From positions 1 through 46,694 of the forward strand of contig JAHRWB010000037.1 of NCBI GenBank assembly GCA_019090385.1: a stretch of DNA of 46,694 nucleotides. Direction: 5' to 3'. Position 1 is the stretch's first letter. The number at the start of each line of letters is the position of its first letter. Of this stretch, positions 1-46,694 are shown piece by piece. The DNA comes from Pseudomonadales bacterium (lineage in GTDB: Bacteria > Pseudomonadota > Gammaproteobacteria > Pseudomonadales > Azotimanducaceae). The notes under the pieces were generated by a model. The model did not search any database. It worked only from the letters and a program-made list of their open reading frames with translations, and was not told the DNA's origin. The position numbers were made by a program, and so were the translations under genes.

Positions 1-1375
1 GAATAGCCTTGGCCTGCACCTCAGTAAGAAAATACAAACTGTCTCTAAAGCCAAACTCCGACCCGATATTCTCCGGTTTGCAGGCATCAGCACCCGTAAG
101 CTCGAGTAATTTCAAAAGCGTATCAGAACCCCAGCCCCTGGCCATTAAATCTACCTGAGCACGAGCCGGCGTATCCGATCGTTTTATCAATTCAATCACA
201 GCGTCTATATTGGTTAACGCAACCATCAGTCCTTCAAGTATGTGGCCTCGCCTTTTTGCCCTGTTGAGCAAAAAAGATGTCCTGCGTGTCACTACTTCGC
301 GGCGGTGATGGACAAAAGCTCCCACCATATCCTTCAAATTTAGCAGTTGTGGCCTGCCTTCAACCAGTGCAACACAGTTGATGCCAAATACATTCTGTAA
401 CTGAGTTTGGGAATAGAGATTGTTCAGAACAACTTCACCGGACTCCCCGCGTCGCATCTCAATCACAATACGTAAACCATCTTTGTCCGACTCATCACGT
501 AATTCACTGATGCCTTCTATTTTTTTATCCTTTACCAGCTCAGCAATTTTTTCTATGAGTCGGGCTTTATTTAGCTGGTAGGGAAGTTCATGAACGATAA
601 TTTTTTCACGGCCATTCTTTTCGTTGACAATTACTTCCGCGCGAGCACGTACATAAATTTTACCCCGCCCCGTTTTGTAGGCCGATACGATACCCGCTCG
701 GCCATTAATAATTGCCGCAGTTGGAAAATCAGGGCCAGAGATGTGTTCCATTAGCCCATCTATGGAGATTTCGGGATCTTCGATATAAGCAATGCACCCG
801 CTAATAACTTCTCGCAGGTTATGAGGCGGGATATTTGTCGCCATGCCCACTGCGATTCCAGAGGAACCATTTACCAGCAGATTGGGAATCCGGGTTGGTA
901 GCACTTCAGGGATCTTCAGAGTTTCATCATAGTTATCGACAAAATTTACCGTTTCTTTGTCCAGATCCTCAAGCAAATCCCCGGATAGCCGTGTCATGCG
1001 AATCTCTGTGTAACGCATGGCTGCAGCCCGGTCCCCGTCCACGGAACCAAAATTACCCTGGCCATCCACCAGCAAATAGCGCATGGAAAACTCCTGCGCC
1101 ATGCGTACGATGGTGTCATATACTGCGGAATCACCGTGGGGGTGATATTTACCAATGACCTCACCAACTACACGTGCAGACTTCACATAGGGTCTGTTGT
1201 AATAATTGCTTAGCTCATCCATGGCAAATAAAACACGCCGATGGACTGGCTTCAAACCATCACGCACATCGGGCAATGCCCGCCCTACGATCACACTCAT
1301 AGCATAATCCAGGTATGCCTGTCGAAGTTCACCCTCGATATTTACCTGGACGATTTCGTTGCTTGTATTGGACAT
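1..1375 (-). CDS. gyrA: DNA gyrase subunit A (partial, 5' part only)
   Basis: This is the N-terminal 458 codons of the type IIA topoisomerase subunit that cuts and rejoins DNA during supercoiling; the rest lies beyond the left edge. The reading frame is open from the ATG at 1375 to base 1. The active-site tyrosine is Tyr122 in the AMRYTEIRM motif. The quinolone-determining region reads [11 protein letters not shown] with Ser83 and Asp87, numbered exactly as in E. coli, which is the susceptible configuration. A GAAGG ribosome site lies about 13 bases before the start. The gene is transcribed away from ubiG, so their promoters share 1376-1479. Confidence 0.97.
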
Positions 1376-1479
1376 TTAGTAATAGAAACCTTCAGAATAA
1401 CGAACGCGCAATATTAACATAAAAATTACCAGGTCCTCACAGCCGAAAAGGTAATAAATAGGGTCAATTGAGCACTGAA

Positions 1480-2202
1480 ATGAATGAAAACGTTGATTAT
1501 ACTGAGATAAACAAATTTGAACTGCTCGCAGCGCGCTGGTGGGACCCTCAAGGTGACTCCGGCACATTGCATCACATCAACCCGGTTCGCCTGGAATACA
1601 TCACAAAGCGACTGGACATAGGCAGCAGTAAAGCCATCGATGTGGGCTGCGGCGGGGGTATTTTGACCGAAAGCCTGGCCAAGGCTGGTGCAGATATTAC
1701 CGGAATCGATATGGGCGAAGCGGCGCTTACCGTTGCACGCCTACATGCTCTCGAATCCGAAATAGCTATCGACTATCAACACTGCACGGCCGAGCAAGCA
1801 GCAGAATCACAAAGTTCGTCATTCGATCTCGTGTGTTGCATGGAAATGTTAGAACATGTGCCAGAACCAGCGTCAGTAATCCAGGCCTGTGCTGATCTCG
1901 CCAAACCTGGCGGACACTTGTTTTTTTCAACCATCAACCGCAACCCCAAAGCCTGGATACTAGCAGTTTTAGGCGCCGAATATATGCTGAATCTATTACC
2001 CAAAGGCACCCACGATTACGAAAAATTTGTCACACCCGCGGAATTAGCCAAAAACGTACGCCAGGCAGGGTTACAGGTGATAGACATCTGCGGCATGCGC
2101 TATAACCCATTCACCCGCCGCGCCTCTTTGAATAAAGACGTGGATGTAAACTATATGCTGTACGCGAAAAAGCCCTTAGCGGCTCTTGATGAAAGCCCTT
2201 AG
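1480..2202 (+). CDS. ubiG: Ubiquinone biosynthesis O-methyltransferase UbiG
   Basis: SAM-dependent O-methyltransferase that performs both O-methylation steps of ubiquinone synthesis at the inner membrane. The glycine-rich SAM motif AIDVGCGGG lies near residue 55, followed by the acidic GIDM strand end, and the N-terminal FELLAARWWDP segment is typical of UbiG. I chose the ATG at 1480 (240 aa); an in-frame TTG at 1468 with AGGG just upstream would add four residues and cannot be excluded. The last few codons fall inside a short tandem repeat that continues past the stop, so the C-terminus (after YAKKPLAALDE) has probably been altered by repeat growth. yciK follows 109 bases later. Confidence 0.95.
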   Translation: MNENVDYTEINKFELLAARWWDPQGDSGTLHHINPVRLEYITKRLDIGSSKAIDVGCGGGILTESLAKAGADITGIDMGEAALTVARLHALESEIAIDYQHCTAEQAAESQSSSFDLVCCMEMLEHVPEPASVIQACADLAKPGGHLFFSTINRNPKAWILAVLGAEYMLNLLPKGTHDYEKFVTPAELAKNVRQAGLQVIDICGMRYNPFTRRASLNKDVDVNYMLYAKKPLAALDESP

Positions 2203-2267
2203 CGGCTTTTAAATAAACAGCCCTGAGCCGCTCTTAAATAAACAACCCTGAGCCGCTCTTGTAAAAC
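2171..2267 (+). repeat. Four degenerate 23-25 bp tandem repeats across the ubiG stop codon
   Basis: Four units begin at about 2171, 2194, 2219 and 2244. Each carries AGCCCT(T/G)AGC(G/C)GCTCTT or a one- or two-base variant, followed by a spacer; AAATAAAC is shared by units 2 and 3. The first unit is coding, the second contains the ubiG stop, and the others are intergenic. The core AGCGGCTCTTGA also occurs in the repeat array in the yciB tail near 9698. Confidence 0.75.
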
Positions 2268-2311
2268 CCAGGGTACTAGCGAAAACCGATACCAACAAAA
2301 GAACAGGATCA

Positions 2312-3097
2312 ATGTACAAACAACTAAGTGAAGCACGAAAAAAATGGGCACAGCCGATGCCCGATGGCCTTCTTGAAGGTCAGATAATTCTTGTCACCGG
2401 AGCTGGTGCCGGGATTGGCGCCACTGCTGCTCGTTGTTTCGCAAGTTTTGGAGCTAACGTCATCTTGCTCGGCCGCACCCAATCAAAATTGGAATCGGTT
2501 TATGACCAAATAAAACAGGAAACCGCGACAGACCCTGTTGTAGTGCCCTACGACCTGGCTAACTACCTGGACGGCGGCTGCAACGAATTGCTGGACATGA
2601 TTATAGAACACTACGGCCGCCTGGATGGCTTGCTTCACAATGCCGGCATCCTGGGCGATAAAGTTCCCCTGGAGCACTATAATCTCGACACCTGGAACAA
2701 GGTTATGCAAATCAATGTCTCAGCCGTACATGCGCTGACCAGCGCCATGCTGCCCGGATTAAGAAAGTCTACTGCAGCATCTGTGGTATTTACGTCTTCC
2801 AGCGTCGGCCGTCATGGAAGAGCATACTGGGGTGCTTACGCCGTATCCAAGTTTGCCATTGAGGGAATGGCACAGGTCCTGGCAGATGAAACCGAGCAAG
2901 CGGGCATCGTGCGTGTGAATACCTTAAACCCTGGTGCAACGAAAACTGCCATGCGAGCAGCAGCCTACCCCAATGAAGATCCTGAGAGCCTGCAATGCGC
3001 AGAAGACAAAATGGATCTCTACCTATACTTGATGGGCAAGCAATCCATCGGCGTTACCGGGCGCCAGTTTTCCAGCGCAAATTGGGAGCCAATTTAG
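2312..3097 (+). CDS. yciK: YciK-type short-chain dehydrogenase/reductase
   Basis: A 261-residue member of the SDR superfamily, most like YciK, an oxidoreductase of uncertain substrate. The Rossmann motif TGAGAGIG spans residues 29-36, HNAG lies at 109-112, the catalytic serine is in TSSS (161-164), and the active pair is Tyr176-xxx-Lys180. AGGA lies 5 bases before the ATG. In Pseudomonas and relatives yciK sits beside ubiG with the MurNAc-6-P phosphatase gene mupP between them; that middle gene is absent here. The family assignment is secure, the substrate is not known. Confidence 0.9.
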   Translation: MYKQLSEARKKWAQPMPDGLLEGQIILVTGAGAGIGATAARCFASFGANVILLGRTQSKLESVYDQIKQETATDPVVVPYDLANYLDGGCNELLDMIIEHYGRLDGLLHNAGILGDKVPLEHYNLDTWNKVMQINVSAVHALTSAMLPGLRKSTAASVVFTSSSVGRHGRAYWGAYAVSKFAIEGMAQVLADETEQAGIVRVNTLNPGATKTAMRAAAYPNEDPESLQCAEDKMDLYLYLMGKQSIGVTGRQFSSANWEPI

Positions 3098-3153
3098 TCC
3101 CTATTTCAAACCTTCGCTTTTAATTTGCTCAGTACCAAGGCTTTGACTGGCGC

Positions 3154-3185
3154 CAAAATTATACCGCCCGAGCGCCATAATTTTG
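3154..3185. promoter_or_regulatory. Inverted repeat, candidate activator site or yciK terminator
   Basis: Perfect 9-bp arms CAAAATTAT (3154-3162) and ATAATTTTG (3177-3185) flank a 14-base GC-rich centre. Further GCGCC copies lie at 3150-3154, 3172-3176 and 3190-3194. There is no T-run, so it is a poor intrinsic terminator. Its centre is about 126 bases before the predicted sigma54 start point, a usual distance for an enhancer-binding-protein site. Confidence 0.45.
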
Positions 3186-3269
3186 ACGTGCGCCGGTATT
3201 ATGACTCCCCCGAAAACAACAATAAATTATAACTAATTGTTTTTAATGGATTATTTTTAAATTAGGTGA

Positions 3270-3285
3270 TGGCACAGATAATGCA
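3270..3285 (+). promoter_or_regulatory. Sigma54 (RpoN) promoter candidate
   Basis: TGGCAC-AGATA-ATGCA fits the -24/-12 consensus (TGGCACG-N4-TTGCA). The invariant GG (3271-3272) and GC (3283-3284) are exactly 10 bases apart. The predicted start point is near 3296, giving a leader of about 55 bases before the ATG at 3351. Confidence 0.55.
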
Positions 3286-3350
3286 ATCTTAAGTTCATGG
3301 AAACTTTTAAGCCCATATTTTAACCCATAGACTGATAACGGATTTTATCC

Positions 3351-4271
3351 ATGAAACAAAATAATAAAAATTTCGTTAAAAACAATTTGTCCCTGGTTGG
3401 TCAAGCAGCGCCGTTACTGTCAGCAGCAGCCAACCTCGATACGGAACAGCGCAGTACCCAGGACGACCATTACAATCGTGCGGTACGCTTTGCAAGTGAA
3501 CTTCAACAAGAGCATGAACTCAGACCACTGTTACAGCGTATTTTTTCTGCCGCTTGCAACCTGTTACCCATGTCGGGTATGAATTTTCAACAATCTGGCG
3601 GAAGCGACTGGCTAGAATTTGGAAAACAGGCCATTCACACCTTGTCTTTTACGCTTGCGGACAAAAACAGGGAATATGGCGACCTGGTTTTTTACCATGC
3701 CAACAGACTAATACCCTATGAAGAATCTGCACAAATATTAGAAAACCTGCTCGCCTTGAGCCTGCCGGCAATACAAACCTGCCTGGAGAATCAGGACTCA
3801 CATCGACAATCAACTCGTCAGGCACTCCAAAACCAACTAGCAGCGCGTTTATCACAGGATAATTGTGGCGATAGCCTGGTTTTAATCCATCTAAACGACG
3901 CGGCAGACCAGCAACCTATCGATACGCCAGTTAGCGAGGGCGTTGAGCAAGAGCTAAAAAACGTCATCCACCTGGCATGCCAACATTTTTGTTCTTTCTC
4001 TAGTGCACTTAGTCCACGCTACGCTGCGCTTGTATTACCCACTTCGAAAGCAAACTTTATTGCGGAACGTATCAGATTACTTATCGCATCCGATGCGCAA
4101 AATTTAGGCACCACTGCAACCATCACTATCAATGAGATTACCTTAGGTAGGGAAAACAGCAAATCCAATTCTCAAGCCAAGGCGTTTTTGAACCAGGCTG
4201 TTAAACATTTGGAAAATAAAGTGCAGCTGGCGCATCAGCATAACAACGTGCTGGAAAACACACCGGTATAA
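3351..4271 (+). CDS. Hypothetical protein, GAF-like plus degenerate GGDEF-like domain
   Basis: I do not recognise a characterised family with certainty. The 306 residues split into an N-terminal part (about 40-160) with the look of a GAF or sensor fold, and a C-terminal part (about 170-295) whose pattern LVLIHLND...YAALVLPTS...AERIRLLI...ATITINEI resembles a diguanylate cyclase fold without a recognisable GG(D/E)EF signature. If that is right it would bind rather than make cyclic di-GMP, or act by protein contact. It has no signal peptide or membrane segment. It stands alone, behind a sigma54-type promoter at 3270-3285, and converges with rluB. Alternative: a fast-evolving regulator unrelated to GGDEF. 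Confidence 0.55.
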   Translation: MKQNNKNFVKNNLSLVGQAAPLLSAAANLDTEQRSTQDDHYNRAVRFASELQQEHELRPLLQRIFSAACNLLPMSGMNFQQSGGSDWLEFGKQAIHTLSFTLADKNREYGDLVFYHANRLIPYEESAQILENLLALSLPAIQTCLENQDSHRQSTRQALQNQLAARLSQDNCGDSLVLIHLNDAADQQPIDTPVSEGVEQELKNVIHLACQHFCSFSSALSPRYAALVLPTSKANFIAERIRLLIASDAQNLGTTATITINEITLGRENSKSNSQAKAFLNQAVKHLENKVQLAHQHNNVLENTPV

Positions 4272-4297
4272 GCAAGAGTTAACACTCCCTTACTTGT

Positions 4298-5233
4298 TCA
4301 AGAACGCCGTTTTCTGCCACCAGGTTTTTGCCTACCCTGCGGTTTCGATTTACCTTGGCGTTTACGCTTGCTACCAAGCTCCAGCCCTGGATAGGCTATC
4401 AATACCGACTCTCGCGGTTTGCGTTCATCAGACAAATCGGGTTCCGCCATCGCTACCAAGCGATACATGCTTTTCACATCTTCAACACCCAGCTCCTGCC
4501 TACGACCTCGCAACAGAGCAGACGGTAAGATAACCGGCCCGAATCTAACTCGCTTCAAACGACTTATGCGGATATTCTGGCTTTCAAAAAGGCGTCGCAC
4601 CTCTCTGTTTCGTCCCTCCAGCACAACCACATGGTACCAATGATTACGCCCAGATCCGTTAAAGTATCGAATATCTGCAAACTTGGCAAAACCATCTTCC
4701 AACTGAACGCCCTGCACCAAATTTTCAAGTACATCAGGCCCGATTTCCCCATCAACACGTACAGCATACTCCCGGTCAATACTTGAAGACGGATGCATCA
4801 TACGGTTAGCAAACTCACCATCATTGGTAAGTAACAAAAGGCCACTGGTATTGATATCCAAGCGGCCAATGCTGATCCAGCGACCTTTACCCAGTTTAGG
4901 TAGATCATCAAAACAGGTGGTGCGCCCTTCTGGATCCGAGCGAGTACAAATCACACCTTCCTGCTTATTTAACAGGATAATTCGGGGACGGATAGCGACG
5001 CGCCGGATGGCTTTATGATCAACCTGAATTTGATCAGATTCACTTACCCGATCACCCAACTTTGCCCGACTGCCATTGACGGTGACCCTACCATCACTAA
5101 TCCATCTTTCCATTTCCCTCCGGGAACCTACTCCCAGTTGAGCAAGGATTTTTTGCAGCTTATCACCAGCAGGTTTTTCAATACCAGGCTCGATATCAAC
5201 TTTGCCTTCGGGTTCATCATTCATATTGTTCAA
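4298..5233 (-). CDS. rluB: 23S rRNA pseudouridine(2605) synthase RluB
   Basis: RsuA/RluB-type pseudouridine synthase that modifies 23S rRNA helix 89. An S4 RNA-binding domain (about residues 24-75, KLQKILAQLGVGSRREME) precedes the catalytic domain with Asp126 in GRLDINTSGLLLLTNDGE. A basic, low-complexity tail (GSKRKRQGKSKPQGRQKPGGRKRRS region, about the last 25 residues) probably adds RNA affinity and is common in this subfamily. Start: ATG at 5233, with a second ATG three codons in. It is the last gene of the yciO-trpS-scpA-scpB-rluB run, 47 bases after scpB. Confidence 0.93.
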   Translation of the reverse strand: MNNMNDEPEGKVDIEPGIEKPAGDKLQKILAQLGVGSRREMERWISDGRVTVNGSRAKLGDRVSESDQIQVDHKAIRRVAIRPRIILLNKQEGVICTRSDPEGRTTCFDDLPKLGKGRWISIGRLDINTSGLLLLTNDGEFANRMMHPSSSIDREYAVRVDGEIGPDVLENLVQGVQLEDGFAKFADIRYFNGSGRNHWYHVVVLEGRNREVRRLFESQNIRISRLKRVRFGPVILPSALLRGRRQELGVEDVKSMYRLVAMAEPDLSDERKPRESVLIAYPGLELGSKRKRQGKSKPQGRQKPGGRKRRS

Positions 5234-5280
5234 TCAAAATTAGCCATAATTTTAGTTCTGTTAAACGCAACACCGTGAAC

Positions 5281-6018
5281 TCAATCTTCCTGCGCCGAAG
5301 CCACCCGCGGCAGAACAACGATATCTGCCATTTTCATTTCCTGCCCGCTCTCTTCCGAGTCGGAGATTTCCAGCCCAAGTTCTTCTTGCCCAAGCCCGCC
5401 TTCTGGAGAAGATTCATCTGACAATTCCAGAGATTTTTTCGGTTTAAAATCAGTATCTTCCACCGTTACTACAGGATCCGTGAGCGCGCGTATATCCGCT
5501 AACGGGGGCAATTCAGACAAACTGGACAGATTAAAGTAATCCAAAAACGCCCTGGTCGTGCCATACATTGCTGGTCGTCCGGGTACCTCTCTGTGACCAA
5601 CAATTCTCACCCAGTTTCTCTCGACAAGTGTTCGCATTATGTTCGTACTTACCGCTACCCCGCGGACCTGCTCGATATCTCCGCGTGTTACGGGTTGTTT
5701 ATAGGCGACTAAAGACAGGGTTTCCAGTAACGCACGCGTATACCGCGGGGGCTTTTCCTCCCACATTCTACTCACCCAGGCGCTCAATTCCTGGCGAACC
5801 TGCAAGCGATAACCGGAGGCTACCTTTTTTAGTTCAACACCTCGGTCTTCGCAGTCTTCTGCGAATGCTTCAATGGCAGAATTAACCAGCTCTTTATCCA
5901 CGGCACCACCTTCAAAATCCTCATCAGTAAAAAGTGAAACAATCGAATCCAAAGTCATCGGCCCATCAGCACATACCAGTGCTGCTTCGATTATTTTTTT
6001 AACTTTCAGGGGATCCAT
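5281..6018 (-). CDS. scpB: Segregation and condensation protein B
   Basis: ScpB, the winged-helix (kite) subunit of the SMC-ScpAB condensin-like complex that compacts and segregates the chromosome. The ATG at 6018 (MDPLKVKKIIEAAL...) gives 245 residues and matches family N-termini; a longer reading to 6114 is just open frame inside scpA. The conserved core ETLSLVAYKQPVTRGDIEQVRGV is present, with an acidic C-terminal tail after residue 190. The gene overlaps the end of scpA by 20 bases, which implies translational coupling. Confidence 0.95.
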   Translation of the reverse strand: MDPLKVKKIIEAALVCADGPMTLDSIVSLFTDEDFEGGAVDKELVNSAIEAFAEDCEDRGVELKKVASGYRLQVRQELSAWVSRMWEEKPPRYTRALLETLSLVAYKQPVTRGDIEQVRGVAVSTNIMRTLVERNWVRIVGHREVPGRPAMYGTTRAFLDYFNLSSLSELPPLADIRALTDPVVTVEDTDFKPKKSLELSDESSPEGGLGQEELGLEISDSEESGQEMKMADIVVLPRVASAQED

Positions 6019-7006
6019 CTTCAACTGCCTTCTGAGTATAATCATTGTTAAAAGGGGTGTGCTCCAGCATGCCACTGCCTGCTGGGCGGACATATATCGG
6101 CGCAAATATTTCACTTTGCACTATTTCAACCATAAACTCTCGCATAAGCTCCATAATGGCAAGAAAAGTAACGATAACACCCATTCTACCTTCGGCGGAA
6201 TCAAACAAATCTAAAAAGGGGATGAATTTTTCAGAGCCCTGAATACGTGAAAGTACATCAGACATTCGCTCTCGGACCGACAATCGCTCCATCTGCACGG
6301 AATGCTGATTATTCATATCTGCACGATGCAAAACCCGAGACAAGGCAAGCAATATTTCCTTCATATCGACCACTGGGTCGCAAACTTCTTTGATCACGTC
6401 GGGAGGCTCTGCCCGGGCGAGAAAAACATCTCGCTCCATACGCGGAATTTCTGACAAATCCTCTGCCGCCGTCTTGAGCTGCTCATACTCTTGCAGGCGA
6501 CGGATCAATTGCAATCTAGGATCTGTTTCATCACCCTCATCTGCAATTGGACGTGGCAGCAACATGCGTGACTTTATCTCTGCAAGCAAGGCAGCCATTA
6601 ATAAGTATTCACCCGCCAATTCGAGCTGTAATGCCTGCATCATTTCAATATAGGACATATATTGTTCTGTGACTTTTGAGACAGCGATATCCAGAATATC
6701 CAGATTTTGTTTACGAATTAGATAAATCAGAAGATCCAGGGGCCCTTCGAAAGTCTCCAGAAATACTTCCATGGCATCTGGCGGTATATAGAGATCTGTG
6801 GGCACTTCAGTATAGGCCTTTCCCGAAACCACTGCCAGCAGATTAGGATCGCCCTGCTCTTCCCGTAACTCCTTCAGATGTACGCCGGACTCAGCCTGCT
6901 CATTAGCTTCATCAGGCTCAGGCTGTTGTCCATCAAGCTCAGGCTGTTGTCCATCAGGCTCAAGCTGTTCACTCTGGTCATGTTGTGCGTCTGACTGATC
7001 GCTCAT
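5999..7006 (-). CDS. scpA: Segregation and condensation protein A
   Basis: ScpA, the kleisin that bridges the SMC head domains. The conserved N-terminal kleisin segment VFLETFEGPLDLLIYLIRKQ begins near residue 75, and the C-terminal winged helix (FLAIMELMREFMVEIVQSE) is complete. I chose the ATG at 7006 (MSDQSDAQ..., 335 aa); an in-frame GTG at 7048 would add 14 residues. The first 60 or so residues are acidic, Gln-rich and repeat-derived (see repeat at 6910-6972), unlike the short N-termini of most ScpA proteins. It lies 15 bases from the end of trpS or 57 with the chosen start. Confidence 0.95.
   Translation of the reverse strand: MSDQSDAQHDQSEQLEPDGQQPELDGQQPEPDEANEQAESGVHLKELREEQGDPNLLAVVSGKAYTEVPTDLYIPPDAMEVFLETFEGPLDLLIYLIRKQNLDILDIAVSKVTEQYMSYIEMMQALQLELAGEYLLMAALLAEIKSRMLLPRPIADEGDETDPRLQLIRRLQEYEQLKTAAEDLSEIPRMERDVFLARAEPPDVIKEVCDPVVDMKEILLALSRVLHRADMNNQHSVQMERLSVRERMSDVLSRIQGSEKFIPFLDLFDSAEGRMGVIVTFLAIMELMREFMVEIVQSEIFAPIYVRPAGSGMLEHTPFNNDYTQKAVEDGSPES
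6910..6972 (-). repeat. Three 21-bp tandem repeats in the scpA N-terminal linker
   Basis: Three units of 21 bp (6910-6930, 6931-6951, 6952-6972), differing at a few positions, encode repeats of the kind E-(P/L)-D-G-Q-Q-P. They lie upstream of the kleisin fold, so variation in copy number would be tolerated. Confidence 0.8.
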
Positions 7007-7063
7007 AAATAATGCAACCTGATATTCTTTCTGAGGAGGGTGAAACACAAATTGTTTGGGAAC

Positions 7064-8278
7064 TTAGCGATGTGACAGGCCTATAGCTGCTCGCACTTCT
7101 TCCAAGGTTTCCCGCGCCACGTCTCTGGCATGTTCAGAACCTTCGACAACAATGGTATTCACCAAATCTGGATTTTCTTCAAACTGCTTAGCGCGCTCTC
7201 GTACCGGCGCCAACTGCAAGTTAATATTATCAATAAGTGGGCCCTTACAATCCAGACATCCAATACTTGCACTTTTACAACCTTGTACAGCCCACTCCAG
7301 CGTATCCGTATCAGAATATATTTGATGTAATGCAAATACCGGGCAATTCTCCGGGTCACCCGGGTCCGTGCGACGGACTCTAGCGGGATCAGTCCGCATG
7401 GTGCGAACTTTTTGCTCAACATTTTCAGGCGTTTCTCGCAATTCGATGGTATTTCCATAGGACTTGGACATCTTTTCACCATCCAGCCCCGGGACCCGGG
7501 CTTGCTTGGTCAGCAAGGCTTTCGGTTCGGGCAAAATAATGCGACCACCACCTTCCAAATAACCAAATAGACGCTCACTGTCTCCAACGGATAAATTCTG
7601 CTGCTCTGCCAACAGCGCCTGCGCCCTAGACAGCACTTCAGCATCACCCTGTTCCAAGTATTGCTTACGAAGTTCTTTATATTGCCGAGCAGCTTTTTTA
7701 CCCATTTTTTTTATGGCAGCAAGCGCATTGTCTTCAAATCCAGGTTCTCGCCCATACACATGGTTAAACCGACGAGCAACTTCTCGGGTAATCTCAACGT
7801 GCGCTTCCTGATCCGCACCCACCGGAACCTTACCTGCCCGGTACATCAAAATATCTGCTGCCTGCAAAAGCGGATAACCGAGAAAGCCCAAATTCGAAAG
7901 ATCTTTATCGGCCAGTTTGAGCTGCTGGTCTTTATAGCTTGGCACTCGCTCCAACCAACTCACTGGCGTAATCATAGACAACAGAAGATATAATTCAGCA
8001 TGTTCGGGCACCCGGGACTGCACAAAAATAGTACTCAGACCCGGATTGATATCAGCAGATAGCCAATCAACCACTGTATCAAATGTAAAATCCTCAATTT
8101 TTGAAGATTCATTAAAATTTGTGGTGAGCGCATGCCAATCTGCTACAAAGTAGTAGCACTCAAATTCATGTTGCAGCTGAACCCAGTTTTTCAGGCACCC
8201 ATGATAATGTCCTATATGTAGTCTTCCGGTGGGGCGCATGCCCGATATCACGCGGTTGCTGGAATCATTGCTACTCAA
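7064..8278 (-). CDS. trpS: Tryptophanyl-tRNA synthetase (probable 4Fe-4S-type)
   Basis: Class I aminoacyl-tRNA synthetase that charges tRNA-Trp. HIGH-like HIGH is at residues 21-24 and KMSKS at 269-273. Between about 180 and 245 it has the insertion of the longer bacterial TrpRS type. Cys312, Cys334, Cys341 and Cys344 form C-x21-C-x6-C-x2-C, close to the ligand set of the 4Fe-4S cluster in Thermotoga maritima TrpRS. No in-frame ATG precedes the conserved N-terminus, so the start is taken as TTG at 8278. An ATG at 8291 in another frame gives a six-residue peptide that stops across this TTG. Confidence 0.93.
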   Translation of the reverse strand: MSSNDSSNRVISGMRPTGRLHIGHYHGCLKNWVQLQHEFECYYFVADWHALTTNFNESSKIEDFTFDTVVDWLSADINPGLSTIFVQSRVPEHAELYLLLSMITPVSWLERVPSYKDQQLKLADKDLSNLGFLGYPLLQAADILMYRAGKVPVGADQEAHVEITREVARRFNHVYGREPGFEDNALAAIKKMGKKAARQYKELRKQYLEQGDAEVLSRAQALLAEQQNLSVGDSERLFGYLEGGGRIILPEPKALLTKQARVPGLDGEKMSKSYGNTIELRETPENVEQKVRTMRTDPARVRRTDPGDPENCPVFALHQIYSDTDTLEWAVQGCKSASIGCLDCKGPLIDNINLQLAPVRERAKQFEENPDLVNTIVVEGSEHARDVARETLEEVRAAIGLSHR

Positions 8279-8314
8279 TCGATTTACTCATGGGTTTAAA
8301 AATAGACATTATAC

Positions 8315-8929
8315 TCATGCTTCGAACACTCCTAAACCCTCACGTAACACCACGGGCACATCATCGGACAAATCGATCACTGTAGTTGTCTCAAATCCGC
8401 ATGCCCCAGCATCCAAAATCAAGTCAACGCGTGTACCCAATAACTCCGATATCTCACCAGGATCTGTTTGGGCATATTCATCTCCAGCCAATATGAGGCT
8501 TGTTGACATAAGCGGAGCATCTAAACAATCTAACAGGGCTGATGCCACAGGATGGTCCGGTATCCGCAGGCCAATAGTTTGTCCACGCGAATAAACCAGT
8601 CTACGCGGTACTTCACGGCTGGCCTTTAACACGAAGGTAAATGCTCCCGGTGTAAAATGTTTAAGCACTCGGTAACTCGAATTGTTAACCTTGGCATAGG
8701 TTGCAATTTCCGACAGATCTCTGCAAACCAAGGTGAACCGATGTTTCTTACCCAATCCGCGGATTTTGCGTATTCTCTCCAATGCTGCTTTATCGCCAAT
8801 GCGACAGGCAAGCGCATAGGTCGAATCAGTGGGGTAAACAACAACCGCACCGGCATTGATTATGTCCACTGCACGGTGCAGCAATCGCTGCTGAGGATGA
8901 GTTGGATGAATGTTAAAATACTGACTCAC
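8315..8929 (-). CDS. yciO: YciO, Sua5/YrdC/YwlC family protein
   Basis: YrdC-like fold protein of the YciO subgroup (204 aa). YrdC/Sua5 proteins make threonylcarbamoyl-AMP for tRNA t6A; the role of YciO itself is less certain. Visible family features are VVYPTDSTYALACRIGD near residues 30-46, the RIRKIRGLGKKHRFTLVCRDLSE segment, and PLMSTSLI. It lacks the C-terminal Sua5 domain. It heads the minus-strand run with trpS 36 bases downstream. In Pseudomonas relatives a PHP-domain gene (rnm) usually lies between yciO and yciB; it is absent here. Confidence 0.88.
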   Translation of the reverse strand: MSQYFNIHPTHPQQRLLHRAVDIINAGAVVVYPTDSTYALACRIGDKAALERIRKIRGLGKKHRFTLVCRDLSEIATYAKVNNSSYRVLKHFTPGAFTFVLKASREVPRRLVYSRGQTIGLRIPDHPVASALLDCLDAPLMSTSLILAGDEYAQTDPGEISELLGTRVDLILDAGACGFETTTVIDLSDDVPVVLREGLGVFEA

Positions 8930-9035
8930 GCAGACCGTATACCATTATTATTCAGGGAATTGTCTTTCGGGTGTTTGTGCATTCCATGAAATCTTTTATC
9001 ATTGCGTCCGTCAAGCACAGATCGATAAACCAAGA

Positions 9036-9752
9036 ATGAAACAAATTGCTGAATTTTTACCTATAGCCGCCTTTGTAGCCGCTTATTACCTGTCGGATAT
9101 CTATTTCGCCACTGCGGTGTTTATGGGCGCCGTCAGCATCCAATTGATATGGTATCTGGTTCGCAGGGAAGTCATCCCCACACAGATGAAATTTATTTTC
9201 GTTATCGCCTGGGTATTTGGTGGGCTAACACTGATATTGCACGATAAGAGCTTTATCCAATGGAAACCAACCATTGTAAATTGGGCCATGGCCCTGGCTC
9301 TGATTGCCAGCCACTTTTTCGGCCAGGATAATTTCATTAAAAAAATGCTTGGCGCGCAAATGACACTGCCAGATAGTGCCTGGACCCACTTGAATTTTGG
9401 TTGGGCATTCGGGTTTATTATCTCGGGCATACTAAACTTGGTCGTTGCCTTCAATTTTTCTGAAGCATTTTGGGTGAACTACAAATTAATCGGTGGAATA
9501 GCAATTACCTTTTCGTATGTAGCCATCATGTTAATCTACCTGCACCGCAACGGATATTTGGAAGCAGAAAATCTCCAGAAAGAACAACAAATTATTCATG
9601 AGCCCTCAGCGAAAGCTGGTAAAGAGCCCTCAGCGAAAGCCGGTAAAGAGCCCTCAGCATCTCTTGAAAAAGACTCAGCATCTCCTGAAAAAGACTCAGC
9701 GGCTCTTGAAAAAGATTCGGCCAAGGATCGGCAGCAAAGCAGGCAACAATGA
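9036..9752 (+). CDS. yciB: YciB/septation protein A family inner-membrane protein with repeat-derived tail
   Basis: Polytopic inner-membrane protein of the YciB (IspA/IspZ) family, linked in E. coli to cell-envelope synthesis and septation. About five hydrophobic segments fill residues 1-175, with the family signatures KPTIVNWAMALALI and WTHLNFGWAFGFIISGILNLVVAF. Family members normally end around residue 180. Here about 55 extra residues follow (EPSAKAGK twice, then EPSASLEK, DSASPEK, DSAALEK), encoded by a tandem array at 9600-9713. The tail is hydrophilic and should lie in the cytoplasm or periplasm as a disordered strand. The next gene starts 4 bases after the stop. Confidence 0.92.
   Translation: MKQIAEFLPIAAFVAAYYLSDIYFATAVFMGAVSIQLIWYLVRREVIPTQMKFIFVIAWVFGGLTLILHDKSFIQWKPTIVNWAMALALIASHFFGQDNFIKKMLGAQMTLPDSAWTHLNFGWAFGFIISGILNLVVAFNFSEAFWVNYKLIGGIAITFSYVAIMLIYLHRNGYLEAENLQKEQQIIHEPSAKAGKEPSAKAGKEPSASLEKDSASPEKDSAALEKDSAKDRQQSRQQ
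9600..9731 (+). repeat. Tandem repeat array encoding the YciB tail
   Basis: Three 24-bp units (9600-9623, 9624-9647, 9648-9671) beginning GAGCCCTCAGC are followed by two 21-bp units (9672-9692, 9693-9713) beginning GACTCAGC and a decayed partial copy to 9731. The unit at 9693 contains AGCGGCTCTTGAA, matching the core of the ubiG-end repeat at 2171-2267. Confidence 0.85.
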
Positions 9753-9756
9753 AATT

Positions 9757-10455
9757 ATGACTAACTCAAACCGTGGCACCTCATCACCAACATTAGTTGG
9801 TGCAAAATTAAGCTGTCTGCTAAGTGTATTGTTTTTTGCAAACAGCATTTGTGCAGCAACAGGTTATATCTCAGATCGTATCGGCGCGCCCATGCGTACA
9901 GGGGCTTCCAATGCCCACAGAATTGTCTCCCTGGCTGTACCTGCTGGTACACAGTTAGAAATCCTCAGCATTGATAAGGCCTCGGGATTTACCAAGGTCA
10001 AGACCAGGCGTGGCACAGAAGGTTGGATTCGCTCCCAATACATTACCCGGGAGCCCGTGGCACGTGAGAAACTGCGGCAAGCGCAAGCCAACGTGGCTTC
10101 TACCAACAAAAAAATGCGGGAACTTCGTGAGCAATTTGGCCAGGTCACTGCAAACCATAGCGACTCACAGTCCCAAAATAGAAATTTAAACAACGAAGTG
10201 AACGCGCTAGAAACCCAACTATCCGAGATAAAGCGTGTCTCTGCCGGTGCGATTGCCCTGGACAATGAAAATAGAAAACTGACTACCCTGAATGAACGAT
10301 TGAGAAGTGAGGTAGAGAGTCTGATCCAGGAAAAAAACCTTATCCAGGATAACATCCAGCAAAAATGGCTATTGATTGGTGCCGGACTGGTGCTAGGCGG
10401 ACTGTTTTTGGGAATGATCATTAAAGCCCGACCGCGCAGAAGCGGCTGGTCATGA
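9757..10455 (+). CDS. Exported SH3-domain/coiled-coil protein with C-terminal membrane anchor (YgiM-like)
   Basis: A 232-residue protein of the bacterial SH3 plus anchor type (YgiM/TIGR04211-like). A signal peptide (cleavage likely near SICA-AT, residue 28) leads to an SH3b domain (about 30-100: RIGAPMRTGAS...GWIRSQYITREP), a coiled coil (about 105-200) and one transmembrane helix near the C-terminus (WLLIGAGLVLGGLFLGMII) followed by basic residues. It should hang in the periplasm from the inner membrane, perhaps touching peptidoglycan. The ATG at 9757 is chosen because the signal peptide starts there; the open frame further upstream is a shadow of the yciB repeats. Its end overlaps pdxJ by 4 bases. 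Confidence 0.85.
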   Translation: MTNSNRGTSSPTLVGAKLSCLLSVLFFANSICAATGYISDRIGAPMRTGASNAHRIVSLAVPAGTQLEILSIDKASGFTKVKTRRGTEGWIRSQYITREPVAREKLRQAQANVASTNKKMRELREQFGQVTANHSDSQSQNRNLNNEVNALETQLSEIKRVSAGAIALDNENRKLTTLNERLRSEVESLIQEKNLIQDNIQQKWLLIGAGLVLGGLFLGMIIKARPRRSGWS

Positions 10456-11237
10456 TCCAACTTAGCGTTAATCTGAACAAAATTGCATTGCTCAGAAATT
10501 CTCGTACCGGACAAACTCCCAGTGTACTGTCAGCTGCAAAAACAGTTATCAGTGCAGGAGCGCACGGCATTACCGTACATCCCCGGCCAGACCAGAGACA
10601 CATCCGACCTGATGATGTCTATGCATTGTCTGAACTTTTGAATAGTGAATACCCGGATATAGAATTCAACATTGAAGGTAACCCCAGCGCCGGACCACGG
10701 GAAAACGGCTATCCGGGTTTTGACGCCCTAATTAATAAAACCCGGCCACACCAGTGCACACTGGTGCCTGATGGCGATAATCAACTCACATCTGACCACG
10801 GCTGGGACCTGGAGAAACATGCGGATAGCGTGTCCAGAATGATCGAAAAATATCACCATTGGGGCGCTCGGGTTAGCTTGTTCATGGACCCTGATGAAGC
10901 CCAAATTACCCTGGCAAGCCAGGTGGGCGCTGACCGTATAGAGCTTTATACCGGCCCATTTGCGGACACTGTGCAACGCTATGGTGTTGATGCTCGCCAA
11001 TCACTGGATTCACTGGCGGTATATGCCCTTGCTGCGCAACACGCTGCGCAGCTGGGTTTAGGCGTCAATGCCGGACACGATCTGAATTTGCAAAACCTGC
11101 CTTTATTCAGAACCATAACGCCTATCCTGGAAGTATCCATTGGCCACGCGCTGATTTGTGATGCGCTCAATAAAGGCTTATTTCAAACCGTGCTGGAATA
11201 CTTGCATGGGGTAGGCAACCCGCCGAAAAATCACTGA
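10452..11237 (+). CDS. pdxJ: Pyridoxine 5'-phosphate synthase PdxJ
   Basis: TIM-barrel enzyme that condenses 3-amino-2-oxopropyl phosphate with deoxyxylulose 5-phosphate to give pyridoxine 5'-phosphate (vitamin B6). Signatures: SVNLNKIALLRN at the N-terminus, HGITVHPRPDQRHIR near residue 40, EFNIEGNP near 74, VSLFMDP, and VNAGHDLN near 204. The protein is 261 residues, longer than the roughly 243 of E. coli, and the HPRPD(x)RHIR form resembles Bacteroidetes-type PdxJ more than the enterobacterial HLREDRRHI. It is not beside recO or acpS as in most gammaproteobacteria, but overlaps the SH3 gene by ATGA. Confidence 0.92.
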   Translation: MIQLSVNLNKIALLRNSRTGQTPSVLSAAKTVISAGAHGITVHPRPDQRHIRPDDVYALSELLNSEYPDIEFNIEGNPSAGPRENGYPGFDALINKTRPHQCTLVPDGDNQLTSDHGWDLEKHADSVSRMIEKYHHWGARVSLFMDPDEAQITLASQVGADRIELYTGPFADTVQRYGVDARQSLDSLAVYALAAQHAAQLGLGVNAGHDLNLQNLPLFRTITPILEVSIGHALICDALNKGLFQTVLEYLHGVGNPPKNH

Positions 11238-11272
11238 ATATCCCACATCCGGTTAAATTTCCTGCGGGCTCT

Positions 11273-11301
11273 TTGAATGCCAGCCGTAGGCCAGCTATAC
11301 T
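11273..11301 (+). promoter_or_regulatory. Sigma70-type promoter for the cyclophilin gene
   Basis: TTGAAT (11273-11278) and TATACT (11296-11301) are separated by exactly 17 bases. The expected start point falls on or within a base or two of the ATG at 11308, and no Shine-Dalgarno sequence is present, so the mRNA may be leaderless. Confidence 0.6.
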
Positions 11302-11307
11302 GTCTGG

Positions 11308-11877
11308 ATGTCACGATTATATGTTCTACTAGTTTCAATTCTATTATCCTCAGTCATGCTTTGTGCACAGTTCGCGCAAGCCAGTGATCCGCTATTGATC
11401 ATGAAAACCAGTTTGGGAGAAGTCTGGATTCAACTAAACCCCGGTAAAGCACCCGTTACTGTTGAGCACTTCTTGTCCTATGTGGATGATAATTATTACG
11501 ATGGTGTAATTTTCCATCGCGTAATCCCCGGCTTTATGATTCAGGCGGGTGGATATGCTGCTGACATGCAAGCCAAAGAAACCCAGGGGACCATAGTGAA
11601 CGAAGCTCACAATGGTCTGAAAAATCTGATTGGCACTTTGTCCATGGCACGTACAAGCGACCCCGATTCAGCGGACGCCCAGTTTTTTATCAATACCAGC
11701 AACAATAGTAGTCTTGATAAATCGCATTCCAATCCCGGCTATGCGGTTTTTGGAAAAGTCATACAGGGCATGTCTGTCGTCGGTGAAATAGAACTGGTTG
11801 ATACTGGCATCAAAAACAGCATGGCTGCAGTCCCTGTGGAGCCAGTGGTTATTATTTCTCTACGCCGCGCAGATTAA
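11308..11877 (+). CDS. Periplasmic peptidyl-prolyl cis-trans isomerase, cyclophilin type (PpiA-like)
   Basis: Cyclophilin that isomerises proline bonds in exported proteins. A signal peptide with hydrophobic core LYVLLVSILLSSVMLCA ends near AQA-S (residue 25). The cyclophilin core follows with FHRVIPGFMIQAGGY (69-83), the TLSMART stretch and DAQFFINTSNN. Length (189 aa) is normal for PpiA. As in other bacterial cyclophilins, the tryptophan important for cyclosporin binding is not evident. It has its own promoter 7 bases upstream of the ATG, so it is likely transcribed separately from pdxJ. Confidence 0.92.
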   Translation: MSRLYVLLVSILLSSVMLCAQFAQASDPLLIMKTSLGEVWIQLNPGKAPVTVEHFLSYVDDNYYDGVIFHRVIPGFMIQAGGYAADMQAKETQGTIVNEAHNGLKNLIGTLSMARTSDPDSADAQFFINTSNNSSLDKSHSNPGYAVFGKVIQGMSVVGEIELVDTGIKNSMAAVPVEPVVIISLRRAD

Positions 11878-11913
11878 TTTCTGTGTTTTATTTATCTGAT
11901 TCATCGAGTTACC

Positions 11914-12456
11914 ATGAAAAAATTGTTTATTGCGGCAGTTGTCGCTGTTTTTCTGTCTGCTGTTACAACAGACATCTTCTTCCGCTTTTTCGCATCGGGC
12001 AGTGCTCAAACTGAGCAATACTTCTCTCTGTTTGTATTGTTAACGCTGTGCATACTAATTGCGAACCTGATCACAGAGCGTGCAATACCTCTTGAGTCGA
12101 GCGAGCGAGAACCCCGCAAAACTGGAACCCCCCAGGAAAGAAAACCTCGCAAGCGCAAGCACTCATCCAGTGCTCCCACCCAGGCCAAACCGGAATCCAA
12201 GCAAAGTCCTGCTCCTGCTCTAAAAATAAGCAGTGGTCCTCGTGAAGAGGGAACGGTTAAGTGGTTTAATCGAAACAAAGGTTTTGGCTTTTTGGTGCGT
12301 GATAATGGCGAAGAAATATTTGTTCACTTTCGTGCCATACGAGACACTGGCAATGGCGAGGGCAACCGTAAAACATTGAAAGAAGGCCAATCAGTCTCTT
12401 TCTCTGTAGTGGAGCGCGATAAAGGCCCCCAGGCAGACGATGTTGTCCCCTTATAG
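11914..12456 (+). CDS. Membrane-anchored cold-shock-domain protein
   Basis: A 180-residue protein with two hydrophobic helices (about 4-27 and 37-53), a basic, proline-rich linker (60-110: RKPRKRKH and similar) and a C-terminal cold-shock domain. The domain has both nucleic-acid motifs: RNP1 KGFGFL at 122-127 and RNP2 IFVHF at 135-139. Ordinary Csp proteins are about 70 residues and soluble, so the topology is unusual; with both ends inside, the domain would face the cytoplasm and could hold RNA at the membrane. Related two-helix CSD proteins exist in some gammaproteobacteria, as far as I recall. argS follows after 44 bases. Confidence 0.9.
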
Positions 12457-12500
12457 CCTCCGTCAGATATCCGACTTGTGCATCTGCCGGGGCTGATTAA

Positions 12501-14219
12501 ATGAATATACGCGATTTGCTGGAAGAACGTATTAGCAAAGCGATATCTACGCTGGCCGGATCACCGGCAAAAGCAATGCTGGCGCGATCCTCACGCCCTG
12601 AGTTTGGTGATTATCAGGCCAATGGCGTGATGTCCGTCGCCAAAAAATTAAAGCGTAATCCCCGAGATCTTGCCCAAGAGCTGGTCCAAAGTATTCAGCT
12701 TGATGGCATTGCTGAAAAACTTGAAGTTGCGGGTCCAGGATTCATCAATATTTGGCTGAGCAAAAATTTTCTGTCTGACAGCTTGTGTAACCAGGAACAA
12801 CTGCTCACCAATACAGCGCATACAGAAACTGTTGTCATTGACTATTCGTCTCCCAATCTGGCCAAGGAAATGCATGTTGGCCATCTGCGCACAACCATAA
12901 TTGGTGATTCAATAGCGCGAGTTCTCACTCAACTGGGCCATAAGGTCATCCGCCAAAACCATGTGGGTGACTGGGGAACGCAGTTCGGTATGCTGCTGAC
13001 ATACATGCAGGACCAAACTGATAACCTGGACGAGTACGACAATAAACTGGCTGATCTGGAAAATTTTTATCGTGCGGCAAAAGCCCGCTTTGATTCTGAA
13101 CCAGAGTTTGCCAGGCGAGCGCGGACCCGAGTGGTTGCGCTACAGGCAGGGGATGAAGAGACCCTGAAAGCATGGAAGCAGTTTATCAACACTTCGCTAT
13201 CCCACTGTCAAACCATCTACCAACAATTAGATGTACAGCTAAGCCCTGACGATGTTATGGGAGAAAGTGCGTACAACGATGACCTGCAAAACATTATTGC
13301 GGATTTGCAACAAAAACAACTGCTGGTTGAATCCCATGGTGCTAAATGTGTATTCCTGGAAGAATTTACTAACAAACAGGGCGAACCGCTACCTGTAATT
13401 GTACAAAAATCTGATGGCGGTTTTTTGTATGCAACAACAGATTTGGCTGCAATTCGTTACCGATTTTCAAAATTGCATGCGGACAGGGCACTGTACATTG
13501 TTGGTGCACCACAAATATTGCATTTTCAGCAGATATTTGCGCTGGCGAAAAAAGCAAATTTCATCCCCGAAGGTTGTGAGATCACCCATCACCCCTTTGG
13601 AAGCATATTGGGTAAAGATGGCCGACCGTTCAGCACGCGTAAAGGCGGTGTAGAAAAACTCGGTAATCTGCTGGATGAAGCTGAACAGCGTGCCTATACC
13701 CTGGTCGCAGCGAAAAACCCGGAACTGGGCGAAGAAGATCTTCGCTTAATTGCTAAAACGGTTGGCATCGGTGCCATCAAATATGCTGATCTCTCCAAAA
13801 ACCGAACCGGTGATTATATTTTTGACTGGGACCAGATGCTCTCCTTTGAAGGTAATACCGCACCCTACCTGCTATATGCTTACAGCAGGATACAAAGCTT
13901 ATTTCGACGCGGAAATATAAATTTTGATGAGATAAAAGCAGAGGTAATAACCACCACGACCTATGAACACCAGTTGGCGGTCAATCTACTGGGCTTTCAG
14001 GAAGTGGTGGAGCTTGTCGCTCGTGATGCCTTGCCCCACCAGTTGTGTAATTACTTATTTGACCTAGCGAGTTGTTATATGCGCTTTTACGAACATTGCC
14101 CGGTGCTAAGCGCAGAAAAAACACTGTCTCACTCACGTCTTATATTGTGTAAAAAGACAGCGGAAACACTGAAAGCCGGATTGTATTTACTAGGCATTAG
14201 CACCGTCGAGAGAATGTAG
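12501..14219 (+). CDS. argS: Arginyl-tRNA synthetase
   Basis: Class I synthetase charging tRNA-Arg (572 aa, family about 560-590). The N-terminal Add-1 domain (about 1-100), the HIGH motif as HVGH (125-128) after the DYSSPNLAKEMHVGHLR signature, and RPFSTRKGG in place of a KMSKS loop are as expected for ArgRS. The C-terminal anticodon-binding helices (LASCYMRFYEHCPVL) are complete and the protein ends in the usual hydrophobic VERM. It converges with the desaturase gene at a 25-base gap. Confidence 0.96.
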   Translation: MNIRDLLEERISKAISTLAGSPAKAMLARSSRPEFGDYQANGVMSVAKKLKRNPRDLAQELVQSIQLDGIAEKLEVAGPGFINIWLSKNFLSDSLCNQEQLLTNTAHTETVVIDYSSPNLAKEMHVGHLRTTIIGDSIARVLTQLGHKVIRQNHVGDWGTQFGMLLTYMQDQTDNLDEYDNKLADLENFYRAAKARFDSEPEFARRARTRVVALQAGDEETLKAWKQFINTSLSHCQTIYQQLDVQLSPDDVMGESAYNDDLQNIIADLQQKQLLVESHGAKCVFLEEFTNKQGEPLPVIVQKSDGGFLYATTDLAAIRYRFSKLHADRALYIVGAPQILHFQQIFALAKKANFIPEGCEITHHPFGSILGKDGRPFSTRKGGVEKLGNLLDEAEQRAYTLVAAKNPELGEEDLRLIAKTVGIGAIKYADLSKNRTGDYIFDWDQMLSFEGNTAPYLLYAYSRIQSLFRRGNINFDEIKAEVITTTTYEHQLAVNLLGFQEVVELVARDALPHQLCNYLFDLASCYMRFYEHCPVLSAEKTLSHSRLILCKKTAETLKAGLYLLGISTVERM

Positions 14220-14244
14220 TTGATCCCATTGTAGACAGGGGCCC

Positions 14245-15468
14245 TTATTTTGCAGCAAATGCCACTGGCACGGTATAGGATTTTAGTTCCTCGGAAAAAT
14301 CCAGTAAGGCCTGAATACCACTGGTTTCCGCATCCAGGCACCATTGCTTGATTGCATCAAGCATTTCTTCCCCGTTTCCACTTCGTTTCGCCCAGACATC
14401 CTGCAATTGAAGCTTAAGTTCATAGATCGTCTTCAACATAGGGCTGGTATCGACTAACTGAGATATTCGAATTCTGGCAGTCGCATCTATCAGCATTTCC
14501 TCCCGCCGGAGCAAATTCAGCGCGCGCTTGTAAACTTTGCGTGTTGCCTTATCAGCATTTTCATATTCTTGACGCACATTGGGTGCTATAACCTTGTCTG
14601 CATAATTGGCCATAACTTTGAAGCGGTCATTCATCAAAGCCAAAGCAGTGTCAATATCAACCACCGAACGGCCCAGCACTTTCCTGGCAATAGGGCCGGT
14701 ACTTAATGGCTTTGCCAGGCCCAAATATTTGAATAACATTATCCAGGCCCAACCAATATCAAATTCCCAGCGCTTAAATGACAGCTTGGCAGAATTGGGA
14801 TAGGTATGATGATTATTATGTAATTCTTCACCGCCAATGAAAAAAGCCCAGGGAAAAACATTTTTTGACGCATCCTTACATTCAAAGTTTCGATATCCAG
14901 CGTAATGCCCTATTCCGTTAATAACCCCGGCAGCCATAACTGGAATCCACATCATCTGTACAGCCCAGATTGTCAGCCCGATAGGTCCAAACAAAACAAT
15001 GTTAATCAGCAACATGCTGGCCACTCCACCAAAAGAGAAGCGCTCGTATACGTATCGCTCTACCCAGTCCTCCGGCGTGCCCCTACCATATTTATCACGA
15101 ATTTCCTGTGTATCTGATGCTCGATACAGTTCAGCTCCAGTAAACAAAACCGCTTTAATGCCAAACACCACGGGGCTGTGAGGATCGCCTTCTACATCAG
15201 TTGTAGCATGATGCTTGCGGTGAATAGCCGTCCAGGATTTTGTACCCTGGCCAGTAGTCAACCACAACCAGAATCTAAAAAAATGCTTCAAAGTTGCATG
15301 CAAACGCAGTGACCGGTGGGCTGAATATCTGTGCAAATACAATGTCACAGCAACAATAGTAATCTGCGTCACCACCAGCGTGTAAACAATATGCATCGCA
15401 AACGATGGGTGCCAGATGCCCCAATACCAGCTATCCGCCTGCATTAAAAACGCACTTATTAAATCCAC
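14245..15468 (-). CDS. Membrane acyl-lipid/acyl-CoA desaturase, DesB/OLE1-like
   Basis: Di-iron membrane desaturase that introduces a cis double bond (probably delta-9) into fatty acyl chains. Three histidine boxes are intact: HRYSAH (46-51), HRKHH (83-87) and HNNHH (217-221), with hydrophobic segments around them. The long C-terminal part (about 280-407), helical and charged, is typical of the proteobacterial long form. Start: I chose GTG at 15468 because AAGGGAG lies 8 bases upstream; a TTG at 15492 would add eight residues. Likely a role in membrane fluidity, alone in its own transcript. Confidence 0.9.
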   Translation of the reverse strand: MDLISAFLMQADSWYWGIWHPSFAMHIVYTLVVTQITIVAVTLYLHRYSAHRSLRLHATLKHFFRFWLWLTTGQGTKSWTAIHRKHHATTDVEGDPHSPVVFGIKAVLFTGAELYRASDTQEIRDKYGRGTPEDWVERYVYERFSFGGVASMLLINIVLFGPIGLTIWAVQMMWIPVMAAGVINGIGHYAGYRNFECKDASKNVFPWAFFIGGEELHNNHHTYPNSAKLSFKRWEFDIGWAWIMLFKYLGLAKPLSTGPIARKVLGRSVVDIDTALALMNDRFKVMANYADKVIAPNVRQEYENADKATRKVYKRALNLLRREEMLIDATARIRISQLVDTSPMLKTIYELKLQLQDVWAKRSGNGEEMLDAIKQWCLDAETSGIQALLDFSEELKSYTVPVAFAAK

Positions 15469-15589
15469 CCAGATTACTCCCTTAAGGTTCAATACCCATT
15501 AAATTGTGAAAATTGAATACAAAAATACTACCCGCACTTGTGCATCACCATTTGAGAAATACCTGGGTCAAAGTATAGTAGCCAACGCT

Positions 15590-16456
15590 ATGTACAACAC
15601 CATAATTCAAGCCAATTTATTACACAGTAACTTAGACACCCATAACTGGATTTTGATCGATTGCAGGGCATCACTTTCCAATCATAATTATGGTATGAAA
15701 AGTTATGCGTCCTACCATATACCCGGGGCACAATATGCCAACCTGGAAATTGATCTGTCCGGGCCTCAAATTGACGGTATAAGCGGCCGCCACCCCTTAC
15801 CCGAGCGCATCAAACTGACAAGCTTTTTCCAATCTCTAGGAATTCATAATGATTCCCAGATAGTTGCCTACGACGATGGCAATTCTGCATTTGCGGCCCG
15901 CCTTTGGTGGCTGGCCCGCTGGCTTGGCCACGAAACAGTAGCGGTGCTGGACGGTGGATTGCAGTCATACAAGAAATATATATCCGAAGCCGACACCCCT
16001 GCAGCTGCACCAGTAAACGATCAACGACCCTTTAAGTCCGGTTTTATTGCCAAACCAGCCATTTCCAAAACCACTAGTGCTGAACATTTAACCAGACCTA
16101 TTTCGGGACGTACGCTGATTGATGCTAGAGCCCACAAACGTTTTCTCGGACAAGAGGAACCCATTGATAGTTTCGCGGGGCATATTCCCGGCGCCATCTG
16201 TTTACCATTTGAAGACAACCTGGATACGGATCTACGGTTTAAATCTTCAATAGCACTCCGCAACCGATTTAAACCCATGATAACTGATCAAGCCGATGTT
16301 GTTTGCTATTGTGGCTCAGGCATAACAGCTGCACATAACATCCTGGCGATGCAAATTGCAGAACTCGCTGAAGCAACGCTATATCCCGGATCCTGGAGCG
16401 AATGGATTCAAGACCCGAGCAGAAACACCGAACCTGCACGTCCTTTATCAAGCTAA
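15590..16456 (+). CDS. Sulfurtransferase, two-domain rhodanese (SseA-like)
   Basis: Tandem rhodanese protein of about 288 residues that transfers sulfane sulfur from thiosulfate or 3-mercaptopyruvate. The inactive N-terminal domain has LIDCRASL and GHETVAVLDGGLQSY; the C-terminal domain has DARAHKRFLGQEEPIDSFAGHIPGA and the active loop with Cys241 in CYCGSGITA, the CGSG(V/I)TA form seen in SseA-type enzymes. The ATG at 15590 (MYNTIIQANLL) matches family N-termini; an in-frame GTG at 15506 would add 28 unconserved residues. mnmC, another sulfur-modified-tRNA gene, lies 21 bases downstream. Confidence 0.9.
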   Translation: MYNTIIQANLLHSNLDTHNWILIDCRASLSNHNYGMKSYASYHIPGAQYANLEIDLSGPQIDGISGRHPLPERIKLTSFFQSLGIHNDSQIVAYDDGNSAFAARLWWLARWLGHETVAVLDGGLQSYKKYISEADTPAAAPVNDQRPFKSGFIAKPAISKTTSAEHLTRPISGRTLIDARAHKRFLGQEEPIDSFAGHIPGAICLPFEDNLDTDLRFKSSIALRNRFKPMITDQADVVCYCGSGITAAHNILAMQIAELAEATLYPGSWSEWIQDPSRNTEPARPLSS

Positions 16457-16477
16457 TTGCTACCAAGATAATCTGGA

Positions 16478-18481
16478 ATGACAACCGTTAGCATTGACAA
16501 ACCTTTAGTTTCAGCCCAGCTGAGATGGAACAAGGGCCAGCCTTACTCCCAATCCTACGATGATATTTACCACGCTGATGATGGCATCAACGAAGTACAA
16601 CGAGTTTTGATAACACCCTGCCAACTTCAAGAGCGCTTTACTGAACTCAATCAAGCCGATTTCTGCATTGGCGAACTGGGCTTTGGTACGGGTCTGAACT
16701 TCACCGTGATAACAGACCTGTTTCTTAAATATGCACCACCGGAGACTCGACTGCATTTCATCAGCTTTGAAAAACACCCGCTCAGCCAACAAGCCTTTCG
16801 AGCAATGGCAATGGAACGCAGCCGCCAGCTTCCCCCCTATCTAGATCTGTCAGAAAAGTATCCACCTTTGTTAAGCGGATGGCATAAACGCTATCTGGTA
16901 AAGCAGCGGGTCAGCCTATGGCTATATTTTGGCGATGCGGACTCGGGTATTTCAGAACTTCTAAGTGCCCAATTTAATCCGAATAAATCACTCAACAAGG
17001 GCGTGCAACACTGGATACTCGATGGTTTTTCGCCTCACCAAAACCCGGACATGTGGGCACCCACCCTGTTCCAGAAACTTGCCGCGCTATCTGCTGAGAA
17101 GTGTACCGTAGCCACCTTTACCTCGGTTGGACAAGTACGTCGAGACTTGCAACAAGCCGGCTTTTTAATGCGAAAAATATCCCAGTTACCTTTCAAACGA
17201 CACTCTCTGGCCGGCACCCGCACGTCAACAAGCTCTATTCTCAAAGTTACCCAAACTCCCAGTATCCTGGTAGTAGGAGGAGGGATAGCCGGTGTGTGCA
17301 TGGCCTCCTGTCTGGCCAACCAGGGTATAAAAGTCACACTAATAGATCAGCCCTTCAATAAACTCCTGGCTAAAGAAAAACTCGCAAAGCACAAACCAAA
17401 CCAACAACGGGCTTCAGATATATCACCCGCAATACTGCATGCAAGACTGCTGGCGGACGATTCACCAACTGCTTTGATGCGCAGCAGAATGTATGTGCAT
17501 GCCAGCGCGTGGCTTCGATCCAATCCTGCATTTAAGAAAACAGGTGTTTTGCAGACACTTGGACCCAACACCGACGCTGCGAAACTCTCGCGCGTTTACG
17601 AAAAATATCAACACTCCGGGAACTGGATTCAACTACTTGATTCAGAATCTGCTTCTGATATAGCGGGTATGGACTTTAATCATCCAGCACTTTACTTTCC
17701 TGATTCCGGCAGTGTAGATATGGGGCATTTATGCAGTTTGTTACAAGATCACCCCAATATACGTTTAATTTCGGCCAATGTTTTACACATCGCCAGAGTC
17801 ACGCAAACAGGTGGCCGGCAATCGCAGTGGCAAGCCACCACAAGCGATGGAACGAATGAATCCAGAGGAAATAAAGGTTCCAGTGTCAGCACAAAAAACA
17901 ATTATTACGCCGACCATATGGTAATCTGCCCCGGTGAAAATTCCGGTCATTTTGAACAACTCAAGTACTTGGAGCTTACCCAGGTACCCGGTCAATTGAA
18001 CACTTTAAAAATACATAGCGGCATGAAGCTGCCTATTATCGGTGCAGGTTTTGCCTGCCCTGATAATGATAATCTGACTATTGGCGCTACCTATGAACAC
18101 TCACAATGGAGTGAAGCCAGGGCTTCGCAATTTAATCTTGAGCGATTTAAACAATGGTGGCCTCTACTCAGCAATGAAAATATCGAGCTAAGTGACATAA
18201 CGACAGGAGAAGTGAGCCGAGCTATTCGCTCAGTTGCTCGAGATCGCTTACCGATTATAGGAGGTGTTTTTGACCTCAATCAACAGGCCCTAGAAGGTTT
18301 ATGGCTGAGTTGCGCGCATGGCTCCAGCGGGCTTACCAGTGCGCCACTGGCCGCGGAAATAATTGCCAGCGAAATACTCGGCAGCCCGATACCAACCGAC
18401 TTGCGCATTGCCGAGCTCTGTGAATCTTTACGATTCAGAGCCCGACAGGCGCGCAGAGGGTTTCGAAACGGAGCAAGCTGA
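16478..18481 (+). CDS. mnmC: Bifunctional tRNA mnm5s2U34 enzyme MnmC
   Basis: Two-domain enzyme finishing the mnm5s2U modification at the wobble base of tRNAs for Lys, Glu and Gln. The N-terminal methyltransferase domain (about 1-245) has GELGFGTGLNF at 65-75 and DGFSPHQNPDMW. The C-terminal FAD domain starts with ILVVGGGIAGVCMA near 262 and ends with GLWLSCAHGSSGLTSAPLAAE. Both activities look intact: the FAD part removes the carboxymethyl group and the N-terminal part methylates. The length, 667, is normal. It converges with serA; only 15 bases separate the stops. Confidence 0.95.
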   Translation: MTTVSIDKPLVSAQLRWNKGQPYSQSYDDIYHADDGINEVQRVLITPCQLQERFTELNQADFCIGELGFGTGLNFTVITDLFLKYAPPETRLHFISFEKHPLSQQAFRAMAMERSRQLPPYLDLSEKYPPLLSGWHKRYLVKQRVSLWLYFGDADSGISELLSAQFNPNKSLNKGVQHWILDGFSPHQNPDMWAPTLFQKLAALSAEKCTVATFTSVGQVRRDLQQAGFLMRKISQLPFKRHSLAGTRTSTSSILKVTQTPSILVVGGGIAGVCMASCLANQGIKVTLIDQPFNKLLAKEKLAKHKPNQQRASDISPAILHARLLADDSPTALMRSRMYVHASAWLRSNPAFKKTGVLQTLGPNTDAAKLSRVYEKYQHSGNWIQLLDSESASDIAGMDFNHPALYFPDSGSVDMGHLCSLLQDHPNIRLISANVLHIARVTQTGGRQSQWQATTSDGTNESRGNKGSSVSTKNNYYADHMVICPGENSGHFEQLKYLELTQVPGQLNTLKIHSGMKLPIIGAGFACPDNDNLTIGATYEHSQWSEARASQFNLERFKQWWPLLSNENIELSDITTGEVSRAIRSVARDRLPIIGGVFDLNQQALEGLWLSCAHGSSGLTSAPLAAEIIASEILGSPIPTDLRIAELCESLRFRARQARRGFRNGAS

Positions 18482-18487
18482 TACCAA

Positions 18488-18502
18488 AGCTGAATGTCAG
18501 CT
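18488..18502. terminator. Short hairpin between mnmC and serA stops
   Basis: AGCTGA-atg-TCAGCT forms a perfect 6-bp stem with a 3-base loop, just after mnmC and spanning the serA stop codon. There is no T-run on either strand, so it is at best a weak bidirectional terminator. Confidence 0.3.
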
Positions 18503-19672
18503 GTCGAACACTCGAACGTTCAGCACACTATCAATGGTATTAATGCTTGCCACCAACTCGTCTGTAGGCGGCGTATCAATATCTATCAAATTGTAAGCCA
18601 CTTCCTCATGGCTCTTGTTGATCATATCGATAACGTTGATATTGTGATCTGCCATTATTGACAATAACTGAGCCAACATACCCGACACATTGTTATTGGT
18701 AATTGCCAGCCGGTACCCTTCCGTACGCTCAAGAGTCACTCTGGGGAAATTTACAGAATTACGAATATTACCATTTTTCAAGAAATCAATTAACTGATCT
18801 GCAGCCATAACTGCGCAATTTTCTTCTGCTTCACTCGTACTGGCACCCAGGTGCGGCGTGCTAAAAACGTTAGTAAAATCACGCAACACGACGGATGGAA
18901 AATCCGAAAAATACGCTGTAATCTTTTTGCTGTTAAGCGCATCAGACAATGCTGACTCGTCCACCACGCCCTGCCTGGCGAAGTTCAATAACACAGCACC
19001 TTGGCGAAAACTCTGCAAACTTTCTGCGTTTATCAGATTTTTTGTAGCATCTATAAAGGGGACATGCAGAGTCACATAGTCCGATTTAGTAAATAACGAT
19101 GACAAATCATCCATCCTTTGCACTTCAGAAGGCAATTGCCAAGCCGCATCTACTGAAATAGCGGGATCAAAGCCCAATACCTTCATGCCCATGTCCAGTG
19201 CCGCTCGGGCAACAAGTGAACCAATAGCCCCCAAGCCAACCACGCCCAGGGATTTCCCCATTAGCTCTTTACCCTTAAAGCGTTTCTTTTCGCTCTCTAC
19301 CTGGCTGTTCAACTCGCCAGAATCGGTAACCCCGGTCAAACCTTGCACATACTGTATGCCACCCAGCACATCCCGAGAAGCCAGCAATAATGCTGTCATC
19401 ACCAGCTCCTTCACGGAATTGGCATTGGCACCCGGTGTATTAAAAACTACGATTCCACGCCGGGAACATTCCTCAACCGGTACATTATTAACACCGGCAC
19501 CTGCCCGAGCTACGGCTCGCAATCCCGAATTTAGCTCAGCGTGCTGCAATTTATGGCTACGCAACAGCAGAGCATGGGGCTCAAGCACATCAGGGCCCTG
19601 TTCAAAAGACTCGGGCATAAACTGATCCAGCCCTCGTTTCGCGATCTGGTTAAAGGTCTGCACCTTGTACAT
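18497..19672 (-). CDS. serA: D-3-phosphoglycerate dehydrogenase (SerA-like, ACT domain)
   Basis: NAD-dependent 2-hydroxyacid dehydrogenase catalysing the first step of serine synthesis. NAD-binding GVVGLGAIGSLVA lies near residue 145; ARAGAGVNNVPVEEC (about 54) and the catalytic-region HLGASTSEAE with the conserved His are present. A C-terminal ACT domain (about 318-391, GMLAQLLSIMADHNINVIDMINKS) should provide feedback control. The first 40 residues are short compared with E. coli SerA, as in the 390-residue class found in Bacteroidetes and some Proteobacteria. Start: ATG at 19672 with AGGA 12 bases upstream. Confidence 0.88.
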   Translation of the reverse strand: MYKVQTFNQIAKRGLDQFMPESFEQGPDVLEPHALLLRSHKLQHAELNSGLRAVARAGAGVNNVPVEECSRRGIVVFNTPGANANSVKELVMTALLLASRDVLGGIQYVQGLTGVTDSGELNSQVESEKKRFKGKELMGKSLGVVGLGAIGSLVARAALDMGMKVLGFDPAISVDAAWQLPSEVQRMDDLSSLFTKSDYVTLHVPFIDATKNLINAESLQSFRQGAVLLNFARQGVVDESALSDALNSKKITAYFSDFPSVVLRDFTNVFSTPHLGASTSEAEENCAVMAADQLIDFLKNGNIRNSVNFPRVTLERTEGYRLAITNNNVSGMLAQLLSIMADHNINVIDMINKSHEEVAYNLIDIDTPPTDELVASINTIDSVLNVRVFDS

Positions 19673-19821
19673 TTACGATAGATTCCTACTTGGTTTAAAA
19701 AAGACACACTTTATTCAATCAACGCTCTGAAACAAGCAAATATTGCTCAGCAACGAGAGCAAGTTATCCAAAAAAGGGCGCATATTCTAGTGAGCATTCA
19801 CTCTATTGTCACTAAGCAAGT

Positions 19822-19835
19822 TTTTTGATCAAAAA
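19822..19835. repeat. Perfect 14-bp palindrome after the MurG-like gene
   Basis: TTTTTGATCAAAAA lies immediately downstream of the stop of the MurG-like gene. It is entirely A/T apart from the central GATC, so it is too weak to be an efficient terminator but could mark the operon end. Confidence 0.4.
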
Positions 19836-20948
19836 CTATCCTTCAGATTCTGCTAAATTTGCATGCTTTTCCAGCAGAGATACAATCCGACCCAGAGAAT
19901 CCGGGGTTTCAAATGCGTTCATGCGCGCCTGCAAGGCTTCACGCTCACCCATCATATTATCCAGATTGCTTATTAGCACTTGGGATGACAAGGCATCTTC
20001 CTGAATCACCCGACTAAACCCCTGTTTTTCCATTAATGCGGCATTAATCAGCTGATCTCCACGGCTGGCTTCCCGGGACAGTGGAATCAGCAGATTTAGC
20101 TTGTGCAAAATCAGCATCTCGTATACTGCATTGGCTCCGGCCCGGCTAACGATAACATCAGCAGCTGCCAAAAGGTCGCCCCATCCCTGATCAACAAATT
20201 CAAACTGTACATAACCCTTGAATTCTGTACTGTCCGGAGGTAACTGCATGCGCTTTCCCGGGCCACATACATGCACAACCTGAAACCGCGGCAACAGCTC
20301 TGCCAAGCTATCCCGCACCACCTGGTTGATTCTTGTAGCTCCCAGGCTCCCCCCGACTACCAGCAATATCTGGCGACTATTGTTATCTGCAAGACCAGCC
20401 AGTTTTCTACCCGCTATGACAGAGCCATTAAGTAACTCGCTTCTCAGCGGAGTCCCAGTGTAGACGGACTTTTCCAGTTGAGTATCTTCAAAATTCACAC
20501 AAACTTTTTTCACAAAAGGCAATGCCAATCTATTCGCAAGTCCAGGCGTGACGTCGGATTCGTGCGCGATAACCGGAATATTTCGTAACCAGGCACTGAA
20601 CACAACGGGAAGGGAAACATACCCTCCTTTGGAAAATACGATATCTGGCTTTTGCTTACCCAAAATGCGATATGCCTGACACAATCCCAGCAAGATACGA
20701 AATATATCGCTTACGTTCTTAAAGGAAAAATATCTCCTTAATTTACCGGTAGAAATCCCGAAGTAGTCAAGCTGCAGATTAGCCAACAATGATGATTCCA
20801 GGCCACTGGTAGAACCTATATAAGAAATCACCCAGCCACGACTACGAAAGTATTTGATGATCGGCACACAGGGAATAACGTGACCACCTGTCCCACCCCC
20901 AGTAAACAAAATGTGTCTTGCTGGTGAGATTATATCTTGCTGAGACAT
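19836..20948 (-). CDS. MurG-like undecaprenyldiphospho-muramoylpentapeptide GlcNAc transferase
   Basis: GT28-family glycosyltransferase of the MurG type, which adds GlcNAc to lipid I on the inner face of the membrane. The N-terminal G-loop GGGTGGH spans 17-23, and the C-terminal UDP-binding region has VSRAGANAVYEMLILHKLNLLIPL. Features such as GKLRRYFSFKN, VFSKGGYVSLPVV and HESDVTPGLANRLALPF resemble Firmicute MurG rather than the enteric HEQNGIAGLTN form. The gene is outside any dcw cluster and follows hda with only its own ATG adjoining the hda stop. It may be a second MurG, the only MurG, or a specialised GlcNAc transferase; the window cannot decide. Confidence 0.85.
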   Translation of the reverse strand: MSQQDIISPARHILFTGGGTGGHVIPCVPIIKYFRSRGWVISYIGSTSGLESSLLANLQLDYFGISTGKLRRYFSFKNVSDIFRILLGLCQAYRILGKQKPDIVFSKGGYVSLPVVFSAWLRNIPVIAHESDVTPGLANRLALPFVKKVCVNFEDTQLEKSVYTGTPLRSELLNGSVIAGRKLAGLADNNSRQILLVVGGSLGATRINQVVRDSLAELLPRFQVVHVCGPGKRMQLPPDSTEFKGYVQFEFVDQGWGDLLAAADVIVSRAGANAVYEMLILHKLNLLIPLSREASRGDQLINAALMEKQGFSRVIQEDALSSQVLISNLDNMMGEREALQARMNAFETPDSLGRIVSLLEKHANLAESEG

Positions 20949-21647
20949 CTATAAATCCAGTACCTGTTTGAGAAAAGGTATTGTCACCTTGCGTTTCAGA
21001 GCCAGTGATTCACTGTCCAGCTTATTCAGTAAGCTGACCAGTTCCTGTAATTGCCTTGAGCACCGCGTCAACATAAAACTTGCAACACCATCCTCAAGAT
21101 CGATACCACGTCGCTTGGCCTCGCTTTGCACAAACAGCATTTTCCCAATATCGGATAAATCCAGCACCCGATATGTTTCGGCAGCGATAAAACGAGAAGC
21201 CATATCAGCAAAGGCATAATCTAAATCAGCCGGCGGTTTGTGCGCGGCCAACAACAAAATACCACTCGATATTTGCAACGATTGATAGAGTTCTATCAGG
21301 GATCGCTCAGGTGCACTTCGGTTTAACCAAAGGTCTATATCATCGATGGCCACCATATCAAAATTCTGGTAGCCCGCTAAAGAATCTGTTTGCAGATTCC
21401 AGTCACGCGAGGGAATATATCCTACCCGCCTGCCTTTTTCGCTCAACAAGTGACAACACGCATTTAGCAGATGAGAACAGCCTACACCGGGCTCACCCCA
21501 AAGCCATATTGTTTGCACACCGGTTGTAGGTTTTTCGTCGACCAGTTTTAGTAGCCGCTCAGTCAGCTCTTTATTTTTCAAAGCGACAAAATTATCAAAT
21601 GTTGCCTCACAACGCAGAGGGAATAGCAGCGGAATTTGTTCTCTCAT
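20949..21647 (-). CDS. hda: DnaA regulatory inactivator Hda
   Basis: AAA+ protein related to DnaA that, with the DNA-bound sliding clamp, stimulates hydrolysis of DnaA-ATP and so prevents over-initiation of replication. The N-terminal clamp-binding motif is visible as QIPLLF (residues 4-9). Walker A is GEPGVGCSHLL (51-61), where the usual lysine/arginine position is Cys57, and Walker B is MVAIDDIDLW. Length 232 is normal. It overlaps the upstream phosphatidyltransferase by ATGA and abuts the MurG-like gene, so all are co-translated. Confidence 0.93.
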   Translation of the reverse strand: MREQIPLLFPLRCEATFDNFVALKNKELTERLLKLVDEKPTTGVQTIWLWGEPGVGCSHLLNACCHLLSEKGRRVGYIPSRDWNLQTDSLAGYQNFDMVAIDDIDLWLNRSAPERSLIELYQSLQISSGILLLAAHKPPADLDYAFADMASRFIAAETYRVLDLSDIGKMLFVQSEAKRRGIDLEDGVASFMLTRCSRQLQELVSLLNKLDSESLALKRKVTIPFLKQVLDL

Positions 21648-22243
21648 AAGATACTTTTATCTTGCGCTTTCCTCTCTCTGGCTGACTCCCAGGATTTTCG
21701 ACTCCAGGTATTTATATAGTCGAGCCCCGAGGCAAGCCCCAACATCAAGACAAGAAAAACACCGGCTGGGTTAACAATTTTAATCGCCCACTCGCTCACA
21801 TTGGGTATACCACATAAGCTCAGCAACAAGGCGAACAACACAATAAGTTGTACCGCAGTATTGGCCTTGCTAATCATTGTCGGTGGAAATACTTCTTTAC
21901 CAAAAGTCAGTCGATAAGCAATCGCCCCGGCCAGAATGATTAAATCACGGCCTACCACCACAGATACAAGCCATAGTGGAATATGGCCTTTTATAGACAG
22001 CACAATAAATAGTGTGCCAATAAGCAACTTATCGGCTATGGGATCAATAATTTCACCGAGCTGACTAGTCCATTCAAATGTACGGGCAAGCCAGCCGTCT
22101 ATGGCATCAGATACTCCCGCGATCATCATCACGACTAAGGCATGGTTATATTGACCCATCCACAAATAATAGGCTGCGGGCACAACAAGTACTACTCTCA
22201 AAGCACTGATCAAATTGGGTAAATGTCGTAAGCTGCTGGCCAT
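21644..22243 (-). CDS. CDP-alcohol phosphatidyltransferase (PgsA-like)
   Basis: Integral membrane enzyme of about 199 residues that joins a CDP-diacylglycerol headgroup to an alcohol, most likely glycerol 3-phosphate to make phosphatidylglycerophosphate. The full signature D-x2-D-G-x2-A-R-x8-G-x3-D-x3-D is present (Asp46 to Asp71, counted from the ATG at 22243), among about five hydrophobic segments. The main pgsA of gammaproteobacteria is usually near uvrC, so this may be a second copy or the sole copy. The ATG overlaps the end of the DUF2066 gene. An in-frame GTG at 22267 is the alternative start. Confidence 0.88.
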   Translation of the reverse strand: MASSLRHLPNLISALRVVLVVPAAYYLWMGQYNHALVVMMIAGVSDAIDGWLARTFEWTSQLGEIIDPIADKLLIGTLFIVLSIKGHIPLWLVSVVVGRDLIILAGAIAYRLTFGKEVFPPTMISKANTAVQLIVLFALLLSLCGIPNVSEWAIKIVNPAGVFLVLMLGLASGLDYINTWSRKSWESARERKAQDKSIL

Positions 22244-22245
22244 AA

Positions 22246-23373
22246 TCAATGTTGGTCCTTCTGCCACAATAAAACATTGTTCTGTACACTAGCGCCATAA
22301 TTGGCATTTGGGCGGCCTCGCTGTAGCGGCTGCAAGCTATCATCCAGGGCCAGCAAATCAATAAATTGCTGCCAAGATGAATTGGTTTGAATCGAGACGA
22401 GCAGCTCATCTCTCTGAACTTCCTCGATTTGCACAGAATCTACGAACTCCAGCGCTTCCAGGTATTTAAGTACCCCGCTATATGCAGAGAATTCTGCCAC
22501 ACCACGCACGACAAAGCGCAGCAACCCGCTTTCGCCAGATGCAACCGCATATTTTTGCACCAGTATACGCGCTACAAAATCTACCGAACCCGGTGCCAGT
22601 GCTTCATAATCACTTTGCTCCTCAGCATGGTAATGCGCGCTATTTGTGCGGGCAAAGTGCCACTCAGAACGATATCCCAGCGGCGTTTCAACGATTCTCC
22701 CCAGGAGCATTGCATCAACGTTATATCGGCGTGACGCATCAAACAGCACCGATGAAAGTTGTCCCCAAACTACACCTGGGGTGACCTCCTGTTGATCCTT
22801 AAGATCCATAGTAGGAAATATTAGAGGCAAGCCTCGATTGCTGGCATTGGCTTTGAGCGACTTCAGAAGCGGATCACTCTGATCGGCGCCAAGAATTTCC
22901 CGGCTGACCCTGCGACGGCCCGATGGCAATAGTGCCGATCGCTCCACTACAATCCACGCAATAATATTCGGACGATTCGCGCTCCACACTGGCAGACTCG
23001 AGTCTCTCACCAGCCGCGCAATAGCCGGGTTATCAAACCTCACATTCAAATAAAACCCCTCCTGCTCATCGATACGCGTATTGGAATAGGCATATTGATG
23101 ATAATAACGCTGCGGATTGCCCAAAGCAGCTTCAATGGCAGGTGTTCGCTCAATCTCAGCCAGTCCAGTAACACGCTTGAGCACAATATCCAGGGCCTGG
23201 CTACCCGCCCGGTGGCGCTCTCCGGTGCTTTGGTCCTCTACTGGCACGGCGACACGATAAAGCCAACCACCATTGATGTCAGCATGACCAATGTTTGGCA
23301 CCATAACCCAAATCAAGATGATAAAAACCAGGCGCTCCAGCCAACTATCCAGACTTCCGCTCACCACTGGCAA
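22246..23373 (-). CDS. DUF2066 family exported protein
   Basis: A 375-residue protein of the DUF2066 family, whose function is not known. A hydrophobic N-terminal segment (LVFIILIWVMVPNIGHA, ending near residue 31) is a probable signal peptide. The body contains the typical features SQALDIVLKRVTGL (about 58-71), IIAWIVVE and MLLGRIVETPLGYRSEW. In Pseudomonas the DUF2066 gene also sits between hda and purM, with purM divergent, so the context is conserved apart from the inserted phosphatidyltransferase. The first codon is TTG at 23373; GTG codons at positions 3 and 4 are equally possible. Confidence 0.85.
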   Translation of the reverse strand: MPVVSGSLDSWLERLVFIILIWVMVPNIGHADINGGWLYRVAVPVEDQSTGERHRAGSQALDIVLKRVTGLAEIERTPAIEAALGNPQRYYHQYAYSNTRIDEQEGFYLNVRFDNPAIARLVRDSSLPVWSANRPNIIAWIVVERSALLPSGRRRVSREILGADQSDPLLKSLKANASNRGLPLIFPTMDLKDQQEVTPGVVWGQLSSVLFDASRRYNVDAMLLGRIVETPLGYRSEWHFARTNSAHYHAEEQSDYEALAPGSVDFVARILVQKYAVASGESGLLRFVVRGVAEFSAYSGVLKYLEALEFVDSVQIEEVQRDELLVSIQTNSSWQQFIDLLALDDSLQPLQRGRPNANYGASVQNNVLLWQKDQH

Positions 23374-23544
23374 AACACTATTTGTATCACGCTATCTGCA
23401 CCAATTATCAAATTAAGTTAAATCGACAACTAATGCCCGCCGACAAGCTAAGTGTACCGGATTACAAAGCCTACGGTGTAGCTACTAAATCACCCTCTCA
23501 ATCTGATAGAATCCCCAGCTTGTAATAACCACTTACTCCAAAAC

Positions 23545-24609
23545 GTGAATCATTCAACAGACAAACCGCTAAGCTACAAAGAATCTGGTGTCGATATCGA
23601 TGCCGGGGCCGAGCTCGTACGCCGTATAAAACCGGCTATAAAAAAAACTCAAAGGCCAGAAATTCTGAGTGGCCTGGGTGGGTTCGCAGCCATCGCTGGC
23701 TTACCTACAAAATATCGGGAGCCGGTTCTGGTAACCGGGACAGACGGCGTAGGCACTAAGCTAAAATTAGCCATCACCCATGATTTTCACGACCATGTAG
23801 GGCAGGATCTAGTCGCCATGTGTGTAAATGATGTACTGGTAACCGGAGCCGAACCCTTCTTATTTCTCGATTATTACGCCACATCTACACTAGACATTGA
23901 AACAGCAAGCCGGGTTATCACTGGCATTGCCAAGGGTTGTGAAATGGCTGGCTGTGCACTGGTGGGTGGTGAAACTGCTGAAATGCCCGGCTTTTATGCC
24001 AAAAATGATTATGACCTGGCAGGGTTTTGCGTGGGAGTAGCGGAACGCTCTCGCGTAATAGATGGCCAAGCTATGTGTGCCGGTCAGACCCTGATTGGCA
24101 TTAAATCAAGTGGCCCTCATTCAAACGGCTACTCTCTAATACGTAAGGTTTTGGACCGCCAGGCTGGCCCCCCGGATGCTGCATTACTGGACCAACTCAT
24201 GCAACCCACCCGAATCTATGTTCGCGCCATTTTAAATTTGTTAGATACAGTATCTGTTACAGCCATGTCACATATTACCGGTGGCGGTTTACTGGAAAAC
24301 CTGCCCAGGATGTTTTCCGATAAATCTCTGGCAGCGCTTATTGACCTGAATAGCTGGGAAGTCCCGGAAATCTTTAACTGGCTGCAACAAGCTGGCAATA
24401 TCTCAACCGAGGAGATGTTTAAAACCTTTAATTGTGGAATAGGTTTTGTCATCTGCATTCCTGAACAGGATACCCGGAAAACGCTGGACCTTTTACAACA
24501 CGAAGGAGAACAAGCAATAGTGTTGGGAGTAGTCATAAAGGCTGATGGCGCCGAACCCGGTCAATCTCAACTACTGCTCAATGGAGATGCCAGCTTTCAA
24601 TTCACCTAG
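23545..24609 (+). CDS. purM: Phosphoribosylformylglycinamidine cyclo-ligase
   Basis: AIR synthetase, fifth step of purine synthesis, ATP-dependent ring closure of FGAM. Diagnostic segments: DGVGTKLKLA (about 67), the MCVNDVLVTGAEPFLFLDYYAT loop, and GGETAEMPG (about 137), plus HITGGGLLENLPR. Start: GTG at 23545, giving 354 residues; TAGAAT about 36 bases upstream could be a -10 element. purN, which follows purM in most gammaproteobacteria, is absent: the dcd gene converges here after 57 bases. Confidence 0.96.
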   Translation: MNHSTDKPLSYKESGVDIDAGAELVRRIKPAIKKTQRPEILSGLGGFAAIAGLPTKYREPVLVTGTDGVGTKLKLAITHDFHDHVGQDLVAMCVNDVLVTGAEPFLFLDYYATSTLDIETASRVITGIAKGCEMAGCALVGGETAEMPGFYAKNDYDLAGFCVGVAERSRVIDGQAMCAGQTLIGIKSSGPHSNGYSLIRKVLDRQAGPPDAALLDQLMQPTRIYVRAILNLLDTVSVTAMSHITGGGLLENLPRMFSDKSLAALIDLNSWEVPEIFNWLQQAGNISTEEMFKTFNCGIGFVICIPEQDTRKTLDLLQHEGEQAIVLGVVIKADGAEPGQSQLLLNGDASFQFT

Positions 24610-24666
24610 GCCTACTATCTACTCATCTTTAAGTTGGATCTTCTTTCAGCCAGATCTTCTAAAGAC

Positions 24667-25233
24667 TCAGGGTGTAGGTAAAGTCACACCCGTTTGCCCC
24701 TGGTATTTCCCCCCGCGATCTTTATAACTCACTTCACAGACCTCGTCAGATTCAAAAAACAACATTTGAGCCACGCCTTCATTGGCATATATTTTTGCTG
24801 GAAGATTGGTGGTATTAGAAAATTCCAGTGTAACATGCCCTTCCCATTCGGGCTCCAGAGGCGTGACATTAACGATAATGCCGCAACGTGCATAGGTCGA
24901 TTTACCAACACACAGCGTCAACACGTTAGAAGGTATTTTAAAATATTCAACCGTACTCGCCAAAACAAATGAGTTGGGTGGAATGATGCAAACATCAGCA
25001 TCTATATTTACAAAACTCCGTTCATCAAAGGCCTTGGGATCAACGGTTGCCGAGTAAACGTTAGTAAAAATCTTAAAATGCGTCGAGCAACGCACATCGT
25101 AGCCGTAGCTCGAAGTGCCGTAGGATATCACCTTCTCACCCTGCACATTGCGTATTTGAGCGGGCTCAAAAGGATGCAGCATATTTTGCTCAAGAGCCAT
25201 CTTTCGAATCCAACGATCTGACTTAATTGTCAC
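24667..25233 (-). CDS. dcd: dCTP deaminase
   Basis: Homotrimeric enzyme deaminating dCTP to dUTP for thymidylate synthesis. Family motifs include [14 protein letters not shown] (about 36-49), the catalytic-glutamate region [21 protein letters not shown] (Glu near 138), and the Gly/Gln-rich C-terminus [11 protein letters not shown] that closes over the nucleotide. Length 188 is standard. GTG start at 25233. It lies 38 bases upstream of nothing on its strand but follows apbC in a conserved apbC-dcd pair (minus strand, apbC upstream). Confidence 0.95.
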
Positions 25234-25270
25234 TTGCTAATCTCTCCCAATCGAACTGTTTTGCCAGCCA

Positions 25271-26116
25271 CTAATCATCATGCACAGAAAACCGGGGTTT
25301 AGGTTCCCCGGATAAATTGTCAATGGCTTCCACCATTTTGCGCCCAGCTTCCCGATAAATTAGGGAGATTTCACTTTCTGGATCTGCGGCAACGCTGGGT
25401 TTACCCGCATCAACTTGCTCCCTTATTTCAATGGACAGCGGCAATGCAGCCAATAGCTCAGTGTTATACTGCCTGGCAACATTTACGCCACCCTCACTGC
25501 CAAATATGTGGCTCTGGGCCCCGCATTCTCTACAGATATGCACGGACATATTTTCCAGTATGCCCAACACCGGAATGCTGACCTTGCTGAACATTTCTAT
25601 TGCTTTTCGCGCATCCAGGAGGGCAATATCCTGAGGTGTAGTGACAATAACTGCCCCCGCCACCGACACAGTTTGCGACATAGTTAATTGTATATCGCCA
25701 GTACCTGGCGGCATATCCACTATCAAATAGTCCAGTTCACCCCAACGCGTTTGAGTCAATATCTGGCGTAATGCACCCGTCGCCATGGGTCCCCGCCAAA
25801 CCATCGGTGTATTTTCGTCCACCAAATAGCTCATAGACATACTTTTAATACCCAGCGCCTTAATCGGCACAAAGTATTTTTGATCTTCAACCCTGGGTCT
25901 CTGACCTTCCGGCACACCCAGCATGAGTCCCTGGCTGGGGCCATAAATATCTGCGTCCAGTAAGCCAACCTGGGCACCATCTTTAGCCAGTGCCAGGGCA
26001 AGATTCACAGCAGTTGTAGATTTCCCAACCCCACCCTTGCCTGAAGCAACCAGCACAACATTTTTTACGCCTGGCAAAACATTATCACCAGCATTGATAA
26101 CAGAGGACTGCGACAT
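25271..26116 (-). CDS. apbC: Iron-sulfur cluster carrier ApbC/Mrp
   Basis: ParA/MinD-fold ATPase of the Mrp/NBP35 family that carries 4Fe-4S clusters to target enzymes. The deviant Walker A SGKGGVGKS spans 25-33, and the cluster-binding pair is CRECG (C-x2-C) near residue 213. It lacks the N-terminal MIP18/DUF59 domain of longer Mrp proteins, a common variant. The ATG at 26116 gives 281 residues with AGGA 10 bases upstream; the open frame beyond it is not conserved. It would fit as supplier of clusters to RnfB, RnfC and Nth, but that link is inference. Confidence 0.93.
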   Translation of the reverse strand: MSQSSVINAGDNVLPGVKNVVLVASGKGGVGKSTTAVNLALALAKDGAQVGLLDADIYGPSQGLMLGVPEGQRPRVEDQKYFVPIKALGIKSMSMSYLVDENTPMVWRGPMATGALRQILTQTRWGELDYLIVDMPPGTGDIQLTMSQTVSVAGAVIVTTPQDIALLDARKAIEMFSKVSIPVLGILENMSVHICRECGAQSHIFGSEGGVNVARQYNTELLAALPLSIEIREQVDAGKPSVAADPESEISLIYREAGRKMVEAIDNLSGEPKPRFSVHDD

Positions 26117-26156
26117 ATTGACTCGTTCCTGATTGGACTGATAAATCGTATAGAGC

Positions 26157-26171
26157 GCTGTATTATACAGC
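26157..26171. promoter_or_regulatory. 15-bp palindrome overlapping a -10 box upstream of apbC
   Basis: GCTGTATTATACAGC is a perfect odd palindrome with 7-bp arms. On the minus strand its centre reads TATAAT, 41-55 bases upstream of the apbC ATG, placing a possible operator over the apbC -10 element. No convincing -35 is visible. Confidence 0.45.
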
Positions 26172-26362
26172 TTTATAGTGAGGCACGATATGATGCTACT
26201 GAAGCGCACCACTACCAAAGTACGTCGAATCACGCAGATACATAGCTGACAAAGCGCATATCAGCAGGGATAGTGAACCTGGTACATTTAACCCAGTCTA
26301 ATTCAAATTGAGCATCTATTACGTACTGGACAATTCCCACAAGAGAACCGCTGGACAAGAAA

Positions 26363-26971
26363 ATGTTAAATCAAACTATTTATCCCAAACAGGCATTGTG
26401 GACTTTGACCTTGTGTTTTTTTGCCTTATACAGCGCTGGCCCATTTGGCTCAGCGTTCGCCAAATCAGACAAAACCCCGGTAGGCCTAGCCGGTGAGTGG
26501 GTGCTAGATGAGCACAAAACCCGACAAATACAGCCCGCGGCAAAAAAAAGCTCAATTTTTTCCAAATTCAGGACGTCGACCAATGTATCTGTCGGAGGTA
26601 TACCTCTGCCAAAATCCAGCACTGCAAAAGTACCTGACTCCAGAGGCAAGTCCAAAGATCCCGATGTACTATTTTGCAAAGGTATGGCTATATCCGTAGA
26701 AGAAGAAACGATTCGAATTGACTACGATGGACTGGGTGCCAAAACTTACGTTATTGGCCACTACCGTGGCCGCCGAACAAGCTACAATAAAAAACAAATG
26801 AAGACCTGGTACGAAAGCACCAGCCGTAAGGTTAGCCAAACTTATAATATGGATGGCCGGGATAAAATGATTGTCACGATCACTCTGGCACCCAACTCTG
26901 GCCCAAAAAATATCGTTAAAAAGGCTTTCACAAGAAAAACTACTGAGAAGGCCAGTTCTGGTCCAGGCTGA
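26363..26971 (+). CDS. Exported hypothetical protein
   Basis: I do not recognise this 202-residue protein. An N-terminal signal sequence (about 1-33, with LTLCFFALYSAGPFGSAFA) is followed by GLAGEWVLDEHKT, a start seen in small periplasmic or outer-membrane proteins, and a basic, lysine-rich body (pI clearly high) with ETIRIDYDGLGAKTYVIGHYRGRRTSYN, suggestive of beta strands of a lipocalin-like fold. It has no lipobox. It sits alone between divergent apbC and metG, and a small GC-rich hairpin (26995-27007) follows it. Confidence 0.7.
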   Translation: MLNQTIYPKQALWTLTLCFFALYSAGPFGSAFAKSDKTPVGLAGEWVLDEHKTRQIQPAAKKSSIFSKFRTSTNVSVGGIPLPKSSTAKVPDSRGKSKDPDVLFCKGMAISVEEETIRIDYDGLGAKTYVIGHYRGRRTSYNKKQMKTWYESTSRKVSQTYNMDGRDKMIVTITLAPNSGPKNIVKKAFTRKTTEKASSGPG

Positions 26972-26994
26972 GAGCACAGCTGCTGATGCAAAGC

Positions 26995-27007
26995 CCTGCC
27001 TGGCAGG
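26995..27007 (+). terminator. Weak hairpin after the exported protein gene
   Basis: CCTGC-CTG-GCAGG forms a 5-bp GC-rich stem followed by TTATTATT rather than a pure T-run, 24 bases past the stop at 26971. Confidence 0.3.
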
Positions 27008-27128
27008 TTATTATTGCACCCGGTATCAAGTTTCAAACTGTACAGGCTTCCTTTTACAGTCTAACCCAAAGCGCTGACTCCACCCAGTTACTCAAAACCA
27101 GTTACCCTAAATAAGGCACAAAGTATCC

Positions 27129-29171
27129 ATGCAAGCTAAGCGAAACATCCTTGTCACCAGCGCATTACCCAATGCCAATGGCCCTATCCACCTCGGCCAC
27201 CTGCTAGAACATATACAAACAGATATTTGGGTTAGATTTCAGAATATGATGGGCAATCGCTGCACTTACGTTTGCGCAGATGATACCCATGGTACAGCGA
27301 CCATGTTAAAAGCTGAACAGCTAGGCATCACACCTGAAACCCTCATTGCCCGGGTCCAACAAGAGCATGAACGAGATTTTTCTGGCTTTCTGGTATCACA
27401 CGACCAGTATTACACAACACACTCGGATGAAAATAAAGTCTACTCAGAACAGATTTATCAGCGCCTTAAAGAAAATGACCTTATTTTTACTCGGGATGTC
27501 GAGCAATTGTATGACCCTGAGAAAAAAATATTTCTGGCTGATCGGTTTGTCATTGGTGGCTGCCCGAGATGCAAAACCCCAGGCCAGTACGGTGACAATT
27601 GTGAATCCTGCGCTGCTACCTATGATGCGACAGAACTAATTGATGCAAAGTCAGTATTTTCCGGCGTAAGCCCGGTGCTGAATAACTCAGCCCACTATTT
27701 CTTTGATCTGCCAAAATTTTCTGACATGCTAAGAAAGTGGACCAGTAGCGGCACCTTGCAAACAGAAGTTACCAACAAGTTATCTGAGTGGCTAGACACA
27801 GGATTGAAGCCGTGGGATATCAGTCGAGACGCGCCCTATTTTGGTTTTTTAATTCCAGGCACAGAAGACAAGTACTTCTACGTCTGGATGGACGCACCAA
27901 TAGGCTACATGGCAAGCTTTCAACACTATTGTGACAAGCACGATGACCTAGTATTTGACGATTACTGGAAAACAGATTCAGAATACGAAGTGCATCATTT
28001 TATTGGCAAAGATATCATTAATTTTCATGCTCTGTTCTGGCCAGCTGTTCTGGAAGGAAGCAGGTATCGTAAACCAACGCGCATTCATACCCATGGTTTT
28101 ATTACTGTTGATGGCACCAAAATGTCCAAAAGCAGAGGCACTTTTATAAAAGCCGAAACCTATCTAGATCATCTGGATCCCGAATACCTGCGCTATTACT
28201 ACGCAACAAAACTTAATGCCAGTACAGATGACATTGATATAAACCTTGAAGACTTTGTCCAGCGAGTAAATTCTGACCTGGTCGGAAAAGTCGTCAATAT
28301 TGCCAGCAGGTGTGCCGGTTTTATCAACAAGCGCTTTGACAACCAGCTTTCAAACACTATACATGCACCGAAGTTATGGGCGGAATCTATAGCAAGTGCT
28401 GGCACCATCGCTGACTATTATGAAGCGGGTGAATATGGCAAAGCAGTCAGAGAAATCACGCGTTTGGCAGACAATGCCAATCAATATATTGCTAAACATG
28501 AACCCTGGAAACTGGCCAAGCAAGATGACCAACAACAAGCAGTCCAAGACATCTGTACCATGGGCATCAACCTCTTCAAACAAATTATGCTTTACCTCAA
28601 GCCAATATTACCGGAACTTGCGCAAAAAACTGAAGCATTCCTCGGCATTCAAGCGCTTACCTGGAAAGATAGTGAGGGCTTTCTTGGTCCAGTAAAAATC
28701 AATGCATTTAGCCCATTGATACAAAGAATGGATGCCAAGATAGTTGATCAAATGATTGAAGCCTCTAAACAAAAGCCTGATAGAGAATCTATTGCCAACG
28801 ATACAAATGAGGCCGCCAATACCGTACAGGCCGCTGAATCCGCTACCAATATCGAAATAGGCGATTTTTCCAAAATATGCCTGAAAGTTGCCAAGATTAT
28901 CCGGGCAGAGAACGTAGAAGGCGCTGATAAACTTTTGCGCCTGGAACTCGATGTCGGCGATCATCAACGCACAGTGTTTTCAGGTATTAAATCCGCCTAT
29001 CCAGCAAATGATCTAACCGGAAAACTGTGCGTAGTCGTGGCAAATCTTAGCCCTCGAAAAATGCGTTTCGGTATCTCAGAAGGAATGATTCTTGCGGCAG
29101 GCACAGGTGACGAGGGAATATTTTTGCTATCGCCAGATGAAGGAGCCAAACCTGGCATGCTAGTTAGTTAG
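27129..29171 (+). CDS. metG: Methionyl-tRNA synthetase
   Basis: Class I synthetase charging elongator and initiator tRNA-Met. HIGH is HLGH at 21-24, the zinc knuckle has Cys145, Cys148, Cys158 and Cys161 (CPRC...CESC), and KMSKS is near residue 332. A C-terminal tRNA-binding (EMAP/Trbp111-like) domain, [14 protein letters not shown]..., starts near 575, after a linker rich in Ala, Asn and Glu. At 680 residues it is the long, dimeric, single-gene form. rnfA follows after 26 bases. Confidence 0.96.
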
Positions 29172-29197
29172 CGCGTTTACTTTACGGGAATTACCCA

Positions 29198-29773
29198 ATG
29201 GCCGAATTATTCATGCTGTTTGTTGCCACGATGCTGGTCAACAATTTTGTGCTCGTCCAATTTTTGGGATTATGCCCCTTTATGGGAGTGTCCAATCGCC
29301 TGGACACATCCCTTTCCATGGCCCTCGCGACAACATTTGTACTCACATTTTCTGCTACCCTGAGTCACATTATCTATCACACGCTACTTCTACCCATGCA
29401 TCTGGAATACTTGCAAATTATCACTTTTATTGTTGTTATTGCCAGCCTGGTACAAGCCGCTGAATTTTTAATGCGTGCACTAAGCCCCTTAATGTATCAG
29501 GTATTAGGTATCTATCTGCCGCTCATCACCACAAATTGTGCCGTGCTGGGGGTAGCCTTATTGTCCGTGAGAGAATTTTCCAGCTTGCTCGAAACCATAG
29601 TCTTTGCCATTGCCGCTTCCTTGGGATTCAGCCTGGTACTGATACTTTTTTCTGCCATTCGCGAACGCTTAAGTGCATCCAACATTCCCGAGGCCTTCGC
29701 GGGCACACCCATCCATCTGATAACTGCCGGATTAATGTCCATGGCCTTTATGGGCTTTGCTGGGCTTTCATGA
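29198..29773 (+). CDS. rnfA: Rnf electron transport complex subunit A
   Basis: Six-helix inner-membrane subunit of the Rnf complex, which couples ferredoxin:NAD+ electron flow to ion (Na+ or H+) movement, or in relatives (Rsx) reduces SoxR. The protein has the conserved N-terminus VNNFVLVQFLGLCPFMGVS and mid-membrane TTNCAVLGVALL. The cysteines in LGLCPF and TTNCA supply ligands of the iron site shared between RnfA and RnfE. At 191 residues it is normal length. It starts the operon rnfABCDGE and overlaps rnfB by ATGA. Confidence 0.96.
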   Translation: MAELFMLFVATMLVNNFVLVQFLGLCPFMGVSNRLDTSLSMALATTFVLTFSATLSHIIYHTLLLPMHLEYLQIITFIVVIASLVQAAEFLMRALSPLMYQVLGIYLPLITTNCAVLGVALLSVREFSSLLETIVFAIAASLGFSLVLILFSAIRERLSASNIPEAFAGTPIHLITAGLMSMAFMGFAGLS

Positions 29774-30297
29774 TTTACAAACTACTGTCGGCTATCGGGG
29801 TTTTGGGCACTATTGCCCTGTTTACGGGTGCATTGCTGGGCTGGCTGAATAAACGCTACAAAAAGCAGGATAAAGCCTTAGTTGATGTCATTGAAGAACT
29901 GCTACCACTTACCCAATGCGCACAATGTGGATACCCTGGCTGCCGACCCTATGCACAATCCATTGCAGAGGGTGGTGCTATCAACAAGTGTCCACCCGGG
30001 GGTGAGGACACTATAGCCCGACTGGCCAATCTACTCGGACGTGAGCCCAGCACCCTGGACGAAAACTTTGGGCAACACAGCCCGATCCACCTCGCGGTGA
30101 TCGATGAACGCAGCTGCATTGGCTGTACCTTGTGCATCCAAGTATGCCCTGTAGATGCCATCGTGGGTGCACAGAGATTCATGCATACCGTACTGGAAGA
30201 TCACTGTACGGGATGTGAGCTATGTCTGGAACCCTGCCCCGTTGACTGTATTAGCCTCATAAATACCGATATACAGCGCGTCTATTTGCCTGCATGA
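29770..30297 (+). CDS. rnfB: Rnf electron transport complex subunit B
   Basis: Iron-sulfur subunit (175 aa) anchored by one N-terminal helix (about 7-24). A 4Fe-4S domain with Cys50, Cys53, Cys58 and Cys74 (CAQCGYPGC...C) is followed by two ferredoxin-type clusters: Cys116/119/122/126 and Cys146/149/152/156. It passes electrons from ferredoxin to RnfC. The ATG at 29770 overlaps the rnfA stop; the open frame extends upstream into rnfA but is not coding. Its stop overlaps the rnfC start by four bases. Confidence 0.95.
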   Translation: MIYKLLSAIGVLGTIALFTGALLGWLNKRYKKQDKALVDVIEELLPLTQCAQCGYPGCRPYAQSIAEGGAINKCPPGGEDTIARLANLLGREPSTLDENFGQHSPIHLAVIDERSCIGCTLCIQVCPVDAIVGAQRFMHTVLEDHCTGCELCLEPCPVDCISLINTDIQRVYLPA

Positions 30298-31691
30298 ACT
30301 TGCTAATTGAACAAGCAGATCCCCCGACCAGAGTATATCTCGCAGTACAGGACCGACACTGGCGGGAGCATGGCCAGGTTGACTTTGGGACCTATGTTCT
30401 AAAAGGTAGTCTACTAGTTGGTGGGGATAACCCTGTGCACGCGACGACATCAGGAACGCTGGAACGCACAGTGCTTCGTCCCTCTAGCAGAAAAAATGCT
30501 GAACCAGCCCTGCATTTGTCTATTCGCAGCGATGGCAAAGATCAGTGGCTGCCCAGAGCAAAAAACCTTAGTCCACTGACACAAAGTGCCGAAGCCCTTC
30601 TAACCAAAATAGCTACGGCGGGTATAGTCGGGTTGGGTGGTGGTGCCTTCCCCACAGCCACAAAACTGGCAACAGCAATACGCCATACACCCCGCTACCT
30701 GATTGTTAACGGGGTGGAATGTGAGCCCGGAGTCCAGGCCGACGAAGCCCTAATGCACGCAGCGTCGGTGGAAATATTACAAGGTGCCCTGCTAGCTCTG
30801 CAAATACTCAACCTGGATCAGTGCATACTTGCAATCGGTGAAGATAAACACAGCGCGCTGGAAATATTCACGCAAAAAATTCTTCAGCAGGAACTATCCG
30901 GGAAAATTCAGCTTTTGCCAGTGGCCGATAAGTTTCCAAATGGCTCAGAGCGCCAACTAATAAAAATATGTACCGGCACTGCATTGCCCCGTAATGTTTA
31001 CCCCGCCCAGTTGGGTATAAGCGTATTAAACGTATCCACCCTCTATGCAATCTATCAGGCTATCTATCTAGATCAGGCGCTTGTAGAACGAGTGGTCACC
31101 TTGCATACCCCCCAAAGCGCAAAAAATATACGCGTACATATTGGCACTCCAGCAAAGGATTTAGTCAATAATAATTTCCCCTCCCGCGCCAACGCACCTG
31201 CGGTTTCAACAAACTTGATCCAACGTGGCGGGCCGTTAACTGGCTGGATACAATCCATTGATGCCTGCGTGGAAAAGGGCACCACCTGTCTGCAGCTCAT
31301 AAAAAACACCGTGCCCAAGCCTGCTCTACCCTGTATCCGATGTGGGAAATGTGCAACTATCTGCCCGGAAAACCTGCTACCACAGGAATTATACTGGTAC
31401 TCAAAACCCCTAAATGAAGCCAAGCTGAATGCGCTCAAGCTGACAAGCTGCCTCACCTGTGGACTGTGTGAAACAGTGTGTCCGAGCCAAATACCCCTTA
31501 CCAATATGTTCAGAGACAGCCAAACCCTGCTAAAACAGTATGCCGCCCACAAACAACAAGCTCGACAAGTCAGTGCGCGAGTAAAGGCACGAACTGTGCG
31601 GCTGGAAAAATCGGGGCAAAGTACCCAATCACAACGCGAAAAACGGCTCAGTCGCCTAAGGCAGTCCCGGTCCAGCAACCATGAACAATAA
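30294..31691 (+). CDS. rnfC: Rnf electron transport complex subunit C (divergent)
   Basis: Peripheral NAD(H)/FMN- and Fe-S-binding subunit (465 aa). The nucleotide site GLGGGAFPTATKL (about 111) and two cluster motifs, CIRCGKCATIC (347-357) and CLTCGLCETVC (386-396), are present. It departs from E. coli RsxC in several places: the N-terminal GGIHP segment is missing, CEPYxTxDxxLM reads CEPGVQADEALM, and MGGPMMG reads RGGPLTG. It also lacks the long Ala/Lys repeat tail of enterobacterial RsxC, ending in a short basic tail. Position and cysteines leave no doubt about its identity. Confidence 0.93.
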   Translation: MNLLIEQADPPTRVYLAVQDRHWREHGQVDFGTYVLKGSLLVGGDNPVHATTSGTLERTVLRPSSRKNAEPALHLSIRSDGKDQWLPRAKNLSPLTQSAEALLTKIATAGIVGLGGGAFPTATKLATAIRHTPRYLIVNGVECEPGVQADEALMHAASVEILQGALLALQILNLDQCILAIGEDKHSALEIFTQKILQQELSGKIQLLPVADKFPNGSERQLIKICTGTALPRNVYPAQLGISVLNVSTLYAIYQAIYLDQALVERVVTLHTPQSAKNIRVHIGTPAKDLVNNNFPSRANAPAVSTNLIQRGGPLTGWIQSIDACVEKGTTCLQLIKNTVPKPALPCIRCGKCATICPENLLPQELYWYSKPLNEAKLNALKLTSCLTCGLCETVCPSQIPLTNMFRDSQTLLKQYAAHKQQARQVSARVKARTVRLEKSGQSTQSQREKRLSRLRQSRSSNHEQ

Positions 31692-32700
31692 GCGAATCCT
31701 CAGTCATGGCCTAAACCTGGGCCCCGAATCCCGCCCGACAAGTACGGCTAGCATAATGAATCACGTACTGTTGGCCCTATTTCCTGGTTTATTTGCCCAG
31801 TTCTACTATTTTGGTACCGGCTATTTATACAATTTGGCAATTGCGTTGTTTGCAGGGCTGTTGTGTTGCCTGACTATTGCTCTGGCAATGACCTCGACTT
31901 CGGAGAAAGCTTTATCTTACGCATCTCCCACACCCAAACATCGATTTCCTGGCAGCATAGCGAGGAAAAATATTTCCCCCATCCTGCTGGATAATAGCAA
32001 CTGGGTTACCTGTGTACTGGTCGCCATAGCCCTTCCTCCCAATATGCCTATTTTGATTGTAACTGTCGCGATTGTGAGTGCGCTGGGCTTAGGAAAATAT
32101 ATCTACGGCGGTCTGGGGCAAAATATTTTTAATCCCGCGATGGTTGGCTACGGGGTGGTACTGATTTCTTTTCCTTCAGATCTCGCCCTTTGGCCACCAG
32201 TAATAGAAGGCCTGAGTGGCGCCACTCCGCTGGAACAGCTTAAATATAATTCCGGTCAAACTGTACAGGAATTAACAGCAGGGCCCGCTTTCGGTACACT
32301 GGCAGGCCAGGGTTGGGAGTGGATAAACGCCGCCTACCTTGCGGGTGGGCTGTATTTGATTTACCAGAGAATTATCGGTTGGCATATTCCCGTGTATCTG
32401 CTCGCTTCAATAATATTGTGGAGCGCTGCATGGTACGACATGGGCAGTTCCCTAAGTCTTGGCTCTCCAGTGTTCCATTTATTTTCCGGCGGAATTATGC
32501 TGGGCGCGTTCTTTATTGCCACCGACCCGGTCACCTGCCCCTCCAGCACGCGCGGTAAAATCTACTTTGGCCTGTTATGCGGGTCGCTAATATTTATCAT
32601 TCGAAGCTGGGGCGGGTACCCTGATGGAATCGCCTTCGCTGTACTGTTGGCAAACCTGTGTGTCCCCCTTATCGATCACATACACAATATAAATGACTAG
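31681..32700 (+). CDS. rnfD: Rnf electron transport complex subunit D
   Basis: Membrane subunit (339 aa, about nine or ten helices) carrying covalent FMN on a threonine in the SGATP motif, seen here as GLSGATPLEQL near residue 180. GQNIFNPAMVGY and FIATDPVTCPSSTRGK are family signatures. The start overlaps the rnfC end by 11 bases. Confidence 0.95.
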   Translation: MNNKRILSHGLNLGPESRPTSTASIMNHVLLALFPGLFAQFYYFGTGYLYNLAIALFAGLLCCLTIALAMTSTSEKALSYASPTPKHRFPGSIARKNISPILLDNSNWVTCVLVAIALPPNMPILIVTVAIVSALGLGKYIYGGLGQNIFNPAMVGYGVVLISFPSDLALWPPVIEGLSGATPLEQLKYNSGQTVQELTAGPAFGTLAGQGWEWINAAYLAGGLYLIYQRIIGWHIPVYLLASIILWSAAWYDMGSSLSLGSPVFHLFSGGIMLGAFFIATDPVTCPSSTRGKIYFGLLCGSLIFIIRSWGGYPDGIAFAVLLANLCVPLIDHIHNIND

Positions 32701-33358
32701 TCCTCCTATCAAACCGGATACCACCAGACCGGACACTACAAGCGTGCTCAAATCAGCAGGTATCATGTTTGTCTTTGCCCTGTTGACGCTCCTGTTAATC
32801 ACCTGGGTGGATCAGCTTACACACCATGAGATCACATTAAATCAACACTCCAAACTAATTGCCAAATTGAAAAGCATCACAGATACAAATGCAGATATAG
32901 ATTGGCAAAATATACACCTCGATACGCTACCCATTGTTTTATGTAATACCCAGAACCTCCATCTTGGCTGGTTAATACCCTCCAGAGCAAACGGATACGC
33001 AGGTAAAATAAATCTGCTAATGGGCATAGATTCCCACTACAGAATTACCGGCATTACCGTGAATTCACATAGCGAAACACCCGGTATTGGCGACCTGATT
33101 GAAACCAATAAATCAGACTGGCTAAAGACTTTAGTTGGCCTCTCCATAAACAATAACCAAGGCGTCCAGTGGCGCTTAAAGCGTCGTGGCGGTCATGTTG
33201 AAGGAATAACCGGCGCCACCATTACCAGCAGCGCGGTGCTAAAATCTGTATATCTTGCTCTGAGTAACTTTCAACATACTCGCGCTCGCCATACAATTGA
33301 CAATTCACTAAGTAAGCCGACAATAAACGAGAAATATTGTGCAAATCCTGGCCAGTGA
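32693..33358 (+). CDS. rnfG: Rnf electron transport complex subunit G
   Basis: Single-pass protein (221 aa) with one N-terminal helix (about 22-42) and a periplasmic FMN domain. Covalent FMN attaches to the threonine of the GITGATITSSAV motif near residue 174. SETPGIGDLIE is the other hallmark. The start overlaps the rnfD end by eight bases. The N-terminus before the helix is a Thr/Pro-rich stretch (PDTTRPDTTS). Confidence 0.94.
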   Translation: MTSPPIKPDTTRPDTTSVLKSAGIMFVFALLTLLLITWVDQLTHHEITLNQHSKLIAKLKSITDTNADIDWQNIHLDTLPIVLCNTQNLHLGWLIPSRANGYAGKINLLMGIDSHYRITGITVNSHSETPGIGDLIETNKSDWLKTLVGLSINNNQGVQWRLKRRGGHVEGITGATITSSAVLKSVYLALSNFQHTRARHTIDNSLSKPTINEKYCANPGQ

Positions 33359-33995
33359 CCAACCCGGACCGCTAAAGCGCGCTCTGATAGATCAGAATCC
33401 AGCCTGGGTTCAGTTGTTGGGCCTATGCCCACTAATGGCGGTTAGCCATACCCTGGTCAATGCACTAGGCTTGGGACTAGCCAGCATGTTCGTGCTACTC
33501 GGCTCAAATATTATTATTTCACTATTACGGTATCAAATTCCCAATCACCTCAGACTGCCTCTGTTTGTTTTAATTATTGCTACCTTCACCACCTGCATTA
33601 CGCTCTTGATGCAGGCTTTCATGTTTGAGCTATACGAGCGTATGGCTCTGTACCTACAAATTATCGTAACAAACTGCATTATATTAAGTCGTGCCGAAAT
33701 TTGTGCCAGCAAACAAAAACTATCCATTGCAATTATCGATGCCCTCTCTGTTGGTGCGGGATTTTTACTGGCACTATTATGCTTAGGTGCTGCACGTGAA
33801 CTACTCGGCTGGGGGACCCTGTTTCGCGATATGAACCTACTGTTGGGAAGCATTGCGAAAGATTGGAAAATAACGCTTATCCCTGCAGACTTTACGGTAT
33901 TACTCATATCTCTCCCACCAGGAGCATTTATCATGGCAGGCTTACTGATGGCACTGGCTAAAGCGTGTTTTAAACACACTGACGATATTGGATAA
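33339..33995 (+). CDS. rnfE: Rnf electron transport complex subunit E
   Basis: Six-helix membrane partner of RnfA (218 aa), of inverted topology, with LLGLCPLMAVSHTLVNALGLGLA near the N-terminus and IIVTNCIILSRAE in the middle; the two cysteines match the iron-site ligands of RnfA. The start is GTG at 33339, overlapping rnfG by 20 bases. nth follows after 21 bases, the arrangement found across gammaproteobacteria. Confidence 0.94.
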   Translation: MQILASDQPGPLKRALIDQNPAWVQLLGLCPLMAVSHTLVNALGLGLASMFVLLGSNIIISLLRYQIPNHLRLPLFVLIIATFTTCITLLMQAFMFELYERMALYLQIIVTNCIILSRAEICASKQKLSIAIIDALSVGAGFLLALLCLGAARELLGWGTLFRDMNLLLGSIAKDWKITLIPADFTVLLISLPPGAFIMAGLLMALAKACFKHTDDIG

Positions 33996-34016
33996 AATCA
34001 CGTTGAGCAAACAGCT

Positions 34017-34649
34017 ATGAACAAACAAAAACGTTGGGAAATATTCAGCCGTTTGAAAAAGGCCAATCCGACACCCCGAACCGAGCTTGTATACACATCA
34101 AACTTTGAACTGCTGATATCCGTCATACTCTCCGCCCAGGCCACGGATGTGAGCGTGAACAAAGCCACAAAAAAACTCTACGAAGTCGCTAATACACCCG
34201 AAAGCATACTGGCCCTGGGACTAGATGGCGTGATTTCCCATATTCGTACCATTGGTTTATTTAACACCAAAGCAAAAAACATCATAAAAACCTGTGCACA
34301 GCTGATAGAACTGCACAGCTCAGAAATACCACGGGAAAGAAAAGCACTGGAAGCGCTTCCCGGGGTTGGCAGAAAAACCGCCAATGTCGTATTAAACACT
34401 GCCTTTGGAGAACCCACCATGGCAGTTGATACGCATATATTCAGAATATCAAACCGAACCAGGTTAGCACCTGGTAAAACCGTACGACAGGTAGAGGACA
34501 AATTGATAAAGTTCATTCCAGAGGAATTTATGCGTGACGCTCATCACTGGCTGATTTTACATGGACGTTATGTCTGTATTGCCAGGTCGCCTCGCTGTGG
34601 CTCCTGTGTCATTGAAGATCTGTGTGAATATAAATCTAAAGCAGAGTAG
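34017..34649 (+). CDS. nth: Endonuclease III
   Basis: DNA glycosylase/AP-lyase removing oxidised pyrimidines. The helix-hairpin-helix LPGVGRKTAN contains catalytic Lys120, and Asp138 lies in VDTHIFRI, numbered as in E. coli Nth. The 4Fe-4S ligands are Cys187, Cys194, Cys197 and Cys203 (C-x6-C-x2-C-x5-C). The length of 210 is normal. It ends the rnf operon and converges with the zinc-ribbon gene. Confidence 0.97.
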   Translation: MNKQKRWEIFSRLKKANPTPRTELVYTSNFELLISVILSAQATDVSVNKATKKLYEVANTPESILALGLDGVISHIRTIGLFNTKAKNIIKTCAQLIELHSSEIPRERKALEALPGVGRKTANVVLNTAFGEPTMAVDTHIFRISNRTRLAPGKTVRQVEDKLIKFIPEEFMRDAHHWLILHGRYVCIARSPRCGSCVIEDLCEYKSKAE

Positions 34650-34675
34650 AATCGCTCTGGAGCAATCTCATCTGC
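34641..34675. terminator. Imperfect hairpin across the nth and zinc-ribbon gene stops
   Basis: An outer stem GCAGA/TCTGC and an inner stem GCTC/GAGC (with partial pairing between) span both stop codons of the converging genes. No T-run follows, so bidirectional termination is only a possibility. Confidence 0.3.
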
Positions 34676-35309
34676 CGGCGAGCCTGTTGATCCAGCTTCC
34701 AAGCCTACCGAAACCACTCCTTTCTGATGACATTCTGCTATCCGCGGCGGTTTGAAACACAATATCCACGTCTTCAGGTGTTTTTGTTACAGCTTTACTC
34801 GCGGGCACTACACTGATGTTCGCACTACCATTAGACTCTTTCGCAACGTTTGCTTCACTTTGCTTTTTCATTTGCATGTCACGAATTTTTTTCGCTATCA
34901 GTAAATCTTCCTTTCGACTGCGTTTGGCATGGGAAGCAATATCAACGCCACAGCGTGCACAGAACTGACTTTCCAATTGCATGTGTGAACACCGGGGACA
35001 CTCCTGATGTGCAGCCGTTATATCCCGGAGCGTATGATCATTTTCTTGTTTGTCCACTCTGAACGCCGCATTGTTTGCAGGCTCCAAATCTTTTACCCGC
35101 GCGACAGCACCCATCTCGGAAAATTGCTCCTGTAGAGCGTATGCCTCATCCTGAGATAATTGACTTTTAACCACAACAGTCCGCCCACTAAACAGTTGTC
35201 CGACCTTGCGCTCATCGAGACCTAAACTCCGGGACAAGTTCAGCATTACCGCATCCTGAGCAGCCCCGTCGGCAAGTTGTCCACTAAACAGTACTTGAAA
35301 CTGGCTCAT
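34668..35309 (-). CDS. Zinc-ribbon protein of unknown function
   Basis: A soluble protein of 213 residues. The N-terminal part (about 1-75, FQVLFSGQLADGAAQDAVMLNLSRSLGLDERKVGQLF...VVVKSQLSQDEAYAL) resembles a small ribosomal-protein-L7/L12-C-like domain found in other uncharacterised gammaproteobacterial proteins. A zinc ribbon follows with Cys104, Cys107, Cys117 and Cys120 (CPRC...CARC). The C-terminal part, rich in Ser, Lys and Ala, looks disordered. It has no helix that would span the membrane. A homologous gene near rnf/nth in Pseudomonas is likely but unchecked. Confidence 0.8.
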   Translation of the reverse strand: MSQFQVLFSGQLADGAAQDAVMLNLSRSLGLDERKVGQLFSGRTVVVKSQLSQDEAYALQEQFSEMGAVARVKDLEPANNAAFRVDKQENDHTLRDITAAHQECPRCSHMQLESQFCARCGVDIASHAKRSRKEDLLIAKKIRDMQMKKQSEANVAKESNGSANISVVPASKAVTKTPEDVDIVFQTAADSRMSSERSGFGRLGSWINRLAGR

Positions 35310-35446
35310 AGGCTAAGATTTTCCGGTTGGTTTAAGTTACATCCGCTATATCCTACACACTTCTCACTTTTGCAATTGTGATCCGGTTGTCAGCTGAGAA
35401 AAATAATACAGACTGCTAAATAATCGCTAATTCCACACCAATCAAG

Positions 35447-36370
35447 CTAGTCTCGTGAAGCTGAAGTAATTGCCCCTATTCCTGCATCCGCCTTTCGCTC
35501 CAAGCGAATAGTGGTGCGGCGATTGCGCTCACGACCTTTTAGCGTTTTATTGCTTGCAATGGGATAACGATCTGCGTGATAGCGAACGGTTAACAGACTT
35601 TTATCGACACCAGCATCTAGAAGAAGTTTTTCAACATTTTCTGCACGATTTTTTGATAATTTCAGATTGCTCTTCGTCCCACCCGAATTATCCGTATGGG
35701 AATCAATAAAAACTCTGGTAATGCTCTCGTCATCATTCAAAAATCTGGACAGACGTTGCAACCTACGAGCCGTCACCCCCTTTATATCCCACTGACTCAC
35801 AGCAAACTGTAGGGTACTACGTTCCAACTCACTGTACATATCAACCAGCAAATTGCTCTGACACTGGACAAACGACTCATACATCTCACGAAAACGAATA
35901 CTTCTCAATGTTACATCCACCCGAGCCTGGGTATCAAACCAAATTAAACGGTTGAAATGGGGCTCATATCCACGATACAAACTCATCAACATTCGATCTG
36001 ATAAAGGCGAACCGATAGACAACTGGAGGCCCTCGATCGCGTCAACAATGCCCAGGGGTGTCCGTGCAGGCGCATCCGGATGCCAAGCTGGGGCGGTCTC
36101 AACTATTTCAAATTTGCCCGAGGCAGCCAGAGGCCTAACCACCACCATATCAAATTTCAGCTTATTTTTAGGATCACTCACAAAGGTGGCCAGCCCAAAA
36201 TGAGGCACACGCTGAAAAAGCTGGCACTGATCCCTCGAGCCACTATAGTGCCAGGAAGCCTGGCTAAGTTCTGCTTTCATCTCAAGGTCAGCATAGCCAT
36301 ACCCAGTTATAAAAACAGCACTAAAAGCAAACACAAAGCGCGAAATAAAACGCAATAATGTCAATAACAT
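35447..36370 (-). CDS. motY: Sodium-type flagellar protein MotY
   Basis: T-ring protein of the polar, Na+-driven flagellar motor, which positions the MotX/PomAB or MotCD-type stators. A signal peptide (LLRFISRFVFAFSAVFITGYGYA) precedes the N-terminal MotY domain (SQASWHYSGSRDQCQLFQRVPHFGLATF). The C-terminal OmpA-like peptidoglycan-binding domain has DSHTDNSGGTKSNLKLSKNRAENV and ERNRRTTIRL. I take the ATG at 36370 (307 aa), which has AGG 10 bases upstream and a leader of about 28 bases from the predicted sigma28 start; the ATG at 36397 would be leaderless. The gene is divergent from rnt, as in Pseudomonas. Confidence 0.9.
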   Translation of the reverse strand: MLLTLLRFISRFVFAFSAVFITGYGYADLEMKAELSQASWHYSGSRDQCQLFQRVPHFGLATFVSDPKNKLKFDMVVVRPLAASGKFEIVETAPAWHPDAPARTPLGIVDAIEGLQLSIGSPLSDRMLMSLYRGYEPHFNRLIWFDTQARVDVTLRSIRFREMYESFVQCQSNLLVDMYSELERSTLQFAVSQWDIKGVTARRLQRLSRFLNDDESITRVFIDSHTDNSGGTKSNLKLSKNRAENVEKLLLDAGVDKSLLTVRYHADRYPIASNKTLKGRERNRRTTIRLERKADAGIGAITSASRD

Positions 36371-36404
36371 GCTACAAATACCTATGCCAAACCCCATGAT
36401 CTAT

Positions 36405-36431
36405 TTATCGGCCAAGGTGCAGTAAGCTTGA
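36405..36431 (-). promoter_or_regulatory. Sigma28 (FliA) flagellar promoter for motY
   Basis: On the minus strand TCAAGCTT (36431-36424), 11 bases, then GCCGATAA (36412-36405) matches the FliA consensus TAAAGTTT-N11-GCCGATAA, with all eight -10 bases identical and the spacing exact. It places motY in the late flagellar class. Confidence 0.8.
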
Positions 36432-36536
36432 GCAATCGGTCATGGGCAGGCATCAAATAGGCTTTAAGCCCCAGAGGGAGGGTTTTTCTGATTTTTCACA
36501 GTATAATCACCCTTTTAGCCAGCTTTTGGAGAACTT

Positions 36537-37178
36537 TTGTCAAACTCAATCGCAGAGCGGTTTCGTGACTATCTTCCAGTTGTGGTAGATATAGAAACCG
36601 GTGGATTTAACGCCCAAACAGATGCAGTACTGGAAATTGCGGCTGTTTTTGTTTCTTTTGATAACAATCTACTGATTCCGGGACCAAGCGTGCACCACAA
36701 TGTTACGCCCAAATTGGGTACCAATATTGAGCCAGCCTCACTAAAAATTACCGGAATTGATCTCACTGACCCGAATAGAGTGTCCATGAACGAACAGAGT
36801 GCATTCAAGGATCTGTTTACCCATATTCGCCAACAATTAAAAAATCATAGCTGCCAACGCGCCATCCTGGTTGCCCATAATGCAGCATTCGACCAGCAGT
36901 TTATCAACTCCGTTTGTGAGCGCAGTAAAGTAAGCAGAAATCCTTTCCATCCATTTTCGGTAATAGATACCGCCTCACTGTCTGCACTGGCAGTTGGGCA
37001 TACGGTTCTCGCCAAATCCTGTGAGCGGGCCAACATAGACTTTGATGCACGCTGTGCGCATTCCGCTCTGTATGACGCCCAGAAAACTGCAGAATTATTT
37101 TGCAGTATCGTAAATCGCTGGCAAACCCTTGGCGGCTGGCCCCTTGGTAAAAACTATTCAGATGCAGATACTCAATGA
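36537..37178 (+). CDS. rnt: Ribonuclease T
   Basis: DEDD-family 3'-5' exoribonuclease that trims the CCA end of tRNA and the ends of small stable RNAs and 23S/5S rRNA. The four acidic residues are in VVDIETGGF (Asp18, Glu20), VAHNAAFD and HSALYDA, with the DEDDh histidine in the last. At 213 residues it is normal length. TTG at 36537 is the start, supported by GGAGA six bases upstream. TATAAT at 36502-36507 is a candidate -10. Confidence 0.94.
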   Translation: MSNSIAERFRDYLPVVVDIETGGFNAQTDAVLEIAAVFVSFDNNLLIPGPSVHHNVTPKLGTNIEPASLKITGIDLTDPNRVSMNEQSAFKDLFTHIRQQLKNHSCQRAILVAHNAAFDQQFINSVCERSKVSRNPFHPFSVIDTASLSALAVGHTVLAKSCERANIDFDARCAHSALYDAQKTAELFCSIVNRWQTLGGWPLGKNYSDADTQ

Positions 37179-37202
37179 TTGGTCTACCAAGCGGGCATTT
37201 AT

Positions 37203-37919
37203 ATGTTGATCCAGAATAAAATACAGGCATTTATGCAGCGTGGCGCTCAGTGGGGCTATAAACGCGCAATTCACTGGCAATACATGCATGCCTTTGAGTT
37301 ATTCATCGGGCTCAGAATTCACTATTTGTTCGTAGGCACTGAAATACAAGATACCTGGGAGGCAAACCTGCCCGAAACTGTGCCCGGATACGATGTACGG
37401 CGTGTATACCTGACCGACCTTCTGCCGTTTACAAACAATGCTGGCGGCACAAAGCCAGTTCTAGAAAAAGAGTTTTTAGAGAAAGCCTTTGAACGTGGTG
37501 ATGAATGTATTGCAGCATTCTACGCAGGACAGCTAGTCAGCTTCGGCTTTACAAGCCGTGCCCGTTTTCCCGTGAGTGATCAGCTAGAAATGATTATTCC
37601 AGAAGGCTTTCGCTGCTCATACAAGGGTTGGACACACCCTGAGCACCGCGGCCGGAACCTCTCTAAATGCCGGTCTAAGGTAAACCTCGAAGAATGTCCT
37701 CGTCCCTATCAAGAGCTATCGTTTTGGTATACTGAAACCCATAACTATGCCTCGCTGTTACACAAATACCGCCCCCCCAGAGAACGCAATTTGATAATAG
37801 GACTGGTGGGCTGGTTCTCCTGGTTTGGCAGGCAAATACCTTTTAACTCAAGACAAGCCAAACGCCTCGGAATAGAAATTATTTACAAGCATGATCCCGG
37901 AAAGCGGCAATGTATTTAG
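37203..37919 (+). CDS. GNAT-like acetyltransferase, uncharacterised
   Basis: A 238-residue protein (ATG at 37203; the open frame reaches TTG at 37179) that looks like a GNAT-fold acyltransferase: the strand LVSFGFTSRARFPVSDQLEMIIPEGFRCSYKGWTHPEHRGRNLS includes a possible acetyl-CoA loop (HRGRNLS replacing the usual RGxGxG). A conserved SFWYTETHNYASLLHKY helix follows. Similar proteins occur beside polysaccharide genes as well as alone, so the substrate cannot be told. It follows rnt by 24 bases and probably shares its transcript. Confidence 0.65.
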   Translation: MLIQNKIQAFMQRGAQWGYKRAIHWQYMHAFELFIGLRIHYLFVGTEIQDTWEANLPETVPGYDVRRVYLTDLLPFTNNAGGTKPVLEKEFLEKAFERGDECIAAFYAGQLVSFGFTSRARFPVSDQLEMIIPEGFRCSYKGWTHPEHRGRNLSKCRSKVNLEECPRPYQELSFWYTETHNYASLLHKYRPPRERNLIIGLVGWFSWFGRQIPFNSRQAKRLGIEIIYKHDPGKRQCI

Positions 37920-37949
37920 CGTAATTGCAGCCTAAATAACATGCTACGC

Positions 37950-38270
37950 CTATTCTTCTGTTGCAACACCCTTAATCAAGGTCTGTAACTCACCCGCTTC
38001 ATACATCTCTGTGATGATATCGCAGCCGCCGACAAGCTCACCATCAACGAACAGCTGAGGAAAAGTCGGCCAATTCGCATAGGCAGGCAGGGTAGCTCTG
38101 ATTTCAGGGTTAGTCAGGATATCTACATAGGCAAAACGCTCTTCACAGCCCATTAAGCACTGCACTGTCTGAGCCGAAAACCCGCATTGCGGTGCCTGGG
38201 GAGAACCCTTCATATAAAGAATAATCGGATTATTCTCAATTTGATCTTTTATCTTTGCTTCAACACTCAT
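37950..38270 (-). CDS. grxD: Monothiol glutaredoxin GrxD
   Basis: CGFS-type glutaredoxin (106 aa) that binds a 2Fe-2S cluster with glutathione and supplies it to other proteins. The active-site Cys29 is in QCGFS, with Lys21 in YMKGSP, then WPTFPQLFVDGELVGGCDI, which contains the glutathione-binding TFP and GG-CD loops. An AGAGGA ribosome site lies 10 bases before the ATG. The gene converges with the GNAT gene. Confidence 0.95.
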   Translation of the reverse strand: MSVEAKIKDQIENNPIILYMKGSPQAPQCGFSAQTVQCLMGCEERFAYVDILTNPEIRATLPAYANWPTFPQLFVDGELVGGCDIITEMYEAGELQTLIKGVATEE

Positions 38271-38412
38271 GGGTTTTATTCCTCTTAAAGCTATTGCTAT
38301 TGTCTGTTTCTTCTATGGACGATGTCTCTGCCGATTAAAGTCTATCTACCAACTCTTCTTTTGCTAGTGAACACTTTCCAGTAAAGGCTTGCTTGATGTG
38401 ATCACTCTGCGC

Positions 38413-38430
38413 TACTCATAGCCATGAGTA
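38413..38430. promoter_or_regulatory. Inverted repeat in the grxD/malY intergenic region
   Basis: TACTCAT-agcc-ATGAGTA has perfect 7-bp arms. A second small inverted repeat, AAGGA-ttatac-TCCTT, lies about 11 bases on, containing a TATACT -10-like box. Both lie 45-80 bases before the lyase ATG and could be an operator. Confidence 0.35.
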
Positions 38431-38489
38431 TGCGAAGAAAAAGGATTATACTCCTTCGTTTTCCAAGCACAACGTGAGCAAAACACTCT

Positions 38490-39644
38490 ATGATCGATTT
38501 TGACGAAGTTATCGACCGCAACAATACAGGCAGCACCAAGTGGAACAAATATAAGGGCCAGGACATATTGCCTTTTTGGGTAGCAGACATGGATTTTAAA
38601 GCACCAGAACAAATTCAGAATGCCCTGCACGAGCGTATTCTGCACGGCGTGTATGGTTACAGTCGCGCCACCCCAAAGTTGATTGACGCATTTTTAAGCT
38701 GGCTGGATGACAACTACCAGTGGAAAGTTCCCGCAGAATGGCTGGTCTGGCTGCCGGGCGTCGTACCCGGATTCAACCTGGCCTGCAGAACCGCCGGCAA
38801 CCGGGGAGATTCAATCATGATGAGTGTTCCGGTCTACTACCCGTTTCTCAGCGCGCCAGAAAATGATGAGCGAGCGCCGATTTATGTCAACAAACATTTT
38901 GTAAACGATCGCTGGGAAATGGATTTTGAAGCGATGCAAGCTCAATACCGGGACAACTGCAAAATGTTCCTGTTGTGTAACCCACACAACCCGACGGGCC
39001 GAATCTATACACGAAAAGAACTTGGTCAACTTGCAGATTTTTGCTTAGAAAGAGATATGCTGATCTGCTCAGATGAAATTCACTGCAGCATTCTGCTCGA
39101 CCAGGACAAACCACATATTCCCATCGCCACCTTGTCAGATGAAATCGCCCAACGTTCAATCACACTTTATTCTCCCACCAAGGCGTTCAATATACCTGGT
39201 CTGAGTTGCGCCATCGCTGTAATACCCGATAAACGCCTGCGCAAGCAATTAATTAACGCCGATGCCGGCCTTATCTCTGGGGTAAGTCCCCTGGCTTTTA
39301 CCGCCACAGAGACTGCCTTTACAAACCCCGGCTCATGGATAGAAGACCTTACTGGTTATCTGCGTGGTAACCGGGATCGCCTGTCCCAAGCAGTATCAGC
39401 TCTACCCAGAGTTAAAATAACGCATGCAGAAGCAACCTATCTGGCCTGGATAGACATACGTGAACTGGACCTGAAAGATCCAGGGGCTTACTTTGAATCT
39501 TTTGGTCTAGGTATGTCAGTGGGCAAACAGTTTATGGGCGATGGTCATATGCGTTTTAACTTTGGCTGTCCGCGAAGCACCTTAAATGAAGGCATCAAAC
39601 GTTTGGAAAAAGCCATATTAGCTAGAGCGGAATCTCTAAAATAA
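38490..39644 (+). CDS. PatB/MalY-type cystathionine beta-lyase
   Basis: Fold-type I PLP enzyme of the PatB/MalY group, C-S lyase activity on cystathionine or cysteine conjugates (384 aa). The N-terminal DRNNTGSTKWNKY and LPFWVADMDFKAP are typical, with NPHNPTGR and the Schiff-base lysine Lys231 in SPTKAFNIPGL. Whether it acts in methionine synthesis or in cysteine breakdown cannot be told; no regulator is adjacent. It converges with the hydantoinase gene. Confidence 0.88.
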   Translation: MIDFDEVIDRNNTGSTKWNKYKGQDILPFWVADMDFKAPEQIQNALHERILHGVYGYSRATPKLIDAFLSWLDDNYQWKVPAEWLVWLPGVVPGFNLACRTAGNRGDSIMMSVPVYYPFLSAPENDERAPIYVNKHFVNDRWEMDFEAMQAQYRDNCKMFLLCNPHNPTGRIYTRKELGQLADFCLERDMLICSDEIHCSILLDQDKPHIPIATLSDEIAQRSITLYSPTKAFNIPGLSCAIAVIPDKRLRKQLINADAGLISGVSPLAFTATETAFTNPGSWIEDLTGYLRGNRDRLSQAVSALPRVKITHAEATYLAWIDIRELDLKDPGAYFESFGLGMSVGKQFMGDGHMRFNFGCPRSTLNEGIKRLEKAILARAESLK

Positions 39645-39666
39645 TATTATATATTTCAATATAATA
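39645..39666. terminator. A/T-only inverted repeat between lyase and hydantoinase genes
   Basis: TATTATAT-atttca-ATATAATA has perfect 8-bp arms at the gap between converging genes. Low stability makes efficient intrinsic termination doubtful. Confidence 0.3.
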
Positions 39667-39688
39667 GGGCACTTATACAGATATTGTA

Positions 39689-41263
39689 TTAACCGTGACC
39701 CCAGCCACCACCACCCGGCGTAGCAATACACAGCTGATCTCCAGGCAGTGCCTGAAATTGTGTCTTCGCAGCCAGTGGTTCACCATTTAAGGTGTTCAAT
39801 CCGGGTTTGGCTGGCTGTCCTCCAGACAAGCCCCAAGGCTGCAGTGTGCGTCTTTCTGTCAGCAAACTCACTTCCGTTCTTTCCAAAAACCTGAATTCAC
39901 GCACCAACCCATCTCCCCCTTTGTGCAAACCATTGCCCCCGGAACCAGGGTTTAATTCGTATCGCACAATTTGCAGCGGATAATGTGCCTCAAGGCTTTC
40001 TACCGGGGTGTTCAAGGTATTGGTCATATGGGAATGTTTACCTGACAGTCCGTCACCCAGCGCGTACGCTCCGCTGCCACCACCTATGGTTTCATAATAA
40101 TCCCATCCTGCCCGCTGGCCCGGCTTTTTACCCATGGCAACGTTATTCATTGTGCCCTGGCTCGCAGCCGGAATTAAGTCCGGGATTGCCAGAGCCAGAG
40201 CCCCCAGCAACACGTCAACTATTCTGCTGGAAGTTTCCACATTACCCGCCGCAACAGCTGCCGGATAGACCGCATCCACCAGGCTGCCAGAGCGAGTGAT
40301 TAGCTGTATAGCTCTGAAACCACCCTGGGCCGCAGGCATATACTCAGGCATCAGACAACGAAACACATAGTACACTGCGGCTGCAGTTACCGCTTTTGGA
40401 CAGTTTATGTTCCCGCGCACTTGATCATCAGTATTGGTGAAATCGACTGATACTGCATCACCCCGTACCTGGACCAAAACACGTATAACAATATTCTCCG
40501 CGCCAGTGCCATCATCATCCATGCAGTCACTGAATTTATACGTGCCATCCGGTATATCGAACAGAACTCCCCTCGTAATTCGCTCAGCATAATCATTCAA
40601 AGCATCCAGGTTTGCCAGTATCTGCTGGTGACCCTCTGATGCTATAAGCTGCTCCAAACGCTCTTGCCCCAATTTGTTAGCACCAAATTGAGCAAAATAG
40701 TCACCCAAATTCTGATTGGAACGGCAAGCGTCTATATTGGAGTATTGCTGTCCGGACAAGGCTTCAAATAATGACAGCAAAGCATTCGTTGGCTTTCCAG
40801 CAGTAAACATTAGCGTTGGCGGAATAACCAAACCTTCTTCTTCGAGAACCGTAGAAAGTGGCATTGAGCCGGGACTGTCAGAACCAATATTAGCGTGATG
40901 CGCCCTGCTCGCTACGAAAGCCATCAGATGATTATCAAAAAATACCGGTGTAACAATAGTAATATCCGGTAAATGCGTACCGCCCAGAAATGGATCATTC
41001 AGCATCACCAAATCACCCACCTGCCAGTCAAACTGCTCAGTCAGGGAGCGCATGGCATAAGCCATACTACCCAAATGCACCGGTATATGGGCGGCCTGTC
41101 CGAACAATTGCCCCTGGGCATCAAACAACGCACAGGAAAAATCCAGGCGATCCTTAATATTAGGTGAAAATGCGGCACTTTTAAGCATAACGCCCATTTC
41201 ATCGCAAATGGCCTGAACACGATTGCTGAACAGGGAAAGTTTTATGCCATCCAGCTCAGACAT
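39689..41263 (-). CDS. Hydantoinase B/oxoprolinase family protein (orphan subunit)
   Basis: HyuB-type subunit (524 aa) of ATP-dependent N-methylhydantoinase or 5-oxoprolinase-like enzymes. The N-terminus ([37 protein letters not shown]), [23 protein letters not shown], the [12 protein letters not shown] stretch and the GGGGWG end are all diagnostic. The usual partner HyuA (hydantoinase A) is not adjacent: the flanks are a lyase gene and argD. Either it is encoded elsewhere or HyuB acts alone. The promoter region lies between it and argD (41264-41441). Confidence 0.88.
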
Positions 41264-41369
41264 CAGGACCAGCCCCGCAATTTTCGAATTTGTATCTGCG
41301 TAATAATATTATTCTATCCCGGTGTTTTTGTATCAATCTTCCGGAGCCATGCAAAAGCCGGCAAACTGG

Positions 41370-41400
41370 TTGACTACACATCTATGCCTATTAGTATAAT
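41370..41400 (+). promoter_or_regulatory. Sigma70-like promoter upstream of argD
   Basis: TTGACT (41370-41375) and TATAAT (41395-41400) are both strong matches, 19 bases apart, a longer spacer than the ideal 17. Transcription would begin near 41407, immediately before a hairpin at 41410-41426. Confidence 0.5.
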
Positions 41401-41459
41401 GCCTGCACGGGCAGCTCAAAGCTGCCTTTTTTGTTTTCTGAATGACTTTCAGGCATAGA
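41381..41459 (+). promoter_or_regulatory. Candidate argD leader: nested and alternative stems around a terminator
   Basis: TCTATGCCT (41381-41389) is perfectly complementary to AGGCATAGA (41451-41459), which contains the argD ribosome site AGG. ATGCCTG (41399-41405) is an alternative, mutually exclusive partner for CAGGCAT (41450-41456). Both enclose the terminator-like hairpin at 41410-41432. The upstream arms would be in the RNA only if transcription starts before 41381. Confidence 0.4.
41410..41432 (+). terminator. Intrinsic-terminator-like hairpin just ahead of argD
   Basis: GGCAGCT-CAA-AGCTGCC is a perfect 7-bp GC-rich stem followed by TTTTTT (41427-41432). No plus-strand gene precedes it, so it sits inside the argD leader, 30 bases before the ATG: an attenuator, a 5' stabilising hairpin or the end of a very short RNA. 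Confidence 0.7.
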
Positions 41460-41462
41460 ATA

Positions 41463-42626
41463 ATGGGACTCATGAATACTTATGCGCGTCTTCCGGTGGC
41501 TTTTGAATCCGGCCAGGGCGCTTACGTTCAAGACACCAAGGGCAAACGCTATCTGGATGCGCTTTGCGGCTTAGGGGTGACCGGGCTCGGGCATGCGCAT
41601 CCTAAGGTTACTGCGGCCATCACAGCCCAGGCAGGACGCCTGCTACATACGTCCAATCTTTACGAAATACCCAACTCAACAAAACTAGCCGAGCGCTTGT
41701 GCAGCATTTCCGGCATGGAGAGCGTTTTCTTTGGTAATTCCGGTGCTGAAGCCAATGAAGCAGCCATTAAAATAGCGCGTTTATATGCCAATCAGCAAAA
41801 AAAGGAAGGCGGCAGCATTGTTGTAGTAGACGGTTCTTTTCACGGCCGCACCATGGCCACATTAACCGCAACTGGTAATCGAAAAGTTCACGCAGGCTTT
41901 GAACCGCTACTTTCAGGCTTTGTGCGTGCCCCCTACAACGACATACAAGCCATTAAAACCATTGCGGAAAACAACAAGCAAGTGGTTGCCATTCTGCTGG
42001 AACCCATTCTTGGCGAAGGTGGCATCATTATCCCAAGTGACAATTACCTAAACGATGTTCGAAAAATATGCGACGAACACGGCTGGTTGATGATGCTGGA
42101 TGAAGTGCAAACGGGAAATGGCCGCACAGGAACATATTTAGCTTATCAACATACCGATATATTGCCGGATGTAGTTACGCTTTCCAAGGCACTGGGCAAT
42201 GGCTTACCTATTGGTGCCTGCCTGGCTCGTGGCAAGGCTGCGACACTTTTGCAACCTGGCTCCCACGGCTCAACCTTTGGCGGCAACCCTATGGTTTGTG
42301 CGGCAGCCCTCTCAGTACTCGATGTTATTGAGGAAGACGGACTTCTACAACGCGCAGAAATTTTAGGGCAGCGTATTCTTGAGGGTTTCAACAAAAACCT
42401 AAAAGGCTGCAATACTGTTACAGAAATACGTGGTATGGGCCTTATGCTGGCAATTGAGCTGAATATAGAATGCACTAACCTGGTTACTCAAGCGCTGGAA
42501 AAGGGGCTACTGATTAATGTAACCCAGGGCAACATTGTACGCATGTTACCGCCACTGATTCTTAGCGAAGAACAGGCAGACGAAATTGTCTCGACGGTAT
42601 CCCAACTCATACTGGATTTTGGATAA
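41463..42626 (+). CDS. argD: Acetylornithine aminotransferase
   Basis: Class III PLP aminotransferase (387 aa) that converts N-acetylglutamate semialdehyde to N-acetylornithine in arginine synthesis; ArgD enzymes often also serve lysine synthesis. GNSGAEANEAAIKIAR, SFHGRTMATLTATG, MLDEVQTGNGRTG and the PLP lysine in TLSKALGNGLPIGA are present. The N-terminus (MGLMNTYARLPVAFESGQGAYVQDTKGKRYLDAL) looks like betaproteobacterial ArgD. I chose the ATG at 41463, with AGG nine bases upstream; ATG at 41472 and 41442 are alternatives. argF follows three bases after the stop. Confidence 0.92.
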   Translation: MGLMNTYARLPVAFESGQGAYVQDTKGKRYLDALCGLGVTGLGHAHPKVTAAITAQAGRLLHTSNLYEIPNSTKLAERLCSISGMESVFFGNSGAEANEAAIKIARLYANQQKKEGGSIVVVDGSFHGRTMATLTATGNRKVHAGFEPLLSGFVRAPYNDIQAIKTIAENNKQVVAILLEPILGEGGIIIPSDNYLNDVRKICDEHGWLMMLDEVQTGNGRTGTYLAYQHTDILPDVVTLSKALGNGLPIGACLARGKAATLLQPGSHGSTFGGNPMVCAAALSVLDVIEEDGLLQRAEILGQRILEGFNKNLKGCNTVTEIRGMGLMLAIELNIECTNLVTQALEKGLLINVTQGNIVRMLPPLILSEEQADEIVSTVSQLILDFG

Positions 42627-42629
42627 TTC

Positions 42630-43520
42630 ATGCGCAGCTTTTTGTCATTGTTAGATTTTACAACCCAGGAACTCGTTGGTATTGTTGATCGCGCAACGGA
42701 ATTAAAGGTAATGTTGAAAGCCGGTGAAGTGCACCAGCCCTTGCAGGGTAAAACACTTGCAATGATATTTGAATTATCCTCAACGCGCACGCGCGTTGCT
42801 TTTGAAACGGGTATGTTTCAACTGGGTGGACATGCCATTTTTATCGACTCGCAATCGAGTCAGCTGGGCAGAGGTGAGCCCATTGAAGACAGCGCACGCG
42901 TACTTTCGGGCATGGTTGATATCGTTTCCATCCGAACAATCAATCACCAACTTCTGGAAAAATTTGCTAACGTAGCCAGTATTCCATTGATCAATGCAAT
43001 GTCCAATACCTTGCATCCTTGCCAGTTGTTGGCAGACATGCAGACGTTTCAGGAGCATCGTGGCTCTATTGAAGGGAAACAGGTAGCCTTTATCGGTGAT
43101 GGTTACAATATGTGTAACTCCTATATTAACGCCGCACAGCAGTTCAATTTTAATCTGCGTATCGCTTGCCCAATAGGTTTTCAACCCGATGCAGCACGAC
43201 TGCAAAAAAACACACAGGTACAGCTTGTTACCGCACCCGAAGAGGCCGTAAAAAATGCTGACCTGGTAGTCACTGATGTCTGGTCATCCATGGGTCACGA
43301 AGAAGAGCAAACCCGTCGCATTAATGCCTTTAAAGGCTATCAAGTTACTACCCAGTTGTTGGACCTTGCGAACAAAGATGTGCTGTTTATGCACTGCCTG
43401 CCGGCACACCGCGGAGAAGAAATAAGCCAGGATTTACTCGACGACAAACGCTCAGTGGCCTGGGAAGAGGCAGGGAATCGTTTGCATTCACAAAAAGCAC
43501 TACTGGAATTTTTATTGTAA
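42630..43520 (+). CDS. argF: Ornithine carbamoyltransferase
   Basis: Anabolic ornithine transcarbamylase forming citrulline (296 aa). The carbamoyl-phosphate motif SSTRTR spans 50-55, [12 protein letters not shown] is near 129, and the ornithine-binding region reads [14 protein letters not shown]. Short length and the lack of the long catabolic-type extensions support the anabolic class. It is co-transcribed with argD, three bases apart. Convergent with the GGDEF-EAL gene, 66 bases away. Confidence 0.95.
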
Positions 43521-43545
43521 AGCTAATATTTTTTTGCAGGTAAAT

Positions 43546-43587
43546 CGGTTTGTTCTGGGATAGAATCAGTTTGTTTTAGAATAGACT
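43546..43587. repeat. Two imperfect 21-bp direct repeats after argF
   Basis: CGGTTTGTTCTGGGATAGAAT (43546-43566, abbreviated here as CGGTTTGTTCTGGGATAG) and a second copy, CAGTTTGTTTTAGAATAG onward (43567-43587), agree at about three quarters of positions. They fill most of the argF/GGDEF gap. Confidence 0.45.
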
Positions 43588-46500
43588 TAGGGATTCAGGT
43601 CACTGAGTAAAATGGGCTTTTCAATACCATAACCCTGCCCATAATCCACACCTATTTCGATCAGCTTTTTCAATATGCTCTCGTTTTCCACATACTCAGC
43701 AATAGTCTTTTTGCCCATGTAATGGCCTATTTCATTGATGGATTTCACCACAGCGTAATCGGTAGGACTATTGTCCAACTCTTTAACAAACACACCATCA
43801 ATTTTTACGAAATCCACCGGCAGGTTGCGCAAGTAAGAATAAGATGACAAGCCGGTGCCAAAATCATCAAGGGAAAATTGGCAGCCTATTATTTTCATGC
43901 GATTCATAAAATCTACCGCATTATCGAGATTTGATATAGCCGCTGTCTCTGTCACCTCGAAAATGACTTTTGAAGTAGGAACCTGAAACAATGAAAATTT
44001 TTCCATAATAAACTCGGCAAAACTTTCATCGTTGACCGAGTGTCCCGAAACATTTATTGAAAAGCCAGCAAACTTGTCCAATTTAGCGCGATTATCAGCC
44101 ATCCAACTCAAGGTATTCTCAACCACCCACCGGTCGATCACCCCCATGCGGCTATAAGTCTCTGCCGCTAATATAAAATCACCCGGCGGAATAATATCAC
44201 CCAGCTCATCGCGCATTGTGAGTAATATTTCGTAGTGAACCGCTTCGGGGCTATTATCAAGAACTGGCGATATTCGCTGACAATTGAGTATCAAACGGTT
44301 CTGCTCCACTGCGCTATCGAGTTCAGTTACCCACTCCATCACGCCATGTCGCTGTATCATGCGTGTATCGCCGACCTCAAATTCCTGGATTCGATTGCGT
44401 CCAGCCTCTTTAGCCATATAACATGCTTCATCCACATGTCGCATAATAGTGTCGACGTTTTCGGTAAACTCATCCAGAAATACCAATCCAATGCTGGTAT
44501 TAATATTATACTGCCGCTGCTTCCATTCAAATTTTATAGCGCTTACAGCAGCCAAAACATCTGCAGCAGTATCACGTACCGCTTGTGTCTCTACATCTTC
44601 AAGCAAAATACCAAATTCATCCCCACCCAAGCGTGCGATATAGGCAGTCGTTCCTTTCATGAGATTAGTCAATACCTCACCCATTTGCTTGAGCAAGGCG
44701 TCACCAGCACTATGGCCACTGGTATTATTGATAATTTTAAACTGATCGAGGTCTAGATAAAGTAGCGCATGCTGAACGTATCGAGATTTTGCACGAGAAA
44801 TAGCATCTTCCAGGGTTCGCTCAAACTCGCGTCGATTGATCAGTCCTGTCAGGTCATCATGACAGGACTGATACATCAAATCATCATGCATGCTCTGCAG
44901 CATTCGTTGGGAAGCGCGCTCCATAAGAGGCATGTCAAAATCTTCCAGCAGGGTGATATCACCTTCATGCAAAAGATCAGTAAGCTGTTTAAGATTAAAC
45001 TCGTGGGTTTTCACACCTTTGCGATTTACCAATACAAATTGCGTGTAGTTATCACCTACAAAAGCAAAGGTAAGTATTAATGGCCGACCCTGATTATCAC
45101 TCATAGCCACCCATTCACCCACATGGATGCACCGAGCACGATCCAGGGACCGCCCCCAACTCTCGCGTATGTCCTCGTCATTGGTATTAATAACCGGATT
45201 TTCATCCGGTAGAATACCAGCCAAGCCCAATGCAGCAGTTACGCCATCACCAGGCATAAAGGTTGTACTCCCCTTAACCTTTTTACCTGATGCATCTCCA
45301 ACCAGGGCAGAACTAAGCGCCATAATCAGCGGTGTGCGCCTGGCAGGCTCAAATGAAATACTGTTTAGTCCTTCTACAACACGTTTCAGCAGGGCTTCTG
45401 GCTCAGTATAATCCACATCACCTGATACAATAGCACCGCTTAGCTGGCCAGCCACTTGTTCCATTATATTCAGCGTATCAGCCCACTCATTACTTTCCGG
45501 GCCGGCGCGCAAATAAGTATGCACCATCAGATTTCGCCAACCTGGATTCAGTAATTCCAGCATCAAATCCGGGACATCCTGTTCTTTAAAACGCGCTTCA
45601 ACCTCGTCAACAACCGTGCGTCGAGCGCGAGCCAATTTCTGATGGCCTTCGCTGGTTTTTACAGTGCGCTCTACATTACCCTGATAGGCTTTACTTTGTT
45701 GATCAACTAAGGGATTCAACTCGTCCAGAATTTCTTCAAAAATTTCCGGATTGCCATCATATTCTTTGACCAACCGCTCCAGCAGCTCATCAACACGGCG
45801 ACCTACATTTCGCTCTATCCCCACTTTCGTATCTTTGGAATTACCCAATCGTGCCAGGGTATTTAAAACCTGAACTGCGCTGTGCGGCTCATCAACATTC
45901 GAGGCGAGAAATCCAGGATCACTAAGAGCCACCTTATTTAAAGTCAGCTCCATACGACCCAGCCAATCCCTAATACCTTCCGTCAGAAATCCATCAGCCT
46001 GGATAGAGTCAACCAGGTTTTCCATAACATCGAGTGCATCGTATTGCTCTTCGACTATGGCCTTTTTACCACCGTGAGTATTTTCGAGTATTTGCAACAA
46101 ACGTGGTTTGAGGCGCTCATCGCGCAAGGAGGTATCACCCAATTCCGTTTCAACCACAGACATGGCTGCTATAATATCTTTCGTTAGATACCGATGTTCA
46201 GGACTCGCATTGGGTTCTGCAAAATTCACCTCCGGGCCGTTGCCCTGCTGTTTTTTTGTACTACGACCTAAGCTGAGTAATTCTCGGGCAGCCTTATAAA
46301 CCGCTTCATTGCCCGCTTTAGGTTCATAAGGATTACGCGTACCAGTGGTTGAAATACCATCCGCGGCCATACTCGCTTCCCGAACCCCCGCTGCCAAATC
46401 CTGATAAGCACCAGGCCGTGCACTGGGCGAGGCCCCCTTGCCCATTTTTGATCGGGCTACCGCTGTACGGACTTCCTCCAGGGAAGGGAACACGCCCGTA

Positions 46501-46694
46501 TTGAGTAAAAACTCCAATACATTATCGTAAAAACCCGGCAATTCATTCAGCAGGAGCCCTTCATACAAGGTATACAATTCATGACGCACCTGACGCCCTA
46601 AATCCATAGTCTCCAGAGCATCATGAAAAGCCCATGCCAAAGCTACCGGACCTACAGGCATAATATCCTTGTGGCCCCAGGGTTTTATAACCAA
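43587..46694 (-). CDS. DUF1631-GGDEF-EAL cyclic-di-GMP protein (partial, N-terminus off the edge)
   Basis: At least 1035 residues, with the 5' end beyond the right border. The N-terminal half (about 1-600) is DUF1631; its C-terminal part HVGEWVAMSDNQGRP...FVLVNRKGVKTHEFNLKQLTDLL is typical. Then come a diguanylate cyclase domain (about 630-785, GGDEF intact at 690-694) and a phosphodiesterase-type domain (about 805-1030). In the latter EAL reads EIL (822-824), and the metal/catalytic region DDFGTGLSSYSYLRNLPVDFVKID and AEYVEN are close to consensus. No RxxD inhibitory site precedes GGDEF. No membrane helix is visible in the part seen. Likely a soluble cyclic-di-GMP enzyme or effector. Confidence 0.9.
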   Translation of the reverse strand: MVIKPWGHKDIMPVGPVALAWAFHDALETMDLGRQVRHELYTLYEGLLLNELPGFYDNVLEFLLNTGVFPSLEEVRTAVARSKMGKGASPSARPGAYQDLAAGVREASMAADGISTTGTRNPYEPKAGNEAVYKAARELLSLGRSTKKQQGNGPEVNFAEPNASPEHRYLTKDIIAAMSVVETELGDTSLRDERLKPRLLQILENTHGGKKAIVEEQYDALDVMENLVDSIQADGFLTEGIRDWLGRMELTLNKVALSDPGFLASNVDEPHSAVQVLNTLARLGNSKDTKVGIERNVGRRVDELLERLVKEYDGNPEIFEEILDELNPLVDQQSKAYQGNVERTVKTSEGHQKLARARRTVVDEVEARFKEQDVPDLMLELLNPGWRNLMVHTYLRAGPESNEWADTLNIMEQVAGQLSGAIVSGDVDYTEPEALLKRVVEGLNSISFEPARRTPLIMALSSALVGDASGKKVKGSTTFMPGDGVTAALGLAGILPDENPVINTNDEDIRESWGRSLDRARCIHVGEWVAMSDNQGRPLILTFAFVGDNYTQFVLVNRKGVKTHEFNLKQLTDLLHEGDITLLEDFDMPLMERASQRMLQSMHDDLMYQSCHDDLTGLINRREFERTLEDAISRAKSRYVQHALLYLDLDQFKIINNTSGHSAGDALLKQMGEVLTNLMKGTTAYIARLGGDEFGILLEDVETQAVRDTAADVLAAVSAIKFEWKQRQYNINTSIGLVFLDEFTENVDTIMRHVDEACYMAKEAGRNRIQEFEVGDTRMIQRHGVMEWVTELDSAVEQNRLILNCQRISPVLDNSPEAVHYEILLTMRDELGDIIPPGDFILAAETYSRMGVIDRWVVENTLSWMADNRAKLDKFAGFSINVSGHSVNDESFAEFIMEKFSLFQVPTSKVIFEVTETAAISNLDNAVDFMNRMKIIGCQFSLDDFGTGLSSYSYLRNLPVDFVKIDGVFVKELDNSPTDYAVVKSINEIGHYMGKKTIAEYVENESILKKLIEIGVDYGQGYGIEKPILLSDLNP

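Follow-up and report, generated by a model that had tools for sequence, protein, structure and literature searches.

The window analysed here is the whole stretch of 46,694 nt of contig JAHRWB010000037.1 (GenBank assembly GCA_019090385.1, forward strand, positions 1–46,694) from a Pseudomonadales bacterium of the Azotimanducaceae. It carries the arginine genes argD and argF, preceded by promoter-like hexamers and a terminator-like hairpin (Table 1). For argD, the ATG at 41463 (MGLMNTY...) seems a likelier start than the alternative at 41472, because a sister genome of the same genus keeps it in frame (ATG ACA CTC ATG); with this start, the CAGG in front of it would be the ribosome site, in line with the original prediction. 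The hexamers TTGACT and TATAAT, which the original prediction had taken together as a promoter at 41370–41400, are present as claimed and are separated by 19 nt, although the scan itself picked TAGTAT (41392–41397, spacer of 16 nt) as the −10 element. The argD transcript is predicted to start at about A41407. Just outside the hairpin, T41427 is able to pair with G41409.

Table 1. Coordinates of the argD–argF genes and of the features in their control region
Feature	Position	Strand	Basis or remark
−35-like hexamer TTGACT	41370–41375	+	Sequence reading; same hexamer, with a 19-nt spacer, in sister L038
−10-like hexamer TATAAT	41395–41400	+	Sequence reading; kept in sister
Terminator-like hairpin GGGCAGCT-CAA-AGCTGCC	41409–41426	+	Sequence reading, scan, fold and conservation
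Two-block U-tract TTTTTTGTTTT	41427–41437	+	T6 at 41427–41432, then G and T4; two-block T profile in 131 leaders
Likely ribosome site CAGG	41450–41453	+	Inferred; CAGG also in sister
argD, acetylornithine transaminase	41463–42626	+	TIGR00707, 454.3 bits (cut-off 410.05); alternative start 41472
argF, ornithine carbamoyltransferase	42630–43520	+	TIGR00658, 362.8 bits (cut-off 280.85); 3 nt behind argD

The upstream neighbour (39689–41263) lies on the minus strand and is divergent from argD, so that the hairpin ends no nearby upstream gene of the same strand, as had been proposed, and we reject the possibility that it serves a gene lying before argD in the window. This neighbour resembles a caprolactamase beta or hydantoinase B type subunit, at 196 bits and thus far under the family cut-off of 1000. 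On the other side, a minus-strand open frame of 1035 aa (43587–46694) is convergent to argF, contains a GGDEF-like stretch (RLGGDEFG) and runs off the window.

In the sister L038, the only other congeneric genome compared, TTGACT-19-TATAATGCC is retained, as is the complete stem-loop GGGCAGCTCAAAGCTGCC followed by a T6 run. Conservation within the order was assessed in 80 argD leaders (one for each of 26 genera of the family to which the window belongs, and 54 from genomes spread over 47 other genera), using a script that requires only a stem, a loop and a T-rich tail (score of at least 16). Outside the family the element was found in 51 of the 54 genomes; the exceptions are L150 and L118, which lack it, the stretch of L118 being truncated by the end of its contig, and L156, in which the stem can still be seen by eye, enclosing a loop of about 41 nt. 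Inside the family it was found in 11 of the 26 genera and 15 failed; one of the positives (L079) passes the script yet is unlike the others, and in L090 and L092 the stem is present by eye with a poor tail. A poor terminator tail occurs in part of the family. By eye, L008 seems to retain the stem around a loop insertion longer than that of L156. In five own-family argD leaders (L095, L096, L097, L100 and L103) the hairpin is absent and, by eye, a stretch like CTGGTTTATNATCGC is shared just upstream of argD; perhaps this is another promoter that replaces the element.

At the level of the class, we sampled 151 genomes, each of another genus, of which 112 had an argD match, and the script additionally required a TAnnnT hexamer just upstream of the stem and tail. 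The element was detected in 69 of these 112 leaders; 13 of the 43 that failed look positive by eye. With a score of at least 20, 67 of the 112 argD leaders passed, compared with 3 of 560 dinucleotide shuffles. Of 161 control genes (other genes of the fetched loci whose upstream space measures 100 nt or more), 10 passed, two of them being argF leaders. An earlier leader set gave, under a stricter score, 46 of 122 leaders versus none of 610 shuffles. The hairpin with its T6 run before argD, present at the locus as first described, is therefore well beyond chance by conservation. Among the named-genome loci, 20 of 26 pass; of those that fail (L008, L009, L019, L020, L024 and L025), L009 has by eye a hairpin with the −10 element farther away, and L025 (Comamonadaceae) has none.

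The sequence of the stem is more variable. In 19 of the 69 positive class leaders the stem chosen by the script has no GCRG/CYGC core, and several of these are wholly different stems at the same place, although four of the 19 hairpins, which end at least 86 nt before argD, may instead mark the end of another gene. A GGCAG/CTGCC core, in most cases with a spacer of 4 nt, is frequent in rows that had been chosen beforehand for that core; over the class leaders, the spacer between the stem halves ranges from 3 to 16 nt. Judged from these alignments, structure and place are conserved more widely than the stem sequence. Two genomes of only about 1.1 Mb (L204 and L209; f85) also retain the hairpin, at a distance of about 33 nt upstream of argD.

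The position of the hairpin with respect to the promoter is also constrained. Over 84 leaders the mean −10 score peaks 12–16 nt before the stem, and in 67 of them the best −10 hexamer ends 10–18 nt before it. Transcription usually starts 6–8 nt after the −10 element; from these distances, the transcript would begin about 2–12 nt before the stem. Among the 69 class leaders, 38 have no more than 50 nt between the end of the hairpin and the aligned argD start (minimum 33), so that argD must usually be transcribed through the hairpin, with little room for a second promoter. This location between the predicted promoter and the gene, observed in the comparison of 84 leaders and in that of the class, fits the placement of an attenuator, in which termination would be conditional.

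The element has the arrangement of an intrinsic (Rho-independent) terminator, in which a U-rich tract comes immediately after a GC-rich stem-loop. When the core stem behind TAnnnT was sought with the tail ignored, it was found in 131 of 233 leaders, and 128 of these 131 have at least seven T in the next 15 nt. The T profile of the 131 leaders reaches 95% at positions 3–4 and 98% at positions 9–10, and falls to background by 13–14. The same two-block tail, less strict (0.68 at position 9), was observed in 81 gene-end terminators of the same loci, a few of which (e.g., L014) are themselves argD hairpins. The hairpin is part of the minimum-energy fold in 87 of 90 leaders, and 73 of the 90 have a terminator score above 0, with 39.3 for the window and −13.3 for L053, one of the poor-tailed family members. 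The outer stem pairs covary (columns 3/24: AU 19, CG 5, GC 4, GU 3, UA 3, other 9) in an alignment (A1) of 43 of 60 distinct rows; since these rows were chosen by a pattern for the inner core, the inner-stem pairs carry no evidence and only the outer ones count. A terminator-like match is in itself common (7 in positions 40001–46694 versus a shuffle mean of 7.5). Taken together, termination at the U-tract is strongly implied.

The association of the element with arginine genes was evaluated with a search model, R1, and with a strict pattern. In the genome of origin, R1 scored 34.9 bits at this hairpin, its only strong match, and 19.6 at the next site, among the 150 of 1814 first-look candidates that were scored. 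The strict pattern gave 36 sites in 286 genomes, one per genome, 33 of which precede argD and three of which (L159, L185 and L186) lie at gene ends, and the backward control pattern gave none among the matches listed for the genomes of this search. Over the class, at least 158 of 369 genomes had an R1 match, and at this scale the model largely recognises terminators as such. Its 30 best class loci comprise 14 before argD (that of the window included), two before argF, ten located 14–38 nt behind a reading frame, and four others (L190, L197, L199 and L217). At L321, one of the 69 positive class leaders, the script chose a hairpin different from that of R1, which is nearer argD (L200). The element was observed before stand-alone argF in L215 and L216. 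Twenty further genomes were chosen for having an argF match but no argD match; the element is present in six of their argF leaders (L232, L234, L238, L246, L248 and L250) and missing from 14, and in L233, one of the 20, argF closely follows another gene and by eye has no leader.

The original prediction read the region as an attenuator or an RNA switch. The comparison supports the attenuator half, since a large part of the Gammaproteobacteria has a terminator in this position, but not the switch half. The switch would consist of upstream arms that compete for the ribosome site, either among themselves or against the hairpin, by mutually exclusive pairing of TCTATGCCT (41381–41389) or ATGCCTG (41399–41405) with CAGGCATAGA (41450–41459). 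These segments are located as described, the 9-nt complementarity in the window was reached by none of 50 shuffles, and a longer transcript folds that way. Nevertheless, the pairings are not conserved in relatives: the sister locus has 4 nt of such complementarity (shuffled mean 4.8), its ATGCCT repeats and its CAGGCATAGA pairing are both altered, and the mean over 90 leaders is 5.13 versus 4.98 in shuffled sequences. The long alternative stems are rejected on these chance-level values in relatives. Furthermore, the 5′ arms lie in front of the conserved −10 box or overlap it, and are thus probably not transcribed. We consider this switch the least probable of the readings, with almost no weight left to it; the comparison favours the alternative offered by the same prediction, in which transcription starts near 41407 and the 5′ hairpin alone remains.

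No match at the gathering score of any Rfam family was obtained in the window and 12 relatives; the best weak matches were FourU (19.7 bits, gathering score 60) and L20_leader (16.6 bits, gathering score 58.7), and known Rfam families, riboswitches included, are rejected, since nothing reaches the curated score. Attenuators of the trp and his type, which depend on a leader peptide, place a conditional terminator ahead of amino-acid biosynthetic genes. In contrast, if the start is where it is predicted, argD has only about 2–12 nt before the stem, in which a leader peptide or an alternative stem cannot fit, and no conserved alternative pairing is seen. The rimP-leader is described as a conserved 5′ terminator with no antiterminator, and for that reason a protein factor was proposed (Naville and Gautheret 2010, PMC2965389). 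The two share a short 5′ terminator, a conserved stem, no visible antiterminator and a variable distance to the gene. They differ in that the rimP-leader, as presented there, belongs to rimP-nusA-infB, has a GGGc...gCCC stem and is a 180-nt leader in B. subtilis, whereas the element described here belongs to argD and argF, has the stem GGCAGC...GCTGCC and starts within about 12 nt of the predicted transcription start; by gene and stem it falls outside that family, and the words argD, argF and arginine are absent from the main text of that article. The greA leader, according to the description of GraL (PMC6829880), likewise has a promoter-proximal terminator, which ends about two-thirds of the transcripts as short RNAs, but it precedes greA and not arginine genes, and 19 nt lie before the terminator structure. 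For the greA and rnk leaders clear antiterminators have been proposed; none is visible at argD. A full-text search of open-access papers found no description of the element, which would belong with the attenuators that have a 5′ terminator.

From these results, we propose, with a probability of roughly two in three, that the hairpin is an intrinsic terminator abutting the promoter that acts as a minimal, sensor-less transcription attenuator of argD–argF. Transcription would begin at about 41407, and when the polymerase arrives at the U-tract, the RNA that emerged first would fold into the GC-rich hairpin. Many transcripts would then end as RNAs of about 25–35 nt, and the argD–argF mRNA would come only from polymerases that read through. 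Because nothing upstream of the hairpin fits a leader peptide, an aptamer or an antiterminator, read-through would be set by an agent that targets the hairpin or the early elongation complex, such as an RNA-binding protein, an elongation factor, or the nucleotide or ppGpp status. That read-through is regulated, and by which signal and factor, is our inference; arginine is proposed as the signal because of the genes concerned and the absence of ArgR, for which the element may stand in. This raises the question of how a terminator in the first 35 nt could be regulated without a sensor sequence.

The terminator could also end a fixed share of the transcripts and thereby set the basal level, with argD–argF unregulated through it. 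The lack of a visible sensor is as compatible with such a constant brake as with regulation, no conserved alternative fold is seen either, and the element persists in L204 and L209, whose small genomes would be expected to hold few regulators. However, a weaker promoter would serve equally, and the conservation of the place in 69 of 112 leaders suggests an added use; we regard the constant brake as unlikely, though as the strongest competitor. A 5′-terminal hairpin of the ompA mRNA is reported to protect it from 5′-end-dependent decay, and a stem beginning about 2–12 nt from the predicted 5′ end, present in the minimum-energy fold of nearly all leaders, could shield the argD–argF mRNA in the same manner, termination not being its job. 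For such a cap the U-tract would be needless, yet it is found in all but three of the leaders picked without regard to the tail and is shaped like that of the gene-end terminators, which makes this explanation improbable. Still more doubtful is a DNA operator at the start point, with a repressor bound to GGCAGC-N-GCTGCC and an incidental U-tract. The frequent GGCAG/CTGCC core with its usual 4-nt spacer, in rows selected for that core, would agree with it, but the spacer varies as described above and reaches about 41 nt in L156, wholly different stems occupy the same place, and an operator requires no U-tract. An operator with fixed half-site spacing is ruled out by the variable spacers and differing stems, and the suggestion that the ATGCCT repeats form an operator fails on their change in the sister.

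In ArgR-bearing gammaproteobacteria, ArgR regulates the arg genes, with the same targets, and does so, in contrast to the hairpin, as a protein repressor on DNA (PMC5343134). Pseudomonas has an AraC-type ArgR, a type that a PF01316 search does not cover. PF01316 had no match in the genome of the window, and the E. coli positive control was matched in both the order and the class search. In the order it exceeds the cut-off in 8 of 279 genomes, all of one family, with nine more below the threshold; in the class sample it is present in 15 of 151 genomes, of which five also have argD (G499, G520, G574, G582 and G593). The hairpin is found in none of these five argD leaders versus 69 of the 107 without ArgR (p = 0.007), or 82 of 107 when the cases recognised by eye are included (p = 0.001), statistics that ignore descent. 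At four of the five ArgR-bearing loci, argD lies no more than 64 nt behind another reading frame of its strand and may therefore lack a separate promoter. When the leaders were split accordingly, the contrast was 0 of 4 versus 19 of 33 (p = 0.046) for those with a same-strand frame ending within 70 nt, and 0 of 1 versus 50 of 74 (p = 0.33) for those without one. The mutual exclusion of the hairpin and ArgR is therefore only a hint, and this shrinkage lowered our confidence in the ArgR-substitute reading as well as in the best explanation.

We extend the attenuator reading to the class only tentatively, giving it about half the weight of the reading for the locus itself: gammaproteobacteria without ArgR may govern argDF, or only argF, through a terminator directly joined to the promoter, with read-through depending on a trans factor or the state of the polymerase and without a sensor RNA. 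If so, many non-enteric gammaproteobacterial lineages would use it in place of ArgR, and it would be the most compact attenuator that we know of. A single 30-nt element common to many families offers a test case for arginine control without ArgR.

Two further leaders deserve mention. In L332, tandem hairpins precede argD by eye, the second having a U-tail and a stem unlike GGCAGC. The argD of L027 is 64% identical and has a gammaproteobacterial leader; its record is titled as a halobacterial archaeon MAG, and it is probably a misassigned contig.
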